This document shows positions 1 to 64,000 of a stretch of 64,000 bases of DNA, piece by piece (position 1 is the stretch's first letter; each line of letters starts with the position of its first letter). This stretch comes from Acidobacteriota bacterium (lineage in GTDB: Bacteria; Acidobacteriota; Terriglobia; Terriglobales; SCQP01). The position numbers were made by a program, and so were the translations under genes. Location of the stretch: assembly GCA_027315185.1 (NCBI GenBank), contig DAHUYO010000008.1, positions 1 to 64,000 on the forward strand. Direction: 5' to 3'. The notes beneath the pieces were generated by a model, which was not told the origin of the DNA, made no database searches, and saw only the letters and a program-made list of their open reading frames with translations.

Positions 1-196
1 TGTGAATCAGGTCGCCGTTGATCAGTCCGATCACCGTCTGCGACGGCAGGTCCAGCGCCGTGACCGGATTCAGCGTCTTGGGATCCGAATGCAGCGCGGC
101 GACCAAATCCCCGCCGAAACGCGGCGCCGCCCACAGCCCGGGACCGAAGGCGAGCAGCAGGACGGCAGCGAGCGTGGGGCAGGCGCGGCGGAGCAT
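1..196 (-). CDS. Peptide ABC transporter substrate-binding protein, N-terminus only (runs off left edge)
   Basis: Reading leftward from an ATG at 194-196 gives a signal peptide (MLRRACPTLAAVLLLAF, with a cleavage-type GLWAAP region) followed by GGDLVAALHSDPKTLNPVTA and an LINGDLIH segment. This is the usual beginning of family 5 (DppA/OppA-type) solute-binding proteins, which capture peptides in the periplasm for an ABC importer. About 65 residues are in the window. The dipeptide transporter genes at 4.0-7.6 kb have no binding protein beside them, so this may be their partner, although it is 4 kb away and on the other strand. It is divergent from ruvC across about 190 bp. Family assignment is fairly sure; the substrate is not known. 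Confidence 0.75.
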   Translation of the reverse strand, partial: MLRRACPTLAAVLLLAFGPGLWAAPRFGGDLVAALHSDPKTLNPVTALDLPSQTVIGLINGDLIH

Positions 197-373
197 CGGC
201 GGAAGCGGCGGGGGAGTGGCTGTAGTCAGCCTTACTGAGTATGATGAACCGGACGCAAGGCCGGGCGAAACTGGCCTTTGGGTCAGGTGGCGAGTCAGTC
301 TCCTGGTCTTCGACCCGCCTGTCCCCGGCCGCCGTCCCCGCGCCTAGCCGATGATGCGCCCTCCGCGCCGCGG

Positions 374-379
374 TAGACT
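374..379 (+). promoter_or_regulatory. Probable -10 box of ruvC
   Basis: TAGACT lies nine bases before the ruvC ATG. A GGAAGG stretch between the two could still act as a ribosome binding site. It is one of several TANNNT boxes placed very close to start codons in this window. Confidence 0.4.
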
Positions 380-388
380 CGGAAGGCG

Positions 389-889
389 ATGCGGGTCTTG
401 GGCATTGACTGCGGCGGGCAGGCCACCGGACTGGGCATGGTCGCCAGCGACGGCCGCCGCCATGTGGTGCTGGCCTATCAGGTGCTGCGCGCCAGTCCGG
501 GTGAAGCTTTTCCCTTGCGCCTGCACCGCATTCACGCCGGCATCACCGCCATCATCCAGGAACATCGCCCGGAGTGCGTGGCGATTGAGGACATTTTCCA
601 CGCCGAGAACGCCCGCTCCGCGCTGAAGCTCGGCCATGTCCGCGGGGTGGCGATGCAGGCGGCGGCGGCGCAGGGGCTGGCGGTGGCGGAGTACACGCCG
701 CTGGCGGTGAAGAGCGCCCTCACCGGCTATGGCCGGGCAGGGAAGGAGCAGGTGCGGGAAATGGTTCGGCGCCTGCTGGCGTGGGACGGCGGCAAAATCC
801 CGCTCGACGCCTCCGACGCGCTGGCCGTGGCCATTTGCCACCTGCACCACCAGCCCGCCGCGCCCGCCGCCCGCGGCGCGAAGCCGTAG
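389..889 (+). CDS. ruvC: Holliday junction resolvase RuvC
   Basis: 166 residues, the usual RuvC length. RuvC is the endonuclease that cuts Holliday junctions symmetrically, working with the RuvAB branch-migration motor in recombinational repair. The four metal-binding acids are in place: Asp7 in GIDCGG, Glu67 in VAIEDIF, and Asp140/Asp143 in LDASDALAVAICH. The first motif reads GIDCGGQATG rather than the common GIDPGS-TG. The start is the ATG at 389, preceded by GGAAGG. ruvA and ruvB are not in the window. A short Pro/Ala tail (PAAPAARGAKP) follows the core fold. It converges with the GGDEF gene, whose stop lies 12 bases beyond. Confidence 0.93.
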   Translation: MRVLGIDCGGQATGLGMVASDGRRHVVLAYQVLRASPGEAFPLRLHRIHAGITAIIQEHRPECVAIEDIFHAENARSALKLGHVRGVAMQAAAAQGLAVAEYTPLAVKSALTGYGRAGKEQVREMVRRLLAWDGGKIPLDASDALAVAICHLHHQPAAPAARGAKP

Positions 890-901
890 ATCCCGGAGTC
901 C

Positions 902-1957
902 TCAGCCGGCGACGGCGAGGTCGTCGCGCGTGGTGTTCTTGATCTGGTACATCATCTCGTCCGCGCGGCGCACCAGCTGCACCGGCTGCGTGGCGTCGTC
1001 GGGATAGGCGGCCAAGCCCAGGCTGGCGGTGATGTGCAGGTTCAGCCGCTGGGCGCGGATGAAGGAGTGCTGCCGCACCGTTTCCAGCAGGCGCTGGGCC
1101 ACCACGCGGGCATTGGGCTTGCCGGTCTGCGGCAGCAAGATGGCGAATTCGTCGCCGCCGTAGCGGAAGACCCAGTCTATGCGCCGCACCTGCGCTTGCA
1201 GCAGCGCGCCGAATTCGCGCAGCACCTGGCTGCCGATCAAGTGGCCGTGCTGGTCGTTGACCAGTTTGAAATGATCCAGATCGAGAAACAGGAAGGAGAA
1301 GGAGTACCCGAAGCGCTCGCTGCGCCGGATCTCGGTTTCCAGCACCTGGTAGAGATAGCGCGTGTTGAACAATCCGGTGCAGTCGTCACTGATGGACAGC
1401 TGCCGCAGGCTTCGCAGCTCGATGGCGTTTTGCAGGCCGATCGCGCCGAAGCGCGCCACCGCGGCCAGCGCCGGCCGCGCCCCAGCGATGGCGTTGGGAG
1501 GGGCGGCGAAGATCAATTCCACCACCGCCAAGAGCCGGCCTTCCCGCCGCAGAGCCAGCGCCAGCAGGCTGCCGGCGGGCGTGGGCGGATGGCAGTCGAG
1601 CAGCGGCAACAGGGAAGTCTCCAGCGGCTGCGTGGTCAGCGTCGCGTGGGGATTGCCCAAGTCTTGCGCTTCCACCAGCATCGCGTTGGACAGGCGCGCG
1701 AGCGCCGTTTCCCGTTCCGCCAAGTCTTCACAGCCGGCGCCGGTGACCGCGGCGCAGCGCAAGACACCCCGCTCCGATTCGACCAGCAACACGCAACTCG
1801 CCAGCGCTTGGGCGTGCTGCCGCGCCAGCCCGTTCAGCCGGTCCAGCAGCGGCTCCAACTCCAGGCAACTGGTCAGGCTTGCGGCGATCTCGCCGGCATG
1901 CTCCGCTCCGGGAGCGCCGTCGGTGACCTGCGGGTTGGCGATGGCGTCGGACCGCAT
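902..1957 (-). CDS. GAF-like/GGDEF diguanylate cyclase
   Basis: 351 residues from the ATG at 1957 (an in-frame TTG at 1999 is possible but lies upstream of the likely -10 box). The first ~190 residues look like a GAF sensor domain. The C-terminal half is a GGDEF domain: FLDLDHFKLVND carries the first metal Asp, and the active-site loop is an intact GGDEF (residues 267-271). RRID (258-261), five residues before it, matches the RxxD inhibitory site, so the enzyme should make cyclic di-GMP from GTP and be product-inhibited. There is no transmembrane segment, so it is probably cytoplasmic. No EAL partner is nearby. Divergent from the RodZ-like gene. Confidence 0.9.
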   Translation of the reverse strand: MRSDAIANPQVTDGAPGAEHAGEIAASLTSCLELEPLLDRLNGLARQHAQALASCVLLVESERGVLRCAAVTGAGCEDLAERETALARLSNAMLVEAQDLGNPHATLTTQPLETSLLPLLDCHPPTPAGSLLALALRREGRLLAVVELIFAAPPNAIAGARPALAAVARFGAIGLQNAIELRSLRQLSISDDCTGLFNTRYLYQVLETEIRRSERFGYSFSFLFLDLDHFKLVNDQHGHLIGSQVLREFGALLQAQVRRIDWVFRYGGDEFAILLPQTGKPNARVVAQRLLETVRQHSFIRAQRLNLHITASLGLAAYPDDATQPVQLVRRADEMMYQIKNTTRDDLAVAG

Positions 1958-1976
1958 ATTCAATCGAGTTGCGGCC

Positions 1977-1982
1977 AGTATA
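1977..1982 (-). promoter_or_regulatory. Probable -10 box of the GGDEF gene
   Basis: TATACT on the minus strand, 19 bases before the ATG at 1957. No clear -35 is seen. It argues against the TTG start at 1999, which lies upstream of it. Confidence 0.4.
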
Positions 1983-2076
1983 GCGGCAACCGATCGCAAT
2001 ACGGCCTAGGCGCAGGGACAGGTGACAAGGCGGTTACGGCGGCGAGAAACCGGCGCTTCCACATGCGCCGGCGGCA

Positions 2077-2082
2077 TAGAAT
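2077..2082 (+). promoter_or_regulatory. Probable -10 box of the RodZ-like gene
   Basis: TAGAAT followed six bases later by an in-frame ATC (2089) and then by CTG (2101). Its first three bases are also the in-frame TAG that closes the frame upstream, so translation must begin between 2080 and the HTH. Confidence 0.45.
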
Positions 2083-2100
2083 CAGAACATCGCGGGACGG

Positions 2101-3216
2101 CTGGCGGAATTCGGCGCGGGTCTGGCCCGGGCGCGGGAGAACCGCGGCCGGACGCTGGAGGAGATTACTGCCGCCACCAAGATCCGCAAGGATTATCTTC
2201 TGGCGATCGAATCCGGACAGTTCCAGCGCCTGCCCGGCGGCATCTTTCCTCGCGCCTTTCTGCGTGCCTACGCGCGCCAGGTCGGATTGGACGCCGAGAA
2301 GGTAGTCGCGGAGTACCTTGCCCTGGCCGAGCCTGAGACCTCGCCGCCGCCTGCTCTCTCCAGCCGGCGGGCGGGCAAAAGCGGCAAGCGCCGGGGCTGG
2401 CTGGGTATGGTCGCGGCCCTGGCGATCATCGGCATCGTTGCCTATTGGGGTTTGGACCGTTCCACGCCGCACCCGGCAGCCGGCACGGTCGCAAGGACGA
2501 CCCAGCCCGCCGTCACCGGCGCCGCCACCGGTTCCACGCGGGGCGCTCGGAAACCGCCCGCCACGCCGCGGCGCGCCACGCGCCGCAGCGGCGCCGCCCA
2601 AACCGCCACGCGCCTGCTCCGGGCATCCCCGCCCGTGGCGCATGCGGCAACGGGAACGGTGGTCCAGAGCCAGCCGTCGGCCGCCAACTCCAATGCGGCG
2701 CCGCCGGCCGGCTCCGCCTCCAACGCGGGCGCGCCTCCCCTGGCGGCGACCGTGCCGGCGCCTTCGGTTCCGGTGCGGATTGTCGTGACGGCGTCGGCGT
2801 CGGCGTGGGTCAAGCTCACCTCCGGCGGCAATACCGTAACCGTCGCCACGTTGGCGCCCGGACAGCAATTGAGCTATTCGCTGGCGCCGCCCGTGGATCT
2901 CATCACCGGAAATGCCGGCGCCACTCAGGTCAGCGTGAACGGCCAGGCGCAGCCGGCTCTCGGCGCAGCCGGCGCCATCGTGCTGTGGCGTTATCCGCCG
3001 GGGAGCGTCCGCTCCTTGCCCGCCGCCGGCGGCAAACCGGCGGCGGCTCCGGGGCCGGCGAAGACCGGCGCGGGGACGGGTGGCGGGCCGGTCGCGCCCC
3101 AGGGCGCCACGCCTGCCGCGGGCGCCGCCCCGACCGCGCCGGGAACGGGAACCCCGTCCGGTACGCGCCGCTCGTCCCCGCCCGCCGCGCCCGGAACCGG
3201 GGGCGGAAAGGCGTGA
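2101..3216 (+). CDS. RodZ-like HTH / single-TM / DUF4115 protein, non-AUG start
   Basis: RodZ-type proteins link the MreB cytoskeleton to the elongation machinery and set cell shape. The order seen here is typical: an N-terminal HTH_25 domain (residues 1-75, with FGAGLARARENRGRTLEEIT and FPRAFLRAYARQVGLD), one transmembrane helix (about 99-118, after a basic KSGKRR patch), a long Pro/Ala/Ser/Thr periplasmic linker, and a DUF4115-type domain (about 223-302, VPVRIVVTASASAWVKL). The HTH is complete but has no ATG, GTG or TTG before it: an in-frame TAG at 2077-2079 is followed only by ATC (2089) and CTG (2101) as near-cognate starts. CTG is where family members usually begin; ATC fits the promoter spacing. 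A TTG at 2287 would delete the HTH. It overlaps the next gene by three bases. Confidence 0.82.
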   Translation: MAEFGAGLARARENRGRTLEEITAATKIRKDYLLAIESGQFQRLPGGIFPRAFLRAYARQVGLDAEKVVAEYLALAEPETSPPPALSSRRAGKSGKRRGWLGMVAALAIIGIVAYWGLDRSTPHPAAGTVARTTQPAVTGAATGSTRGARKPPATPRRATRRSGAAQTATRLLRASPPVAHAATGTVVQSQPSAANSNAAPPAGSASNAGAPPLAATVPAPSVPVRIVVTASASAWVKLTSGGNTVTVATLAPGQQLSYSLAPPVDLITGNAGATQVSVNGQAQPALGAAGAIVLWRYPPGSVRSLPAAGGKPAAAPGPAKTGAGTGGGPVAPQGATPAAGAAPTAPGTGTPSGTRRSSPPAAPGTGGGKA

Positions 3217-4019
3217 GCGCCGTGCCCGAAGCCGCGGCCTTTCATGCCGGCCACCGGCTGACGGAGTTGATCCTGGCCGGGAAGCTCCCGGCCGACCTCC
3301 TGCGGCAAGCGGCGCTGGGGCGGCTGACGCTGGGGTTTCCGGATCGCTTGTTGGTGCTGGTCTATTTGGCGGGGCGCGATGGCGAGGCCGCGGCGACGGC
3401 GCGCGCCACTTTGGACCAGATTCCCGCGGCGGAGATCGCGCGGGTCTTGGCGATGCCGGAGTGCCCGCAGCCGATCCGCGACTTCTTTTGCCTGGGCGCG
3501 GCGGCGCCGCCGCCCGAGGCAATGGAGGCGGATGGCGGTTTCGTCTTGGTGGAAGCCTCCGAGGACGAGCGGGCGGAGTTGGCCTCCGTGCCAGGCGAGC
3601 AGAGGGAGGCGCGAAGTATTTTGCAGCGCCTGGCGGTGATGTCGGTTCAGGAGCGCGTCCGTTGCGCGGCGTTTGGTTCGCGCGAAGAACGGATGATCCT
3701 GATCCGCGACGCCAGCCGCGTCGTGCAGCGCGGCGTCTTGGCATCGCCGCGCCTGACGGAGCACGATGTGGAGTTAATTGCCGCCATGCGTAACGTGGAT
3801 GAGAACGTGCTGCGCGAAATCGGCGGCAGCCGCCGCTGGCTGCGGTCGCTGAATGTCATCCGCAACCTAGTGAATAACTCCCGCACCCCCACCGACCTAG
3901 CTCTCCAGCTCTGCAAGCATCTGTTCCCCAACGACCTGCGGCGCTTGATGCTCAACCACAATGTGCCGGATGCGGTGCGGCGCGGCGCCTCCCGCCTGCT
4001 GGCGCAAAAGGAGAGCTAG
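3213..4019 (+). CDS. Conserved hypothetical protein co-transcribed with the RodZ-like gene
   Basis: 268 residues, all-helical in appearance, no signal peptide or membrane span. I do not know its function. The C-terminal ~130 residues (RCAAFGSREERMILIRDAS, VQRGVLASPRLTEHDVELIA, RNLVNNSRTPTDLALQLC) resemble a conserved family I associate with Acidobacteriota and Deltaproteobacteria that has HEAT-like helical repeats. The start is a GTG at 3213 that overlaps the TGA of the RodZ-like gene (GTGA), implying coupled translation; a second GTG lies at 3222. Most of the longer reading frame extending upstream in this phase is antisense-like overlap with the RodZ linker. Confidence 0.78.
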   Translation: MSAVPEAAAFHAGHRLTELILAGKLPADLLRQAALGRLTLGFPDRLLVLVYLAGRDGEAAATARATLDQIPAAEIARVLAMPECPQPIRDFFCLGAAAPPPEAMEADGGFVLVEASEDERAELASVPGEQREARSILQRLAVMSVQERVRCAAFGSREERMILIRDASRVVQRGVLASPRLTEHDVELIAAMRNVDENVLREIGGSRRWLRSLNVIRNLVNNSRTPTDLALQLCKHLFPNDLRRLMLNHNVPDAVRRGASRLLAQKES

Positions 4020-4022
4020 GGC

Positions 4023-5627
4023 ATGGCGCCGTGGGCGGGCGCGGCCCGCGCGGGGTCGCCGGTCCGCTCCGCCCCCTGCGCGCCGGCGCGGACCGGGCCC
4101 GCTGCCGCGGCCGCGCCTCCGCTGCTGGCGGTTCGCGGCTTGGACGTCTGCTACGGCCGGACGCCCGCGCTTCGCGGGGTGGATTTGGCGCTGCAACCGG
4201 GCGAAGCCGTCGGGCTGCTCGGTCCCTCGGGCTGCGGCAAGAGCACGCTGGCGCGCGCGGTGCTCGGCCTATTGCCGCCGGGGGGGAGCGTCACCGCGGG
4301 CGCCATCGCCGTCCGTGGCCGCGACGTGGCCACCTTGCGGCGCCGGGAGTGGCGGCAACTGCGTGGCGCGGTGGTGGCGCTGGCCCACCAGGAGCCAAGC
4401 CAGGCGCTCAATCCCGTGCGCCGCATCGGGGATCAAATCGTTTCCGTCTTGGCGGCGCACGGCTGGGCGCGGCGTCCGGCGCGCGCGCGCGCCGCGGCCC
4501 TGCTGGCGGAGTTGGGACTGGGCGCGGGCGAGCGTTTCGCCCGCGCCTATCCGCACCAGTTGAGCGGCGGGCAATTGCAGCGCGCCGCTTTGGCGCAAGC
4601 GTTGGCTTGCGGGCCGGCGCTGCTGATCGCCGATGAGCCGACCTCCGGCTTGGATGCGGAAACCCGGGCTGCCATTCTCAGCGCCTTGCGCCGCCGCGTG
4701 GAGCAAGGCATGGCGCTGCTGCTGATTAGCCATGAGCCCGCGGTGCTGGCGGCGGTGGTCGCCCGCAGCGTGGCCCTGCCCGCCGGCGCGGCGGGGGAAG
4801 TTCCTGCCGCCAAGAGGCGCGTAGCGTCCGTCGCCGGTAGCGAAGGCGAAGGAGTCCCGCCGCGGCGGGATGAGGCGCCCGAGCGAACCCCCAACCCGGG
4901 GTCCACGGAACTGTCCGCGGTTACGGGGTGGAACGAAGCCACGCGCCGGCTATCGCCCCGCCCGCTCCTGAGGGCTGCGGGGTTGACCAAGACCTATACC
5001 CGCGCCGGCAGGCGTGTGCCGGCCCTGGAGGACGTGGACCTGACCCTGTCTCGCGGGGAGACGGTGGTGGTGATGGGGCCCTCGGGCGCGGGCAAGAGCA
5101 CGCTGGCCCGCTGCCTGGCGGGGCTGGAGCCGGCGGACGGCGGAACCTTGTGGCGCGCGCCGGAAGTCGGTCCACTGGGCGTGCAGATGATCTGGCAGGA
5201 TCCCGCCGGCGCTCTGAATCCCCGTCTGCGCGTGGGTGAGCTGGTCGCCGAGCCCTGGCGGATCGCGGGCGGCGTGCCGCGGCGGGAACGGGAGCGGCGA
5301 GCGGCGGAGCTCTTGGAGCAAGTCAGCCTCCCCGGCGCCTGGCTGCGCCGCCGCCCCGCTGAATTGAGCGGCGGCGAGAAACGCCGCGTCGGCATCGCCC
5401 GCGCCTTGGCGTTGGCGCCGGCGGTGCTGATCCTCGACGAGGCTTTGGCCAGCGTCGAGCCGGAGTTGCGGGAGGATTTGCTCGGCTTGCTGGCGGCCCT
5501 CCAGGCACGCCGCGCCTTGGCGTATCTGTTCATCACCCATGACGCGGAGTTGGCGCGGCGCGTCGGCGGCCGGCGCTTGATCCTCGCCGCCGGGCGCATG
5601 GAGGCGGACGCGTGCCCGGCATCGTAA
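4023..5627 (+). CDS. Fused dipeptide ABC transporter ATPase (DppD-DppF in one chain)
   Basis: 534 residues with two complete ABC ATPase domains. Domain 1: Walker A GPSGCGKST (67-75), signature LSGGQ (180-184), Walker B LLIADEPTSGLD (200-211), switch His237. Domain 2: Walker A GPSGAGKST (352-360), signature LSGGE (448-452), Walker B VLILDE (468-473), His506. In domain 2 the D-loop reads ASVEPE instead of the usual SALD. Such fusions replace the DppD/DppF pair that powers peptide import. Residues about 255-315 form a disordered linker rich in Arg, Pro and Glu. The gene starts three bases after its upstream neighbour and overlaps dppB by 16 bases, so the cluster is one operon. Confidence 0.92.
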   Translation: MAPWAGAARAGSPVRSAPCAPARTGPAAAAAPPLLAVRGLDVCYGRTPALRGVDLALQPGEAVGLLGPSGCGKSTLARAVLGLLPPGGSVTAGAIAVRGRDVATLRRREWRQLRGAVVALAHQEPSQALNPVRRIGDQIVSVLAAHGWARRPARARAAALLAELGLGAGERFARAYPHQLSGGQLQRAALAQALACGPALLIADEPTSGLDAETRAAILSALRRRVEQGMALLLISHEPAVLAAVVARSVALPAGAAGEVPAAKRRVASVAGSEGEGVPPRRDEAPERTPNPGSTELSAVTGWNEATRRLSPRPLLRAAGLTKTYTRAGRRVPALEDVDLTLSRGETVVVMGPSGAGKSTLARCLAGLEPADGGTLWRAPEVGPLGVQMIWQDPAGALNPRLRVGELVAEPWRIAGGVPRRERERRAAELLEQVSLPGAWLRRRPAELSGGEKRRVGIARALALAPAVLILDEALASVEPELREDLLGLLAALQARRALAYLFITHDAELARRVGGRRLILAAGRMEADACPAS

Positions 5628-6619
5628 GCTCGGCGCTGCGACGCCTGCTGCACGGCGCACTGGTGCTGGCCGCGGTGTCGGTGCTGGTCTTCCTGCTGAT
5701 GCAGTTGGCGCCGGGCAGCTACTACGCGCGCATGCGGCTCAATCCGCAGTTGTCGCCCCGCACCGTGGCCGCGCTGGAGGCGGCCCAAGGCATGCGGGCG
5801 CCGCTGCCGGTGCGGTATTGGCGCTGGCTGCGCTCCGTCGCGGCTGGCCGGTGGGGCTACTCCTTTGCCTACAACGCGCCGGTTTGGCCGCTGGTTCGGA
5901 CGCGCGTGGCCCATACGTTGTGGCTGACGCTGACCGCCCTGCTCCTCGCCTGGATGGTGGCGCTGCCGCTGGGCATGTGGTCCGCCTGGCGGCGCGGCCA
6001 TTGGGACAGCCGCGCCATCGCCGGCGGGGCCAGCCTGCTATTGGCGCTGCCGGACGTGGTGCTGGCGCTGGCTCTGTTGGCGCTGGCCCTCCGCACGGGA
6101 TGGTTTCCCGTGGGCGGCATGCATACGCTCGGGTCCCGGCACTGGGACCGCTGGGCGCAATTGCGCGACTTCGCGTGGCATCTCTGCCTGCCAGTGACGG
6201 TGCTGGTGGCGGGCATGCTGCCGACCTTGGTGCGCCATGTGCGGGCGGCTATGGCCGAAGCGCTGGACGCGCCGTACATCGCCGCCGCCCGCGGCCACGG
6301 CATCGGCGAATGGCGGCTGGTGTTCGGGCAAGCGCTGCCGGTCGCCGCCAATCCCATGCTCTCGCTGTTGGGCCTGTCTTTCGGCGCCCTGCTCAGCGGC
6401 TCGCTGGTGGTGGAGGTCATACTCGGCTGGCCCGGCCTCGGTCCGCTGCTGTGGCGAGCCATCCTGGACCGCGACCCCTATGTCGTGGTCGCCGCCGTGA
6501 TGCTGTCGGCGGCGCTGCTGGTGGGCGGCAATATGCTGGCGGATTTGGGATTGGCCTGGACCGATCCCCGGCTTGCAACGCGCGGCGCTGCCGCGGCTAG
6601 CCGGAGCGAGGCGCCGTGA
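5612..6619 (+). CDS. dppB: Dipeptide ABC transporter permease, DppB type
   Basis: 335 residues. It forms half of the inner-membrane channel for peptide import. An N-terminal helix (about 14-34, ending FLLMQLAPGS) is followed by a periplasmic region and five more helices. The cytoplasmic EAA loop that docks on the ATPase is seen at 216-243 (EALDAPYIAAARGHGIGEWR). The start is a GTG at 5612, inside the end of the ATPase gene. The stop overlaps the start of dppC. Confidence 0.9.
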   Translation: MPGIVSSALRRLLHGALVLAAVSVLVFLLMQLAPGSYYARMRLNPQLSPRTVAALEAAQGMRAPLPVRYWRWLRSVAAGRWGYSFAYNAPVWPLVRTRVAHTLWLTLTALLLAWMVALPLGMWSAWRRGHWDSRAIAGGASLLLALPDVVLALALLALALRTGWFPVGGMHTLGSRHWDRWAQLRDFAWHLCLPVTVLVAGMLPTLVRHVRAAMAEALDAPYIAAARGHGIGEWRLVFGQALPVAANPMLSLLGLSFGALLSGSLVVEVILGWPGLGPLLWRAILDRDPYVVVAAVMLSAALLVGGNMLADLGLAWTDPRLATRGAAAASRSEAP

Positions 6620-7605
6620 ATTCCGCCCCAACCATGCCGCGGCGGGGCTGGCGCTGGCCGTTGGCGGCGCTCATCGCCTTCCATGTCTTGGTTCTCGGGG
6701 CGGGATTTTTCGCCCCCTATGCGCCGGCGCGCCAGTTCCGCCGGTTTCCCTTCGCGCCCCCGATGCGATTGCATTGGTGGGGCCCCCGCGGTCATTTCCA
6801 TTGGCGGCCCTTCGTTTATCCCTGGCGGCCCTTGGCCGAGCGCTATGGTCCACCGCGGTACCGGCTGGACGCATCCCATCCCCTGCCGCTGCATTTTTTC
6901 CGCCATGGCCATTTGTTCGCCGTCCCCGGCCGCGGGGTGTTTCTGTTGGGCACCGACGCCTTGGGCCGCGATGAACTCTCGCGCCTGCTCTATGGCGGCC
7001 GGCTGTCGCTGCTCGCCGGCTTGCTGGGCGCCGGCTTGGCGCTCAGCCTGGGACTGGTCTTGGGCGGCGCCGCCGGGTTCATGGGGGGCTGGACGGACGC
7101 CCTGGTGATGCGGGGCGCGGAACTGTTCCTGGCCCTGCCGTGGATTTATTTGCTCTTCGCCGCGCGCGCCTTCTTGCCCTTGTCGGTCAGCGGGGCTGCG
7201 GCGTTCTTGATGCTGGTGGCGATCCTGGGCCTAACCGGCTGGGGTCGGCCGGCGCGGCTGATTCGCGGGGTGGCGCTAGCCGCCCGCGAACGCGACTACG
7301 TGCGCTCGGCCCGTGGCTTCGGCGGCTCCCGCTGGTATGTGCTGCGGCGCCACATCTGGCCGGAAACCTATTCGGTCGCCCTGACCCAGGCGGCGCTGCT
7401 GGCGCCGCAGTTCATTTTGGCCGAGGTGGCTTTGGGGTTTTTGGGGCTGGGCGCGGCGCCCCCCACCGCCAGTTGGGGCGCGATGCTGGCGGGCCTGCTG
7501 AAGCTCTATGTGCTGGAATCCTACGCCTGGCTCTTTGCGCCGGCCGTGGCGTTGGTCGTGGTCGTTCTGCTCTACGATTGGCTGGCGACCAGCCTCGCCG
7601 CTTAG
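6616..7605 (+). CDS. dppC: Dipeptide ABC transporter permease, DppC type
   Basis: 329 residues. It is the second channel subunit of the peptide importer. The family hallmark LGTDALGRDELSRLLYGGRL is at 111-130 and the EAA loop at about 222-250 (ARERDYVRSARGFGGSRWYV). The region between helix 1 and that hallmark (residues 40-105) is longer than usual and rich in Pro, His and Trp, a periplasmic insertion of unknown role. It starts in the four-base ATGA-type overlap with dppB and ends in a four-base convergent overlap with sdhB. Confidence 0.9.
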   Translation: MNSAPTMPRRGWRWPLAALIAFHVLVLGAGFFAPYAPARQFRRFPFAPPMRLHWWGPRGHFHWRPFVYPWRPLAERYGPPRYRLDASHPLPLHFFRHGHLFAVPGRGVFLLGTDALGRDELSRLLYGGRLSLLAGLLGAGLALSLGLVLGGAAGFMGGWTDALVMRGAELFLALPWIYLLFAARAFLPLSVSGAAAFLMLVAILGLTGWGRPARLIRGVALAARERDYVRSARGFGGSRWYVLRRHIWPETYSVALTQAALLAPQFILAEVALGFLGLGAAPPTASWGAMLAGLLKLYVLESYAWLFAPAVALVVVVLLYDWLATSLAA

Positions 7606-8351
7606 CGCCCCAGCGCCTTGCCCCAAAGATGGCCGACCATCTGCCGGTTCACCGCCGCGATCGAGTCGGTTAGGGGGATGTCCTTCGGGCAGGCCTTGAC
7701 GCAGTTTTCCGCGTAGCCGCATTCTTGAATGCCGCCGGGTCCGGTCAGCGCGTCCAGGCGGGCGGCGCGGTGCATCTTGCCGGTGGGATGGAGGTTGAAC
7801 AGCCGCACCTGGTTGATCACCGCCGCCCCCACGTAGTCGGTCCGGGTGTTGTATTGCGGGCAAACCTCCAGGCAGTTGCCGCAGGAAATGCACCGCGACA
7901 ACGGATAGGCTTGCTCCTGGTCCTGCGGCGACTGCCGCGGCCCGGAGCCGAGCGCATAGGTCCCGTCAATCGGCACCCAGGCCTTGACGCGGCGCAGGTC
8001 GTTGAACAGCTTGGAGCGGTCCACCTGAAGGTCGCGAATCATCGGAAAGCGGTGCAGCGGCTCCAAGCTGATCGGCTGTTCCAGCCGGTCCACCAGCGCG
8101 GTACAGGCCTGCCGCGCCCGCCCGTTGATGACCATGGCGCAGGCGCCGCAGACCTCCTCCAGGCAGTTGGCCTCGTAGGCGATGGTGCTGGTGGGGCGCC
8201 CGTCGCGGGTCACCGGGTTTTCGGCGATGTCGCGCAGGGCGACGATCACGTTCATGTGCGGGCGGTAGGGAATCTCGAACTCTTCCCAAACCGGCGGCGC
8301 TTGCGGGCCGGCTTGGCGCTTGATGCGCAGGCGGACGGTGTTGGCGGGCAT
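7602..8351 (-). CDS. sdhB: Succinate dehydrogenase / fumarate reductase iron-sulfur subunit
   Basis: 249 residues. It passes electrons from the SdhA flavin to the membrane subunit through three clusters. Ligands for the [2Fe-2S] cluster are Cys63, 68, 71 and 83. The [4Fe-4S] motif CISCGNCLEVCP supplies Cys154, 157, 160 and 164. The third cluster uses Cys211, 217 and 221 (CGYAENCVKACP). It is the last gene of a leftward sdhCAB operon and starts eight bases after sdhA ends. Confidence 0.95.
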   Translation of the reverse strand: MPANTVRLRIKRQAGPQAPPVWEEFEIPYRPHMNVIVALRDIAENPVTRDGRPTSTIAYEANCLEEVCGACAMVINGRARQACTALVDRLEQPISLEPLHRFPMIRDLQVDRSKLFNDLRRVKAWVPIDGTYALGSGPRQSPQDQEQAYPLSRCISCGNCLEVCPQYNTRTDYVGAAVINQVRLFNLHPTGKMHRAARLDALTGPGGIQECGYAENCVKACPKDIPLTDSIAAVNRQMVGHLWGKALGR

Positions 8352-8359
8352 GATGGCGG

Positions 8360-10099
8360 CTAGTATTTGCGCGGGCGCGGCGGCAGCAGCGAAATGTCCA
8401 CCGGCTGGTACCGCAGGCGCGGTTCATCGGCGTCGGGCGCGAAGCTGGCCAGCGTGGTCTTCAGCCAGTTGGCGTCGTCGCGCTCGGCGAACGCGGGTTT
8501 GTAATGGGCGCCGCGGCTTTCATCGCGGGCCAGGGCGCCAAGGCAGATGACGCGCGCCAGTTGCAGCATGTTGTAAAGCTGGCGGGTGAAGAAGAACGCC
8601 GGGTTGGCCCAGCGCGTCTTGTCCCGCAGCCCCAGCTTGCGGTACCGCTCCAGCAGTTCCTGCAACTTGGCGTCCGCGCGGCGCAGATTGTCGTTCACGC
8701 GGATGACCGTGCAGTGCTCGGTCATGGTGCGGCCCAGCTCTTTCCAGATCACGAACGGGTTTTCGCTGCCTTCCGAGGCGAAGAGCCGGGCGTTGATCTC
8801 CTCCTGGCGCAGCTTTTCCTGCTCGAACGGTCGCGGCGATCCCGCCGCCGTGCTAGCGCGGGTGTATTCCACCGCCGTCGGACCGGCGATCGCGCCACCG
8901 AAGATGCAGGAAACCAGGCTGTTGGCGCCCAGGCGGTTGGCGCCGTGATATTGGTATTCGCACTCGCCGCAGGCGAACAGACCGGGGATGTTGGTGGCTT
9001 GGTGTTCGTTGTCCACCCACAATCCGCCCATGGTGTAATGCATGGCCGGAAACACCTTCATCGGCACTTTGCGCGGATCGTCGCCGACGAACTTCTCGTA
9101 GATCTCGAGGATGCCGCCCAATTTTATGTCCAGTTCGTGGGCGGGGATATGGGTGAGGTCCAGATATACCGCCGGCTGCCCGTCCAGGCCCAGGCCCAGC
9201 TCGTAAACCACCTTGTGGATCGCCCGCGTCGCGACGTCGCGCGGCACCAGGTTGCCGTACTTTGGATACCACTCCTCGAGGAAGTACCACGGCTTGCCGT
9301 CCTTCGGCACCCAGACGCGGCCGCCTTCCCCGCGGGCGGACTCCGACATCAACCGCAGCTTGTCCTCGCCGGGAATCGCCGTGGGATGCACCTGGATGAA
9401 CTCGCCGTTGGCGTAATCGGCGCCCTGCTGGTACAGGGCGGACTGGGCGCTGCCGGTGCAGGCGATGGAGTTGGTGCTTTTCCCGAAGATGGCGCCGATG
9501 CCGCCGGTGGCGATGATGACGGCGTCGGCGGCGAAGGTCCGCACCTCCATCGAGCGCAGGTCCATGGCGCAGATTCCACGGCACACGCCGTTGTCATCCA
9601 GCACCGCGGAAAGGAACTCCCAGTGTTCGAATTTCTCCACCTGCCCGGAGGCTTCATGCCGCCGCACCTGCTCGTCCAGCGCGTATAGCAGTTGCTGGCC
9701 GGTGGTGGCGCCGGCGAACGCCGTGCGGTGATGCATGGTGCCGCCGAAGCGGCGGAAGTCCAGCAGACCCTCCGGGGTGCGGTTGAAGGGCACGCCCATG
9801 CGGTCCAGCAGGTCAATGATGCCCGGCGCCGCTTCGCACATCCGCTTCACCAGCGGCTGATTGGCCAGGAAGTCGCCGCCGTAGATGGTGTCGTCGAAAT
9901 GGATCCAGGGCGAGTCGCCCTCGCCCTTCAGGTTCTTGGCGGCGTTGATGCCCCCTTGGGCGCAGACCGAATGCGAGCGCTTCACCGGAACGACTGAGAA
10001 CAGCGAGATGCGGGCGCCGCGCTCGGCGGCGTGGAGCGCCGCGGACAGGCCGGCCAGGCCGCCGCCGACGATCAATAGATGGGGAGAAGAATTGGGCAT
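8360..10099 (-). CDS. sdhA: Succinate dehydrogenase / fumarate reductase flavoprotein subunit
   Basis: 579 residues from the ATG at 10099 (MPNSSPHLLIVGGGLAGLSA). SdhA oxidises succinate to fumarate with covalently bound FAD. The dinucleotide motif GGGLAG is at 12-17, and the flavin-linking His is His43 in KRSHSVCAQGGINA. Substrate-site signatures HPTAIPG and the C-terminal HGANRLGANSLVSC are present. The frame stays open far upstream through sdhC in another phase; that extension is not coding. The length and the order C-A-B match the three-subunit enzyme with a single membrane anchor. Confidence 0.95.
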   Translation of the reverse strand: MPNSSPHLLIVGGGLAGLSAALHAAERGARISLFSVVPVKRSHSVCAQGGINAAKNLKGEGDSPWIHFDDTIYGGDFLANQPLVKRMCEAAPGIIDLLDRMGVPFNRTPEGLLDFRRFGGTMHHRTAFAGATTGQQLLYALDEQVRRHEASGQVEKFEHWEFLSAVLDDNGVCRGICAMDLRSMEVRTFAADAVIIATGGIGAIFGKSTNSIACTGSAQSALYQQGADYANGEFIQVHPTAIPGEDKLRLMSESARGEGGRVWVPKDGKPWYFLEEWYPKYGNLVPRDVATRAIHKVVYELGLGLDGQPAVYLDLTHIPAHELDIKLGGILEIYEKFVGDDPRKVPMKVFPAMHYTMGGLWVDNEHQATNIPGLFACGECEYQYHGANRLGANSLVSCIFGGAIAGPTAVEYTRASTAAGSPRPFEQEKLRQEEINARLFASEGSENPFVIWKELGRTMTEHCTVIRVNDNLRRADAKLQELLERYRKLGLRDKTRWANPAFFFTRQLYNMLQLARVICLGALARDESRGAHYKPAFAERDDANWLKTTLASFAPDADEPRLRYQPVDISLLPPRPRKY

Positions 10100-10113
10100 G
10101 GGAGTGCGGCGGG

Positions 10114-10797
10114 CTAGCGCATCGGGTAGATGTGAATGCCGCGGAAGGCCAAAGCCGAGGCGATGCCGGCATAGGTGAAGCCGAGGCCGATGATGAGGCA
10201 GATCCAGCCCCAATTGCGGCGCGCCCCGGGGCTGACAGTGATGCCCCATTTGGCGGCGAACAGATAAAGCCCGTAGGAGAAGTGATAGCTGACCAGGGTG
10301 ATGCCGACCAGGAACCACGCCAGGATCCACGGGTTCAGCATCTGCGCCGCCATCTTGGAATACGACAGGAAGGGATGGTCGGGCAGGCTGACGCCGGCGA
10401 AGCGGGCCGTCCAGACATGCCAGACGATGAAGACCAGCACGATCGCGCCGGTGATGCGCTGGAACAAATAGCCCCAGTTGCCCAACCAACCGTAGCGGCG
10501 GTTGTTGGGCGTGGCTTCGCGGGCGATCCACAGGCCGTAGATGCCGTGGAAGGCCAGCGGCGCCCAGATCAGCAGGATCTCCAACACCAGCACATAGGGC
10601 AGGGAGTTGAGGAACTTGACCGTATTGCCGTAGCTTTCCACCGGCGTGCGGCTGAGGACGGCGCCGTTGGAGGCGAAATGCTCGACCAGGAAGGCGCCCA
10701 GCGGAACGATGCCGGTCAGCGAATGCAGCCGGCGCCAAAAATAACTGTGACGGGCGAAGGTGCCGCTGGGGACGGGCGTGGTGGCGGTGGTTGACAT
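10114..10797 (-). CDS. sdhC: Succinate dehydrogenase cytochrome b558 subunit
   Basis: 227 residues from the ATG at 10797 (MSTTATTPVPSGTFARHSYF). It anchors the complex in the membrane, binds haem b and reduces quinone. Five hydrophobic helices are visible, with the conserved RRLHSLTGIVPLGAFLVEHF start and His residues in FHGIYGLWI, VFIVWHVW and SYHFSYG that fit haem ligation. No separate sdhD is present, as expected for the b558 type. The gene lies 14 bases upstream of sdhA. Earlier in-frame starts would overlap thiS. Confidence 0.92.
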   Translation of the reverse strand: MSTTATTPVPSGTFARHSYFWRRLHSLTGIVPLGAFLVEHFASNGAVLSRTPVESYGNTVKFLNSLPYVLVLEILLIWAPLAFHGIYGLWIAREATPNNRRYGWLGNWGYLFQRITGAIVLVFIVWHVWTARFAGVSLPDHPFLSYSKMAAQMLNPWILAWFLVGITLVSYHFSYGLYLFAAKWGITVSPGARRNWGWICLIIGLGFTYAGIASALAFRGIHIYPMR

Positions 10798-10873
10798 CGG
10801 CGAAAGAACGGAGCGGAACCCCTGATTATTGAGGGTGGACGTGCGGGAAGTCAAATCCGCGCGCCGCCGGGTG

Positions 10874-11074
10874 TTACCCCCCACCCACGAAGTGGACGAT
10901 CTCGATCTGGTCGTTCGCGGCGAGCCGGGTGCTTTCCCATTCGCGGCGCGGGACCAGTTGGCGATTGCGCTCCACCGCCAGCCGCTCGCTAGGCAGGCCC
11001 AGTTCGCGCAGCAGCTCCAGCAGGCTGAGGTTGGGCGCGGCTTCGCGCGCCTCGCCGTTGACGGTCACTTGCAT
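10874..11074 (-). CDS. thiS: Sulfur carrier protein ThiS
   Basis: 66 residues with the ubiquitin-like ThiS pattern (MQVTVNGEAREA, SLLELLRELGL, LAVERNRQLVPR) and a C-terminal FVGGG. The final Gly-Gly is adenylated and then carries the thiocarboxylate sulfur used to build the thiazole of thiamine. No thiG, thiF or thiH lies nearby. It is upstream of sdhC on the same strand, 76 bases away, and could share its transcript, but a functional link is not implied. Confidence 0.88.
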   Translation of the reverse strand: MQVTVNGEAREAAPNLSLLELLRELGLPSERLAVERNRQLVPRREWESTRLAANDQIEIVHFVGGG

Positions 11075-11087
11075 GCCGTCTTTGATT

Positions 11088-12737
11088 TTACGGCGTGGCG
11101 GGGAAGAAGGGGATGGCGGTTAGCGCCGGCCGGCAACCGTCGCCGCGCAGGGCCCGGACCAAGCCGGCCGGCGGGCGCCGTCCGGCCGGCAGGAAGACCG
11201 CCGCCGCGCCGCGTTGCGGAGAGGCGCCGCGCACGCAATAAGGGACGTAGGCCTGGCGCAATGCGGCCATGGTGCGGCGGTCATAACGGGTCAGTCCGCG
11301 GAAGCGGGTGTTGGCCCGCCCGCCGCTGAGGTCCAGCACCACCAAGCCGAAACGCTGCGCGGTGATCTGCGCCGCCAGGTGGCGGGAACTCCACAGCCCC
11401 GTGAGTTCGAGCGTATGCAGCAAATACGGGTCCAGATAGGCAGGATCGCGGCTTTGCACGCCCAGGTAGGGAATGTCGGTGAGCACGCGCCGGCCGCGCA
11501 ACACCTGCGCCAGCGGCGCCTGGTCCGGGAGGGGCACGCTCGCGCGATAGTGCCAGGCCATCAGCCCGGCGATATTGGCGATGGCCGCCCACAGTATCAC
11601 CAGACTGCGCGCGGCGGCGGGAGTCAGCGTCCAGATGGGGCGCAGCGCGGCCACGCCGGCGGCGGCGAGCACGGCCGTGACCGCCCAGCCCTCCAGGAGG
11701 TAATTGCCCGCGCCGCCGCTGTTGCGGCCCAGCGTCAGCAATCCCCACGCCCACGCTAGAAAGAAGTAAAGGATCAGCAACTCCCAGCCCCGCGGCCTGG
11801 GTCCGCGGCGGGCGCTGACCGCCCGGGCGGCGGCGGCGGCGCCGAGCAGCGCCAAGGCGATCCATAGCGCATCCGGCCCGTACTGTTCGATCTTGCGGAG
11901 CAGAATGCCCACGGCGCTGCGCCATCCGCTATAGGGATCATGCAGCAGCGCCAAGTCCCGGAGCTGCTCGCCGCGCAGCGCCAGGACGCCGCGCAGGGAT
12001 GCCGGTATCGCCGCCGCGGCGGCGGCGAAGGCCGCCAATGCCGGCCACCAGCGATGCAGCGCCAGCCACAGCGCGATCGCCGCCGGCGCCGCCAAGGCCG
12101 TCTGCTTCAGCATCACCGCCGCGCCCGCCAGCAGGCCGGCGGCGATGGGGGCGGACCAGCGGCGCCCAATCGGCGCGCCGGCCGCCGTCGCGGCGTAGAC
12201 CGCGGCGGCGGAGGCCAGCACCGCCGGCACGTCGGGGCGGGTGGTGACGTTCCAGTTGAGAAACGCGATTTGGCCAAGCGCGAAAAGCGGCGCCAAGACG
12301 GCGAGCGGCTGCGGCAATCCCAAGCGGCGGGCCCACCGCCAGAGGATCACCGCCAGGCCGGCGTAACAGGCCAGGGTGAATAAGCGGCTGGCGAGCAGAA
12401 GGCCGGCGAAATGCGCCCCGGTGAGGAACGACAGCCCGACCAGGACGAGGTAATACAACGGCCCGTACACCGCGGGGGTATAGGGCGGCGCGTCGAGTCG
12501 GCGATAGATCTTGCCCGAGGCGCGCGCCCATAGCGCGGTCCGCACCATCACCGAACCCGGCGTGGTCACGTCGGCCGCTTCGCGCAGGCGCGCTTGCGTT
12601 TGCCGCCAGCACATTGCCGTCGCGGCCAGGCTGGCAACCAGCAGCACCAACCACAAACAGCGAAACGACAACAGCGCGGCGACCGCTTGCTCGCGCCCGG
12701 CCCGGCGCTGCGAAGGCCTGATTACCGGCGCGTCCAC
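11088..12737 (-). CDS. Polytopic GT-C glycosyltransferase (PMT/ArnT-like)
   Basis: 549 residues from a GTG at 12737, with around ten to twelve transmembrane helices and a soluble C-terminal ~120 residues. The family uses lipid-linked sugars and works on the periplasmic side. After the first helix comes a periplasmic loop with TALWARASGKIYRRLDAP and YGPLYYLVL, then NWNVTTRPDVPAVLAS, which fits the family. The acceptor is unknown. An open frame continues upstream to 12998 but those residues are His/Arg-rich and overlap the histidine kinase, so I exclude them. The stop is 13 bases beyond thiS, so the genes may be co-transcribed. Confidence 0.78.
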   Translation of the reverse strand: MDAPVIRPSQRRAGREQAVAALLSFRCLWLVLLVASLAATAMCWRQTQARLREAADVTTPGSVMVRTALWARASGKIYRRLDAPPYTPAVYGPLYYLVLVGLSFLTGAHFAGLLLASRLFTLACYAGLAVILWRWARRLGLPQPLAVLAPLFALGQIAFLNWNVTTRPDVPAVLASAAAVYAATAAGAPIGRRWSAPIAAGLLAGAAVMLKQTALAAPAAIALWLALHRWWPALAAFAAAAAAIPASLRGVLALRGEQLRDLALLHDPYSGWRSAVGILLRKIEQYGPDALWIALALLGAAAAARAVSARRGPRPRGWELLILYFFLAWAWGLLTLGRNSGGAGNYLLEGWAVTAVLAAAGVAALRPIWTLTPAAARSLVILWAAIANIAGLMAWHYRASVPLPDQAPLAQVLRGRRVLTDIPYLGVQSRDPAYLDPYLLHTLELTGLWSSRHLAAQITAQRFGLVVLDLSGGRANTRFRGLTRYDRRTMAALRQAYVPYCVRGASPQRGAAAVFLPAGRRPPAGLVRALRGDGCRPALTAIPFFPATP

Positions 12738-12836
12738 GCGCAATGGGATTCGGCCGCGCGCGGCGGGGTTTGACCAGCTCGGGACGCCGGCTGCCGCAAC
12801 GTTTCCGCCGCGAGCGCGGGCAGCGCCGTCCACATC

Positions 12837-14831
12837 GTGGTGCGGGTGGTCGTGGGGATCCTCGCGGCGCCGATCTCCGCGCTGGCCGCCGCGGTGCTGG
12901 CGGTGATCGGCAGCGCCGCGCTGTGGCGGGCGCGGGCCCACGCGGGGTCCACGGCGGTGCTGGCGCTGGAACGGCGCTACCGCCGCTTGGTGGACCACAA
13001 CTTGGCGGGCGTGCTCTGCCTCTCGCCGAAAGGCGAGGTTACCGAAGCCAATGACGCCGCCGCGGAGATCTTAGGCTGCCGCTCCCGCGCCGATTTGCTG
13101 GCCCGAAACGTCGCGGCGTTTTTCCCCGAGGAAAGGGAATGGCTCGACCTGCACGCGCGCGTCGCCGGCGACCATCACTTGGCGAACCTGGAACTGTGTT
13201 TCCGCCGGCCGAACGGCGCCTTGGTTTGGGCGCAGTGCAATTTCAGCCTAGCGCCCACCGGATTCGGCGTTCCCGCGGGAACCATCGAAGCGACGCTGGT
13301 GGATCTTACCGCGCGCAAGCAGGCCGAGGACGTCTTGCGGGCGCGGGAACGCCGCTTTCGGGCCCTGATCGAAAACAGCGCCGACGCGATCGCGCTGGTC
13401 AACGCCGGGGGCGATCTAGTTTTCGCCAGCGACAGCACGGAACGGGTCCTGGGTTATACCCCGAAACAGTTCACCGAACTGCGCTTGGCCGAGCTGATCC
13501 ACCCCGAGGACTTGGACGGTGCGTCGCTCTTGTGGCGCCAGGCGCTGGATCATCCCGGCGTCAATGTCGAAGCGCAGTACCGCGCCCGCCATGCCGACGG
13601 CGGCTGGCGCTGGATCGAGGCCACGTTCTGCGACCTTTCCCACACGCCGGGCGTGCGCGCCCTGGTGGTCAACTACCGCGACGTCAGCGAGCGCAAGGCC
13701 TTGGAGCAGCAGCTGCGGCAGTCGCAAAAACTGGAGGCAATGGGACGGCTGGCGGGAGGCATCGCCCACGACTTCAACAACCTGCTGACCGTCATCACCG
13801 GCTACAGCGACATCGCGCTGCTGCGCCTCGGCCAGCCGGAGAGCCTGCGCAAGCCGCTGGAGGAGATCAAGCGCGCCGGGGAACGGGCGGCCAGCTTAAC
13901 GCGGCAGCTCCTGGCCTTCAGCCGGCAACAGGCGCTGGCGCCCCAGGTGGTGAATCTGAATCATCTGGTGGAGAACATGGAACAGATGCTGCGTCCGTTG
14001 ATCGGCGAAGAGATCAACGTCGCGCTCCGGCTGGGAACGGCGCACGCCATGGTGCGCGCCGATCCCGCGCAGATTGAGCAAATGCTGCTCAATTTGGCGG
14101 TCAATGCGCGGGATGCAATGCCCGAGGGCGGCTCTCTTACGCTGACCACCGGCCAAGTGGAGATTCCGCCGGGCGGCGCGGGCGCCAGCCAGCCCGCGCC
14201 GGGGCGATACGTGCTGCTGTGCGTGGAGGATACCGGGACGGGCATTCCCGCGGAGATTCAGAGCCGGATCTTCGAGCCGTTCTTCACCACCAAGGAGCGC
14301 GGCAAAGGGACCGGGCTGGGACTGGCGATGGTGTATGGGATCATGCGGCAGAGCGGCGGTTTCGTCGAGGTGAAGAGCGAGCTGGGAAAGGGCACGAAGT
14401 TCTTCTTGTACTTTCCAGTGGTGGTGGACCGAGAGGAGCGCGCCGGCGCAGCCGCGGAATCGGCGTCGGCGGGTGCCGCCACGATTCTGGTGGCCGAGGA
14501 CGAAGACGGCGTTCGTGCCCTGGTGCGGGACACGCTGGCGGCGCACGGCTTTCAGGTACTGGAGTCGCGCGATGGGCAAGAGGCCCTCAAGATCTGCGCG
14601 GAGCATCCCGGGCGGATTGACCTGCTGCTCACCGACGTGGTGATGCCCAACCTGGACGGCCGGCGGCTCGCGGAACGGCTCCATGCCATGCGGCCCGAGA
14701 CCAAGATATTGTTTATGTCCGGATTTGCCGATCCGCAACTGGGCGACAACAACAAGCTGGGCCCATTCTTGCAAAAGCCCTTCGCTCCGGATGCGGTGCC
14801 AACCCGGGTACGGGAATTACTGGAATCCTAA
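12837..14831 (+). CDS. PAS-PAS hybrid histidine kinase with receiver domain
   Basis: 664 residues from a GTG at 12837. An N-terminal hydrophobic helix (about 5-30) is followed by two PAS domains (about 50-160 and 172-285), a HisKA domain with phospho-acceptor His311 ([17 protein letters not shown]), and an HATPase domain with N-box [21 protein letters not shown] and [14 protein letters not shown]-terminal receiver (about 549-664) has acidic Glu554/Asp555, phospho-acceptor Asp600 ([13 protein letters not shown]) and Lys647. HDFNN kinases often relay to a separate output. No response regulator gene is adjacent. It is divergent from the glycosyltransferase across 99 bp, which must hold both promoters. 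Confidence 0.93.
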
Positions 14832-14841
14832 CGCGGCGCGC

Positions 14842-15144
14842 CTACTTCTTTTTCGCGACGACGGTTCGGTTGGCGGGCTTCTTTTCCGCCTTTTTGCCCA
14901 GCTTGCCGCCGGCGATGCGCAGATAATCCCCGACCGTGCGGCAATCCTCCCACTCCTCTTCGCTGAACTCCCGCGCGCCCAGCATTTCCTCGGCGCATAG
15001 GAGCAACTCGGCGACGTCAATCTCATCCAAACCGTGGTCTTCCAGCAGGGAGGATTCCGGAGTCAGCTCCGCCTCTTCGATCGCCATTTCCTCGGCGATT
15101 AGGTGGGTCAGCTTGGCATTTACGGCTTCCAACGACTTCGGCAT
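14842..15144 (-). CDS. Acyl-carrier-protein-like protein lacking the phosphopantetheine serine
   Basis: 100 residues from the ATG at 15144. Residues 1-80 follow the helical acyl carrier fold closely: a leading helix, LTPESSLLEDHGLDEIDVAE, an acidic helix and TVGDYLRIAGG at the end, where carriers usually have TVGDAIDYI. The universal Asp-Ser-Leu that carries 4'-phosphopantetheine is Asp40-Glu41-Ile42, so the protein cannot be loaded in the usual way. A Lys-rich tail (KKAEKKPANRTVVAKKK) is added. It converges with the kinase gene, ending 11 bases from its stop. It may be a scaffold or regulator, but I cannot say of what. Confidence 0.7.
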   Translation of the reverse strand: MPKSLEAVNAKLTHLIAEEMAIEEAELTPESSLLEDHGLDEIDVAELLLCAEEMLGAREFSEEEWEDCRTVGDYLRIAGGKLGKKAEKKPANRTVVAKKK

Positions 15145-15578
15145 GGCTTCAGAATAGCAGGGAAACGGGGAACGTGAGAAACGGTACAGAGCTGGCGTTT
15201 CCCTACGGAACCGTGCGCCGGGCCCCGAGGGCAACGTAGCTTTCAAGCAACAGCGGGCCGAAAGGGGTTGCCGCCGGGGGCATTCACCCGAATGTGGGCG
15301 TCACCGACAATTCTGACGGTCGAGCGGTTGGCGTCCCGTGCCGTTGCGCCGCCGATCAGGCAGTCCCAGGCATCAGCGCAGTGGGCCATTCGGCGGGAGT
15401 TTCCGGGACGCGGGTTGCAACCAGCGCTCCGTGCCGTGGCCTTCGAGCGACGGCGATCGAATTGCAGAGTTGTGTATGGCTGCCGTCCTGGTGGGAGAAA
15501 CCGGGAGTAGGCGCCAATAGTCGCGAGCGGCGGAGTGAACCAGCTCCGCCGCCGGCCGCGGCCTGGCGGGAGGAAGGT
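15145..15578 (+). other. Intergenic, no gene supported
   Basis: 435 bases between two divergent genes. Open frames here are short or antisense-like and lack ribosome binding sites. Both promoters must lie here, but I see no convincing -35/-10 pair. Confidence 0.6.
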
Positions 15579-16346
15579 ATGCGATTCCAACGAATTCGGT
15601 CCATGGGTTTGACGGCGGTGCTGGTGGCGGCGCTGAGCGCGACGGGCCTTGCGGCGCCCCAGGCCAATAACGGCACGGCCTCCGATCAGCAAATTGAGGC
15701 CGCGCTGCGGCAGGAGTTCGCGGCCAAGAGCGCCTTGCGCGAGGTGACGGTGGCGGTTCGCGGCGGCGTGGCGACGCTGGCGGGCAGCGTGCCGGATTAT
15801 CGGGCGTGGCTGGAGGCGAACCATAAGGCGCGGCAGGTTCGCGGCGTGATCGGCGTCGTTGACCAATTGCACGTGAACGCGACCAGCGTGCCGGATGCGC
15901 AACTGCAGCGTCTGCTGGCGCAGCGGCTGGAGTACGACCGCATCGGCATGGGGCAGATCTTCAACAACCTGACCCTGGAAGTTCACAACGGCATGGTGGT
16001 GGTGGGCGGCCAAGTTGCCAGCTACGCCGACCGAGATTCGGCGCTGGATATCATTGCCGACACGCCGGGCGTGCGGGGCGTCCAGGATCGCATCACCGTG
16101 GCTCCCACCTCCATCAACGACGACCGGATTCGTTTCCTGGCGGCGCGGGCCATTTACGGCAACCCCACGCTGCTGAAATATAGGATTGATCCGGCTCACC
16201 CCATTCGCATCGTGGTCGCCAATGGGCGGATCCGGCTGGAGGGTGTCGTGAACTCGCAATTGGATAAGACCGTGGCCGGCAACGCTGCTCGGTCGGTTCC
16301 CGGCGTCTTCAGCGTGCAAAACAATTTGGTTGTGGCCAAAAATTAG
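15579..16346 (+). CDS. Secreted protein with three BON domains
   Basis: 255 residues from the ATG at 15579, with a strong GGGAGGAAGG ribosome binding site. The signal peptide ends near TGLAAPQAN. Three BON-like modules follow, at about 35-105, 108-178 and 182-255; each has an amphipathic helix and a Gly-rich strand pair (TVAVRGGVATLAGSV, TLEVHNGMVVVGGQV, IVVANGRIRLEGVV). BON domains bind phospholipid surfaces and occur in envelope-stability proteins such as OsmY. The protein should be periplasmic or peripheral on the outer membrane. The frame is open further upstream, but those residues have no start signal. Confidence 0.88.
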   Translation: MRFQRIRSMGLTAVLVAALSATGLAAPQANNGTASDQQIEAALRQEFAAKSALREVTVAVRGGVATLAGSVPDYRAWLEANHKARQVRGVIGVVDQLHVNATSVPDAQLQRLLAQRLEYDRIGMGQIFNNLTLEVHNGMVVVGGQVASYADRDSALDIIADTPGVRGVQDRITVAPTSINDDRIRFLAARAIYGNPTLLKYRIDPAHPIRIVVANGRIRLEGVVNSQLDKTVAGNAARSVPGVFSVQNNLVVAKN

Positions 16347-16457
16347 GGGCCGCCAGCCAGCGCGTGGCCGATGCGCAGGCGGAAGCGCCGAAACGCGGCC
16401 TGAGCGGACGAGGCCGGCATTCGTAGCCACAGAGTGTCCGGAGAGGCGCCGGCCACG

Positions 16458-16488
16458 GGTGGGTTCAGCCATGACGTCAGAACCCACC
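16458..16488 (+). terminator. Perfect 9-bp hairpin downstream of the BON gene
   Basis: GGTGGGTTC (16458-16466) pairs perfectly with GAACCCACC (16480-16488) around a 13-base loop. There is no T tract after it, so a classical intrinsic terminator is doubtful; it could also be an operator. It sits between the BON gene and dinG. Confidence 0.35.
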
Positions 16489-16582
16489 GCTGGCATTCCG
16501 CTCCTTCCCGCGACGGTGTTCGGCGCGACGTTTGTGCCCAGGCCGCGTCTTCGCGGGGGACTTGAGCGCCTGCGGCATTCGT

Positions 16583-16588
16583 TAGACT
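16583..16588 (+). promoter_or_regulatory. Probable -10 box of the dinG operon
   Basis: TAGACT with only six bases to the dinG ATG and no Shine-Dalgarno between. Transcription would start at or within a base or two of the ATG, a leaderless arrangement. Confidence 0.45.
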
Positions 16589-16594
16589 GGCAGC

Positions 16595-18610
16595 ATGCCT
16601 GGCAACCTGTCCCCCTCCGCGCCGCGCCCGCCGGCCACGCTGCGGGCATTCTTTGGCCGGGGCGGGGCGTTGGCCCGGGCGCTGGGAAATTATGAATACC
16701 GCTCCGGGCAATGGGAGATGGCCGAGGCGGTGGAGCGGGCGCTGGCGGAACGGCGGCACCTGCTGGTGGAGGCGGGCACGGGCACCGGAAAGACGCTGGC
16801 CTATTTGGCGCCGGTGCTGGCCAGCGGGCGGCGGGTGCTCATTTCCACCGGGACCAAAAATCTGCAAGACCAGCTAATGCACAAAGACATTCCGTTGCTG
16901 GCGCGGGCCGTCGGACGGGAGCTGAAAGCGGTTTGCCTGAAGGGCCGCAACAACTACGCCTGCCGCGCCAAGATTGCCGACCTGGAACGGCAGCCGGCGC
17001 TGCTGGGATTGGCCGACCTGGACCGTTATCGCCATATCCGCGCCTGGGCGGAAGAAACCGCCACCGGCGACCGGGCGGAGTTGGAGGACTTGCCGGAGGT
17101 TTCGCCGCTGTGGGAGCGGCTGAACGCGCGGCGCGACGCCTGCACCGGCTCCAAATGCCGCTGCTTCGACGACTGTTTTCTGACCGCCATGCGGCAGCGG
17201 GCGATGGAGGCGGATCTGGTGGTCGCCAACCATCATTTGTTTTTCGCCGACCTGGCCATCAAGAGCCGGGATCTACCGGGCGTGCTGCCTCCCTATGAAG
17301 CGGTGGTGCTGGACGAAGCACATGAACTGGAAGATATCGCTGGGCAGTATTTCGGCGTGGGCCTGAGCAATTTGCAGTTGCAGGATCTGGCCGCCGACGG
17401 CGCGGCGCTGGCCAAGTTCATTGCCGCCGGGAACGGCGAGGTGGCGAATGCCGCGGGGCAGGGCTGGCTGCCGGCGCTGCAACATGCGGCGGAAGCCGGC
17501 GGGCACTTGTTCGCGGCTCTGGCCGCCGACGGTGAAGGGCGGGCGCCGCTGCGCGACCGCGCCGCCTTTGTCGCCGCCCATCGTGCCGTCTTCGAGCGCC
17601 TGCGCGGCGGCTTGGCGGCGGCCGAGGCGGGGATGGAAGCGCTGCGCCCGGCGCCGGAAGAACTGGAGCCGCTGCTGCGCCGGGTGCGAGACACGGCCGC
17701 GAAGGTGGAGTATCTGTTTACCGGCGAGGCGGAAGGGGTGGTCTTTTGGCATGAGCGGCGGGGCCGCGGCGTCTATCTGCAAGCGACGCCCATCGCCGTC
17801 GCGGCGTTGTTGGAGGAACGGCTGTTCGCCGCCACCGACACGGTCATTCTCACTTCCGCGACACTGGCCATCGAAGGGCGGTTCGACTATGTGCGGCAGC
17901 GGCTAGGCGTGCCTCACGGAGGCGAGCGCGTGGTCGTCTCCCCCTTCAACTACGAACAGCAAGCGCTGCTCTACCTGCCCGAGGATCTGCCCGACCCCCG
18001 CACGCCGGAATTCACCCCGGCGGCGGCCGAGGAGATCGCCGCCATCTTGCAATGCTCGCAGGGCCGCGCCTTCGTGCTGTCCACCAGCTATGAGCAGATG
18101 CGCGAACTGCACCGGCGCCTGGCGCCGCGCTTGCCCTTCGCGACGTTGCTGCAAGGCGAGGCGCCGCGGCATATCCTTTTAGAACGGTTCCGGCAGACGC
18201 CCGGGGCGGTGCTGTTCGCCACCAGCAGCTTTTGGCAGGGCGTGGACGTGCAAGGGGAACAATTGAGCTGCGTGATCGTGGACAAACTGCCGTTCGCCGC
18301 GCCGAATGATCCGGTGCTGGAAGCGCGCATCCGCGCGATGCAGGCCGAAGGGCGCAATGCGTTCATGGAACTGCAACTGCCGCAGGCGGTGCTGGCGCTG
18401 AAGCAAGGCTTCGGCCGGCTGATTCGCTCCCGCTCCGACCGCGGCGTGCTGGCGCTGCTGGATGGCCGGGTGTTGCGGCAGCGCTATGGTTCGGTGTTCT
18501 TGCAGAGCCTGCCGCCGTACCGCCGCACGCGGCAATTGTCGGAGGTAAAGGCGTTTTTCGCCGCCGCGCCGGGCCCGGAAGCCCGCGCCGAAAAGGAGGC
18601 GCGGGCATGA
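16595..18610 (+). CDS. dinG: DinG/XPD-family ATP-dependent DNA helicase
   Basis: 671 residues. It is a superfamily 2 helicase with an iron-sulfur cluster that unwinds DNA 5' to 3' and helps resolve R-loops and replication obstacles. Walker A is EAGTGTGKT (GTGTGKT at 61-67), the DEAH box is at 240-243 (VVLDEAHELED), and motif VI is QGFGRLIRSRSDRG. Cluster ligands are probably Cys123, Cys183, Cys188 and Cys194. It begins at an ATG with a TAGACT box six bases before. Its stop overlaps the start of the heptose kinase by four bases, so it heads an operon with the heptose genes. Confidence 0.92.
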   Translation: MPGNLSPSAPRPPATLRAFFGRGGALARALGNYEYRSGQWEMAEAVERALAERRHLLVEAGTGTGKTLAYLAPVLASGRRVLISTGTKNLQDQLMHKDIPLLARAVGRELKAVCLKGRNNYACRAKIADLERQPALLGLADLDRYRHIRAWAEETATGDRAELEDLPEVSPLWERLNARRDACTGSKCRCFDDCFLTAMRQRAMEADLVVANHHLFFADLAIKSRDLPGVLPPYEAVVLDEAHELEDIAGQYFGVGLSNLQLQDLAADGAALAKFIAAGNGEVANAAGQGWLPALQHAAEAGGHLFAALAADGEGRAPLRDRAAFVAAHRAVFERLRGGLAAAEAGMEALRPAPEELEPLLRRVRDTAAKVEYLFTGEAEGVVFWHERRGRGVYLQATPIAVAALLEERLFAATDTVILTSATLAIEGRFDYVRQRLGVPHGGERVVVSPFNYEQQALLYLPEDLPDPRTPEFTPAAAEEIAAILQCSQGRAFVLSTSYEQMRELHRRLAPRLPFATLLQGEAPRHILLERFRQTPGAVLFATSSFWQGVDVQGEQLSCVIVDKLPFAAPNDPVLEARIRAMQAEGRNAFMELQLPQAVLALKQGFGRLIRSRSDRGVLALLDGRVLRQRYGSVFLQSLPPYRRTRQLSEVKAFFAAAPGPEARAEKEARA

Positions 18611-19701
18611 GCGGCGCGGGGAAGGGCGGAACACGAAGCACCGTGGCGGGCAATGGGCTGGCGCGGAGCCTTGCTCGTATCCTGGCCCGGGCGCAGGGCC
18701 GGCGGATCGCGGTTTGCGGCGACGTGATGTTGGATCACTTTCTGTGGGGCGATGCCACGCGCATCTCCCCGGAGGCGCCCGTTCCCGTGATTTTGCTGGA
18801 ACGGGAAAGCGACACGCTGGGCGGCGCCGCCAACGTGGCGCTGAACATCGCCGCGCTCGGCGGCCGCGCCGCCATCTTCGGTTTTGTCGGCGACGACGCG
18901 GCCGGGGCGCGGGTGCGGGAACTGCTGGGCGCCGCGGGCGTCGACACCGGCGGGCTGCTGATCGCGGCGGGCCGGGCCACGACCGTGAAGCAGCGGGTCT
19001 TCGCGCGCAATAAGCATGTGGTCCGCATTGACCGTGAACAGACTCAGCCGCTGGACGGTTCCAGCCGCCGACGGCTGCTCGCCGCCTTCGCCGCCGCCGC
19101 CGCCGATGGTGGTTTCACGGCGGCGGTGGTCTCCGATTACGGCAAAGGAGCGGTCACGCCGGAGCTATGGCGAGGCTGGATGGCGGTCGCCCGGCGCTGG
19201 CGGCTGCCGGTCTGCGCCGATCCGAAATCGAACCAAATGCGCTACGCTGGCGCCACGATGCTGAAGCCCAACACCCGCGAACTGGGCCACCTGACGGGCC
19301 TGCCGGTCGAGGATGAAGCCGCCATCGCGCGTGCCGCGGCCCGCGCGCTGCGGCGGCATGCCTGCCAATCCTTGCTGGTGACGCGCGGCGGCGAGGGCAT
19401 GCTGCTGTTCACCGCCGGGCGCATGACCCGCATTTCCAGCGCCGCCATTCAAGTCGCCGATGTCACCGGCGCGGGCGATACGGTGGCCGCGGCGCTGGCC
19501 CTGGCGCTGGCGGTCGGCGCACCGCCGGCGGCGGCGGCGAGACTGGCCAATGCCGCCGCCGCGGTGGTGGTCGCCAAGCCCGGCACCGCCGTGGCCACGG
19601 CCGCCGAGGTGCGGGCGGCCGCCGGCTCTCTGTCGGACCTGCCCAGCGGCGGCCGGCGGCGAGCGGGCAAGCCGCCTGCGGCGGCACGGAGGCGGCGATG
19701 A
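18607..19701 (+). CDS. rfaE1: D-glycero-beta-D-manno-heptose-7-phosphate kinase (HldE kinase domain)
   Basis: 364 residues, PfkB family. It makes heptose 1,7-bisphosphate on the ADP-heptose pathway for the LPS inner core. GDVMLDHFLWGDATRISPEA (38-57) is the specific substrate signature, LGGAANVALN follows, and DVTGAGDT (285-292) holds catalytic Asp291. The adenylyltransferase half of the E. coli HldE fusion is absent, so it should be encoded elsewhere. The tail (SGGRRRAGKPPAAARRRR) is very basic. It overlaps dinG and hldD by four bases each. Confidence 0.9.
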   Translation: MSGAGKGGTRSTVAGNGLARSLARILARAQGRRIAVCGDVMLDHFLWGDATRISPEAPVPVILLERESDTLGGAANVALNIAALGGRAAIFGFVGDDAAGARVRELLGAAGVDTGGLLIAAGRATTVKQRVFARNKHVVRIDREQTQPLDGSSRRRLLAAFAAAAADGGFTAAVVSDYGKGAVTPELWRGWMAVARRWRLPVCADPKSNQMRYAGATMLKPNTRELGHLTGLPVEDEAAIARAAARALRRHACQSLLVTRGGEGMLLFTAGRMTRISSAAIQVADVTGAGDTVAAALALALAVGAPPAAAARLANAAAAVVVAKPGTAVATAAEVRAAAGSLSDLPSGGRRRAGKPPAAARRRR

Positions 19702-20777
19702 TCGTCATTACCGGAGCCGCGGGATTTGTGGGCAGCGCCTTGGCCTGGCATTTCAACCGGCTGGGCCGCACGGATTTGTGGCTGGTGGATGAGCTGGGGC
19801 GAGACCAGAAGTACGCCAACTTGGCCGGGCTGGATTTCTGCGACTACGCGGAAAAAGGCGAATTCCTGGAGCGGCTGGCGGCCGGGCCGGTGCCGCAGGT
19901 GGAGGCGGTGTTTCACCTGGGCGCCTGCTCCTCGACCACCGAGAGCAACGCCAGCTACCTAATGCGCAACAATTTCGCCTATACGCGGGCGCTGGCCAAA
20001 TGGTGCCTGGCGCGCGGCGTGCGGATGGTCTACGCCTCCAGCGCCGCTACATACGGCAACGGCGAACATGGCTATAGCGAAGAGTCCGCTTTGCTGCCGC
20101 GGCTACAGCCGCTCAACGCCTACGCGATGTCCAAACATGCCTTCGACCTGTGGGCTTGGCATTCGGGAGCGCTGGACAAAATCGCCGGACTGAAATATTT
20201 CAACGTCTTCGGCCCCAACGAATACCACAAGGGAGAGATGCGCAGCATGGCGCTGCGCGCCTTCGAGCAGATCCAAAACCTGGGGCGCGTGCGCCTGTTC
20301 CGCTCCGAGCGCGCGGAATTCGGTGACGGAGAGCAGGAGCGGGACTTCATTTACGTCAAGGACGCGGTGGCGATCACCGCATGGTTCCTGGATCACCCGG
20401 AAGCCAACGGCATTTTCAACGTCGGCTCCGGACGGGCGCGAACCTGGAACGATCTGGCGCGGGCAGCGTTCGCCGCCTTGGGCCGGCGGCCGGCACGGGT
20501 GGAATATTTTTCCATGCCGGCGGAGTTGCGCGACAAGTACCAATATTCCACCACGGCGGAGATGCGCCGCCTGGCCGCCGCCGGCGGGCCCGCAACGCGC
20601 TGGACGCTGGAGACCGCCGTGGCCGATTACATCCAAAACTATCTCTGGCCGGGGCATCGCCGCCTGACCGAGGTGCGGGAAGCCGAACCACCGCCGCTGC
20701 CTGCCGCGGTTCCGGTCGGGCCCGCAGTCCAGCGCGCGGCCCAGCCCGCCGAACCGCGCGCCACGGGGCAGGAATAG
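19698..20777 (+). CDS. hldD: ADP-L-glycero-D-manno-heptose 6-epimerase
   Basis: 359 residues. It epimerises ADP-heptose at C6, the last step before heptose is added to lipid A-Kdo. NADP-binding TGAAGFVGSA is at 5-14, and the catalytic YxxxK is Tyr142/Lys146 (YAMSK). NVFGPNEYHKGEMRSMA and GDGEQERDFIYVKDAV are specific to this epimerase. The enzyme core would end near residue 320; the remaining ~38 residues are a Pro/Ala-rich tail not usual in the family. It is the last gene of the dinG operon. Confidence 0.92.
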   Translation: MIVITGAAGFVGSALAWHFNRLGRTDLWLVDELGRDQKYANLAGLDFCDYAEKGEFLERLAAGPVPQVEAVFHLGACSSTTESNASYLMRNNFAYTRALAKWCLARGVRMVYASSAATYGNGEHGYSEESALLPRLQPLNAYAMSKHAFDLWAWHSGALDKIAGLKYFNVFGPNEYHKGEMRSMALRAFEQIQNLGRVRLFRSERAEFGDGEQERDFIYVKDAVAITAWFLDHPEANGIFNVGSGRARTWNDLARAAFAALGRRPARVEYFSMPAELRDKYQYSTTAEMRRLAAAGGPATRWTLETAVADYIQNYLWPGHRRLTEVREAEPPPLPAAVPVGPAVQRAAQPAEPRATGQE

Positions 20778-20796
20778 GCCGGGTACACCCACAGCC

Positions 20797-20832
20797 GGGA
20801 TGCGGACGAGGCCGTCCGCGCCCCAGGCGCCA
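20797..20832 (+). repeat. Family D repeat, short copy
   Basis: GCGGAC, loop GAGGCC, GTCCGC, then GCCCCAGGCG. It lies between the convergent hldD and ROK kinase genes, where its hairpin could serve both as a transcription end. Confidence 0.55.
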
Positions 20833-20912
20833 ATGAGCTCCGGTGAACCCCGGGAACGAGGGCGGTGCGCCGAGATGGCTGCGGAATGGCCGGCTGAGCG
20901 GCGGACGGTTGG

Positions 20913-21902
20913 CTAGTGGGCGGCGGCGCCGGCGCCGCTGGCGGCCGCCTGAAAGGGCAGATAGGCCGCCCCGAGCAGGCCAGCCTCGGCTCCCAACTTG
21001 CTGGGCTCGATGCGGGTCTGGGTGGCGCGATACACGACCGAACGCTTTTGCACTTCATCCATCAGATGCGCTTCGAAGGCGTCCCAACCGCGGGCCACGC
21101 CGCCGGCCAGCACATAGAGCGGGAGGTTGAAAATGTTAATGAGATTGCCGATGGCCACGCCCAGCGAGCGGCCGACCAATTCGAAGATCTCCCGGGCCAC
21201 CCGGTCGCCCTGCTGGGCGGTGATATAGATGATCTCCGCGGTCAGTTCGCCGACCTCTTCGGCCGCGCGGCGCAGCGCGGGCGATCGGCCAACGTTGATA
21301 GCCGCATGGGCCATGCGTAAAATCGCCGTCGCCGAGGCGTAGGCTTCGATGCAGCCGAGGTTGCCGCATCCGCAGAGGGCGCCATTGGGGTCAATGGTCA
21401 TGTGGCCCAACTCGCCGCCCATGCCGTCCTGGCCATGCCAAATCTTGCCGTCCAGGATGATGCCGCCACCAATGCCGGTGCCGAGGGTCAGAATGCAGAG
21501 GCCGGAGACTTCCTTGCCGGCGCCTACCCAATGCTCGCCCAGGGCGGCGGCGTTGGCATCGTTTTCGAGAATTACCGGCGCCTTAAGCAGGCGCTCGATG
21601 TCATCGCGCACGGGGAATTCGTTCCAGCCGGGCAAATTGGGCGACTGCCGGATCATGCCGGTGGCCAGGTTAATGACGCCGGGCACGCCGATGCCGATGC
21701 CCGCCAAGCTCGCGCCCCGCATTCGCCCTTGCAGATCGCGGATCGCCCCGACCATGTCGGCGATCACCCGCTCCCGCCCTTCTTTGACTTCGGTATCGAG
21801 GGCGATCTTTTCCAGCAGTTCGCCTTGCGGGCTGACGGCGGCGATGCGCAGGTTGGTCCCGCCCAAATCCACACCGATGCTGAACGCTTTGGCTTGGCTC
21901 AT
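20913..21902 (-). CDS. ROK-family glucokinase / sugar kinase
   Basis: 329 residues. It should phosphorylate glucose or a related sugar with ATP. The phosphate-1 motif VDLGGTNLRI is at 11-20, catalytic Asp115 lies in ILENDANAAA, and the ROK zinc site is complete: GELGHMTID with His167, then CGCGNLGCIEAYAS with Cys177, Cys179 and Cys184. There is no N-terminal HTH, so it is an enzyme rather than a ROK repressor. It is divergent from the APC permease across 270 bp. Glucose is the likeliest substrate, but other sugars cannot be excluded. Confidence 0.9.
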   Translation of the reverse strand: MSQAKAFSIGVDLGGTNLRIAAVSPQGELLEKIALDTEVKEGRERVIADMVGAIRDLQGRMRGASLAGIGIGVPGVINLATGMIRQSPNLPGWNEFPVRDDIERLLKAPVILENDANAAALGEHWVGAGKEVSGLCILTLGTGIGGGIILDGKIWHGQDGMGGELGHMTIDPNGALCGCGNLGCIEAYASATAILRMAHAAINVGRSPALRRAAEEVGELTAEIIYITAQQGDRVAREIFELVGRSLGVAIGNLINIFNLPLYVLAGGVARGWDAFEAHLMDEVQKRSVVYRATQTRIEPSKLGAEAGLLGAAYLPFQAAASGAGAAAH

Positions 21903-22157
21903 GGCAATCCGATTTTACCCTGCCGTTCGGGTTGCGCTGTTGCCGCGCCGCAACGGTGAGCGAAGCGTGTGGTTGGCAGGCTCCGTGTAGCGGACCGGCT
22001 GCGGGCTCGCGTCCACGGACGGCCAAGTTCCACGCCGGGCGGTCCGGTCCCGCGCAGCGCCAGCACAGGGAAGCCGGAGGCATACCCAGCAACCTGGCCC
22101 ACGACGGAAGCATGGGCGGGTGGCGAATGCCGGTAGCCAAGCGCGGCCCCGTGCCCC

Positions 22158-22163
22158 TACAAT
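22158..22163 (+). promoter_or_regulatory. Probable -10 box of the APC permease gene
   Basis: TACAAT nine bases before the ATG; no Shine-Dalgarno between, so the transcript leader would be very short. Confidence 0.4.
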
Positions 22164-22172
22164 AGCGCCACC

Positions 22173-23600
22173 ATGCCCGAAACCGCCGGCGGTCCCGCCA
22201 CCTCCACCACCTCATCCTCGTCCGGCGGTTTGGTCAAGAGCCTGTCGCTGTTGCAGGCTTCCGCCTTCAACATGTCCAACATGGTGGGGATCGGCGTGTT
22301 CCTCACCGTGCCGATGATCCTCAACGCCTTGCCCGGTCCACAGGCGCTGCTGGGATGGCTGGCGGGGGCTTTTCTCGCCATCTGCGACGGGATGATCTGG
22401 TGCGAACTGGGCGCGGCGATGCCCGGCTCCGGCGGGTCCTATCTTTATTTGCGGGAGACCTTCGGGCCGCGGCGCTGGGGCCGGCTGATGGCGTTCCTGT
22501 TCATTTGGCAGTTCATTCTCAGCGGCCCGTTGGAGATCGCCTCCGGCAGCATCGGCTTCGCGGATTATTCGCGCTATTTCTTTCCGCACATGGCCTTCCT
22601 ATGGCACGGGCTGCTGGCGGCCGGGATGGCGCTGCTGGCGCTGGTGCTGGCGTACCGCAAGATTCAGAGCGTGGGCAAAATCACCGTCGTGCTGTGGGCG
22701 GGGATGATGATCACGGTGGGCATGACCATCGTGGCCGGCGCTACGCATTTTTCCGCGCATCAGGCGTTTCACACCGGGCAGCCGTTCCATTGGAACAGCG
22801 CCGGCATGATGGCGCTGGGCGCGGCGATGGCGTTCGTCATCTACGACTTCCTCGGTTACTACGTGGTCTGCTACATGGGCGAGGAAGTGCAGAACCCCCA
22901 GAAGACCATTCCCGGCTCGATCATCATTTCCGTGCTGGGCGTCACGGTGCTGTATTTCGCCATTCACCTGGCCATTACCGGCGTGCTGGGCGTGACCGCC
23001 GCGCGGCACAGCGCCTATGTGGCGTCCACGTTCATGGAGCACGTTTGGGGCGCACATGCGGCCGCGCTGCTGACCGTGCTGATTCTGTGGACCAGCTTCG
23101 CCTCGGTCTTCGCGCTGATGCTGGGCTATTCCCGCATTCCCTACGCGGCGGCGCAGGACGGCTATTTCTTCCGCGCCTTCAAACATGTCCACCCCAAGGG
23201 ACAGTTCCCGGATCTGTCGCTGCTGGTGCTGGGGGCGGTGACGATCGCGGTCAGCTTCGTGCCGCTGGCGGCGGAGATCGCCATCCTGCTGACCTCGCGC
23301 ATTCTGATTCAGTTCATCGCGCAAGGGTTCGGCGTCTTTCTGCTGCACAAACGATTTCCGCCGAACAAGCGGCCGTTCCGCATGTGGCTGTACCCGATTC
23401 CCGTGCTGCTGGCCATGGCGGGGTGGGTCTATGTCTTCACGGCGTCGGGCAGCACGACATTCGGCGGGGTGACGCATTCCAATATGTTTTGGGGCGTGAT
23501 CAGCCTGGTCGCTGGCATTCCGGTGTTTTTTGTCTGGGCTTGGCGCATGCGCTTCTGGCCGTTTGAGCGGCGCGGCGGCGCGGCGGCGAGCGAAACCTAG
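22173..23600 (+). CDS. APC superfamily amino acid permease
   Basis: 475 residues with about twelve transmembrane helices. The first helix carries the unwound MVGIGVFLTVP segment that lines the substrate site of APC transporters, and CELGAAMPGSGGSYLYLRET follows as in this family. It should be an inner-membrane amino acid/H+ or polyamine transporter; the substrate cannot be read from sequence. Its ATG sits just after a TACAAT box. Repeat-rich DNA begins soon after its stop. Confidence 0.87.
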   Translation: MPETAGGPATSTTSSSSGGLVKSLSLLQASAFNMSNMVGIGVFLTVPMILNALPGPQALLGWLAGAFLAICDGMIWCELGAAMPGSGGSYLYLRETFGPRRWGRLMAFLFIWQFILSGPLEIASGSIGFADYSRYFFPHMAFLWHGLLAAGMALLALVLAYRKIQSVGKITVVLWAGMMITVGMTIVAGATHFSAHQAFHTGQPFHWNSAGMMALGAAMAFVIYDFLGYYVVCYMGEEVQNPQKTIPGSIIISVLGVTVLYFAIHLAITGVLGVTAARHSAYVASTFMEHVWGAHAAALLTVLILWTSFASVFALMLGYSRIPYAAAQDGYFFRAFKHVHPKGQFPDLSLLVLGAVTIAVSFVPLAAEIAILLTSRILIQFIAQGFGVFLLHKRFPPNKRPFRMWLYPIPVLLAMAGWVYVFTASGSTTFGGVTHSNMFWGVISLVAGIPVFFVWAWRMRFWPFERRGGAAASET

Positions 23601-23720
23601 CGCGGCGGAAAATATTCAAGTGATACTTGAGCTGCGCCGCGTGGCGGCTGGTTGAAGTCAGCATTTTCGTGGCCGGCAAGATTCCGGCGCTCCCGGAGTC
23701 GAGCGCTGCGGCAAGGGAAT

Positions 23721-23897
23721 GGTAGGGTAGCCGTCGTCGGCTGCCCAGCGAAGCTGCCGTCCTCGGCTGCCACCGAGGGGCGAGACGTTGCGTGGGCGAG
23801 TGGGCTGGGAATCTCCGCCGCCCGGAGGGCGACGGGACGCAGGGCAGGAGCCCTACCCCACGAACGGCGATGGCACGCAGGGCAGGAGCCCTACCAA
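23721..23897 (+). repeat. Family C repeats, cluster upstream of the ferredoxin region
   Basis: Contains GGTAGCCGTC-TCGGCTGCC, a second GCTGCCGTCCTCGGCTGCC, and two copies of GCAGGGCAGGAGCCCTACC, each with the small hairpin AGGGC-AGGA-GCCCT. Most of the 355 bp between the permease and the ferredoxin gene is this material. No gene is supported in it. Confidence 0.7.
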
Positions 23898-23954
23898 TGA
23901 GCGGCGGCCCCGCCGCGGGCCTGTGTCGCCTCGAACGCGGAGGAGTCGCGGCGG

Positions 23955-24290
23955 TTAGCTGGGCGCGGGCAGCCCGAGGGCTTCGCGATGGCGCCGCATG
24001 GCCGCTTGCTGATGGGTCAGGAGGCGGAGCGGCGAGCGGGGCCGGGCGGTGCAGGGAAGGATGAAGCCGGCGACGCGATCTTCCGGGAAATAGCGCCGCG
24101 CTGCCGACTGGTCCACCTCGCCAGCTCCGACCATTCGGGCCGCACAGGTTAGGCACCAGCCGATGCGGCAGCGGGAGGGCAGATCAATGCCGGCGCGGCC
24201 CGCCGCCTGCCACAGAAACTCATCCTCGGCGACGGAGATGGTGTGGTCGCCGGCCGGCATCTGGAAGGTGATGGGATAGCTGCGCCCCAC
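23955..24290 (-). CDS. Plant-type [2Fe-2S] ferredoxin
   Basis: 111 residues. The cluster ligands are Cys41, Cys46, Cys49 and Cys80, in the chloroplast-ferredoxin spacing (CRIGWCLTC, then ILPCTARP). It should be a soluble low-potential electron carrier. The C-terminal ~30 residues (SPLRLLTHQQAAMRRHREAL) extend past the usual end. No reductase or partner oxidase is adjacent. The gene is isolated between two family C repeat clusters. Confidence 0.85.
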   Translation of the reverse strand: MGRSYPITFQMPAGDHTISVAEDEFLWQAAGRAGIDLPSRCRIGWCLTCAARMVGAGEVDQSAARRYFPEDRVAGFILPCTARPRSPLRLLTHQQAAMRRHREALGLPAPS

Positions 24291-24406
24291 GCCTCATGCT
24301 AGCGACATTTGCCGCGAAGAACGAGGGGCGAGAAAAGGGAGGCGCGGGATTGCTGGGCGGACGGGCTGGGACGCCCATCCCACGATCTCAGCCGCCAGCG
24401 CACCCG

Positions 24407-24574
24407 TTGGGTAGCCGTCCTCGGCTGCCCAGCGAAGCTGCCGTCCTCGGTTGCCAAAAGTCGACCGGCGAGAACGCCCGTCCCACGATCTGCCCCACGA
24501 TCTCTGCGCGGGCGGGTGGGCGGCGTATTTCCGCCGCCCGGAGGGCGACGGCACGCAGGGCCGGAGGCCTACCC
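24407..24574 (+). repeat. Family C repeat, cluster downstream-side of the ferredoxin gene
   Basis: The same order of units as at 23721-23897: GGGTAGCCGTCCTCGGCTGC, a second GCTGCCGTCCTCGG unit, then CCGCCCGGAGGGCGACGGCA and GCAGGGCCGGAGGCCTACC. In the last, the change of A to C on one side and C to G on the other keeps the hairpin. The gene in between is thus bracketed by direct repeats. Confidence 0.7.
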
Positions 24575-24616
24575 GCGAGGGCGGCGACCGATGCGGAGAT
24601 GCGAAATCGCCTTCGC

Positions 24617-25771
24617 CTATTGCGGCTGGTAGCCGATGTAGCTGCGGCGATAGACGGCTTTGTTGGCCGGCGCCAGCGGGGCCATCTGCACCCGAATGCG
24701 GTGCACCGCCGGCACAGGGCCCAGGTCGTTAGGTTGGTAATAGAGGTGGTAGATGCTGCGCAAGGCGTTGGCCACCTCGCCCAGCCGCCGGTCGAATTGG
24801 CGTTCATTGCCGGCGTGCAAGTCCAAGCCGCCGGTGGCGTGGACATAGTTCCAGCGGCCGGACTGGAACACGCTGCCGACCGCCTGGGCGATGGGGAAGA
24901 CCAGCGCGCCAAGGTTCATGGCGTCGCCGGGCGCGGGCGGGGGATTGCCCTTGGCGCCGATGGGCGGCACATACGGCTGTTCGCGCTGCGAACCGGCGCC
25001 GGCGCCGTTGGTTTCCGGGTTGATGGGATTTTCCGGCCCCGGTCCCGGCGGCGTCGGCGCATAGACGCGGAAGATGGGAATGGCGTTGTCCATGGCGCTT
25101 TCCACCACTTCGCGTCCCATTGAGCCGACGTGCGGGCTGGACTGGGTGATGACGACGACGGCGCGCGTACGGCTGTCCGGCTGCATGCGCAGGCGCAGCA
25201 GGGCCAGTTCCAGGGCGTCGGAAAGGCTGGTCCGGGTGGGCCCAAGCTTCAGCTTGCGCAGGGTGGTCACCAGTGTCTTCGCGCCGTCCGTGAATTTGGA
25301 AACTTGCTTGGGCCTGTCGCCGGGAATGAATACCGCGGCGCGCCCGCCGCTGCCGACCAGCATTTGCGTGAAGACGCGCGCCGCGCGCTGCGCCTGGAAC
25401 AGCGCCGCCCATTGGCTGGTGTCCACGACAATGGCCAGGGAGACCGGGCGCGGCGAGGAACCGAAGGCGGAGATCCGCTGCACGCGCCCATCGTCGAGCA
25501 AGCGGAAATCACCGCGAGTCAGCGCCGGCACCGGCTCGCCTTGGCGGCTGAGCGCGAGCACCGGCACATCCACCATGGTGATGCCGGTAACAATGGTCGG
25601 CGGCGCGGGGCGCTGTTGCGCCGGCGGCTGGGCCGATTGCGACTTGGCCACTTGCGCGCTGGGTGTTTGCGCCGCGGCCGCGAGCGCTCCGAGCAGAAGG
25701 CTCGCCGCGGCGAGCCACGCGTAGCAGCGCACCGCCCGCGACTGTAGATTTTTCCGCACCGATTGCCTCAC
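24617..25771 (-). CDS. Secreted VWFA-related protein, acidobacterial type
   Basis: 384 residues with a signal peptide (AWLAAASLLLGALAAAAQ). The order VDVPVLALSRQGEPVPALTR, DFRLLDDGRVQRISAF and VSLAIVVDTS matches the VWFA-related domain so common in Acidobacteriota (TIGR03436-like). The metal site is degenerate: the usual DTSGS reads DTSQW, and the later TDG-type Asp reads ITQSSP, so metal-dependent ligand binding is doubtful. It should be periplasmic or exported. Function is unknown for the family. It is divergent from the acyl-CoA dehydrogenase. Confidence 0.85.
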   Translation of the reverse strand: MRQSVRKNLQSRAVRCYAWLAAASLLLGALAAAAQTPSAQVAKSQSAQPPAQQRPAPPTIVTGITMVDVPVLALSRQGEPVPALTRGDFRLLDDGRVQRISAFGSSPRPVSLAIVVDTSQWAALFQAQRAARVFTQMLVGSGGRAAVFIPGDRPKQVSKFTDGAKTLVTTLRKLKLGPTRTSLSDALELALLRLRMQPDSRTRAVVVITQSSPHVGSMGREVVESAMDNAIPIFRVYAPTPPGPGPENPINPETNGAGAGSQREQPYVPPIGAKGNPPPAPGDAMNLGALVFPIAQAVGSVFQSGRWNYVHATGGLDLHAGNERQFDRRLGEVANALRSIYHLYYQPNDLGPVPAVHRIRVQMAPLAPANKAVYRRSYIGYQPQ

Positions 25772-26104
25772 CTCCTCACGTTACCCCATCCGCCACCTGA
25801 ATGGGTTTGACGGCTGCCACTTTTGCCGCCGTCTTATCATTTGTCATTACCGGGCGCATTGCGCGGCCGGTCGTGCACTGGGGCCGATGGTTTCCGCGGT
25901 TGGCCCCCAAAGATGTCAGGCGGCGCTCGCAGCGAGCTGGCGATCGGTGGACGGTTGCCAAGTCGCGGCGGCGCCACGCGACGGGGCGGCGGGGCTACAA
26001 TGCAACCGGCCGTACGGTAGGCTAACCCGTCCCGGGTCAATCACTTGCCGGTGATATAACGGAATTAGGTTGAAGCCGGCGCGTGGCCGGAGCTGGGGGA
26101 GCCT
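25772..26104 (+). other. Divergent intergenic region, no gene supported
   Basis: 333 bases between the VWFA gene and the acyl-CoA dehydrogenase. A TACAAT-like box lies near 25997 and an AT-richer stretch near 26055; both could belong to promoters. No repeat copy is recognised. Confidence 0.5.
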
Positions 26105-27256
26105 TTGGAACTGGAACTGACCGCGGAACAGCAAGATTTGCGACGCACGGTCCGCGCCTTCGCGGAAAAGGAAATCGCGCCGCATGTGATGGAGTGGGAT
26201 GAAGCGCAGGCCTGGCCGGGCGAGGTGATCGCCGAGTTGGGGCGGATGGGGCTGATGGGCATGCTGTTCCCGCCGGAGTTGGGCGGCGCGGGAATGGGCT
26301 ATGCCGAATACGTCATCGCCATCGAGGAGCTGGCGCGGGTGGATCCCAGCGTGGCGCTGATCGTCGCGGCGCACAATTCGCTTTGCTGCAACCATATATT
26401 TCTTTTTGGCACGGAAGAGCAAAAGCGGCGCTACCTGCCCAAGCTGGCGCGCGGGGAATGGATCGGCTGCTGGGGGCTGACCGAGCCCGGCGCCGGCTCC
26501 GACGCCGGCGGCACGCGCACCACGGCCGCGCGCAACGGAAACGGCTGGGTGCTGAACGGTTCCAAGACCTTCACCACCAATGGCCATCACGCCGATGTCT
26601 GCGTGGCCATGGCGGTGACCGGGAAGCAGGCCGCCAAGCATGGCATCTCCGCGTTCATCGCCGAGAAGGGAACGCCCGGTTTCCGCGCCGGCAAAAAAGA
26701 AAACAAGCTGGGCATGCGGGCCAGCGACACGGCGGAGATGATCTTCGCCGATTGCCACTTGCCCGCCGACGCGCTGCTGGGCGCCGAGGGCGAAGGCTTC
26801 GTGGATGCGCTGCGCGTGCTGGATGGCGGGCGGATCGGCATCGCGGCGCTGGCCGCGGGGCTGGCCGCCGGCGCGCTGCATGCCGCGCGGCGCTATGCGC
26901 TGGAGCGGCGGCAGTTTGGCAAGGCCATCGCCGAGTTCGAAGCGGTGCAATGGAAGCTGGCGGACATGGCGACGGCGCTGGAGGCCGCGCGGCTGCTGAC
27001 GCGGCGCGCGGCGGCGCTGAAGGACGCGGGCCAGCCGGTCACGCGCGCCGCGGCCATGGCCAAGCTGTTCGCCAGCGAGGCAGCCGTGCGCGCCGCCGAC
27101 GACTGCGTGCAGATCCACGGCGGCTATGGCTTCATCAAGGAATATCCCGCCGAGAAGTTCTACCGCGACGTCAAGCTCTGCACCATCGGCGAAGGCACCA
27201 GCGAGATCCAGCGGCTGGTGATCGCGCGGGATTTGCTGCGGGATGCCGTAGGGTAG
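26105..27256 (+). CDS. Acyl-CoA dehydrogenase
   Basis: 383 residues, the standard length. It oxidises an acyl-CoA to the enoyl-CoA using FAD, passing electrons to ETF. The flavin signature [13 protein letters not shown] and the C-terminal QIHGGYGF are present, and the catalytic base is Glu363 in IGEGTSEIQ, the position used by short/branched-chain enzymes. The start is a TTG at 26105 with GGGGGAG placed correctly before it. The stop codon TAG lies inside a family C repeat, so the last residues may have been replaced. No ETF or thiolase gene is adjacent. Confidence 0.93.
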
Positions 27257-27320
27257 CCGTCCTCGGCTGCCACCGACAGGCGTGGACGCCCATCCCGCAA
27301 TCTCCGCTGCGAGCGCACCG
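27247..27320 (+). repeat. Family C repeat overlapping the acyl-CoA dehydrogenase stop
   Basis: GTAGGGTAGCCGTCCTCGGC begins inside the last codons of the upstream gene and supplies its TAG, followed by GGCTGCCACCGACAGGCG as at 23751. Confidence 0.65.
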
Positions 27321-27375
27321 GTAACCATCTTCGGGCGGACTTCGCGTTGGCGCGAGGGAGCGCTTGGCCCGATCG

Positions 27376-28287
27376 CTATTCCACGCTGGCGGCGGCAGGC
27401 GCGGCCGCGGCGCGGGCTGCGGAGGCCTTCGCCCCATGTGGCATGGCGCCGGCGAGCAGCAATACCGTGCCGGCGTACATCAGCGTGTCGCCTAGATAGT
27501 TGAAGCCGGTGAAGGTGGTGTGCTCCAAGAACGCCATGGGGATGTAAACCACCAGGACCACGAATAGCGCCGCCGCGCCCACCGCCGTCGCCGCCGCCAG
27601 CGTGCGTTTGCCGATCAGCAGCAAAATGCCGCCCACCGCATAGACCAGCGCCGCCAAATAGGTCCAGACCGCATGGCCGAAGATGCCCGCGGGCGTCACC
27701 GCTTCCAAGGGAAGGCCGGGGACGTGATGGCCGTGCAAGAATTGCTCGACGGCGTAGAAGACCACGCCGACGGCGATGAAGTACCGTGCCACCGTTGCCG
27801 CCAGTTTCCCCCGGCTCCGGCCCAATGCGCCGAGGCTGGCGGCCAGCGCCAGCGGTCCGGCGGAGAACGCCAATTCCCGCAACATCAGCGCCGCCGCGAA
27901 ACGGCTGTGGAACGCCTCCGCCCAGCCCGGCGCGTCCATTAAGACGACAAAGAGGAAGAACGCCAGCGCCAATAAACTGGCCGCCAGCCCCGACCGAATC
28001 TTGGTGGCCAAGCTGAGCCCGGCGAGGATGAAGCAGGCGCCGACCAAATAGGCCCAGAAGAGGTGCCAGGGAATCCAGCCCGGGACCAGCGCGGCGATTT
28101 CTTTGGTGATGGTGAAGTGCTCGCTGCCGAAGGCCGCGACCGGCGCCGCGTAGAACAGCGGGCCGAACAGGACCAGACGATCCCAGCCGCGCGCTTGGGA
28201 CCATTCGCCGCGGGCGAAAATCAGCCCCGCGCCGAGGAGCAAAACCACTGCGAAGACCGCATAGGCCACGAACACCGCGCCGGGCAT
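27376..28287 (-). CDS. Polytopic membrane protein of unknown function
   Basis: 303 residues from the ATG at 28287, with a clear GGAGG ribosome binding site. Eight or so transmembrane helices fill the length, with short loops and a final Ala/Lys-rich tail. Recognisable patches are FGSEHFTITKEIAALVPGW, FYAVEQFLHGHHVPGLPLEA and TTFTGFNYLGDTLMYAGTVL. The His residues in EHFTITKE and EQFLHGHHVPG could bind a metal or haem. I recall similar unnamed proteins in Acidobacteriota but cannot give a function; a distant DoxX relation is possible. Confidence 0.75.
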   Translation of the reverse strand: MPGAVFVAYAVFAVVLLLGAGLIFARGEWSQARGWDRLVLFGPLFYAAPVAAFGSEHFTITKEIAALVPGWIPWHLFWAYLVGACFILAGLSLATKIRSGLAASLLALAFFLFVVLMDAPGWAEAFHSRFAAALMLRELAFSAGPLALAASLGALGRSRGKLAATVARYFIAVGVVFYAVEQFLHGHHVPGLPLEAVTPAGIFGHAVWTYLAALVYAVGGILLLIGKRTLAAATAVGAAALFVVLVVYIPMAFLEHTTFTGFNYLGDTLMYAGTVLLLAGAMPHGAKASAARAAAAPAAASVE

Positions 28288-28380
28288 GGCGAACCTCCCT
28301 GGGCCGGCGCCATTGGCGGCGCCCCCGCCATCATCCTCCAAGATCGGTGGATTTGCACGCGCGTTTCGGCCTGCGGTCGC

Positions 28381-28423
28381 GTAAGCGGGACGCCCCGCCA
28401 GCGGCAGGGCTGGGGCCCGCGCC
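28381..28423 (+). repeat. Family A, solo 3' module
   Basis: GTAAGCGGGACGCCCCGCC, then GGGCTGGGGCCCGCGCC. The hairpin arms are less perfect here (CCCCGCC against GGCAGGG). It runs directly into the 5' module of the next copy. Confidence 0.7.
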
Positions 28424-28678
28424 ATTTGCTCGGGGAGCAAAGCGGGCGCGGAAAGGGCGAGAAATTCCCCCGCGCCGCAGGCGCGCTGGCAATCGCGGCG
28501 GCCCGCCCCCGGCAAGCGACGCGGCGCGGCCCCCAAAGCCGGGGTCCCCAACCCGCAGCGGCGCGCGCTGGGGTGGAGCGACGCGTCGGCTGGGCTGGGG
28601 CGGGCTGGGGTCCCCGGCCCAGCCGGCGCGTAAGCGGGACGCGCGGCGCAGCCGCGCTGGGGCCCGCGCCAAGCAATG
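28419..28678 (+). repeat. Family A, full composite copy (5' palindrome + middle + 3' hairpin)
   Basis: The 5' module (28419-28449) is an imperfect palindrome with TTTGCTC matching GAGCAAA. A GC-rich middle of about 180 bases contains GCGACGCGTCGGCTGGGCTG. The 3' module (28629-28678) has stem GCGCGGC, loop GCA, stem GCCGCGC: both arms differ from the common CCCCGCC/GGCGGGG yet still pair. It ends 56 bases before tRNA-Asp. Confidence 0.7.
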
Positions 28679-28734
28679 GCGTCCCGCCTTGTGGGGCCGT
28701 GCATGCTAAACTCAAAAAATCGTCCGTCCCGTGC

Positions 28735-28811
<77 letters not shown>

Positions 28812-28819
28812 GCATCCCT

Positions 28820-29300
28820 TTTCTGAATCTATGAGCTTGGGCGGTGCACCCGGCGCGGCGCCGGTGGCTCGTGGCGCCGAGGTGCCGTTCCGGTGTCATC
28901 CCAAGCCTGGGGCAAGCGGCGCAATCGTGGCGGCCGCGGCCTGCGCCTGTGCGCTCTGCGCGGCCGTCGTTTGCTCCGCTAACGCCTTCACTCCGGAGCC
29001 CGCCAACGCGCGGAAATCGGGGCAGGGCAGACTAAATCCGGCGAACTCGCACCCGCGGGCCGCCGCCTTGCCGCGCCAATGCACCGCCTTCGCGTAGTCC
29101 TGCGGCACGCCCCGAACCTGGTCGCAGCCCTGTCCCAGCGTCGGCTCGGCTTCCGCGTTCCTCCGGCGGGGCCGTCCCGCCGTTCCGACACGCGGCCCGT
29201 GCCCAGGCGCGCCATTTTTGCGGCGGCCAGCGCGCGCCGGAGCGCCACGTCCCTGGGCGGTTTGTAGGCTGGCGCGGCAAAAGCTCGGGGCCGCCGCGGT
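28820..29300 (-). pseudogene. Remnant of a Sel1-repeat (TPR-like) protein
   Basis: On the minus strand at about 29052-29141 one frame reads LGQGCDQVRGVPQDYAKAVH then W and GKAAARG, a clear match to the Sel1 repeat consensus (LG-Y--G-GVPQDYAKAV-W--KAA--G). Sequence on either side in this and the adjacent frame (KPPRDVALRRALAAAKMA near 29250) is broken by frame changes. The surrounding open frame is otherwise Pro/Arg-rich noise. I read it as a decayed gene; the rest of the 790 bp up to 29600 holds nothing I can support. Confidence 0.5.
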
Positions 29301-29599
29301 GCTCGTGCGCGGCTTTGCGCGAGCGTCTGCCGAGGCTGCACGGGGACGGATCCCAAGATGAGGCAAGGTAGGGGACAACGCGGGCCTTTGCTGGTATGGG
29401 CAGGGGGCTCCGAATGACGCTAGTCTACGTGGCCGTTCGCGGGACGGGCAACCGGCTGGCGTGTGGGATTGCGGCGCCTGTGGGAACCAGTTACGCGGCC
29501 GAGAAAGGTAGAAGGGTAGGCCGAGGCTGCGGGATGCGATTCTTGCGGGCTGCGGCGTTGCCTTTCGGCGCGCTAGTGCGCCCGGCCCGCTTCCCTCGG

Positions 29600-30643
29600 C
29601 TAGCGCCGGGGTTTGGCTTTGGCGCGTTTTTGTTTTCGGAGGTAACGGTAGCGCGCGATCAGGGCCTGGGCCGCGCTTCTGGTTACCCATTGCGGCCCAT
29701 TTGCCTGTTTCTGGAGGAGCGCGGGCTCTGCCATCCCCGGGCGCCACCAATAGACGTTTTGGCACAGATCGCAGGTCAGCCAGATGTTCTGCGCGCTCGT
29801 GATCACCGCGCCATGGTTAGTCACGGAGATGCCCATTACCTGCTCCTTTGGCTGCCTAACGCCATTGACGCCCTGCGCTACGCCGATTGGCGGCGGACTG
29901 CATTCAGGGAACGCCTTCTCCTGCAGCCTTTCGACGCATACGGGCCACGAAGATTGGTCGCTGACCCAGGCGAGGTAATTTCCGCGGTGGCTAATCGCGA
30001 GGTTCACCAGATCCGGCACCCAAATCCGTAGCCTACCGATTCTCAACGCGTCGGATCTGTTGCCATCCGAGGTGGCTGCGTCGGCTTCGGCACGCACGGT
30101 CCCTGACTCATTGCAAATAACGAACGGCCACGCGGCTGTTCCGATGGGCCGCCCCGAAAGCGCGTCCATTGTGATGCCGTTCCATGCGGTGACCGTCCCG
30201 CAGGTGCCCTGGATGCCGTTAAAGGAAGGGACTCGCCAGGGAACATGCGGATAGGGCGCCCTCAGGCTGAAGGCCTCGCCTCGCCAGTGAGACGCTTCGT
30301 TATTCCACACCGCCAACACCATGCGCGTAGAGCTGACCGCATAGGCCATTAGCTCCCTCTGCGCCGACCCCGCTGGCACTGCTTTGCCGTCGCAGGAGAC
30401 CCAAAGCCTCGAAATGATCGGACCGACGCGCCTCGGCGGACGGTCACGCCCTGGCAGATTAGCCAGACTGAGACGCAGGAAGCTGTAGCACCTTGGCGGC
30501 GGAGGACCTTTTGGTGCCGCTGTACCTTGAGCGGCGACCCGCAAGGCCGACCCGGCGGTTAAGGCGGCCACGAAGAGGCATGGCAGAACGCGCCCTCTGG
30601 CCCCGGGGGTAATCCGATTTGGGGCGCCGTGCGCGCCGCCCAT
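29600..30643 (-). CDS. Secreted hypothetical protein between tRNA-Asp and its decayed copy
   Basis: 347 residues from the ATG at 30643, which places a signal peptide at the start (LPCLFVAALTAGSALRVAAQ). The mature part has several Cys residues (SFLRLSL, SRLWVSCDGKAVPAGSAQRE, ISLTNHGAVI-type strands, LTCDLCQNVYWWRPG) and many short beta-like stretches. It ends in a basic RKQKRAKAKPRR tail. I do not recognise the family. It is the only intact gene between tRNA-Asp and the tRNA-like remnant, and its third positions look less GC-rich than its neighbours, which fits recent arrival. Confidence 0.65.
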   Translation of the reverse strand: MGGAHGAPNRITPGARGRVLPCLFVAALTAGSALRVAAQGTAAPKGPPPPRCYSFLRLSLANLPGRDRPPRRVGPIISRLWVSCDGKAVPAGSAQRELMAYAVSSTRMVLAVWNNEASHWRGEAFSLRAPYPHVPWRVPSFNGIQGTCGTVTAWNGITMDALSGRPIGTAAWPFVICNESGTVRAEADAATSDGNRSDALRIGRLRIWVPDLVNLAISHRGNYLAWVSDQSSWPVCVERLQEKAFPECSPPPIGVAQGVNGVRQPKEQVMGISVTNHGAVITSAQNIWLTCDLCQNVYWWRPGMAEPALLQKQANGPQWVTRSAAQALIARYRYLRKQKRAKAKPRR

Positions 30644-30906
30644 GGGCTGGGCGACGGGGAGCGGCTCGAGCGGGTTCCGTGGCTCAGGCAGCAAGCAAAA
30701 TTCCTCCCGGCACGGCGGTAAGTTGTGTCGGGCCCGACGGCACACAACTTTTAGCCCAATGCGGCGGGCGTGTCAATACGGTGGCGCAAGCGCCGTGTCC
30801 CCAGGGGGTGGCCCCAGGAGAACCCACCATCAATTCGCCACGAGAAACACCGGCTTTTCGACCGATTGCGGTGGCGAGCAATGGCGCAAAAACAAGGCAG
30901 GGGAAA

Positions 30907-30976
30907 GGGGGTTGGGGTGGTGACCTTAAGGCTGTCACCTCGGAGGTCGTAGGTTCCATACCGGCAATCCCCGCCA
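30907..30976 (+). pseudogene. Decayed tRNA-Asp copy (tRNA pseudogene or attachment-site remnant)
   Basis: 70 bases whose 3' half matches tRNA-Asp at 28735: CTGTCAC anticodon loop, CTCGGAGGTCG, AGGTTC and a final CCCCGCCA. The acceptor stem GGGGGTT still pairs with AATCCCC despite both sides having changed. The D arm is lost and the anticodon and T stems no longer pair well, so a working tRNA is unlikely. Confidence 0.6.
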
Positions 30977-31079
30977 TTCGCCCGCGTCCGAAACCAAGAT
31001 CGTGCTGGGAACCTTTTTTCCGGGTGCGCATGCGGTTCGCCCCCGGCGGGGCGCTTGCGCCGAAGGTGATCTGGCGCAC

Positions 31080-31085
31080 TATACT
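31080..31085 (+). promoter_or_regulatory. Probable -10 box of permease gene 1
   Basis: TATACT 17 bases before the ATG; a GCGGGAG ribosome binding site lies between. TTGCGC 19 bases upstream is a weak -35. Confidence 0.4.
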
Positions 31086-31102
31086 GGCGCGAGGCGGGAG
31101 TT

Positions 31103-33517
31103 ATGCGGTGGCTGCGCAGCGTCGGGCTGGATGTTCGTTTCGGCTGTCGGCTGCTGGCGCGGCAGCCGGGCTTTGCCCTAGCGGCGGTGCTGGTGGCGGC
31201 GCTGGGGATCGGCGCCATGACCGCCGTGTTCAGCCTGATTGACGCGGCGATGCTGCGCCGTCTGCCGTATCCGCATGCCGACCGGCTGGTATGGATTTCC
31301 GCGGTCAACCGGCGGCGGGGGGTGACCGGGGGCATGGTCACGCTGGCCGAGGAGGAACACTGGCAGCGGGCGGCCAAGAACGCGGTCCAGGCGGTTGGTT
31401 TCGGCGGCGAGATGAATTCGACGCAGGTTGACGCCGGGACAAGGCGGCTGGCGCGCGCGACGGTGCGCGGGGCGTCGGATAACACCTTCCAAATGCTGGG
31501 CGCGCGGCCGCTGATGGGGCGGCTGCTGGGGCCGGGGGACACGACCGAGGACGCGGTCATTTCGTATTCGTTTTGGCAGCGGGAATTCCACGGCGCGGCG
31601 AACGTCGTGGGCCGCAGCGTGGATGCGCCCGATTACATTGCACCTTGGACGGTGGTTGGCGTGTTGCCGCCGGGGTTCGCGTTTGGCGGCGGGCGGCAGA
31701 CGGACATTTGGGTTGCGACCACAACCGAGGCGCAGGTGCGGGATGTGCGCTACCGCTGGGCCATTGCGCTGCTGGGCCCGGGGGTGACGGCGCGGCAGGC
31801 GGCGGCGGCGCTAAGCTTGGCGGACCGGCAGTTGGCCAGCGTGGACCCGGCGGAGCGCGGCTGGAGCGCGGAGGTCGAGCCGCTGCGGCGGCACTTCTTC
31901 GGTCACCTGAATTATTATTTCCTGCTGCTGTTCGGGGCCGCCGGATTGGTGCTGCTGCTGGCGTGCGGGAATTTGGCGGCGCTGCTGCTGGCGCGGGCCG
32001 CGGGACGGCAGCGGGAATTGGCGATCCGGGCGGCGCTGGGCGCGGGGCGGGCGCGGCTGGCGCGGCAACTGCTGGCGGAGACGCTGGTGATTACGGCCGC
32101 CGGCGGGGCCGCCGGGCTGGCGCTGGCGGCGCTGGGGCTGCGCTGGATGACGGCGGAGGCGCCGGCGTCGCTGGCGGGGGCTTTCGGCGTGCTGCGGCCT
32201 CAAGCATTGGCTTGGCCGGTGCTGGGCTTTGCGGCGGCGGCGATGGCGGCGACGGGGCTGCTGGCCGGGCTGGCGCCGGCGCGGTGGGCGGCGCGGCTGG
32301 ATTTGCGCGGGGCGATGCAGGGCAGCGGGACGCGCGACCGGCGTAGCTACTCCTGGTTCGTCGCCGGGCAGACGGCGCTGGCGTTGGTGCTGCTGGCTTC
32401 GGCGCTGCTGCTGCTGCGCAGCTTCGGCGATTTGCTTTCCGCGCCGCTCGGCTTCCGCAGCCAGAACTTGGTGAACGTTTCGGTGATTCTGCGGACGCGG
32501 GAGAACCTGCACACTGCGGCCGGCTCGGCCGAGCACTGGTGGGCCGCCATTGGGCCGTGGTGGGGATCGCTGCTGCGGCGGGTGCGGGTGCTGCCCGCGG
32601 TGGCAGGCGCCGGGGTGACGAGCAACCTGCCGCTCAGCCCCAGCAACCGGGCGGCGGGGCCGACATCGGGACTTGAGCTGACCATGGTTTCCCCCGGCTT
32701 TTTGCCGATGATGGGGATTCGACTGTTGCGGGGGCGGTATTTTGGATCGCAGGACACGGCGGATGCGCCGCGGCGAATTATTCTAAGCCAGAGCGCGGCG
32801 GAGCGGCTGTTTCCGCATCAGGACGCGGTCGGGCGGCACGTCAAGCTTTACCGCTGCCTGCGGCCCCCGTACTGCGAGGTGATCGGCGTCGTGGCGGATA
32901 CCCGGCAGACCACGCTGCGCGGCACCGAGCCGATTTGGTATGAGTCGCTGGTGCAGGATCCGGTTGCGATTGCCCGGCTGGTGGTGCGGACAAACGGGCC
33001 GCCGGGGCGGGCGGTCGCCGAACTGCGCACGGCGTTGGCGCGGATGCCGCTCGTCTTCGGCGCGCGGGCGCGGTTCGGACGGTTCACGGAGATGGGCACG
33101 GACATCGCCGCCGCGGCGGCTGGGGCGCGCTTCCGCGCCTGGCTGCTGGCCACGTTCGCCGCCCTCGCACTGGCGCTGGCGTTGGTGGGGATTTTCGGCG
33201 TGATGAAGTATTTGGTTAGCCGCAGGTCCGCCGAGATGAGCGTTCGCATGGCGCTGGGGGCGACGCCGGGTAGAGTGGTGGCGGGCGTGCTGGCGCAGGC
33301 GGCGCGATGGCTGGCGGTGGGAATCGCGCTCGGGCTGGCCGGGGCGATTCTGGCCGGGCGGCTGCTGCGGGCGCTCTTGTTCGGCGTGTCGGGCGGCGAC
33401 CCGGTCGTGCTGGCCGCTGCGGCGCTGGGGCTGCTGGCGGCGGGGCTGGCGGCGGCGTATTGGCCGGCGCGGCGCGCGGGGCGGGCGGATCCCGCGCAGG
33501 GATTTCGGGCGGAGTAG
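31103..33517 (+). CDS. Acidobacterial duplicated orphan permease (FtsX/MacB-like), copy 1
   Basis: 804 residues. The N-terminus (GLDVRFGCRLLARQPGFALA then GIGAMTAVFSLIDAAMLRRLPYP) is typical of these permeases. One helix and a MacB periplasmic domain are followed by an FtsX three-helix unit (about 275-400), then a second periplasmic domain and a second FtsX unit near the end (KYLVSRRSAEMSVRMALGA). These proteins look like MacB without its ATPase domain, and no ATPase is adjacent; hence orphan. Their role is not settled; export or stress signalling are suggested. TATACT and GCGGGAG precede the ATG. A family B repeat follows the stop. Confidence 0.88.
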   Translation: MRWLRSVGLDVRFGCRLLARQPGFALAAVLVAALGIGAMTAVFSLIDAAMLRRLPYPHADRLVWISAVNRRRGVTGGMVTLAEEEHWQRAAKNAVQAVGFGGEMNSTQVDAGTRRLARATVRGASDNTFQMLGARPLMGRLLGPGDTTEDAVISYSFWQREFHGAANVVGRSVDAPDYIAPWTVVGVLPPGFAFGGGRQTDIWVATTTEAQVRDVRYRWAIALLGPGVTARQAAAALSLADRQLASVDPAERGWSAEVEPLRRHFFGHLNYYFLLLFGAAGLVLLLACGNLAALLLARAAGRQRELAIRAALGAGRARLARQLLAETLVITAAGGAAGLALAALGLRWMTAEAPASLAGAFGVLRPQALAWPVLGFAAAAMAATGLLAGLAPARWAARLDLRGAMQGSGTRDRRSYSWFVAGQTALALVLLASALLLLRSFGDLLSAPLGFRSQNLVNVSVILRTRENLHTAAGSAEHWWAAIGPWWGSLLRRVRVLPAVAGAGVTSNLPLSPSNRAAGPTSGLELTMVSPGFLPMMGIRLLRGRYFGSQDTADAPRRIILSQSAAERLFPHQDAVGRHVKLYRCLRPPYCEVIGVVADTRQTTLRGTEPIWYESLVQDPVAIARLVVRTNGPPGRAVAELRTALARMPLVFGARARFGRFTEMGTDIAAAAAGARFRAWLLATFAALALALALVGIFGVMKYLVSRRSAEMSVRMALGATPGRVVAGVLAQAARWLAVGIALGLAGAILAGRLLRALLFGVSGGDPVVLAAAALGLLAAGLAAAYWPARRAGRADPAQGFRAE

Positions 33518-33663
33518 GGCCGGCGCGGCACGCCGGGAAGGCTCGGGCGCAGGCGGTTTGCCCGGGGCGACCCAAAGTTTGCGCACAGCCCGATGATCGG
33601 GCCCCGGGGCGTGCCCGGCGCACGCCGGCCCCAACCCGGACCGAGGCGCCATCCAACGCCTAC

Positions 33664-33740
33664 GCGCGGCGACGGGCTTTTGTTGCGCCGGCTGGCTTCC
33701 CACCGGGCCGTCCCCGCGCCGGGTTGGGTGGGGCCGGTGT
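33664..33740 (+). repeat. Family B repeat, copy 1
   Basis: CGCGGCGACGGGCTTTTGTT, then CGCCGGCTGGCTTCCCACC and, after 23 bases, GGGTGGGGCC. It follows the permease gene and precedes the TonB-like gene. Confidence 0.7.
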
Positions 33741-33754
33741 CGGCGGCACCGCGG

Positions 33755-33760
33755 TAAAAT
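33755..33760 (+). promoter_or_regulatory. Probable -10 box of the TonB-like gene
   Basis: TAAAAT eight bases before the ATG. GAGGGGCG fills the gap and might act as a ribosome binding site if the transcript began upstream. Confidence 0.4.
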
Positions 33761-33768
33761 GAGGGGCG

Positions 33769-34590
33769 ATGTTCCTGGTTATCCTTGCGTTCGCGCTGGG
33801 CTGGTCGGGAGTTGGACGCCCGCCTGGCCGTAGTGCCGCCGAGGCGGCGGTGGTCGCGGCCGCCCGGAAGGCGTGGGTGGGCCGGGCATGGTTTCTCCGA
33901 GGATTTCCCCAGGGCGACGAGATTCGGTTTGCCGCGGACGGGTCCCCGCTAAGACGGCTGAGGCCAGGCCCTTGGACGCTGGCAGACATGGAGATCACCG
34001 GCGTGCGCGGCAGGCGCGCGGCCTTGGACGTCTCAGGTTGGCGGGTGGGACTGCGGTGGCGGCCCAAGGAGGAGAAGTTCGTTGGCTACCGGTTGCAGCG
34101 GATTGAGTTGCGCATTCGGCTAGGGCAAAATGTGCCCGGGCCGGGGGCGGTTGGGGTAATCGGACGGCGGCTGTTCATTCGCACCACTGCCGCCCTGGCG
34201 CGCGCCGTGCCGCCGTATTGGCGCCCGTTCATCGAAACCGATGTAGAGCACCGAGCGGCGTTCCCGACCAGGCGCACCGCTGTTTCAAAAAGTTGCCGGT
34301 CGGCGCGGAGGCCGCAGGTGCGGTACAACCCCCAGCCGGAATACAATCGCTGGGCTGGGCGCACAATGATCGGGGGCCGCACGAAGCTCACGTTCGTCGT
34401 CACCGCGTCAGGGCGCGTAAGGGACATTGCGGTCGTCGAGGCGCTCGGCATGGGGCTCGACGACAGTGCGGTCGCCGCCCTCCGCAGCTGGCGTTTTGAT
34501 CCTGCCCGGTGCGGGGGCAAGGCGGTTGCGTCGCCGGGGGCCGCAACCTTCGGTTTCCCTCGGGGCGGGCGGTGGCAGCCGGAGGAATAG
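33769..34590 (+). CDS. Secreted protein with TonB C-terminal-like domain
   Basis: 273 residues with a short hydrophobic N-terminus (MFLVILAFALGWSGVG). Residues about 175-270 match a TonB_C domain: YNPQPEYNRWAGRTMIGGRT, LTFVVTASGRVRDIAVVEAL, then DDSAVAALRSWRFDPARCGG. Such domains normally touch outer-membrane receptors or act in TonB-like energy transfer. Residues 30-170 are unlike known TonB linkers and I do not recognise them. No ExbB/ExbD is nearby. It lies between family B copies 1 and 2. Confidence 0.72.
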   Translation: MFLVILAFALGWSGVGRPPGRSAAEAAVVAAARKAWVGRAWFLRGFPQGDEIRFAADGSPLRRLRPGPWTLADMEITGVRGRRAALDVSGWRVGLRWRPKEEKFVGYRLQRIELRIRLGQNVPGPGAVGVIGRRLFIRTTAALARAVPPYWRPFIETDVEHRAAFPTRRTAVSKSCRSARRPQVRYNPQPEYNRWAGRTMIGGRTKLTFVVTASGRVRDIAVVEALGMGLDDSAVAALRSWRFDPARCGGKAVASPGAATFGFPRGGRWQPEE

Positions 34591-34610
34591 GGCGGCTAAT
34601 GCGTGCTGGG

Positions 34611-34706
34611 TCGCGCGCGGCGACCTAGGCGCGGGTGCGGCTTTTATTACGCAGGCTGGCTTCCCACCGGGCCTCCATCGGGTCTGGGTGGGTGAGGCCG
34701 GCGCCA
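34611..34706 (+). repeat. Family B repeat, copy 2
   Basis: GACCTAGGCGCGGGTGCGGC, TTTTATTACGCAGGCTGGC, TTCCCACC, a 17-base loop and GGGTGGGTGAGGCC. It is the best preserved copy and lies between the TonB-like gene and the toxin-antitoxin pair. Confidence 0.75.
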
Positions 34707-34783
34707 GGTTGGGGATGCTGGCAGACGTTGCAATCGCGCCGGGCAGTGCGACGGCGTCGCCGTGGAGGGACATCTTGTGATGC

Positions 34784-34789
34784 TAGAAT
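34784..34789 (+). promoter_or_regulatory. Probable extended -10 box of the antitoxin-toxin operon
   Basis: TGCTAGAAT is an extended -10 (TGn plus TAGAAT). The antitoxin ATG is seven bases later, exactly where transcription should begin. An ATG at 34788 overlaps the box and is therefore less likely as the start. Confidence 0.5.
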
Positions 34790-34796
34790 GGATCAC

Positions 34797-35030
34797 ATGA
34801 CGAAGGCCACCGTCCGGGACCTGCGCTATAACTTTCCGGCCATCGAGAGGCGGCTGCGGCGGGGCGAGGAGATTGAAATCACCAAACGCGGCAAGCCGAT
34901 TGGCCGCTTGGTTGGGCTGACGGCCGAGCCCAGGGAACTGCCGGATTTCGTGGCGCGCGCGCGGCGCATTCTGGGCGAAAAGCAGGTTGACGCGGTGGAG
35001 TTGGTGCGCTACGGGCGCGGTGAGCTTTGA
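34797..35030 (+). CDS. Phd/YefM-family antitoxin
   Basis: 77 residues. The N-terminus MTKATVRDLRYNFPAIERRL then GEEIEITKRGKPIGRLVGL is the Phd/YefM DNA-binding fold, which represses its own promoter; the C-terminal part (ELPDFVARARRILGEKQVDA) should wrap the toxin. It overlaps the PIN toxin gene by four bases. The ATG at 34797 follows an extended -10 box directly, suggesting a leaderless operon. An in-frame ATG at 34788 would add three residues. Confidence 0.85.
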   Translation: MTKATVRDLRYNFPAIERRLRRGEEIEITKRGKPIGRLVGLTAEPRELPDFVARARRILGEKQVDAVELVRYGRGEL

Positions 35031-35467
35031 CCCGCTACGCGGATACAAGCCTGCTGGCGTCGCTCTATCTCAACGACGCCCGCGCGGCGGAGTCGGTGGC
35101 GCTGCTGCGGACCCTTTCCATCCCGGTGACAGTGCTCGGCCGCATTGAACTGTTTAACGCTTTGCAACTGGCTGTCTTTCGCCGCCAAATCCCTGCCACC
35201 GAGGCGGCCGCCCTGCGCGCCACCATCGAGCAGGACCTGGCAAGCGGCGTATTGCGGATGACGCCGCTGCCGGCGCGGGTCTTTGAGCGTGCGGAGGCGC
35301 TAGTCGCGTCCCATTCGGCCGCGCTCGGGGCCCGGTCCCTGGATGTACTGCATGTCGCGACCGCGGTGGAATTAGGCGCGAATGTCTTCCTGACCTACGC
35401 CGCGCGCCAGGCGGCGTTAGCGCGCGCCTCGGGGCTGAAGGTGCGGCCGGCGGCATTGGGCGCTTGA
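35027..35467 (+). CDS. PIN-domain (VapC-like) toxin
   Basis: 146 residues from a TTG at 35027 overlapping the antitoxin stop (TTGA). PIN toxins are ribonucleases that cleave tRNA or rRNA when the antitoxin is lost. Three of the usual acidic residues are visible: Asp6 (RYADTSLL), Glu41 (GRIELFNAL) and Asp106 (SLDVLHVATA). The fourth, normally in a TFD motif, reads TYA (Ala125), so activity may be weakened. The antitoxin is Phd-like rather than VapB-like, a mixed pairing known elsewhere. Family B copy 3 follows. Confidence 0.87.
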   Translation: MTRYADTSLLASLYLNDARAAESVALLRTLSIPVTVLGRIELFNALQLAVFRRQIPATEAAALRATIEQDLASGVLRMTPLPARVFERAEALVASHSAALGARSLDVLHVATAVELGANVFLTYAARQAALARASGLKVRPAALGA

Positions 35468-35520
35468 TGCGCGCGGCGTGACGCCAGGCGCACGGCGGCT
35501 CCGGGGCGGGGCGCGCCGCG

Positions 35521-35600
35521 GTCCGAGGCCTAGGCGCGGCGGCGGCTTTTCCTGCGCAGGCTGGCTTCCCACCGATCCAGGTGGGTCAGACCGACGGCTC
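35521..35600 (+). repeat. Family B repeat, copy 3
   Basis: GGCCTAGGCGCGGCGGCGGC, TTTTCCTGCGCAGGCTGGC, TTCCCACC, a six-base loop and GGTGGGTCAGACC. It follows the toxin gene. Same strand as copies 1 and 2. Confidence 0.75.
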
Positions 35601-35667
35601 AGGTGTAGCCGGGCGGCGCGTCGCGACCCTGCATTCTCCCCAGAACCTGGGGAATGGCGCTCATCTC

Positions 35668-36096
35668 TCAGCCGGGGGTCGCTGCGGCACCGGCGGTGAG
35701 GAGGGCAACGCCGGCGTAGGCCAGGAAGAGCAGCATCAGCGCTAGCACCAGCAGCGCCAGCGGAAGGGCCCAAAACGCGCGATCGGCGGCCCAGTCCCAG
35801 ATGGCGGCGGCGGCCAGCAGTCCCAGCGCCACGACCTGCGGCTTGGCGCCCCAGCGACGCTGGAAGCCATTGTTGAGGATGCGGGGGAGATAAATGAAAC
35901 TGGCGACGGCGAGCAACCACCAATTGCCGTTGGGCAGCCGCCAGCCGGCGCCGCGGGCAAGGAAGCCGGGAGATTCGCGCAGAAGGTTTACGGCCAACAG
36001 CAGCAGCGCGGCGCCAACGGCGAACCGCAAGCCGCGACCGAAAACGCCCGGGTGGGGCAGCTTTTCCGAGTTGTCCGTGGCCGGATCAGCGGGCAT
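35668..36096 (-). CDS. Small four-helix membrane protein of unknown function
   Basis: 142 residues from the ATG at 36096. An acidic N-terminus is followed by four hydrophobic segments (GLRFAVGAALLLLAVNLL, WWLLAVASFIYLPRILNN, VVALGLLAAAAIWDWAAD and ALPLALLVLALMLLFLAYAG). I do not recognise the family. It is divergent from the secreted protein gene at 36281. The open frame upstream of 36096 lacks a start signal. Confidence 0.6.
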   Translation of the reverse strand: MPADPATDNSEKLPHPGVFGRGLRFAVGAALLLLAVNLLRESPGFLARGAGWRLPNGNWWLLAVASFIYLPRILNNGFQRRWGAKPQVVALGLLAAAAIWDWAADRAFWALPLALLVLALMLLFLAYAGVALLTAGAAATPG

Positions 36097-36280
36097 GCGC
36101 GATTCCCCGGGCCCATTATAGGCCGGCGGGAGGGCGGGGAGGCGGGCGGCCAGGAGTGATGGCAGGCCCGCGAGGCGAGCCTTCCAGCCAGGTAATACCC
36201 GACCGGATACCTGCGCCGCGGGGCCAGTTGCTGGTTGGCCCCGCCGGCCGCCAAACTCCGTTCCTAGGGAGAACTCTGCT

Positions 36281-36907
36281 ATGAGAAATAGGCTAATGGG
36301 CTGGGCGTTGGCGGCAGCGCTTGCCGTACCGGCATTCGCCGCGGCGCAGAGCCACCGCGTCGTCCGGCTGAAGGCGGAGAGGCAGCCCTCGCACGTCACG
36401 CCCCGCGACGCCGCCGTCTTCCGGGCAGCGTGGCGGGACGGATACGCCGCGGGTTTCATAAACGGGATGGCGGCACAGGCGACGGCGATTTCGTGCCAGC
36501 CAGAGACGATCCATGTCGGGTACACGGGGACCGACGCCCTGGGCGCGCAGTTCCAGTACGACCTGAGCGCCGACCTCGCCGCGTCGGGCTATTTTCAGCT
36601 GGTCCCGGCCGGGGCCCATGCGTGCTTTAACCTGGGCCTGGTGACGATCCGGAGCGTTGGCGCTTCGGGTGACGAGACGGCGATGGCGGCTGCGTACGCC
36701 CTTGACCAGGGCGGTGAACTGATCGGTGTGCATGTCCTGGCTTGCCCTGCCGACGCCATTGGCTCCATGGCGCGCGCGGCTGCATCCAGCATCGAACAGG
36801 ACGTTGCGTCCCTTCCTGCCAATGTGAAATTTCCCCTGCCGGGTACGCCCGCGATGACCCAGCTGCCCGAGATCGTGAAGAGCGCCGCGAAGATAGCGTC
36901 CCAATAG
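36281..36907 (+). CDS. Secreted hypothetical protein
   Basis: 208 residues from an ATG preceded by AGGGAGAA. The signal peptide is clear (LMGWALAAALAVPAFAAAQS). The mature part has three Cys residues and alternates short strands and helices (FRAAWRDGYAAGFINGMAA, HVGYTGTDALGAQFQYDL, NLGLVTIRSVGASGDETAMA). Not recognised. A family A repeat begins about 20 bases after its stop. Confidence 0.65.
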   Translation: MRNRLMGWALAAALAVPAFAAAQSHRVVRLKAERQPSHVTPRDAAVFRAAWRDGYAAGFINGMAAQATAISCQPETIHVGYTGTDALGAQFQYDLSADLAASGYFQLVPAGAHACFNLGLVTIRSVGASGDETAMAAAYALDQGGELIGVHVLACPADAIGSMARAAASSIEQDVASLPANVKFPLPGTPAMTQLPEIVKSAAKIASQ

Positions 36908-36926
36908 GGTGCCGTTCGCGGGGGTC

Positions 36927-37120
36927 GCGCCGTTTGCACTGAGGGCAAAGTCGGCGCGAAAAGGCCGCGAAATTCCGCAGGGAGGCCCGCCCCGGCCAGC
37001 GAAGCGGCGCCGCCCTCGGCGACGCGCCGGCTGGGCTGGGGCGAGCGGGCCCCCGGCCCGGCCTGGCGCGTAAGCGGGACGCCCCGCCGCAGGTGGGGCT
37101 GGGGCCCGCGCCCATCAATG
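36927..37120 (+). repeat. Family A, full composite copy
   Basis: The 5' palindrome (36927-36957) pairs GCGCCG with CGGCGC and TTTGC with GCAAA. The middle contains GCGACGCGCCGGCTGGGCTG, as in the copy at 28419. The 3' module (37069-37120) has CCCCGCC, GCA, GGTGGGG and ends GCCCGCGCCCATCAATG. The remaining sequence up to the UspA gene holds no supported gene. Confidence 0.72.
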
Positions 37121-37453
37121 TAGCCAGCATTGCAGGAGCGGCGCGGGCCGGGTCCTGCCGCAGCCATCTGCCGTACGGGCTCGTTTGCAGGAGATCGCGG
37201 CGCGGTGCGGTGTTGGCACGGCCGCTGGCGCCGCCAGCGCCGCTACTCCCGGGCGCCGCTGGGTGGCAAACCGGTCGGCTCGCCACGCGCGCGCATGGGG
37301 GGCCAGCCGCTCCGGCCGGAACTCCGGCGGTGCCAAGCGGCGGGCGCGAGGAGCGGTGGTCGCAATTTTCCCTCCACAACCGGGAATGTCGGCTTGGCAA
37401 GCTTGGTTCCGCAAACGGCACGCCAGTTGCTGACCGGTCTTCAGGGGTATTGC

Positions 37454-38335
37454 ATGACCAGCCCGCAGTCGGCTCCGGAGTTCAATATTCGCAATCTGGT
37501 GGTTCTGGTGGATGGAACAGCGGAATCGAGGCCCACGGTGGCAGCGGCGGCCGCGGTGGCGCGGTGGTTTCATGCCGGTGTCCACCTGCTGCATTTCATC
37601 CAATCGCGAGATTACGCCATGGCGGTACCGCAAACCTATGCGGAGGTCGTGGAAGACCTGCGCGGCCGGCATGAGGCGGAGCTGCGCGAGATCGCGGGCA
37701 GCGAGACGATGCGGGGGCTGGAGCCAAGGATTCACGTGGAACGGAGTGAAATCACCGAAGGCCTGGGCGCTTTCACCCGGGACCATGCGATTGACCTAGT
37801 CGTGGTCGGGAGCGCGGGCAAGGCGGGCCTGGTGAAATGGTTGGAAGGCTCAACCGCCGAAGAGGCGTTCCGCAATGCCGACGTGCCGGTGATGGTGCTG
37901 GGGCCGAATGCCGTCACCGGGGTTCCGCCGCGCGGCTTCCGCCGGATTCTGTGCGCCACCGACTTAAGCGCAGGGGCGCGGTCCGCCGCCGTGTTTGCGA
38001 TGGCCCTCGGGGAGCGCTGCCAGGCACGCGTGACGCTGTTGTACATCATGGCCGGCAATGCGAAACATCCCGAGCGGCGCAGCATCGCGATCGCCGAGGC
38101 CGCCATCGCCCTGCGGCGGTGGGCGGCGATGAGCGGCAGCGGCGGCGCGGAGCAGGTGGTGAGCGAAGGCGTTCCGGCGGAGGTGATCAGTGAGCTGGCG
38201 GCGGACATGAAGGCGGACTTGATCGTGGCGGGAGCGAAGCGGATGCCCATCCTGGGGATCACCGGGGCTTGGGCGACTGGCTACGCGGTGATGCGGGAAG
38301 CGCACTGCCCGACCGTGTTTGTGCGCGAGCCGTAA
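37454..38335 (+). CDS. Tandem universal stress protein (two UspA domains)
   Basis: 293 residues from the ATG at 37454. Domain 1 (about 12-145) runs from NLVVLVDGTAES to LVVVGSAGKAGLVKWLEGST and VPVMVLGPN. Domain 2 (about 155-293) runs from RRILCATDLSAGARSAAVFA to LIVAGAKRMPILG and CPTVFVREP. The G-x2-G-x9-G(S/T) ATP-binding loop is not clear in either domain, so it may be a non-ATP-binding type. Cytoplasmic. The frame extends upstream into repeat DNA but has no start signal there. Confidence 0.88.
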   Translation: MTSPQSAPEFNIRNLVVLVDGTAESRPTVAAAAAVARWFHAGVHLLHFIQSRDYAMAVPQTYAEVVEDLRGRHEAELREIAGSETMRGLEPRIHVERSEITEGLGAFTRDHAIDLVVVGSAGKAGLVKWLEGSTAEEAFRNADVPVMVLGPNAVTGVPPRGFRRILCATDLSAGARSAAVFAMALGERCQARVTLLYIMAGNAKHPERRSIAIAEAAIALRRWAAMSGSGGAEQVVSEGVPAEVISELAADMKADLIVAGAKRMPILGITGAWATGYAVMREAHCPTVFVREP

Positions 38336-38812
38336 CACCGGCGCGCGTGGGGTGGCCCCGCGAGGCGCATCCGCTGGCGGCGTCCACGGCGCGGCCACGG
38401 GGCGGACTTCGAAGCGCCTGCGTTTGTTTGTCCTATCCTTGCGCGCCGGGCTACGCTGCAATTCGCCGAGCGCGGCGCGGTGGCGCCACAACGGAGAGAG
38501 CCAAGGGGTGGGCGGCTGAGCCGCTTCGCCGCAACCGGCGGGGGGTAATGGCACAGCGGTGGGGGGAATCTCCCAGGGGACGCCCGGAATGGTGCAATGC
38601 GGGCGCCATGCGCCGCGCGGCCCGCCGCACGCGGCAGGCGGCGTTGCCGGCACAGCGAGCGATGGTTGCCGGCGTGCTGGACAAACGCGCAAGGCCGAGA
38701 TAGCGATGCAGCCGGCCGGGTCCTACACGAACTTGGACGACAACGGGTACGTTGGCGGGGCGCTCGCGGGAGGTGAACTGTGACGAAGCGAAAATCCGTT
38801 GAGAGGAATTCG
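38336..38812 (+). other. Intergenic, no gene firmly supported
   Basis: 477 bases. A 25-codon frame at 38706-38783 (MQPAGSYTNLDDNGYVGGAL...) overlaps the GTG at 38780 in a GTGA arrangement and might be a leader peptide, but there is no ribosome binding site for it. Nothing else is seen. Confidence 0.4.
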
Positions 38813-39451
38813 ATGCCGGCAGTGAAGCGGGCCGCCGCGATGGTCATGATCGTCGCAATGGCGGTGCTGGCGGCGATGGCGCAGCAACGGCAGCGGACGG
38901 AGGAAAAATCCACGACGCGGACACGATCCACGCAGCAGGCGCGGCCGGAGCCGAAGCGCTCCGCGGCGCGGCCAAGCTTTAACCACCAGGGGCCTCCGGG
39001 CGCCGGCGGCGGGCATATTCCGCGCGCGCCGCAGCGGGAATCGCGGCGGACGCCGCGGGAGCAACGCAGCACCAACCGGCAGCGGACGGACACCCAGGCC
39101 CGGCCGGGTGCGGTGGCGCCGCACGTTCTGGTGAAGGGGGACGTTTGGGTGGGGCGGTCCGTGCCCAACGATCCGCGCTATCGCCTGGCGCGTCCTTGGC
39201 GCTACGGCCGTTTTCCCGGCACCCTTGGGTCGCAACAGATTTGGCGGCTGCGCGGCGGCGGGCCGAGACGGTTTTGGTTTGGCAACTACGCCTTCATGGT
39301 GGCGCCGGTGGATTACGGCTGGTGCAACAACTGGCTGTGGAATGACGACGACATCGTGCTCTACCTAGATCCGGACCAGGTGGGCTGGTACATCGCCTAC
39401 AACGTGCGGCTGGGGACATGGGTGCACGTGGAGTACCTTGGGTTACTGTAG
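38813..39451 (+). CDS. Secreted Arg/Gln-rich protein with a C-terminal Trp/Tyr-rich domain
   Basis: 212 residues from the ATG at 38813, chosen over a GTG at 38780 because AGAGG precedes it. A signal peptide (VMIVAMAVLAAMAQQ) leads into about 75 basic, disordered residues. The conserved part is the last ~100 residues: GDVWVGRSVPNDPRYRLARP, WRLRGGGPRRFWFGNYAFMV, DYGWCNNWLWNDDDIVLYLD and GWYIAYNVRLGTWVHVEYLG. I associate this domain with small secreted proteins of Acidobacteriota. Function unknown. Confidence 0.75.
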   Translation: MPAVKRAAAMVMIVAMAVLAAMAQQRQRTEEKSTTRTRSTQQARPEPKRSAARPSFNHQGPPGAGGGHIPRAPQRESRRTPREQRSTNRQRTDTQARPGAVAPHVLVKGDVWVGRSVPNDPRYRLARPWRYGRFPGTLGSQQIWRLRGGGPRRFWFGNYAFMVAPVDYGWCNNWLWNDDDIVLYLDPDQVGWYIAYNVRLGTWVHVEYLGLL

Positions 39452-39669
39452 GCGGGCGGGGACTGTATAACCCGTGCGGTTTCGTGCGCGCCGGATGGCG
39501 CCGGCGGCTGAGGGAATTGCGTGCCGCACGCTTTTTTCGCGGCGGCCTGTAACCCAGCGGCAGCCGGCCGGCGTCCTATTAGGCGGGCGTCCGGGGAGTT
39601 CGGGATAGAGTTCACCCGGACGGTGGTCCCGCTCAGCGATGGGCGGCAGGCAGGCGAGGTCTTCATCTT

Positions 39670-40092
39670 ATGTCATCTTCTTCCGAAATCCCTCCCGCGC
39701 CGGGCCAGTTTGCCCGGAACGCGGCGCCATGGGCGGCGGCGCGCGCTGGGTCCGAGGCGGCGCGGCGCATCCTGGCGCCGACCCGCCGCCCAGCGGCTAC
39801 CGGCACCGCGGCGATGCCCTACGGCGGGCCGTCCGCGGGCGATGCGCGGCCGGCGTTTGGCATTCATCCCGACAGCGTGAATATCCTGTGGCGTTCCTAC
39901 CGCCGGATGGTGGAGCAGGCGGGGACCGCCGCGGCGTGGCGGCGGCTGCGAGCGGCGCAGGCGCGCATGGAAGCCAGCGAGTGGGTCGGCGCCATGCCTC
40001 CCGAGAACCGGCGGCGAATCGGGGAAATCTACGCGCGGATAGCCGCTTGGCTGCAATCGGTGGACATGGGCGGCGCACAGGGCGCGGCGTAA
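39670..40092 (+). CDS. Small hypothetical protein
   Basis: 140 residues from the ATG at 39670, with GCGAGG about ten bases before. The N-terminal half is Ala/Pro/Arg-rich and disordered. The C-terminal half looks helical (IHPDSVNILWRSYRRMVEQA, AAWRRLRAAQARMEASEWVG, RRRIGEIYARIAAWLQSVDM). No family recognised, no signal peptide. The coding call rests on the ribosome binding site and the helical second half. Confidence 0.5.
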   Translation: MSSSSEIPPAPGQFARNAAPWAAARAGSEAARRILAPTRRPAATGTAAMPYGGPSAGDARPAFGIHPDSVNILWRSYRRMVEQAGTAAAWRRLRAAQARMEASEWVGAMPPENRRRIGEIYARIAAWLQSVDMGGAQGAA

Positions 40093-40666
40093 GACGCTAC
40101 CTGGGACGCGGGCCGGGACGGGCGTGGGGGGCGGGCCGCGCCGGCGAGTGGGTGTAGTCGCGCCAGATTGCGCCGGGATTCTGGTCTTGGTTTTGCGGCG
40201 GGGGAAACGGATGCGGCTACGGCCGCCGTGGGGGTGGCTATACTGCCGCACGCGCAGGGCAAATTCGCGGGACGGTAGGGCGGCTGGCGATAACCGGTGG
40301 GTGCATTCGTGGCATGCCGCTGCGGGTTGGTTCAGCAGGGGATTTGGGATGCGCCGTACGCGGGCAATGCCCCGGGGGGTGGGGAATTGCGCGAACCACG
40401 GATGGGGAATGCCTGGAGAGCGGCCCGGCCGCCGCCTAATCCTGAAGGCCCAGAATCGCGGGACCATTGCTGGGCGCCCGCATTGCAGGATCATAGTTTT
40501 GTTGAGCGCCCCTTTCGTTGAGCGCCACACGTTATGGCGCTGCGGCTTTGCTCACCGTCTCGGTAGGCGTGGGAGCGCGTAGCGAAGTTATTGCCCTGCG
40601 GGAGCCCGCGGGCATGGCGTGGGAGGCGTCGGAAGCGATGGTCATCGGAGTGCAAGGAGAACCGTC
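40093..40666 (+). other. Intergenic, no gene supported
   Basis: 574 bases. Frames on both strands are Arg/Pro-rich and lack start signals. A short direct repeat GTTGAGCGCC occurs at about 40501 and 40518. A frame ending at 40669 overlaps the next ATG but starts nowhere clear. Confidence 0.4.
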
Positions 40667-40963
40667 ATGACCCCACGGACTGCATCCCTTGTTCCGCTTA
40701 TGGAGCGACGCCGCGGCGAGTCCAGCGGATTTCTCCGCGGCCAGCAGATCCTGATGCGCGCCATATTCCACCTGCTGCAACAGGAAACGCCGCCGGCCGC
40801 CGACGATGCGGTGCGATTTCTGCTGCGTCACATGACCACGCAGTTCCGCGCCGACGACCGGCCGCCGCGGCCTCCCGCGGTGGTGGCGCAAATGTCCGCA
40901 CGCAAGCCGCCGATTGATAGGCGCGGGACCTCAACCCCGCTTGCGGCGGGGCGTCCCGCTTAG
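40667..40963 (+). CDS. Small hypothetical protein whose 3' end lies in a family A repeat
   Basis: 98 residues from an ATG with a strong AAGGAG seven bases before. Residues 1-65 look like a helical cytoplasmic domain (GFLRGQQILMRAIFHLLQQE, DDAVRFLLRHMTTQFRADDR). The last ~17 residues (DRRGTSTPLAAGRPA) and the stop are encoded by the repeat at 40914-40970, so the original C-terminus may have been replaced. Not recognised. Confidence 0.5.
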   Translation: MTPRTASLVPLMERRRGESSGFLRGQQILMRAIFHLLQQETPPAADDAVRFLLRHMTTQFRADDRPPRPPAVVAQMSARKPPIDRRGTSTPLAAGRPA

Positions 40964-40970
40964 GGGCGCC
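40914..40970 (-). repeat. Family A, solo 3' module, inverted
   Basis: Read on the minus strand: TAAGCGGGACGCCCCGCCGC, AAGCGGGGTTGAGGTCCCGC and GCCTATCAA. The stem CCCCGC/GCGGGG is kept. It overlaps the end of the small gene at 40667. Confidence 0.65.
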
Positions 40971-41064
40971 TGAGGCTGGCTTAACCGCGCGGCGCGGAGG
41001 GCTGGGCGGATCCGCTCGTCCGCGGTGCAGGCCGGTGCAGTTGCGCAGGGTTCCAGACCTGGGT

Positions 41065-41070
41065 TAGGTT
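41065..41070 (+). promoter_or_regulatory. Probable -10 box of the FG-GAP protein gene
   Basis: TAGGTT six bases before the ATG at 41077; the gap (GGCGCC) holds no ribosome binding site. Confidence 0.35.
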
Positions 41071-41076
41071 GGCGCC

Positions 41077-44000
41077 ATGCGGTTGGCGCGGATGGGACTG
41101 CTGCTGGCGCTGGCGGTTGTAGCCGGTGGGGGGTACGGCCTTCGGGCGCAGGCGCCGCGGGGAGGGACCCGCGCGGGGTGGGCGGGTCCCACGGGGCGCT
41201 TCTTCGGCTGGCGGGTGGCCCGGCGCGAGGGCAGGGCCGCGGTAGCGTCGTTCCGCCGCGAGGCGGACCGGGTGGCGCGGCCACGACGATTCGGCCTGGT
41301 CGGGACGACGCCGAGCGCGAGCACTTCGGGGGCAGGGTTGGCGCTACCGGGTCTGGCGGCTCGACCCGCATTTCCGGCCGGCGCCTTGACTAGCGCGGTG
41401 GCGACGGGGGACTTCAACCGGGACGGGAAGGCGGACTTTATCGCCGCCGACGCGGCGCAAAACCGCCTCTGGCTGTACCTCGGCAACGGCAACGGAACGT
41501 TCCAGGCGCCGAGCCTCGTCGCCCTATCGGGCCAAACGCCCATATGCATGGCCGCTGGCGACCTTCAGGAAATGGGCTATGACGAGGATCTCGTGGTCGG
41601 GGAGGCCGACAGCGACTCGGTCGAGGTTCTACTGGCAAACGGGGATGGAACGTTCGCCCCTGGCACGCTATACACGATGCCGGGTCCCGTAATCGCTTTA
41701 CAACTGGCGGATGTGAATGGCGACGGTCATTTGGACATCGTGGCGCTGGTGGCTGGGGTGGGAGTCGAGGTGCTGCTCGGCAAGGGCAACGGGACGTTTG
41801 CGACGACGCCTCTGCTCAGTGCCGCGCAGCCAGGCGTCGGCCCGGCGGCGGTGGGCATGGTGGTCGCAAAGTTCAACAGTTCGGGACCACCGGGTATAGC
41901 ACTGGTCATTCCCGAACTTCAGTACGGCGGCTTCCCCGTAGACGTGCTGGCGGGCAACGGTGATGGAACATTTTCCAACGCCGTGATCGTGAGCCGAACG
42001 CTGGCCACGCCGCGCGCGATCACGGCGGGGGACCTTGGCGGCGGGTGTCAGGATTTGATTTACAGCGACGCCAGCGGCGAATTGCACGTGCTCCCGGGGA
42101 ACTGCGACGGCACATTTGGCGCTGAGACCGATTACATGATCGGCGACAACGAAGTTACATTGGCGGTGGCCGACGTCAACGGGGACGGGCACATGGACGT
42201 GGTGGGAACGGGGGCGTACGAGAACGCCCCGGACGACGCCGGATTTGCGATACCCGGATCGCCGCCGTTTGGCAACGTCGGCGGCGACTCGCTGGCGGTG
42301 ATGCTAGGTAACGGTCAAGGCGGATTGGCGCGGGCCAGGCTTTACCGAGGTGAGCCGTTCCTATATGGATTGGCGGCGGCCGATTTTCGCGGGGACGGAC
42401 GAACGGATTTCGTCGCTGTTTCGCAGAGCGCGGGCCAGGCGGTGCTGTTTTTCAACGATGGCAGCGGCGGCTTCGGGACTCCGGAGGGGGAGTCATTGGG
42501 GTTTACGCCGGGGCCGACCAACGATCTGGACAGCCTGCCGATGGCGGCGGACCTAAACGGGGACGGTCAGCCCGACTTGGGCTTTATTCAATTCGGCATG
42601 GACGGCGACCGTAATGCCGCGAGCGTTCTCAGCCAGGGCGGCTGGGTATATGGGCCGCCGGTGGTGTCGGCGCTCATGAATCCGGCGCCGCCCGGCAGCG
42701 GCGAGATCGCCGACTGCCTGATCGGCCAGTTCCATGACGGGCAGACGCCGGATCTGGTTTGCGGCGGGGTGGGAACTAGCAACGAGGCGGAAATCGCATT
42801 TGGGAACGGAGACGGAACATTTGCGCCGCCGGTTACGCTGGGTGGTCCGGAGCCGCAGCCGGCGATGCTGGTGGCGGGCGACTTCAATGGCGACGGACAT
42901 TTGGACTTCGCCGCCGTGACCGCCCTGCCCAACAGCACGGATCCGGCCGCGTTGGGTATCGCTGTGTTCCTGGGCCACGGCGATGGCACGTTCACGGAGG
43001 TGGACAGTACCGCGCCCATGCCCGTACCAGCCGCTTGGGATGGGTCGGTGGTGTGGTCTACCTATACCGGGCTTACCGCCCTGTATGCGGGGGATTTCAA
43101 CCATGATGGCAAGCTCGACCTGCTGGCGGCGACACCGCGAGAAGTGGTGACCTTAGCCGGCAACGGCGATGGGACCTTCGGGCCGCCGCAGCCGGTGCCG
43201 GTCAGCGCGTGGGATGACGTGAAGGTATTTCAGGCGCAGGCGGGAGGACCGTGGGTGCTGGCGGCGGTTCCGGGGCAAGCGGCTTTCGCCGCCCAGCCCG
43301 CCACGCCGCCGACCGTGGAAATTTACCTGGGCCAGCCGGACGGCAGTTTCGCGCTGAGCCAAAGCTTTACGCTGCAACAATGGAATGCGCTACCGGATCC
43401 GGGAGACATGATCGTGGGCACGATCGCGTTGCCGATTGTCGGGGACTTCAACGGCGACGGGATTCCAGATATGGCGATCGGCGAGACCGACAACTTCCGC
43501 GAGCCGCAACCCGGCATTTACGGCGACTCGCAGATCCAGTTCCTGGTCGGACGCGGTGACGGCACCTTCGTACTGGACAACGACGTGTTCCCAATGTACA
43601 AACCGGAACTGCCCCAGGAGGCAGTGCCGGGCGGTAGCGGCGCGGAGGGCCTGGTGGAGTTCGACGACGTGGTTTCGGGAATGACTGTGATCCCGCCGGC
43701 GGCGGGCCCGCCGTTTCAGTTAGCGCTAATGGGAACCCCGATTGCCGGAACTACCGGGCAAGGGGAGGTCACCCTGGCGCTGCCGTCGGCCACCGATACC
43801 ACGATTACCCTCGCCAGCTCCGAGGCCGGCGTCACCGTGCCGGCGAGCGTCGTGGTGCCCGCGGGCTCGTCGTCGGCGACGTTCAGCGTGCAAGTCCAGG
43901 GGGTGAGCCGGGCACTGCCGTTTAACATCACAGCTAGCAACGGAACCTACGCCACCAGCGCGACAGGGACTCTGGCGTGGAGCACGCCGGGATTTGCGTT

Positions 44001-45180
44001 GGCCAGCTTCAGTAACCCGGCGATGGCGGTCGTCGCTGGAAGCACCGCGAGCTACGGTGCAGAGGTCCAATCCGTTGCCGGCTACCAAACTAACGTCTCG
44101 TTCAGCTGTGCAGGTCTCCCGCAGGGGCTTAGCTGCGCATGGACGCCAAGCAGCATCGCGCTGCCCGCGGGCGGCGCGGTCGAGGCGGGATACCAGATCG
44201 CCGTTCCAACTTCGTTTGCCGCCGGCAGCTACGGATTTGCCATCGAGGCCTCCGATGGCGTAGTTTCGCAAAGCGCGGCGGAGACGCTGGTGGTGGCCGC
44301 GGCGCCGGCGCCGCAGTTAGCGATCATGCCGGTATTTTCGGACTCGTTCCCCGCGCAGTTTCTGATGCCGAACGGCAACGCGGCGGCGCCGTTCTTCGTC
44401 AGCGCGAACCAGTCGTTCGCCGGCGGGACGGTGCAGTTGCAGTGTGCGGGCCCACAGGGCGCAACCTGTAACGTCCAGCCCAGCTCGGTGACGCTGGCCG
44501 CAGGCGGTCAGCAAAGCGCGGTGGCGGACATTGTGACCTCGGGAGCAACGCCAGGAGGGTCCGGTTCGGTGAGCGTCACCGCGACCAGCGGGACCCTCAC
44601 CTCAGCCCCGATGCCGATGCCCCTCTTCATCTACGGGGTGGTCCTGGGCGCTGTGGCTTCCCCTAGCGGCACCAAGCTGGCCGCCGGGGCGAGCCTTCCG
44701 TTCCAGCTTTCATTGCAAGGACAGAACGATTTCAGCGGCACGGTTACCTTGGGGTGCAGCGGCGTGCCCAATAATCTGAGCTGTAGCTTCGCGCCGGCGG
44801 TGGTCACGCTGGACGGGACCGCTCCGATCGCCGACACCCTGACGTTGGCGCGAGCAGCGACCGCTGCGGCGGCGACCCGTCGGGGCCCATTGTCACCGCC
44901 ATCGCCGGGTCTCGCGGCGGCGGCGGCATGCCTGCTAGGCTTGTTGGGATTGGGTTGGGCGGCCGAAAAGAGGCGGAGGGCGCTCGCCGCGGCGGTGCTC
45001 GCCATGACGCTGGCGTTAATGTGCGCATGCGGTGGGGGATCGCCTCCCGCCACCCCACCGGCCAGCGGGGGTGGGGGGAGCACGCCGCAGCCGGTGACCG
45101 CGGCGGTGACGATCGTGGCGACGTCGCCCGGGCTGGGAACCGAGACGCTGGGACAGGTGCAAGTGACTGAGCCGCAATAG
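41077..45180 (+). CDS. Giant exported FG-GAP/VCBS beta-propeller protein with Ig-like domains
   Basis: 1367 residues. A signal peptide (LLLALAVVAGGGYGLRAQ) leads into about eleven FG-GAP-type repeats between residues ~105 and ~860. Each has a calcium loop such as GDFNRDGKADF, ADVNGDGHLDI or GDFNGDGIPDM, followed by LGNGNGTF-like strands. About 880-1270 are Ig-like modules (GEVTLALPSATDTTITLASS, NVSFSCAGLPQGLSCAWTPS). Near the C-terminus two hydrophobic helices flank EKRRR, then CACGGG and a Gly/Pro tail. The architecture fits a surface adhesin or polymer-binding protein; the ligand is unknown. A TAGGTT box lies six bases before the ATG. Confidence 0.88.
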   Translation: MRLARMGLLLALAVVAGGGYGLRAQAPRGGTRAGWAGPTGRFFGWRVARREGRAAVASFRREADRVARPRRFGLVGTTPSASTSGAGLALPGLAARPAFPAGALTSAVATGDFNRDGKADFIAADAAQNRLWLYLGNGNGTFQAPSLVALSGQTPICMAAGDLQEMGYDEDLVVGEADSDSVEVLLANGDGTFAPGTLYTMPGPVIALQLADVNGDGHLDIVALVAGVGVEVLLGKGNGTFATTPLLSAAQPGVGPAAVGMVVAKFNSSGPPGIALVIPELQYGGFPVDVLAGNGDGTFSNAVIVSRTLATPRAITAGDLGGGCQDLIYSDASGELHVLPGNCDGTFGAETDYMIGDNEVTLAVADVNGDGHMDVVGTGAYENAPDDAGFAIPGSPPFGNVGGDSLAVMLGNGQGGLARARLYRGEPFLYGLAAADFRGDGRTDFVAVSQSAGQAVLFFNDGSGGFGTPEGESLGFTPGPTNDLDSLPMAADLNGDGQPDLGFIQFGMDGDRNAASVLSQGGWVYGPPVVSALMNPAPPGSGEIADCLIGQFHDGQTPDLVCGGVGTSNEAEIAFGNGDGTFAPPVTLGGPEPQPAMLVAGDFNGDGHLDFAAVTALPNSTDPAALGIAVFLGHGDGTFTEVDSTAPMPVPAAWDGSVVWSTYTGLTALYAGDFNHDGKLDLLAATPREVVTLAGNGDGTFGPPQPVPVSAWDDVKVFQAQAGGPWVLAAVPGQAAFAAQPATPPTVEIYLGQPDGSFALSQSFTLQQWNALPDPGDMIVGTIALPIVGDFNGDGIPDMAIGETDNFREPQPGIYGDSQIQFLVGRGDGTFVLDNDVFPMYKPELPQEAVPGGSGAEGLVEFDDVVSGMTVIPPAAGPPFQLALMGTPIAGTTGQGEVTLALPSATDTTITLASSEAGVTVPASVVVPAGSSSATFSVQVQGVSRALPFNITASNGTYATSATGTLAWSTPGFALASFSNPAMAVVAGSTASYGAEVQSVAGYQTNVSFSCAGLPQGLSCAWTPSSIALPAGGAVEAGYQIAVPTSFAAGSYGFAIEASDGVVSQSAAETLVVAAAPAPQLAIMPVFSDSFPAQFLMPNGNAAAPFFVSANQSFAGGTVQLQCAGPQGATCNVQPSSVTLAAGGQQSAVADIVTSGATPGGSGSVSVTATSGTLTSAPMPMPLFIYGVVLGAVASPSGTKLAAGASLPFQLSLQGQNDFSGTVTLGCSGVPNNLSCSFAPAVVTLDGTAPIADTLTLARAATAAAATRRGPLSPPSPGLAAAAACLLGLLGLGWAAEKRRRALAAAVLAMTLALMCACGGGSPPATPPASGGGGSTPQPVTAAVTIVATSPGLGTETLGQVQVTEPQ

Positions 45181-45774
45181 GCGTGCCCGGGGGCCAGTGC
45201 CCCGCGACGGGGGCCTCGCCGTGCCCGAAGAGACGCGGCCGACCATAAACCGCAGTGCCGCGCTGCGTGACTAGTTTGACCTTCGGAGTAGCCTCAACTG
45301 TCGCCCTCACCACCATTAATTGGCGAGCTGCCGCAGATGCGCGATGCAGCTCGGTCGGCGGGAAGCCCGAGGCTCCCGGCTTGGCGGGGCCTGTAGCTGG
45401 CGCTGCATCAAAATCCGGATGCCCCGCGACACCGTCCGGCCGCGTGGTCACGTCCACCGGCCCCACGGGCAGGAAGGGATGACCATCCAGGCGAGTAAAA
45501 AATTCCCGATGTGGAACCGGCGGTGAGAGTGGAGTGCCGAAATGGGGCGGAATTGCAGGGTTTTCTAGGGCATTCACCCGCCAACTCAGTGGCAGCAAAT
45601 TTGCAGGAAACCGCTTGGCCGTGTGCGGCATTCAACTGAGATGAGGTTGAGCCAGAATCCCCAATACTGTAGGAGTCATTCCGTTCCGGCCGTGGCCGTA
45701 AACGAATCGTTCGCCGCAAATGCCCATGTTGTTTTGCCCTAGCTTCACATCCCTAGATTGCCTGAGGTGACTTC
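45181..45774 (+). other. Intergenic, no gene supported
   Basis: 594 bases between the FG-GAP gene and the lipoprotein gene. Open frames on both strands (for example 45255-45482 plus and the minus frame ending 45631) lack start signals and family features. The part after 45480 is less GC-rich and probably holds the promoter of the next gene. Confidence 0.45.
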
Positions 45775-47223
45775 ATGCTGACCCTGACGAAACAATCCTG
45801 GCGCGCGCTGGCGGCGCCGCTTGCACTGGGTGTCGTGTTCGCGGCCGGCGCCGGCCTGGTGGCCTGCGGCGGCAACAATTCCATGAGCGGCCCGGGTGGC
45901 AGCACCACCACCGCCTCCGCGCCGTTGGTGACCAACGTCGGCGACGCGCCGATGACCACGGCGCTATCGGCGCAGGTCACGGTTTCCGCCGTGGATGCGC
46001 TCACCAGTTCGGGCCAATCCGTGGCCATTTTGCCCGCGCCCCGGACCATCGAGCTGGGGCCGCTGGGCGGCGTGCGCGAGCCGCTGGAACTGAACAGCCT
46101 GGCGGCGGGAACGTACACCGGGGTTCAGGTCACGGTGACCGCGGCGAAGCTGGTCTACGTGGATCCCAGCACCAATCAGGTGGTATTTGACACCAATGTG
46201 GCGCTCGGAGGCGGCGGGTCATCGGCCTCCGCCAGCTATACGTTCAGCAATCCGGTCACGGTCAGCCAGAATGCCGGCGTGGACCTGCGGCTGGACTTCA
46301 ACCTGGGGCAGTCGTTCGATCTGAGCGGCAGCACGGTCACCTTCACGCCGGTCATCACGGCGGCCATGGGCGACATTGACAAGGGCACGCCGGATGACCT
46401 GGATGTCCGCGCCGCCGGCATCGTCACCGCCATCAGCTCCTCCTCGGTGACGCTGACCATGTTCGACTCCGGCGCCTCGATCACCTTCGCGATCAACAAC
46501 GAGACCGATTTCGACGACAACACCACGGCCGCCAGCATCTCCACCGGCGCGGTGGTGTACGTGCGCGGCTCGGTGCAAAGCGACGGGACGTATCTGGCCA
46601 AGGAGATTGACCCCGCCGACGCCGGGTCGAAGTTCGGTACGCAGTTCAACGCCGCCGGCGCCGGCCGCGTCATCGCCGTCACCGACAACTCCAGCGGCCA
46701 GTTGAGTTCGTTCCAACTGGTCACCTACACCAACTTCGCCGCCGGGGAGATCGGGCGGGAAGTGACCGTGAACGTGAGCAGCACGACCAACTATTGGTTC
46801 AGCAACTGGGCCGGCAAGGCCGGCGTGACCGCCTTCGACGCCACGCAGATCTTTCCCGGGCAAACCGTGGCCTATGTCGGCAACAGCAGCGATGGCGGCG
46901 TCACCGTCAGCGCGCTGAGCGTTCGTCTCGGCCAGCAGACGCTGTATGGGACCCTGGGGTCCACGGTCAGCAGCGACACCGAGCCGGTCACGTTCACCCT
47001 GCAGCTCAACCCGATGACGCTGTTCCCTCTGCTGAGCGGCGCGGCGGATGTGACGGTGACCGGCGGTACCGACATGCGCTTCGGCGACAGTTTTGAGTCG
47101 GGCATTTCGGAGGTGACCCACTCCGACGCCATCGGCATCCACGGCTTCGTCGAGCAGGATGTCAGCGGCGGCGTGGTGAGCGGCTACACCGAATACTCCA
47201 CCCGCCTGGGCATGGATCACTAG
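45775..47223 (+). CDS. Lipoprotein with DUF4382 and DUF5666-like domains
   Basis: 482 residues. The lipobox is LVAC at Cys31 (GAGLVACGG), so the mature protein is lipid-anchored. Residues ~55-195 resemble DUF4382 (VTVSAVDALTSSGQSVAILP, GVQVTVTAAKLVYVDPSTNQ). Residues ~215-480 have repeated DUF5666-like beta units (VRAAGIVTAISSSSVTLTMF, INNETDFDD, ISTGAVVYVRGSVQSDGTYL). A GAGGTG site lies before the ATG. It probably faces the periplasm or cell surface with the FG-GAP protein upstream. Function unknown. Confidence 0.8.
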   Translation: MLTLTKQSWRALAAPLALGVVFAAGAGLVACGGNNSMSGPGGSTTTASAPLVTNVGDAPMTTALSAQVTVSAVDALTSSGQSVAILPAPRTIELGPLGGVREPLELNSLAAGTYTGVQVTVTAAKLVYVDPSTNQVVFDTNVALGGGGSSASASYTFSNPVTVSQNAGVDLRLDFNLGQSFDLSGSTVTFTPVITAAMGDIDKGTPDDLDVRAAGIVTAISSSSVTLTMFDSGASITFAINNETDFDDNTTAASISTGAVVYVRGSVQSDGTYLAKEIDPADAGSKFGTQFNAAGAGRVIAVTDNSSGQLSSFQLVTYTNFAAGEIGREVTVNVSSTTNYWFSNWAGKAGVTAFDATQIFPGQTVAYVGNSSDGGVTVSALSVRLGQQTLYGTLGSTVSSDTEPVTFTLQLNPMTLFPLLSGAADVTVTGGTDMRFGDSFESGISEVTHSDAIGIHGFVEQDVSGGVVSGYTEYSTRLGMDH

Positions 47224-47425
47224 GGGGTAGGAGCAGGGCGGTAAGCGCGCGCGGCGGGCGGCCATCCGGACCGTCCGCCGCGCGTTTGCGTCTGGCGGGC
47301 GGGAACGGCGCCCGGGCCAGCAGCGTGCCGCACAGCGGCGCGCTGCCCTGGGGCGGGCGCGGCACTGCACGGGCGCCTTGCGGGACTGGCGTGGCGCCGC
47401 CCGGGCGCTATCCTGGACGGGCGCC

Positions 47426-48289
47426 ATGCCCCACTGGACCTCCGAAACCTGTGCGGCGGGCGGCGTCTACATTCACTATTGGCGCGGCCGGTCCATTGAT
47501 GGGCGCGGGCCCCAGCGCGGCGACGCCGCGCGGCCCCCGCGACTGCGCGCCGGAAAAGCCAAGCCACCGTTGTTGTTGCACGGGCTGACGGCGAACGGCG
47601 CCTGCTGGGGTCCCGTGGCGCGCTACCTGGAATGCGATTTCGACGTGGTGATGCCGGACGCGTGTGGACACGGCCGGTCCAGCGCACCGGCACGGGGATA
47701 TCGGTATGAGGATCACGCCGCCGACGTCATAGCCCTCATCGCCGCGCTCGGCCTGGACCAGCCGTTTCTGCTGGGGCATTCCATGGGCGGGATGACCGCA
47801 GCGCTGGTGGCGGCGATGATGGACGCGGCGGTGCGCGGCGTCGTGCTGGCTGACCCGACGTTTTTGACCCCGCGGCGGCAGCGCGAGGTCTGGGAGAGCA
47901 ACGCCGCCGGGGAGCACCGCCGGCAGCTGGATCGGAGCGAAGGGGAGTTGGTGGCCGAGGCGCGCCGGCGCCATCCGCGGCGTTCGGCGGAGATCCTCGC
48001 GCTCCAGTGCGCGGCAAAACTTCAGACGCGAACAAGCGCGTTCGAGGTTCTCAAGCCGCCCGCCCCTGATTATCGCCAAACGGTCGGCGTGATTCGCGCC
48101 CCGATATTGTTGGTGCTTGCGGACGCCGGCGGCGTGGTTTCGGAAAAAACCGCCGGTGAACTATTTCGGCTGAACCCGCGCGTTCAGACCGGGCGGATTG
48201 CGGAAACAGGTCATGGGATCCCCTATGACCAGCCCAAGCGTCTGGCGGATGCGGTCGCCCAGTTCCTGCGGCCGCTGGCCCGCGTCTAG
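47426..48289 (+). CDS. Alpha/beta hydrolase with an in-frame repeat insertion
   Basis: 287 residues from the ATG at 47426. The fold is clear: oxyanion LLLHGLTANG (49-58), nucleophile elbow GHSMGG with Ser119, a likely acid in LLVLADAGGVV, and the general-base His in ETGHGIPYDQP. Esterase, lipase or C-C hydrolase activity is possible. Between the first strand (GVYIHYWRG) and KPPLLLHG, where relatives have only a few residues, lie about 25 Gly/Arg/Pro/Ala residues encoded by a family A 3' module in reverse orientation (47494-47541). The loop is on the surface and the frame is kept, so the enzyme may still fold. Confidence 0.85.
   Translation: MPHWTSETCAAGGVYIHYWRGRSIDGRGPQRGDAARPPRLRAGKAKPPLLLHGLTANGACWGPVARYLECDFDVVMPDACGHGRSSAPARGYRYEDHAADVIALIAALGLDQPFLLGHSMGGMTAALVAAMMDAAVRGVVLADPTFLTPRRQREVWESNAAGEHRRQLDRSEGELVAEARRRHPRRSAEILALQCAAKLQTRTSAFEVLKPPAPDYRQTVGVIRAPILLVLADAGGVVSEKTAGELFRLNPRVQTGRIAETGHGIPYDQPKRLADAVAQFLRPLARV
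47494..47541 (-). repeat. Family A, solo 3' module inside the hydrolase gene
   Basis: On the minus strand it reads GCGCGGC, loop GTC, GCCGCGC, then TGGGGCCCGCGCCCATCAATG in the family order. As in the copy at 28629 the arms are GCGCGGC/GCCGCGC and pair perfectly. Confidence 0.65.
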
Positions 48290-48302
48290 TTGTGCGGCCG
48301 GG

Positions 48303-48442
48303 GCGCTCGTGCGGATGAGGCCGTCCGCGGCCCAAGGTATGCCGTTCACGTTCAGCGGAAGCCCTCGGTCTTCGCCGCGGCTGCCTGGGGGCGCGGGCCG
48401 CTGGTCCGCATTCGCAGGCGGACGAGGCCGCACCCGCCTCCA
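48303..48442 (+). repeat. Family D repeats, two copies
   Basis: GCGGATGAGGCCGTCCGCG at 48311 and, at 48389-48442, GCGCGGGCCGCTGGTCCGC followed by GGCGGACGAGGCCG. They lie between the hydrolase and the second permease gene. Confidence 0.55.
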
Positions 48443-48455
48443 GCCCAGCTTTGCT

Positions 48456-48507
48456 CGTAAGCGGGACGCCTCGCCTGCGGTGGGTTGGGGCCCGCGCCCA
48501 TCATTGT
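48456..48507 (+). repeat. Family A, solo 3' module
   Basis: CGTAAGCGGGACGCCTCGCC, TGCGGTGGGTTGGGGCCCG and CGCCCATCATTG. The arms CCTCGCC/GGTGGGT pair only with wobble. It adjoins a family D copy. Confidence 0.65.
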
Positions 48508-48586
48508 GCCGCGATCGGGCTTCTCGCCGCCGGCCCGCTGCGGCATGGGCGATCCCGCCCCAATTGCCCGGCTGCGTAAGCTTGCG

Positions 48587-51034
48587 CTATTCCGCGCGCA
48601 ATGCCTCGGCGGGATCCAGGCGGGCGGCGCGGAAAGCGGGCACGAGCGCCCCGGCCAGGGCGGCGCCGGCCAGAACGGCGACAGCGGCGGCGAAGCTGAC
48701 CGGGTCGGTGGCCGGGGTGCGGAACAAAAATCCCTGGAGCGTGCGCGCCAGCAGCCAGGCGGCGATACCTCCGGCGGCCACGCCGGCGGCGGCCAGCCGC
48801 AGAGCCTCGCCCAGCACCATCCCTAGCAGCCGCCCGCGCTCTGCGCCCAGGGCCGCGCGCACGCCCATCTCCCGCCGCCGCCGTTCCACCGCGTAGGCCA
48901 TGACGCCATAGATGCCGATGGCCGCCAACGCCAGCGCCAGGCCGGCGAACAGGCCGAGCAGGACGGCGCGGAAGCGTGGCGCCGCCTCGCTGCGGTGCAT
49001 CAGCAGGCGCAGCGTATGGAGGGTGACCGGGACGGCGGGATCGGCACGGCGAGCGGCCGCCAACAGCTCCGGGCCCAGTGCCGCGGCGGAAGCCGCCGTG
49101 CGCGCCACGATCGCGTCGCCGCCCTGTTGCCCGACCTTGGTCGCCGGTAGGTAGAACTCGGCGCCAAAATGGCCGCCCAGGCTTGCGATCTGGATATGCG
49201 GCACTACGCCGATGACGGTGTAGGCATTGAACCGCTGCCCGATCGGATCTTTTCCCGGCCAAAACTCCCGCGCCATCACCGTGTCAATCATCGCCACGGG
49301 CCGGGCCTTGGGCGCGGAATCCGCCGCGGTGAACCGGCGGCCGCGCAGGATGGGGATGCGCATGGTGGCGAAAAAGCCCGGGCCGACGCCGATGCTGTCG
49401 CTGGTGGGTGGCTGGCGGCCGGCTTTGCGGCCGGGCAAGGATATGGTGGAGATGGAGAACGAACCGGTCATCGGCGGCACCTGCGTCAGTGCCGCCGACG
49501 CCACGCCGGGTTCGGCGCGCACCGTGCGCAGCAGGCGCTGATCGTAGGCACGGACCTGCGGCGGGGAATACGTCGCCGGCGGGCTGGGCTGGATGACCGC
49601 TATGTGACGCACCGCGTAGCCGGGGTTGACGCCGTTCAGCGCCAGCAAGCTGCGGAACAGCAGCCCGCTGCCCACCGCCAGCAGCAGCGCCAGGGCGATC
49701 TCCGCCACGACCAGGGTTTGCCGCAGCCGCCGCCCGCGGCGGTCGCCCCCTTCGCGCGGCCCGGTTTTCAGCGCCTGGATCAAATCCGCGCGGCGCAGCG
49801 ACCAGACCGGCGCCAGGCTGGCTAGCACGCCCGTGGCCAGGGCCATGCCGCAGGCGAAGCCCAGCACCCAAAGGTTGACGCCCGCGTGCGCGATGCGGGG
49901 AATGCCGGCCGGAACGGCGGCTTTCAGCGCCGTTAGCGCGAGCCACGCCAGCGCCACGCCGCCCGCCCCGCCGGCCAGCGCCAGCGTGACGCCCTCGGTC
50001 ACGATCTGCCCGGCGATGCGCCGCCGGCCCGCGCCAAGGGCGGCGGCGATGGCGAATTCCCGCTCCCGATTCACGGCGCGGGCCAGGAACAGATTGGCCA
50101 CGTTGGCGCAGGCGATCAGCAGCAGCAGGCCCGACGCCGCCAGCAACAGCCAGAGCGGATTGCCCGCCGCGCCCAGCACTTCGCGGCGCAGCGGGATCAC
50201 CAGCGGCGGCGAGAAGGCGAACGGGAAAGCATTGGCCTGGTGCTTCGTGCCCCGGTCTGTGGCGCGGGCGATGGCCCGCAGTTGCGCCTCCGCCTGCGCC
50301 GGGGTGGCGCCCGGCCGCAGACGTCCCACCACGCCCAGCTGCCACCAATAGGATGCATTGCCCGTATGGAACCGATAGGGCAGCCAATAGTCGTCCCGCT
50401 GCGGTCCGCCGAGCCCGGCTTCCATGCCGGGAAAATCGAAGCCCGGCGGCAGGACCCCCACGATGCGCCGTGCCACGCCATCCAGGCGAATCATATGTCC
50501 CAACGGATTTGGCCAGCCTAGCCTCCGCGCTAGGCGGTGGCTGATCAGCACCACGGGCGCCGCGCCGCCTTCATGTTCCGCGGGCGTGAAACCGCGCCCC
50601 AGCGCGGGACCGACGCCCAGCGTGCGGAAAAAGCCGGCGGTGATATTCGCGCCATTCAGCTCCTGGGCATAGCCCGGCCCACCCGGGCGGGAAAACGCCG
50701 CGGATTGGTCCTGATATCCGGCCAGCGAGAGAAACGCGGTGCGCCGGCGCCTCCAAGCGAGGAAGTCGCGGTCGCTGCTCCATGTGACGCCGGAACTGAA
50801 AAAGGGCGTGCGCGATTCCACCGCCGCCAGTTGTCCCGGGCGGGGGAAGGGAAGCGGCCGCAGCAGCACGGCGTAGACGGCGCTGAAAATGGCCGTCGCC
50901 GCGCCGATGCCCAGCGCCAAGGTCAGGATCGCCGCGGCGGAAAATCCCCGCGCTCGTGCCAGGCGCCGCAGGGCTTGCAGCCAGTTCCCGCCGCCGAAGC
51001 CGCCGCGCGCGCCGATGAATGTCCTGCCGCTCAT
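48587..51034 (-). CDS. Acidobacterial duplicated orphan permease (FtsX/MacB-like), copy 2
   Basis: 815 residues with the same plan as the copy at 31103: an N-terminal QALRRLARARGFSAAAILTL helix with GIGAATAIFSAVYAVLLRPL, a MacB-type periplasmic domain (VFADRDFLAWRRRRT-type patch, FFRTLGVGPALGRGF), an FtsX unit (about 300-425, ACANVANLFLARAVNREREF), a second periplasmic domain and a final FtsX unit (GVMAYAVERRRREMGVRAAL). It ends DPAEALRAE, close to the other copy. No ATPase gene is adjacent. Divergence between the two copies is high, so they are not a recent duplication. Confidence 0.9.
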   Translation of the reverse strand: MSGRTFIGARGGFGGGNWLQALRRLARARGFSAAAILTLALGIGAATAIFSAVYAVLLRPLPFPRPGQLAAVESRTPFFSSGVTWSSDRDFLAWRRRRTAFLSLAGYQDQSAAFSRPGGPGYAQELNGANITAGFFRTLGVGPALGRGFTPAEHEGGAAPVVLISHRLARRLGWPNPLGHMIRLDGVARRIVGVLPPGFDFPGMEAGLGGPQRDDYWLPYRFHTGNASYWWQLGVVGRLRPGATPAQAEAQLRAIARATDRGTKHQANAFPFAFSPPLVIPLRREVLGAAGNPLWLLLAASGLLLLIACANVANLFLARAVNREREFAIAAALGAGRRRIAGQIVTEGVTLALAGGAGGVALAWLALTALKAAVPAGIPRIAHAGVNLWVLGFACGMALATGVLASLAPVWSLRRADLIQALKTGPREGGDRRGRRLRQTLVVAEIALALLLAVGSGLLFRSLLALNGVNPGYAVRHIAVIQPSPPATYSPPQVRAYDQRLLRTVRAEPGVASAALTQVPPMTGSFSISTISLPGRKAGRQPPTSDSIGVGPGFFATMRIPILRGRRFTAADSAPKARPVAMIDTVMAREFWPGKDPIGQRFNAYTVIGVVPHIQIASLGGHFGAEFYLPATKVGQQGGDAIVARTAASAAALGPELLAAARRADPAVPVTLHTLRLLMHRSEAAPRFRAVLLGLFAGLALALAAIGIYGVMAYAVERRRREMGVRAALGAERGRLLGMVLGEALRLAAAGVAAGGIAAWLLARTLQGFLFRTPATDPVSFAAAVAVLAGAALAGALVPAFRAARLDPAEALRAE

Positions 51035-51148
51035 ATTCGCTGCGCCTCAATGTACCACCCTCATATTCCGGTGGGAGCCCAAACGCGGCCGGCCCCGGAC
51101 CCCGGTTGCTCTGAGGCCAACGCGTAGTCCCAAGGACGGCCGCCGCTT

Positions 51149-51475
51149 GTGGGTAGGGTTCCTGCCCTGCATTCCGTCGCCGCGCCCGTGGGTAGGGCTC
51201 CTGCCCTGCGTTCTTTCGCTCTCCGGGCGGCGGGTGCGGCCCCCGTTTCCGCCTGCTCCCCGATCCCCCATCGCGCCGCCAGCCCTGGAGGCGCGGGCCG
51301 CTGGCCCGCATTGGGTGCGGACGAGGCCGTCCGCGCCCCCAGAAAGCGCCGCAGGGGAAGGCTGTCATCGGCCCATGGGCATGCGCCCCTGGCGGTGCGC
51401 GCCGCCGGCCCGCAGTCCGCCCACTCGTGGGGTAGGGTTCCTGCCCTGCGTTCCGTCGCCCTCCGGGCGGCGGGA
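51149..51475 (+). repeat. Family C and D repeats, mixed block
   Basis: Three copies of GGGTAGGGTTCCTGCCCTGC type (51151, 51190, 51430) in the opposite orientation to those at 23.8 kb, with CTCCGGGCGGCGGG tails, and a long family D copy at 51291-51394 (GCGCGGGCCGCTGGCCCGCA, GGACGAGGCCGTCCGCGCC). They fill much of the 773 bp between permease 2 and the next gene; no gene is supported here. Confidence 0.65.
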
Positions 51476-51807
51476 CCGGGCAGAGCCTGCCATCCGCGGG
51501 CCGTCCGAAACGCGGCGGCTGATCCGGGCCCCGGAGTGGCCGAGCAAGTCGTGCACGCATTCCGCCCGGAAGGACAACCGGTGGCCGAGGCTGCCAACCT
51601 CGGCGCGGGCCCGAAGGTCCGCTGCTGCGCCGGCTCCATGCGGCGCCGGACGAAACGGAACCCCTTTCGGGCGCGTCCAGGAGGGCTCACGAGGGCCGGC
51701 GGGGCGGAAGGCGGACTCCTGCGGTCGCCGCGCGTATGTTCTTTGCTCGGCGGGCTTGCTAACGTTCGCCGATCCGCCACGTCCGCCAAAAGGAGAGGAG
51801 ACCCACA

Positions 51808-52239
51808 ATGCGCAATGCTTTGATACTGGCGCCCGCGTTGGCGGCATCGCTGGCCGCCGCGGCGGTTCCGGCCAGCGCGCGGTCCATCACCGGCAATTGG
51901 CAGGGAACGGTGCAGGTCGGGAAGATGCAGGTCCGGCTGGTGTTGCACATCCGCCGCGATGCTGCCGGCGCGCTGAAGGCGCGGCTCAATAATCTCGATC
52001 CCGAACACAGCGCCCGAATTCCGGTGACGGCGATCGCGCTGCACGGTTCGCGGCTGACCTTCTCCGTCGCCTCCATGAACTCCTTTTACTCGGGCATCGT
52101 TGCCGCCGACGGGAAATCCATCGCCGGGACGTGGACCACTCAGGGGCGGTCGGAGCCGGTGGAGTTCACCCGCATGACTTGGAAGGCGGTACCGGTGCAT
52201 TCGCTCCAACACCAGGCGCAGGGCGTTCCCTACCGCTAG
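51808..52239 (+). CDS. Small secreted lipocalin-like hypothetical protein
   Basis: 143 residues with a signal peptide (LILAPALAASLAAAAVPASA) and an AGGAG site a dozen bases before the ATG. The mature part alternates beta strands: ITGNWQGTVQVGKMQVRLVL, GALKARLNNLDPEHSARIPV, LTFSVASMNSFYSGIVAADG and IAGTWTTQGRSEPVEFTRM. The same GNWQGTL...LVLHI pattern occurs as an N-terminal domain of some secreted esterases; here it stands alone. Function unknown. Confidence 0.72.
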   Translation: MRNALILAPALAASLAAAAVPASARSITGNWQGTVQVGKMQVRLVLHIRRDAAGALKARLNNLDPEHSARIPVTAIALHGSRLTFSVASMNSFYSGIVAADGKSIAGTWTTQGRSEPVEFTRMTWKAVPVHSLQHQAQGVPYR

Positions 52240-52371
52240 GCGGGTGAGCGCCGCGGAACGCCCGCTCTCCCGGCAGGCCGGGCGGTGGCAGGCGCGGCCG
52301 CCCCGCCATCGAGGCGACGCCCCGGATATTCGCTAACGCCGCCTCGGCGGCGTTCCCGCAGGGTGCGCCGG

Positions 52372-53094
52372 CTAGGCGGCCGTTGGCGCGGCGCCTGGCG
52401 CCCGACCCCAAAACAGCCAGCGGTCGCCATCTAAGCGCGCCTGCGCTAGCGGGATGGGGCAGAGGGCCTGCACCTGCCGCCGCGCGGGCCGAATCCCGAC
52501 CCATTCCTTGCGGTGCAGGCCGCGCGGGCCTCGGTCCCGCAGCGGGCTGGCGACTGCCGCCTTCAGGCGCGCCGCCGGCAGCAGCCAGGCCCGCCAACTG
52601 CGTGGCGCCGTGGTGAAGGCGAGCAGGGCCCCGGCCCGCGCCACGCGGGCCATTTCCCGCAGATACGCTCCCAGGACCGCGTGGTTGGGCAGATGCTGGA
52701 AGACGCAGTACGCCAGCACCAGATCGGCGCTGCCTTCGGACATCGGCTCCAGCCGATCGCCGCGAGTGACGTGAAATTTTGCGTTAGCCGGCCCGTTCCG
52801 CCGCGCGCGCCGAATCATCTCCGGGGAAATGTCGAAGGCATGGACCGTCTGGACCTCCGTCGCGATGGCCCGCGTCAGCCGCCCGATGCCGCAGCCGACT
52901 TCCACCACCACATCCCGCCGCGCGGGGCGATAGCCAATTTGTCTTTTTAGGTCGGACCAGATGCGTTCGCCGGAGGCCCAAAAGTCGCTTTCGCTTCGCC
53001 CGGCGTAGGGGCCGTAGGTGGAGATGTACCATTGCGCGTTTTCCCGCGCCTTTTCATCCCAGAAAACCGCGGAGGATTTTAACGTCGCCATCAA
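52372..53094 (-). CDS. Class I SAM-dependent methyltransferase
   Basis: 240 residues. Motif I VVVEVGCGIGRLT (62-74) binds SAM, Asp88 in HAFDISPEM should bind its ribose, and ADLVLAYCVFQHLPN is a motif IV-type segment. The N-terminal FWDEKARENAQWYISTYGPY then GRSESDFWASGERIW resembles methyltransferases found in polysaccharide clusters. The last ~70 residues are Arg-rich and not conserved. The acceptor is unknown. Confidence 0.85.
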   Translation of the reverse strand: MMATLKSSAVFWDEKARENAQWYISTYGPYAGRSESDFWASGERIWSDLKRQIGYRPARRDVVVEVGCGIGRLTRAIATEVQTVHAFDISPEMIRRARRNGPANAKFHVTRGDRLEPMSEGSADLVLAYCVFQHLPNHAVLGAYLREMARVARAGALLAFTTAPRSWRAWLLPAARLKAAVASPLRDRGPRGLHRKEWVGIRPARRQVQALCPIPLAQARLDGDRWLFWGRAPGAAPTAA

Positions 53095-53308
53095 CTTCCT
53101 GCTCCCTGCGTTGCTGTGCGGAGTGGCCTTTGGGCTATCTCAACCTGATAGCGGCTATGAAGCCAGTGTGCCTTCTGTGCTCCCCCTTTGGCCCCGGCCC
53201 AGCAGCATAAATCGTTGCGATTCCCAATTCGGTTCAGGTGATCGTTGCAGAGACAATGCCTTGTTCCAGGCGCGCCAGCGCCCTGGCGCGCGGCCCCTTG
53301 CGGGGGCC

Positions 53309-53512
53309 GCGCCTTTTGCCCCGGGGGGACAAAGCGGGCGCGGAAAAGCCGCGAAAATCCCCGCGCGTCCCTGGCACACAGCAGAAGGCTTCGGCCCGCC
53401 TCCGGGAAAGGAATCGGTGCGGTCGCCGGCGACGCGCAAACGGGGCTCGGCCCCCGCCTCGAGGAATGCGGGACGCCCCGCCGCAGGCGCGGCTGGGGCC
53501 CGCGCCAACAAT
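53309..53512 (+). repeat. Family A, full composite copy
   Basis: 5' palindrome 53309-53341 (GCGCCTTTTGCCCC, GACAAAGCGGGCGC), then CGGAAAAGCCGCGAAAATCC and a middle part. The 3' module at 53467-53512 is GCGGGACGCCCCGCCGCAGG then CGCGGCTGGGGCCCGCGCC. It abuts the PIN toxin remnant directly. The 200 bases before it, back to the methyltransferase start, hold no gene I can support. Confidence 0.72.
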
Positions 53513-53647
53513 GACCCGAACGCGCAGCCGGCCGCAGGCCAGATGGTCCAGCCGCAGGTCAAAGGGCACCAGACCCGCCTCATGCGTTGCAGCCAACGCC
53601 AGTAGATAGGCGTCTCCGGCGGGCAATTCCGTATAAGCTAGCGCTTG
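53513..53647 (-). pseudogene. C-terminal remnant of a PIN-domain toxin
   Basis: On the minus strand: LAYTELPAGDAYLLALAATH, then EAGLVPFDLRLDHLACGRLR and VRVI. This is the end of a PIN domain: DAYLLALA carries the third acidic residue and the VPFD segment corresponds to TFD. The N-terminal two thirds are gone, and the family A 3' module begins right after it. No antitoxin remnant is seen. Confidence 0.6.
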
Positions 53648-54388
53648 ATGAGGAGGAAACGCATCGCCGCCGCCGCGGTCGCCCTCGCCGTCGCGGCCTG
53701 CGCGAAGGCTCCGTCCACGGCGCCGGGAGCGGCGCCCGCCGCGAGCCGCGCCGCATCCCGATCCGCGCGCATCGTTTGTCCCTCCGCCGTCGCCACCGTG
53801 GCGCTCCTGGCCCATCCCAAAGGCGATGACCTGCTGGCTGCGGCGCCGTGCGGTGTCGGGGTTGCGATCATGCACTCGGGTTCGGCGGCGGCCAGTTCGG
53901 GAGCGGATAGTGCGGCGGGAGTCGGCGCAGGCGCCAACCGCCCCGGCGCCGCCGTCCGGCGCGCGTGGGTGCGGGTCCGTCTTCCGGGCGTGGCCACGGG
54001 CTGGGTCGAACGGAAGTACCTCGCGCCGTCCGCGACCGCGCTGGCCGGTCCGCTAGCGTCCTACGCCGGAACCATCCTCGGCGTCTCGCGAAGGTACGCG
54101 GTCAACGGCGTGTACGGCGGCAAGCCCAACTACGGCCGTTTCGGCTTCGCCACGATAGCGGTGCCGGCTCTCCGGCGGCGATACACCGTCCGTTGTTCTC
54201 CGCACGGTTTCGTCGGGGGTATGACCAGCTCCTGTTCGGGCCCTGCGCTAGTGGTCGGAGCCTCCTATTCGGTAAGGGTGGACCGTGATTGGCTTTGGCT
54301 GCGGGATGGCCGCAAACCGAACGGAAAACCGCGGATCTACCGCTACCGGCTGATTACGACCCGCCTAGCGTCGGCACACGGCCATTGA
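53648..54388 (+). CDS. Lipoprotein with an SH3-like domain
   Basis: 246 residues from the ATG at 53648. The lipobox is VAAC in AVALAVAACAKA, so the mature protein is lipid-anchored. Residues ~40-125 look like a bacterial SH3 domain (VALLAHPKGDDLLAAAPCGV, then RAWVRVRLPGVATGWVERKY). Residues ~135-240 are a Tyr/Arg-rich beta region (VSRRYAVNGVYGGKPNYGRF, YSVRVDRDWLWLRDG) I do not recognise. It may bind peptidoglycan. A family A 5' module begins about 100 bases downstream. Confidence 0.7.
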   Translation: MRRKRIAAAAVALAVAACAKAPSTAPGAAPAASRAASRSARIVCPSAVATVALLAHPKGDDLLAAAPCGVGVAIMHSGSAAASSGADSAAGVGAGANRPGAAVRRAWVRVRLPGVATGWVERKYLAPSATALAGPLASYAGTILGVSRRYAVNGVYGGKPNYGRFGFATIAVPALRRRYTVRCSPHGFVGGMTSSCSGPALVVGASYSVRVDRDWLWLRDGRKPNGKPRIYRYRLITTRLASAHGH

Positions 54389-54490
54389 CGGCGTTGACTT
54401 GCGGCAGAGCCTCCAGCACTCGCCGCCGCGCGTACTGACCCTGGCGCCAGGCCGTTGGTCTGCCGACTGCCTCGTTCCGATCGCGGGGTC

Positions 54491-54535
54491 GCGCCTTTTG
54501 CCCCGGGGGGGACAAAGCGGGCGCTGAAAAGCCGC
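54491..54535 (+). repeat. Family A, solo 5' module
   Basis: GCGCCTTTTGCCCCGGGG and GACAAAGCGGGCGCTGAAAA, nearly identical to the 5' half at 53309; the similarity continues to GCCCGCGCGTCCGTGGC near 54556. The 3' module is missing. Confidence 0.7.
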
Positions 54536-54599
54536 GGAAATGCCCGCGCGTCCGTGGCTGAGCCGCCTCGCGCGGGCGCGCCGCCGCGTCCCCAAACGC

Positions 54600-54638
54600 A
54601 CGAAGGGGCGGCCACCGGTTGGGCGGCCGCCCCTTCGT
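54600..54638 (-). terminator. Intrinsic terminator for the His/Met-rich protein gene
   Basis: A perfect 14-bp stem (ACGAAGGGGCGGCC with GGCCGCCCCTTCGT) around an 11-base loop, starting 14 bases past the stop of the leftward gene at 54653. On that strand it is followed by GCGTTTGGGG, a weak T tract. It may work in both directions. Confidence 0.6.
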
Positions 54639-54652
54639 TGCTGTCCCCCCCG

Positions 54653-55171
54653 CTAATGCGACCGCTCCAGGTCCTGCTTCGCCTGCCGCTGCGCATCCTG
54701 CACCTGCGCCTTGCTGTTTGCCGCCGGCCGCAGTTGATGGATCGCCTGCCCCAGGTTCTTCTTCGGCGGCCCGATCATGGTGTCTTTCAGTTGGTCGAAG
54801 GGAATCCCCAGGTTGTGCGCCACGTGCACCGCGGCCACGAATTGCCCCAGGTTTTTGAACCCCGCCGAGGCGGTTTGCAGATTGGTCCCGGCGGGCAGCA
54901 GCTTGGCCAATCCGGCGCTGAGGTGCGTGTTGCGCTGGAGCTGCTCACTCACCGTCATGCGGTGACCGCCAAACAGCGGATGCCCCTGCGGCGCCATGTC
55001 CCGGTGCCCGCCCATGTGCATGCCGTGGCTGTCCGCCATGCCATGGCCTTCACCCATGCCATGCGTCTGCCCTGCCGCCGCGTGCGCGTTTTGCCCCCAC
55101 AGCGGCACTCCAATTAGAAATAACCCCGCGGTCAGTGCCGCGGCCAGCATCGGCGTCTTCCATTGCTTCAT
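54653..55171 (-). CDS. Secreted His/Met/Gly-rich protein
   Basis: 172 residues from the ATG at 55171, with GGGGAGGG before it. A signal peptide (MLAAALTAGLFLIGVPLWG) precedes a metal-binding-like stretch, residues ~30-75 (THGMGEGHGMADSHGMHMGG, GHPLFGGHRM), rich in His and Met as in periplasmic copper or silver binders. The C-terminal ~95 residues are helical (MTVSEQLQRNTHLSAGLAKL, LGQFVAAVHVAHNLGIPFDQ, NLGQAIHQL). I associate this domain with small secreted proteins of Acidobacteriota of unknown function. It follows an outer-membrane barrel gene after 49 bases, likely as an operon. Confidence 0.72.
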   Translation of the reverse strand: MKQWKTPMLAAALTAGLFLIGVPLWGQNAHAAAGQTHGMGEGHGMADSHGMHMGGHRDMAPQGHPLFGGHRMTVSEQLQRNTHLSAGLAKLLPAGTNLQTASAGFKNLGQFVAAVHVAHNLGIPFDQLKDTMIGPPKKNLGQAIHQLRPAANSKAQVQDAQRQAKQDLERSH

Positions 55172-55220
55172 ACGCTGCCCTCCCCGGTCGTCTCCGACCA
55201 TTGGATCGCCCTTGAAAGTG

Positions 55221-56078
55221 CTAGTGGCTCGATCCAAACAGGTTTGCCAGGTTGTACCCCAGCGAGATCGCCACGGTGTTCAGCGCGTAACGCGCGCTGT
55301 GGCTATAACTGAGCTCCAGCGCCAGGCCCTGCTGCGGCCGCCAAGCCGCCCAGGCGTTGACGCCGTCGTCGCGCGCCAAGTCGGCGCCGCCGACGGTTTC
55401 TCCCGCGCGCAGAAAGGCCGGCCCTTTGCCGGCCGTGGCGCCGTTCTGGCCATGGCTGAAAATCTTCTGCTGCCCGGAAGGCAGAATGTCGTAGCCGGAC
55501 GCTCCCACCGACACCGTCGGCGTCAGCCACAGTCCGGCTCCCGCCTCGACATGTCCCACCAGCCCCAGCGAGGTGTACTGCCGCAGGTAATACAACGTGT
55601 CCGGCACGGAGTTGGCGATGCCCGCGGCCACGAAGGGATGCAAGGGCCCCAGCCAGCGGCTGAGCCGCCCGGTGAAGTCCCCGGTGAATCGCCCCGTGCT
55701 CAGCCCTAGGCTGGTGTTTCCAGTCGGCGCGGTCGCGGTGAACTGCAATCCCAGCGTTGCCCACGGCATTGGCCGCGCGACGTTCAGCCGGGCATAGATG
55801 TCGCCCAGTCCCGCGCCGCCAGGAACGTCATAAATCGGCAGACCGGCCGACAGCGTCACCCGCTGCGACAGCGCCAGCGCCACCGAGGTGTCGGACAGAT
55901 AGGTCTGCCCCTCGGTGCTTGTCGCCGCCTGAAGGTTTTCCCATACGGCGACGCGCGGAGATCCCCCGCCCGCCGCTTGCCCCCATGCCGCGCCCGTCGC
56001 CAGCATTCCCATTAGCGCCAACGCCGCCACGCGAAAGGTGCGGATAGGAAGGCTGGCTTGCCGCCACCGTAGTGCCAT
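55221..56078 (-). CDS. Outer-membrane beta-barrel protein
   Basis: 285 residues from the ATG at 56078. A signal peptide (VAALALMGMLATGAAWGQ) is followed by about a dozen amphipathic strands (VTLSAGLPIYDVPGGAGLGD, ATLGLQFTATAPTGNTSLGL, SLGLVGHVEAGAGLWLTPTV, LALELSYSHSARYALNTVAI). This resembles the channel or transporter barrels of the MetA-pathway type (PF13557-like). The C-terminus FGSSH lacks the usual final aromatic residue. It is upstream of the His/Met-rich protein in the same direction. Confidence 0.72.
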   Translation of the reverse strand: MALRWRQASLPIRTFRVAALALMGMLATGAAWGQAAGGGSPRVAVWENLQAATSTEGQTYLSDTSVALALSQRVTLSAGLPIYDVPGGAGLGDIYARLNVARPMPWATLGLQFTATAPTGNTSLGLSTGRFTGDFTGRLSRWLGPLHPFVAAGIANSVPDTLYYLRQYTSLGLVGHVEAGAGLWLTPTVSVGASGYDILPSGQQKIFSHGQNGATAGKGPAFLRAGETVGGADLARDDGVNAWAAWRPQQGLALELSYSHSARYALNTVAISLGYNLANLFGSSH

Positions 56079-56188
56079 GCAGGGGTCCAAGCAATTTTGC
56101 AGCCATCCCTAAGGTTTTTATCAGTCCAGTACTTAGCGTTTGGCTGGCCGCTCGGTCAGCGTCCCATTTCCACTCCGGGAGGGGATTT

Positions 56189-57040
56189 TTACCGCCTGCG
56201 CTGCACCGCTCCCGGCTGTGCGGCGGCCGCGGTTCCGGTTGGGCCCGCCCTGCCTTCTCCCTCCCGGCGCCGCGCCGCCGCGCCCGTGGGATCAGTGAGG
56301 ATATCCATCCATTTCGGGTGCGGCTCCCGCTCGGCGCCATAGTTGTCGTGCCAGTTCCACCAGCGGTAAGGCGGCGTCTGAGGGTATTCCGCGGGCGAGT
56401 CTTCCCATGCCTCCTGCCGTCCCAGCGCTGTCAGGTCGAGGAAGCTCCAAACGCTGCCCATCGCCTCGTCACCGCGATTATTGACGAAATAGGTGCGATA
56501 GACGGTTGCGCCGTCGCGGATGAACGCGTTGTGACCGTGCCATTGATCCACGCCGAAGTCCACATCGAAGCTGTCGGTGATCGTATACCAAGGCATGGCC
56601 CAGCCCATGCGGGCCTTCAATCGCGCGATATCCGCCTGCGGTGCCCGCGAGGCATAGGCGAGCGTCGTGTTGCGGGCGTTGAGATGGGCCAGATGCCCGA
56701 CCTGATCGGCGCCGAGCGAGCAGCCGCGGCAGGCATGGTCGGGCCAGCCAAAGACTCCCGGCTCGAAGAACGCGCGGTACAGAATCAGTTGCTGCCGGCC
56801 CGCGAACAGGTCGAGCAGGCTCATCCGCCCCGCCGGGCCCTCGAAGGCGTAGGACTTTTCGATCCGCATCCAGGGCATCCGCCGCCGCGTCGCCGCCAGC
56901 GCGTCGCGGGCATGAGTCAGCGCCTTTTCCTGTGCCAGCAGTTGTTGCCGCGCCGCCTCCCATTCATCAGGAGGCACGATCGGGGGTGGAGTGAATGCAA
57001 GCTTCCCGTCTGCCTTGTCACCGGGTCCATTGGTCGCCAT
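56189..57040 (-). CDS. DUF899 thioredoxin-like family protein
   Basis: 283 residues from the ATG at 57040, with GGAGGACGGACC before it. The family hallmarks are present: VPPDEWEAARQQLLAQEKAL, TRRRMPWMRIEKSYAFEGPA, then LFAGRQQLILYRAFFEPG and a CRGC pair (Cys104, Cys107) followed by SLGADQ. WHGHNAFIRDGATVYRTYFV and the C-terminal RWWNWHDNYG are also typical. The fold is thioredoxin-like; the two Cys could be redox-active. The real substrate is not known. An Arg/Ala-rich tail follows the domain. Confidence 0.85.
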   Translation of the reverse strand: MATNGPGDKADGKLAFTPPPIVPPDEWEAARQQLLAQEKALTHARDALAATRRRMPWMRIEKSYAFEGPAGRMSLLDLFAGRQQLILYRAFFEPGVFGWPDHACRGCSLGADQVGHLAHLNARNTTLAYASRAPQADIARLKARMGWAMPWYTITDSFDVDFGVDQWHGHNAFIRDGATVYRTYFVNNRGDEAMGSVWSFLDLTALGRQEAWEDSPAEYPQTPPYRWWNWHDNYGAEREPHPKWMDILTDPTGAAARRREGEGRAGPTGTAAAAQPGAVQRRR

Positions 57041-57447
57041 GGTCCGTCCTCCAGGTTCGGCGCCGCCCGGCCCTCGGCTGGGGCCGGCCGCGGCGCGGTT
57101 CATGAAACGAATCATCATACCAACAACACTGATGCGCTGAGAGCCGTTGCTCATGGGCGGCAGGCCCAGTTTTGGCTCGGAACGTGGGCAGCCCCAAAAC
57201 CCGCGCTGCTGAGCCGCTGCTTTTCGGTCAACGTTCGGGAACCTTTCCCTCCGGAGCCGCCAATGAGAAATGGGCGCCGAGGCTCCGCGCCCGAAGAGGA
57301 ACGGACACGGAACCCTTAGGCGTCGCGCACCTCCTGTTTGCACCCGGCAGCCGCCTGAGTTGGCGGTGCCGAAACTGGCGGTGGACGCATGGAGCGATCG
57401 CCTCCATGCCGCTGCGGCACGGCCATGCCGACAATCGCTCCTTCCTA
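57041..57447 (+). other. Divergent intergenic region, no gene supported
   Basis: 407 bases between the DUF899 gene and the sulfotransferase. An open plus-strand frame in phase with the sulfotransferase begins at 57172 but is unlike the family, so I leave it out. Confidence 0.4.
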
Positions 57448-58390
57448 ATGCCGCGGTCGCCGTCCGTCCAAGAAGCGAGACGAATCGCGCACGCCGCCGG
57501 CAGCGGCGCCGCGGTCCGCTGTTGTGCGGCGCCGGACGCCCGTTTGCTCCGCCAGCCGGTCTTCATTGTCTCCGCCCCCCGCACGGGCAGCACGTTATTG
57601 TTCGCAATGCTTGGCCAGAGCCCCCAGCTCTGGACTGTCGGCGGCGAAAGCCATGAGATTTTGGAGCACGGCCGGTCCGTGCTTGGACCGAGGGGAAATA
57701 CCTTGGACGCCGGCGACGCCGGTGAACCAGTGCGGCGCACGGTGCGCGCCGCTTTCACCAGCGTGCTGCGCGATCACCGCGGCCGGCTCCTGATGGGAGC
57801 GACCGCCGGCGCGCCACCGGCGCCGTTGCGCTTGCTGGAAAAAACCCCAAGAATGCCCTGCGCTTCCTTTTCTCAAGGCGATCTTTCCCCTCGCCAAATT
57901 CGTTTATCTGTACCGTGAGCCCCACGCCAACATTGCTAGCCTCATCGAAGGGTGGCGGGCTGGCGGCCGTTTCGTGAGATACCGGCTAGGGGGCCGTCCG
58001 TGGTGTTTCTTAATTCCACCCGATTGGCCGGAGTTGGTGAATCAACCGATCCCCGCCATTGCCGGGGCGCAATGGCGCACTGCGAACGATGCCATCATTC
58101 GTGGACTCGCCGCCTTGGATCCCAGGGATTGGCACTGCCTGGACCATGACGATTTGGCGTCCCGTCCCGGTCCGGCGCTGGAGGCGATTGCGCGTTTCGC
58201 CGCTTTGGACCTCGGCGGTGCGCTGCGCTTGCTGGCAGCGGGCGCGCTGCCCTTGTCATCCAGCGTCCTGGCTGCACCCCATCCGGACAAATGGAGGCGG
58301 CATGAAGCAGCGATTGAAGAGATCTGGCCAACCATTCGGGCCACCGTCGAGCGATGCACGGAGTTCCGAGCGTCCCGTGCCCGTCAATGA
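57448..58390 (+). pseudogene. Sulfotransferase-family gene with two single-base frameshifts
   Basis: The first part, from the ATG at 57448, reads QPVFIVSAPRTGSTLLFAML (PAPS 5'-phosphate loop PRTGST, residues 44-49) and RLLEKTP. Restoring one C in the run at 57845-57848 and one C near 57866 would continue KTPKNALRFPFLKAIFPLAK and FVYLYREPHANIASLIEGWR, the 3'-phosphate site, through to a stop at 58388-58390. As given, the first frame stops at 57918 and the second lacks a start. Either the gene is broken or the read lost two bases in homopolymers. It would otherwise transfer sulfate to a glycan, lipid or protein. Confidence 0.75.
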
Positions 58391-58613
58391 ATGGAATATG
58401 TCCCATGCGCAGCGTGTAGCCCCCGAGTTTTCCGTGGCGTTGCGGCCTGCGAGGGCATCATTATTTCTGCTCACGCGGCGCCGTCGCTGGCCCGAAGTCG
58501 GCAGGCCGTCGAGCACCGGGTGGCGGAAACGCGTTGGCAGCGCATGGCCGCCCTGGATTTGCGCGCGTGCGCAAACCGCAGTTTGCGAACAAAGTCGGTC
58601 GGAGCTGGAATGG

Positions 58614-58619
58614 TACAAT
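58614..58619 (+). promoter_or_regulatory. Probable -10 box of the cytochrome b561-yceI operon
   Basis: TACAAT 24 bases before the ATG. CAGGAG lies seven bases before that ATG as a ribosome binding site. No clear -35. Confidence 0.4.
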
Positions 58620-58643
58620 TCGGGCCAAAACACAGGAGCCCGC

Positions 58644-59579
58644 ATGACAACGAGTAACGTGCCAGGCCGCGTGCCGCTGCGCCGCAGCGCGAATCTTTCG
58701 CGGCGTTTCGCCGCGGGCCTGGTTCTCGTCGTGCTGGCGGCCGGCGGCGCCGCCGCGCAGACCATACCGTCCGGAATTGCGGCCATGGGTACGCTGCCGC
58801 GCCCGGTGCCGGGCTTCACGCCCGCTGCATCACCGCTTCCGAGTCCGGCCCCGACGCTAGCGGCGGCCTTGCCACCGGCGGCAACGGCAACAGCCGCCTC
58901 CTCCGCTCCGGATTCCCTGGCTCCCGCCGCGGCTGCGCACGCCGCGGCGGCGCCCGGCGCATCCCACCACGCCCGCCTGATCACCGCCGACGATCTCGCC
59001 CGGATTGGCATGGTTCCGGCGCAGCAACAGCAGAAGGCGCAGAAGAAGCAGCAGTCCGCCGGTCCGCCCCAGCCGACCTTGCAGCAGCTTGGCATCACTC
59101 CGCAGATGACCCAGGCCAATGTCAAGGCTCAGCAACGCCTCAACCGCCGGCAATGGATGTTGCGCTGGCATCAGCGCCTGGGTCTGATCACCGGGGGCGC
59201 CATGTTCGCTACGTTTTTCCTGGGCCACAGCGCCGGCCCGCACGGCACGCCCACCGGGCGCAATATCCACGTCGCACTCGGCACGGCCACCACGGCGCTC
59301 TATTTCACCACCGCCTATATGGCCCTGGAAGCGCCGAAGATTCCCGGCACCAAACCCACCGGCGCGGTCAAGCTGCACGAAATTCTGGCTTGGATTCATT
59401 TTCCCGGCATGATCCTCACGCCCATCCTGGGCTACATGGCCTACCATCAGGAACAGTTGGGCCAGCGCCCGCATGGCATCGCCAAGCTCCACGGGCTGGT
59501 CGCCACCGTCACCTTCCTGGCCTTCGCAACCTCCATCGTCGCTGTCTCCTGGCCGATCCATCTGCCGTTTCACCTTTAA
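58644..59579 (+). CDS. Cytochrome b561-like membrane protein with a long periplasmic N-terminus
   Basis: 311 residues. A signal peptide (GLVLVVLAAGGAAAQ) is followed by ~110 residues rich in Pro and Ala and a Gln/Lys stretch. Four helices follow from residue ~170: WMLRWHQRLGLITGGAMFAT, GRNIHVALGTATTALYFTTA, KLHEILAWIHFPGMILTPIL and GIAKLHGLVATVTFLAF. His residues at their ends (WHQ, NIH, KLHE, IHF, KLHG) suit two haem b groups. It is followed by a YceI gene, as in the E. coli yceJ-yceI operon. It may carry electrons across or along the membrane. Confidence 0.78.
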   Translation: MTTSNVPGRVPLRRSANLSRRFAAGLVLVVLAAGGAAAQTIPSGIAAMGTLPRPVPGFTPAASPLPSPAPTLAAALPPAATATAASSAPDSLAPAAAAHAAAAPGASHHARLITADDLARIGMVPAQQQQKAQKKQQSAGPPQPTLQQLGITPQMTQANVKAQQRLNRRQWMLRWHQRLGLITGGAMFATFFLGHSAGPHGTPTGRNIHVALGTATTALYFTTAYMALEAPKIPGTKPTGAVKLHEILAWIHFPGMILTPILGYMAYHQEQLGQRPHGIAKLHGLVATVTFLAFATSIVAVSWPIHLPFHL

Positions 59580-59608
59580 CCCACCGCCCGCGCTGGAGTT
59601 CTTTTCTT

Positions 59609-60181
59609 ATGTTTCGATCCCTCGCCAGGACATCCGCCGCCACCGCGGCAGCCTTTGCACTTCCCGCGCTGCTCGGCGCCGCCGCCAAGCCCGTGGCCAG
59701 CCATTGGGTGCTGCAAAGCTCGGCGCTTACCTATCACGTCACCCATCCGCTTCATAAGGTAAACGGCGTCAGCCATGCGGCCCGCGGCATGGGCGTCTGC
59801 GCCGATGGGGTGTGCCGCTTTCTCATCGCCGATCAGGTCAACACCTTTTCTACTGGCGACAGCGCTCGCGACATTCATATGCAGCAGGTGGTGCATGCCG
59901 CGCTGTACCCGCTGATCACCGTGCGCACCACCGTGCCGCAAGCCGATCTGACGGCAAGCCAGATCCAGGCCACCCTGGTGGTGCATTTTGCCGGCCAGAA
60001 GGTGACGTTCCCCCATCTCACCTTCGCTCTCCGCCAGCAGAATGGCGACATCCGCCTTGCCGGCACCATTCCGGCGACAGTGCGGGAATTCAAGATCAAG
60101 CCGCCGCAACTGTTGTTCATGCCCATCAATAACCAGATCCCCATCACCGTCGTGATGCTTTGGGCGCCGGCAAAATCTTAG
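59609..60181 (+). CDS. yceI: YceI-family secreted protein
   Basis: 190 residues from the ATG at 59609, preceded by GGAG. A signal peptide (AAFALPALLGAAAK) and a lipocalin-like beta barrel: VLQSSALTYHVTHPLHKVNG, then FLIADQVNTFSTGDSARDIH (the family hallmark usually has F-S-D-N-R-D-x-H) and HFAGQKVTFPHLTFALRQQN. YceI proteins bind polyisoprenoid lipids in the periplasm. The pairing with a cytochrome b561 gene suggests an isoprenoid quinone-like ligand. Unusual feature: two Cys (GVCADGVCRF) that could form a disulfide. Confidence 0.83.
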   Translation: MFRSLARTSAATAAAFALPALLGAAAKPVASHWVLQSSALTYHVTHPLHKVNGVSHAARGMGVCADGVCRFLIADQVNTFSTGDSARDIHMQQVVHAALYPLITVRTTVPQADLTASQIQATLVVHFAGQKVTFPHLTFALRQQNGDIRLAGTIPATVREFKIKPPQLLFMPINNQIPITVVMLWAPAKS

Positions 60182-60249
60182 CCGTGTAGCCGCTCGCGGC
60201 AGCTTGGAAGAGCCCGGAACGGAACCCGCGCCCCCGATTCGCGAGGGTC

Positions 60250-60300
60250 GCACCGTTTGCACGTGGGGCAAAGTCGGCGCGCACGATCCGCGCGGGTGGC
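60250..60300 (+). repeat. Family A, solo 5' module
   Basis: GCACCGTTTGCACGTGGGGC, AAAGTCGGCGCGCACGATCC, very close to the 5' half at 36927. No 3' module follows. Confidence 0.65.
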
Positions 60301-60394
60301 GGCAGCCCGCGATTCCGCCGCGGGAGCGGACGCGGGCCAAGAGACCAGCGCAGCGCCGGCGGAACGGAGCCGGACGTGGGTCCACCCGGGGATG

Positions 60395-60564
60395 CGCCAC
60401 CGGCCCTGGGGATGCGCTGCCGAACCTGGGGGCGTGCCGCCGGCCCTAGGAGCGCGGGGCTCTGGTCTGCAGTCTAGCCGGTGAGGACCAGGCCGTCCGC
60501 GCCCTCAGAAAACGCCGCCGCGGAATGCCGCCGTCGGCCCATGATCATTCGCCCCTGTGGGCGG
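60395..60564 (+). repeat. Short tandem units and a long family D copy
   Basis: CCGGCCCTGGGGATGCG, CCGAACCTGGGGGCGTG and CCGGCCCTAGGAGCG form three loose 22-base tandem units. From 60471 the sequence follows the family D copy at 51291-51394, including CAGGCCGTCCGCGCCCTCAG and GTCGGCCCATGATCATTCGC. The 459 bp between the yceI gene and the small gene at 60641 is otherwise empty; the last 90 bases are AT-richer and may hold a promoter. Confidence 0.55.
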
Positions 60565-60640
60565 TTCGATTATTGATATTTGTCACTCCACCATTGTAGT
60601 GATTGTGTGTTGCAGTGCACACTGTCGCAGCTAGGTTGTA

Positions 60641-60790
60641 ATGAAAGAAACTACCATGCACGGTCTCGACAAGCTGCCCCTGGCGGCAGGCGTGCTGGTT
60701 GCACTGTTGCTGCTTCCCTGGGTGGCAAAACGACCGCATTCGGAACGGCGCCGCCGTTTTTGGCGTTGGCGCCGTCGGCGCAGATGGTAG
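60641..60790 (+). CDS. Tiny single-helix membrane protein with an Arg/Trp-rich tail
   Basis: 49 residues: a short N-terminus (MKETTMHGLDKL), one hydrophobic helix (PLAAGVLVALLLLPWVA), then KRPHSERRRRFWRWRRRRRW. The positive-inside rule puts the tail in the cytoplasm. A second ATG at 60656 has a better ribosome binding site (AAAGAA) and would give 44 residues. Small Arg/Trp-rich membrane proteins can act as regulators or toxins, but I cannot assign one. It lies upstream of the M1-type gene. Confidence 0.5.
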   Translation: MKETTMHGLDKLPLAAGVLVALLLLPWVAKRPHSERRRRFWRWRRRRRW

Positions 60791-60998
60791 CGTAAAGCTG
60801 CTGCGGCGCTCGCCGGGAACACTGCTAAGGCTGAGGCGCTTGGCCGCAGCGAGCCAAGTGATGGGGTCAATTCGTTTTGTCGCCAACCACGCCTTCGTGC
60901 GGCGCCGCGGATGCCGCCACAAGGGACGCACCGCCTCCGTTCGGCCTGCGCAACGCGCCGCGCCGGTGGCTTCACGCCGCCGACGTGTTTGCGCGCGA

Positions 60999-63581
60999 AT
61001 GCCGGCGCTCGCCCTCGCCGCGTTAGTCTCTCAGGCCGCCCTGGCCGTCGTTCTCGCCGCGGCGCCGGTTCCGCGGCAGCCCTCGCGTGCAGCGTCTCGC
61101 GGCGCACGCCTGCACGCGGCGTCCGCCGTGGACGCAGCGGACCGCCCGCCTCACCGCACCTATCACGTCGTCAAGTACGTGCTTGCGCTCCACTTTGATC
61201 AATCCAAAGGTGAGGTCTTTGGCAACGAAATCATCACCCTCCAGCCCCTGCATTCCGGCTTTCGCCGCTTTTATCTGGATTCCACGGGACTGACGATCAC
61301 CCGCGTCCGCCTGGTGACCGCTGGCGCGCCCTCCCGCCGCCTGGGCCATTTCCTCCGCCACTCCCGCTTGTGGATCACCCTAAAGCGCTCCTACCCGGCT
61401 GGCGTTCCCATCACGGTCCGCATCCTCTACCACGGCTTTCCCCGCACCGGATTATTCTTCGTCAACCCCACACGCCACTATCCCCACTGGCCGCGCGAGG
61501 TCTACTCCCAGGGCGAGCCGGAGTTGAATCATTTTTGGTTTCCCTGCTGGGATTATCCCAACGACATGTCGGCGAGCGAGACCATCACGACCGTGCCCGC
61601 GGGAGAAATCGTGGTTTCCAACGGCCGATTGGTCCGCGTCACCCACGAAGCGGGCCTGACGACCTATGACTGGAAGGAGTCCGTTCCGCACAGCTCGTAC
61701 CTCATCTCCATTGCCGTTGGGCCTTGGCGCCGCGTCGTGGAGCCGGACCGTCGGCTCGCGGTGGACGATTATGTTCCCCGCGGCGTTTCCGCCGCCACCG
61801 CCCATCGCTCCTTTCACCTCACTCCGGACATGATTGGCTTTTTCTCCCGGGCCACCGGCGTGCCCTATCCCTACGAGAAATACGCTCAAACCACCGTCCA
61901 CAATTTCATCTTTGGTGGCCAGGAAAACGTCAGCGCCACCACGCTGACTGATGCGACCTTGCATGGGACCCGTGCCGATCTCGATTTTCCCAGCACTGCG
62001 CTGGTGGCCCACGAACTCGGCCAGCAGTGGTTTGGCGACTACGTCCAGGGCCGCGATTGGGCGGATATCTGGCTCAACGAAGGCTTCGCCACCTACCTGC
62101 AAGCCCTCTACACCCAATACCACTCGGGTTTTGACGCCTACCGGCTCGAAATCTACCGCGACCAAAGAGCCGCCCAGCGGGAGGAACGAACGACGCCGCG
62201 TCCGTTGGTGTTCCGGCGTTTTCGCGATCCCTTGGACATGTTCGACGCCATCACCCACCAGAAGGGCGCCGCGGTGCTGGACATGCTTCGTTATGTCGTG
62301 GACGGGCCCCGTGCCATCCAGCAGCCCGCTTCGCAGCGCGAGCCGCTATTCCGTGCCCTGCGCGCTTATCTGCTTACCCATCGCGCCCGCGCGGTTGGCA
62401 CCCCGGCCCTGGTTCATGCCGTCGAAGCCGCAACCGGCCGGCGCCTCGGATGGTTTTTTCACCAGTGGGTATATCAGCGGGGCGTGCCGGCGTATCGCGT
62501 CTCCACGCGCTACGATTCCGCCCGCCGCGTGGAACGCGTGGCGATCCGCCAGGTGCAGCCCGCGAACGCCGCGCCTCCGGTGTTCGTCATGCCCATCCAA
62601 CTCGCTTTCTATGGAGGCCGCTGGCGGCGAGTGGTCCAGGTGTGGGATGACCGGCGCTCCGAGGTATTCCATGTGCGTCTCAACTTCCAGCCGCAATGGG
62701 TGGATTTCGATCCGCACGACTTCATTGACAAGCGCTTGCAATTTCACCCTACGGTTGCCGCGCTCATCGCCGCTGCCGAGCGCGATCCGGCGATGATGAG
62801 CCGCCTTTGGGCGGTCCGGCAGCTCGGCCGCCTCCCGCGGGCGCAAGGGCGTACCAACCGGGTGGTCCGCGCCCTCGTGCGCGTACTCCGCACCGATTCC
62901 TTTTATGCCGTCCGGGCCGCCGCGGCAGCCGGTCTCGGTCGAACCCGCCTCGCAACGGCCCGGCGCGCGTTGCTCGCCGCTTTGCGGCAGTCCGACAGTC
63001 GCGTGCGGGCTGCCGCCGTCGCCTCGCTGGCCGCATCCGCGCGCCGCCCGACGGTCTTCCGCGCCCTGCGCCACGCTCTGCGCCATGATTCCAGTGAGCG
63101 GGTCGAGGCAGCGGCGGCGCGGGCGATCGGGTCGTCCGGTGGCGGCCGGGCCTTCGCCTGCTTGCGCGCCGAGGCCGCCCAGCCGCTCGCGGTGCATGTG
63201 ATGCCATCTGTGTTGGCGGGCTTGGCCGCGACCGGCAATCCCCGCGCCGCGGGGGTGCTCTTGGCTGCCGCGGCGCCCGGGCGGCCCGAGCCGATTCGCC
63301 TTGCCGCCCTGGGAAGTCTTCCCCGCCTACAGGCAGTCTGGCCCGAGGCACTGCGTCCCGCACTCATCCGCTCCGTCCGGGAGGCGCTGCATGACCCGTA
63401 TTTGCTGACCCAGTTGGAGGGCGGACAAGTCGCCGGCGCGTTTGGCTTGCGGCAATTTCGCTCCCTCATCCGCGGCGATTTGCATGCCCCGCTTCCGTTC
63501 CAGCGCCGCCTCGCGCGATCAGTCCTGCGTCAACTGGGCGGGATGGCTTACCACCATGCGCTCGCGCCTGCGGCGCATTGA
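60999..63581 (+). CDS. M1 aminopeptidase-like protein with HEAT repeats, catalytic residues altered
   Basis: 860 residues from the ATG at 60999, giving a signal-like hydrophobic start (ALAALVSQAALAVVLAAAP); an ATG at 60861 is possible. The M1 fold is complete: an N-terminal saddle domain (~50-250), substrate loop GGQEN (306-310) in place of GAMEN, zinc region HELGQQWFGD (His338-Glu339-Leu-Gly-Gln342) and NEGFATY with Glu361. Two key positions are changed: the second zinc His is Gln342, and the tyrosine of the Y-x-K-G motif is His420 (THQKG). HEAT-like helical repeats fill ~590-845 (AVRAAAAAGLGRTRLATARR). It should be periplasmic, perhaps a binding pseudopeptidase. Confidence 0.88.
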   Translation: MPALALAALVSQAALAVVLAAAPVPRQPSRAASRGARLHAASAVDAADRPPHRTYHVVKYVLALHFDQSKGEVFGNEIITLQPLHSGFRRFYLDSTGLTITRVRLVTAGAPSRRLGHFLRHSRLWITLKRSYPAGVPITVRILYHGFPRTGLFFVNPTRHYPHWPREVYSQGEPELNHFWFPCWDYPNDMSASETITTVPAGEIVVSNGRLVRVTHEAGLTTYDWKESVPHSSYLISIAVGPWRRVVEPDRRLAVDDYVPRGVSAATAHRSFHLTPDMIGFFSRATGVPYPYEKYAQTTVHNFIFGGQENVSATTLTDATLHGTRADLDFPSTALVAHELGQQWFGDYVQGRDWADIWLNEGFATYLQALYTQYHSGFDAYRLEIYRDQRAAQREERTTPRPLVFRRFRDPLDMFDAITHQKGAAVLDMLRYVVDGPRAIQQPASQREPLFRALRAYLLTHRARAVGTPALVHAVEAATGRRLGWFFHQWVYQRGVPAYRVSTRYDSARRVERVAIRQVQPANAAPPVFVMPIQLAFYGGRWRRVVQVWDDRRSEVFHVRLNFQPQWVDFDPHDFIDKRLQFHPTVAALIAAAERDPAMMSRLWAVRQLGRLPRAQGRTNRVVRALVRVLRTDSFYAVRAAAAAGLGRTRLATARRALLAALRQSDSRVRAAAVASLAASARRPTVFRALRHALRHDSSERVEAAAARAIGSSGGGRAFACLRAEAAQPLAVHVMPSVLAGLAATGNPRAAGVLLAAAAPGRPEPIRLAALGSLPRLQAVWPEALRPALIRSVREALHDPYLLTQLEGGQVAGAFGLRQFRSLIRGDLHAPLPFQRRLARSVLRQLGGMAYHHALAPAAH

Positions 63582-63719
63582 ACCCGGGGCCCAACCGTCC
63601 CCGCCGGCCCGGCGGAGATCGATGAGGAGATCGGGGAGATGACAAATTGTCAGCGAGCGATTACGAACGACAAACGGCTGTTGCGCCAAATTTCGCGAAA
63701 ATGTCCTTTCGCGGGGGCC

Positions 63720-63806
63720 GCGCCTTTTTGCCCGTAAGCGGTGCCCCGCGCCGCGCCGATCAAAGCGGGACGCCCCGCCGCAGGCGGGGCTGGGGCCCGC
63801 GGCAAT
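63720..63806 (+). repeat. Family A copy with the middle deleted
   Basis: A truncated 5' module (GCGCCTTTTTGCCCGTAAGC) is followed after 20 bases by a perfect 3' module, AAAGCGGGACGCCCCGCCGC, then AGGCGGGGCTGGGGCCCGC. The CCCCGCC/GGCGGGG stem is perfect here. Confidence 0.7.
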
Positions 63807-63879
63807 CCTTTGAATGCTCCCGTTCGGATCGTTGCAGGCGCGTATCCCGGCTTGGGTGGCGTGAACTCCGCCGGTTCCG

Positions 63880-64000
63880 CTACTGCCGCCAGGGCTCACC
63901 CGCGCGCTGTCGCGCCAACAGCATGCGATGCGCGCGCTGCTCCAGCGCCTCGGCCCGGGGCATCAGCTTAATCGCCTCCTGCACCTCGGGGTCGTGGTTG
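63880..64000 (-). CDS. C-terminus of a leftward gene running off the right edge
   Basis: The last 39 residues read NHDPEVQEAIKLMPRAEALE then QRAHRMLLARQRAGEPWRQ and a TAG at 63880-63882. A helical, Arg/Ala-rich end. I cannot name the protein; the LMPRAEALEQRA pattern recalls the tails of some S41-type proteases, but that is a weak resemblance. Confidence 0.5.
   Translation of the reverse strand, partial: NHDPEVQEAIKLMPRAEALEQRAHRMLLARQRAGEPWRQ

Follow-up and report, generated by a model that had tools for sequence, protein, structure and literature searches.

A carrier-fold gene without the attachment serine

The minus strand of the window, that is, the whole stretch of 64,000 nucleotides that was analysed, contains an open reading frame of 100 codons at 15144..14842, with an ATG at 15144 and a stop at 14842. 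It encodes a protein of 100 amino acids, MPKSLEAVNAKLTHLIAEEMAIEEAELTPESSLLEDHGLDEIDVAELLL..., followed by a Lys-rich end. The motif Asp-Ser-Leu (DSL) of acyl carrier proteins (ACPs) is replaced in this protein by Asp40-Glu41-Ile42, encoded by the codons GAT GAG ATT at 15027..15019. The initial annotation had reported the absence of the DSL serine, and none of the 14 orthologues has Ser at this site. The frame is confirmed as a real gene of acyl-carrier fold without the attachment serine; a sequencing error or a pseudogene is ruled out by the 14 orthologues and by purifying selection. The features of the locus are as follows.

14842..15144, minus strand: Ser-less acyl-carrier-fold gene, 100 amino acids, stop included (open reading frame, Pfam and PDB homology, orthologues, purifying selection)
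15064..15099, minus strand: residues 16-27 (IAEEMA[IV]EEAEL), which make up the end of helix I together with loop I; all but one of these 12 positions are invariant across the family
15019..15027, minus strand: codons of Asp40-Glu41-Ile42 in the place of Asp-Ser-Leu, acid in 14 of 14 orthologues
14980..15024, minus strand: residues 41-55, forming helix II, through which ACPs recognise their partners (limits from the AlphaFold2 model, conservation from the alignment)
14950..14952, minus strand: codon of Trp65, which is invariant and aligns with Ala59 of E. coli ACP, a residue that faces the pocket (alignment; available part of PMC12469350)
14845..14907, minus strand: Lys-rich C-terminal tail, residues 80-100 (charge count; low pLDDT from residue 88)
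15294-16346: BON-domain protein with three BON stretches (Pfam), whose gene separates the Ser-less gene from dinG in the window's genus
16595..18610, plus strand: DinG-type helicase, divergent from the Ser-less gene with the BON-domain gene between them; context only, not proposed as a partner

Judged from sequence matches, the homology of the window protein to carrier proteins is well above chance. The Pfam PP-binding profile (PF00550) was matched at 5.5e-5 with 23.8 bits, above the gathering cut-off of 20.8, and 13 acyl carrier families of NCBIfam matched down to 9.2e-11, all of them under their curated cut-offs (best 41.4 versus 71 bits). The closest PDB sequence was Aquifex ACP (2ehs; 4.8e-11). 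An AlphaFold2 model built from 14 sequences has four helices, a mean pLDDT of 77 and an unstructured tail. The best Foldseek match of this model was 6lvu (E 4.8e-5, probability 1.0), and its best 50 matches were ACP structures or ACP-containing complexes. Alignment to 2n57 with VIA-align gave a Z of 13.3 and an rmsd of 1.7 over 78 residues; this Z lies near the level that the program's note calls common for helical bundles, and the claim of an ACP fold is therefore carried by sequence and Foldseek. For the window protein, the carrier fold seen in the initial annotation is borne out by these structural matches. It is weak for a divergent, long-tailed family member (G006), whose model has a longer first helix and gave weak matches (best E 0.044, rmsd 8), the six best being ACPs.

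Distribution and descent of the family

Each of the 14 genomes drawn from the window's GTDB family contains one Ser-less orthologue. The site at which the initial annotation had asked about a fixed Glu41 is acidic in all of them (Glu in 12, Asp in 2), and none has Ser; both Asp members belong to the same genus, to which the E/D variation is confined. With the family profile (E <= 1e-18), 14 of 397 genomes of the order were matched, identical to the 14 family genomes, and with the window protein (E <= 1e-12), two of 299 genomes of the class, both within its GTDB family. In a sample of the phylum, the family profile (E <= 1e-15) matched 40 of 396 genomes, of which the window's genome scored 140 bits and the remaining 39 scored 60-64 bits. 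DSL was present in all 39, each sequence having been read in a set of 57 rows that also contained ACPs of the family, second copies and duplicate entries of two genes; the Ser-less protein is therefore far apart from ordinary ACPs.

A pattern scan of genome contigs from 84,980 species yielded nine loci, all titled Acidobacteria, Terriglobia or Acidobacteriales; the patterns were derived from the window protein, so that the scan reaches close relatives only. No relative of the Ser-less protein was found among 252 pattern stretches in viral contigs. The presence of DSL in all 39 phylum matches, together with a contig scan that returned Acidobacteria-type records only, rules out a wider Ser-less family that is scored as ordinary ACP. 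The window's genome has 11 PP-binding matches, ten with Ser at the site (by eye) and the Ser-less protein alone without it. On these comparisons, the family is a conserved paralogue and no one-off, present in one GTDB family and nowhere else among the genomes searched. Titles and abstract starts of the open-licence literature described no Ser-less ACP family, and the protein is so far a Ser-less variant of a known fold from one bacterial family, with no earlier description found in that literature.

The gene is under purifying selection. For the four closest pairs among nine genomes, omega was 0.208, 0.153, 0.139 and 0.160, most of the more distant pairs being near or beyond saturation of synonymous sites. 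Phylogenetic analysis placed the Ser-less family in one clade (support 96/82). Within it, genomes of the same genus group together, except for the copies of genus g5, which are spread along the base in the midpoint-rooted drawing. Such a tree looks as expected of vertical descent. The place of the clade among the ACPs is without support (79 columns, long branches).

Comparison with the canonical acyl carrier protein

A canonical ACP with DSL was found in 12 of the 14 family genomes, and the two genomes without it are 54% and 82% complete, which rules out loss of the normal ACP from the lineage. In all eight neighbourhoods read (five of the family and three of the sister family), canonical acpP adjoins a fabF-like gene (by eye). 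Since a DSL-bearing ACP is present in these genomes, next to a fabF-like gene in the five family neighbourhoods read, the loss of the serine is not a loss of fatty acid synthesis. Two genomes of f2 (L024 and L131) have two canonical ACP genes each, close together and all with DSL.

The window protein is 31% identical to the ACP of its own genome over residues 5-75. In each of 12 genomes that have both proteins, the residues of the Ser-less protein were compared with those of the canonical ACP, using E. coli numbering. The Ser-less family keeps the equivalents of E. coli D35, D38, E41, E47 and E60 without exception; the first three correspond to D40, D43 and E46 of the Ser-less protein, which are invariant. 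Within helix II, D43, E46 and E52 are invariant throughout the family, as is D40 directly before the helix. The residues F28, F50, I54, A59 and Y71 of E. coli ACP, named in the available part of PMC9542644, with reference to earlier work, as touching or affecting the acyl chain, are not retained as a set. The positions of Phe28 and Phe50 are mixed Leu/Phe, that of Ile54 is Phe in 12 of 12 proteins compared, and Tyr71 is Tyr in none of the 11 with a letter there. The position of Ala59, the side chain of which faces the hydrophobic pocket in E. coli ACP (PMC12469350, in part), is Trp in 12 of 12 proteins of the comparison and in 14 of 14 across the family (Trp65 of the window protein), and Trp65 would fill the acyl pocket.

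Mean pairwise identity in the same 12 genomes was 0.97 for residues 16-27 of the Ser-less proteins versus 0.75 in the canonical ACPs, and 0.53 versus 0.84 for helix IV. Constraint has therefore shifted away from the side of the acyl chain and towards helix I and loop I, with the acids of helix II retained, and residues 16-27 are a candidate for a new interface.

Loss of carrier function in the Ser-less protein is close to certain. Although the Pfam PP-binding profile is still matched above its cut-off, a cargo carried on another residue or a decaying duplicate is hardly credible: no member has Ser within the 40-42 motif, Trp occupies the pocket position, and decay would conflict with the omega values of 0.14-0.21 in close pairs and the retention of the gene in 14 of 14 genomes. 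Very improbable, too, is a metal-binding module in which E35-D36-D40-E41-D43 extends calcium site A of ACP to serve as a sensor of divalent cations or as a stabiliser. Site A consists of E30, D35 and D38 in E. coli ACP, according to the available part of PMC12469350, and its residues are kept in the Ser-less protein (D40 and D43 invariant, E or D at 35), with an extra acid at 41; however, canonical ACPs already own site A, and nothing else suggests sensing.

The same alignment bears on the idea, put forward in the initial annotation, that the Glu mimics a charged, modified serine. A constitutive mimic of holo-ACP, in which Glu replaces the phosphodiester charge, might compete with holo-ACP for an enzyme or regulator among the ACP clients and thereby throttle or report on fatty acid synthesis. 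It would account for the acid that all 14 orthologues have at the very position of the phosphoserine, and for the retention of D40, D43 and E46 in and before helix II. We regard this as doubtful, given the altered acyl-contact positions, the newly conserved face formed by helix I and loop I, an E/D variation at the site in one genus only, and 14 neighbourhoods in which no fab gene was noticed and no fabF was seen adjoining the Ser-less gene (simple ORF rule; ten proteins Pfam-scanned). The acyl-contact changes leave detailed imitation of an acyl-loaded ACP hardly possible, and mimicry of a charged serine by Glu41 is possible but unproven.

Basic tails, gene neighbourhood and proposed function

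The Lys-rich tail, which the initial annotation had pointed out in the window protein (residues 80-100, net +8), recurs across the family. The C-terminal tails of the 13 uncut members have a net charge of +5 to +16 (the copy of G012 is cut by its contig end), and the cores one of -14 to -18. One genus, and in part a second, is additionally extended at the N-terminus by basic stretches of at most 126 residues, with net charges of at most +25; orthologue start codons were chosen by eye, and the N-terminal tail lengths are estimates. The tails are rich in Lys, Ala and Pro, variable in length and located at either end of the protein, and this shift between the ends suggests that the charge, not the sequence, matters. 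A simple test for Lys-rich ends, applied to the 198 genes predicted in these regions, was passed by six genes, all of the Ser-less family; the other members were missed by gene prediction or have tails that are shorter or less pure.

The gene of a DinG-type helicase is the divergent neighbour in nine of the 14 family genomes, which belong to three of the six genera, and is located elsewhere in the genome in four; no copy was found in the family genome that is 54% complete. Judged by the tree, the arrangement with dinG seems to be the ancestral one. The other contexts comprise prmC with dprA, and topA (by eye) next, in two genomes, an M16 peptidase and an amidase in two, and an M17 aminopeptidase in one. 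No neighbour is constant, and therefore none is a proven partner; dinG in particular, lying elsewhere in four genomes, is ruled out as proof of partnership. In the window, the true start of the BON-domain protein is probably a later ATG, before a signal-peptide-like stretch. Genus g2 (L050:5050-10568, L055:8363-13774) has a same-strand run of prmC, the Ser-less gene, dprA and topA with short gaps, with prmC and dprA assigned by Pfam in L050 and topA by eye. The next gene after the Ser-less one in g5 genomes encodes a protein of about 190-220 amino acids with a basic start and one hydrophobic stretch, which gave no Pfam match in the two copies scanned (L060 and L053).

L053:9661-10248, L058:13200-13856, L060:9447-10013: gene downstream of the Ser-less gene in g5

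Tails and neighbours together bear on a nucleoid- or RNA-associated protein, in which binding of DNA or RNA by the Lys/Ala/Pro tail would be the main activity, the acidic core would be a spacer or dimerisation unit, and a coupling to the DinG helicase would be ancestral. Its basis is the basic C-terminal tail (net +5 or more) in 13 of 13 uncut members, the basic N-terminal extensions of some, the lack of any other Lys-rich end among the 198 predicted regional genes, and the location beside divergent dinG in 9/14 genomes or beside prmC, dprA and topA in 2/14. It nevertheless seems unlikely, because the core is far more conserved than a tail that switches ends, and because dinG, located elsewhere in 4/14, has no strict link to the gene.

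On balance, we favour a lineage-specific ACP paralogue that has lost its carrier function and would act as an adaptor that binds proteins independently of phosphopantetheine and has a basic tether. Where a carrier cannot take up a cargo, retains the recognition acids and has a newly conserved face along with a basic tether, a binding module is the best reading. The acidic face of helix II and the newly fixed face of helix I and loop I may dock onto a partner protein, comparable to apo-AcpP on MukB, and the permanent carboxylate at site 41 may replace the charge of the holo-ACP phosphodiester. The flexible basic tail would tether the protein to nucleic acid or another polyanion, or fold back on the acidic core. 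Several results count against this adaptor reading: neighbourhoods differ between genera, with no operon pointing to a partner; the fold model (14 sequences, mean pLDDT 77) is accompanied by weak matches for G006; and solubility or autoinhibition might be all that the basic tail is for.

The mimic idea of the initial annotation is one form of the binding-module reading. Its structural or regulatory carrier mimic is supported with respect to a non-carrier structural or regulatory role, which agrees with the missing serine, the fixed acid and the ACP fold, whereas imitation of holo-ACP is doubtful. We consider it quite improbable that the protein is a permanently charged, dedicated holo-mimic that grips an ACP client through its phosphomimetic site acid and helix II and, by means of the basic tail, anchors this client to the nucleoid or another polyanion, coupling lipid synthesis to DNA or RNA.

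The Ser-less protein shares the four-helix fold, the recognition acids of helix II and the acidic core with AcpP of type II fatty acid synthesis (PF00550), but it has Glu or Asp for the serine, altered acyl-contact residues, basic tails and one more residue between helices II and III, and its gene is not beside fabF. In the complexes of AcpP with MukBEF and of ACP with IscS or NFS1-ISD11, the likeness lies in the ACP fold as a binding partner, a role that is only proposed for the Ser-less protein. The ATPase of MukB is stimulated alike by apo- and holo-AcpP (PMC8602292, available part) and thus has no need of the prosthetic group, as is likewise proposed for the Ser-less protein. Binding of IscS requires D35 and D38 of AcpP, with a contribution of E41, and is abolished by S36T, according to the part of PMC13343975 that was accessible; since IscS loses AcpP on S36T, only a subset of ACP partners could accept the Ser-less protein. 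All these systems use an ordinary, Ser-bearing ACP, whereas the Ser-less family would be a dedicated paralogue with a permanently lost site. Ser36 mutants of AcpP such as S36T resemble it in that they cannot be phosphopantetheinylated (sections available of PMC3340395 and PMC13343975), but they are laboratory mutants, whereas the Ser-less family occurs in nature and has a fixed acid in place of the serine.

ACP is a hub touched by many proteins, and the role of its surface is hard to separate from that of the prosthetic group and the acyl chain. A natural paralogue that keeps the recognition acids without the serine and the acyl-contact residues separates these roles and reveals which surface is useful in its own right; a partner, if found, would show how a carrier turns into an adaptor.

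Elsewhere on the minus strand of the window (10874-11074), a frame of 66 amino acids ends in GGG and presumably resembles the sulfur carrier ThiS.
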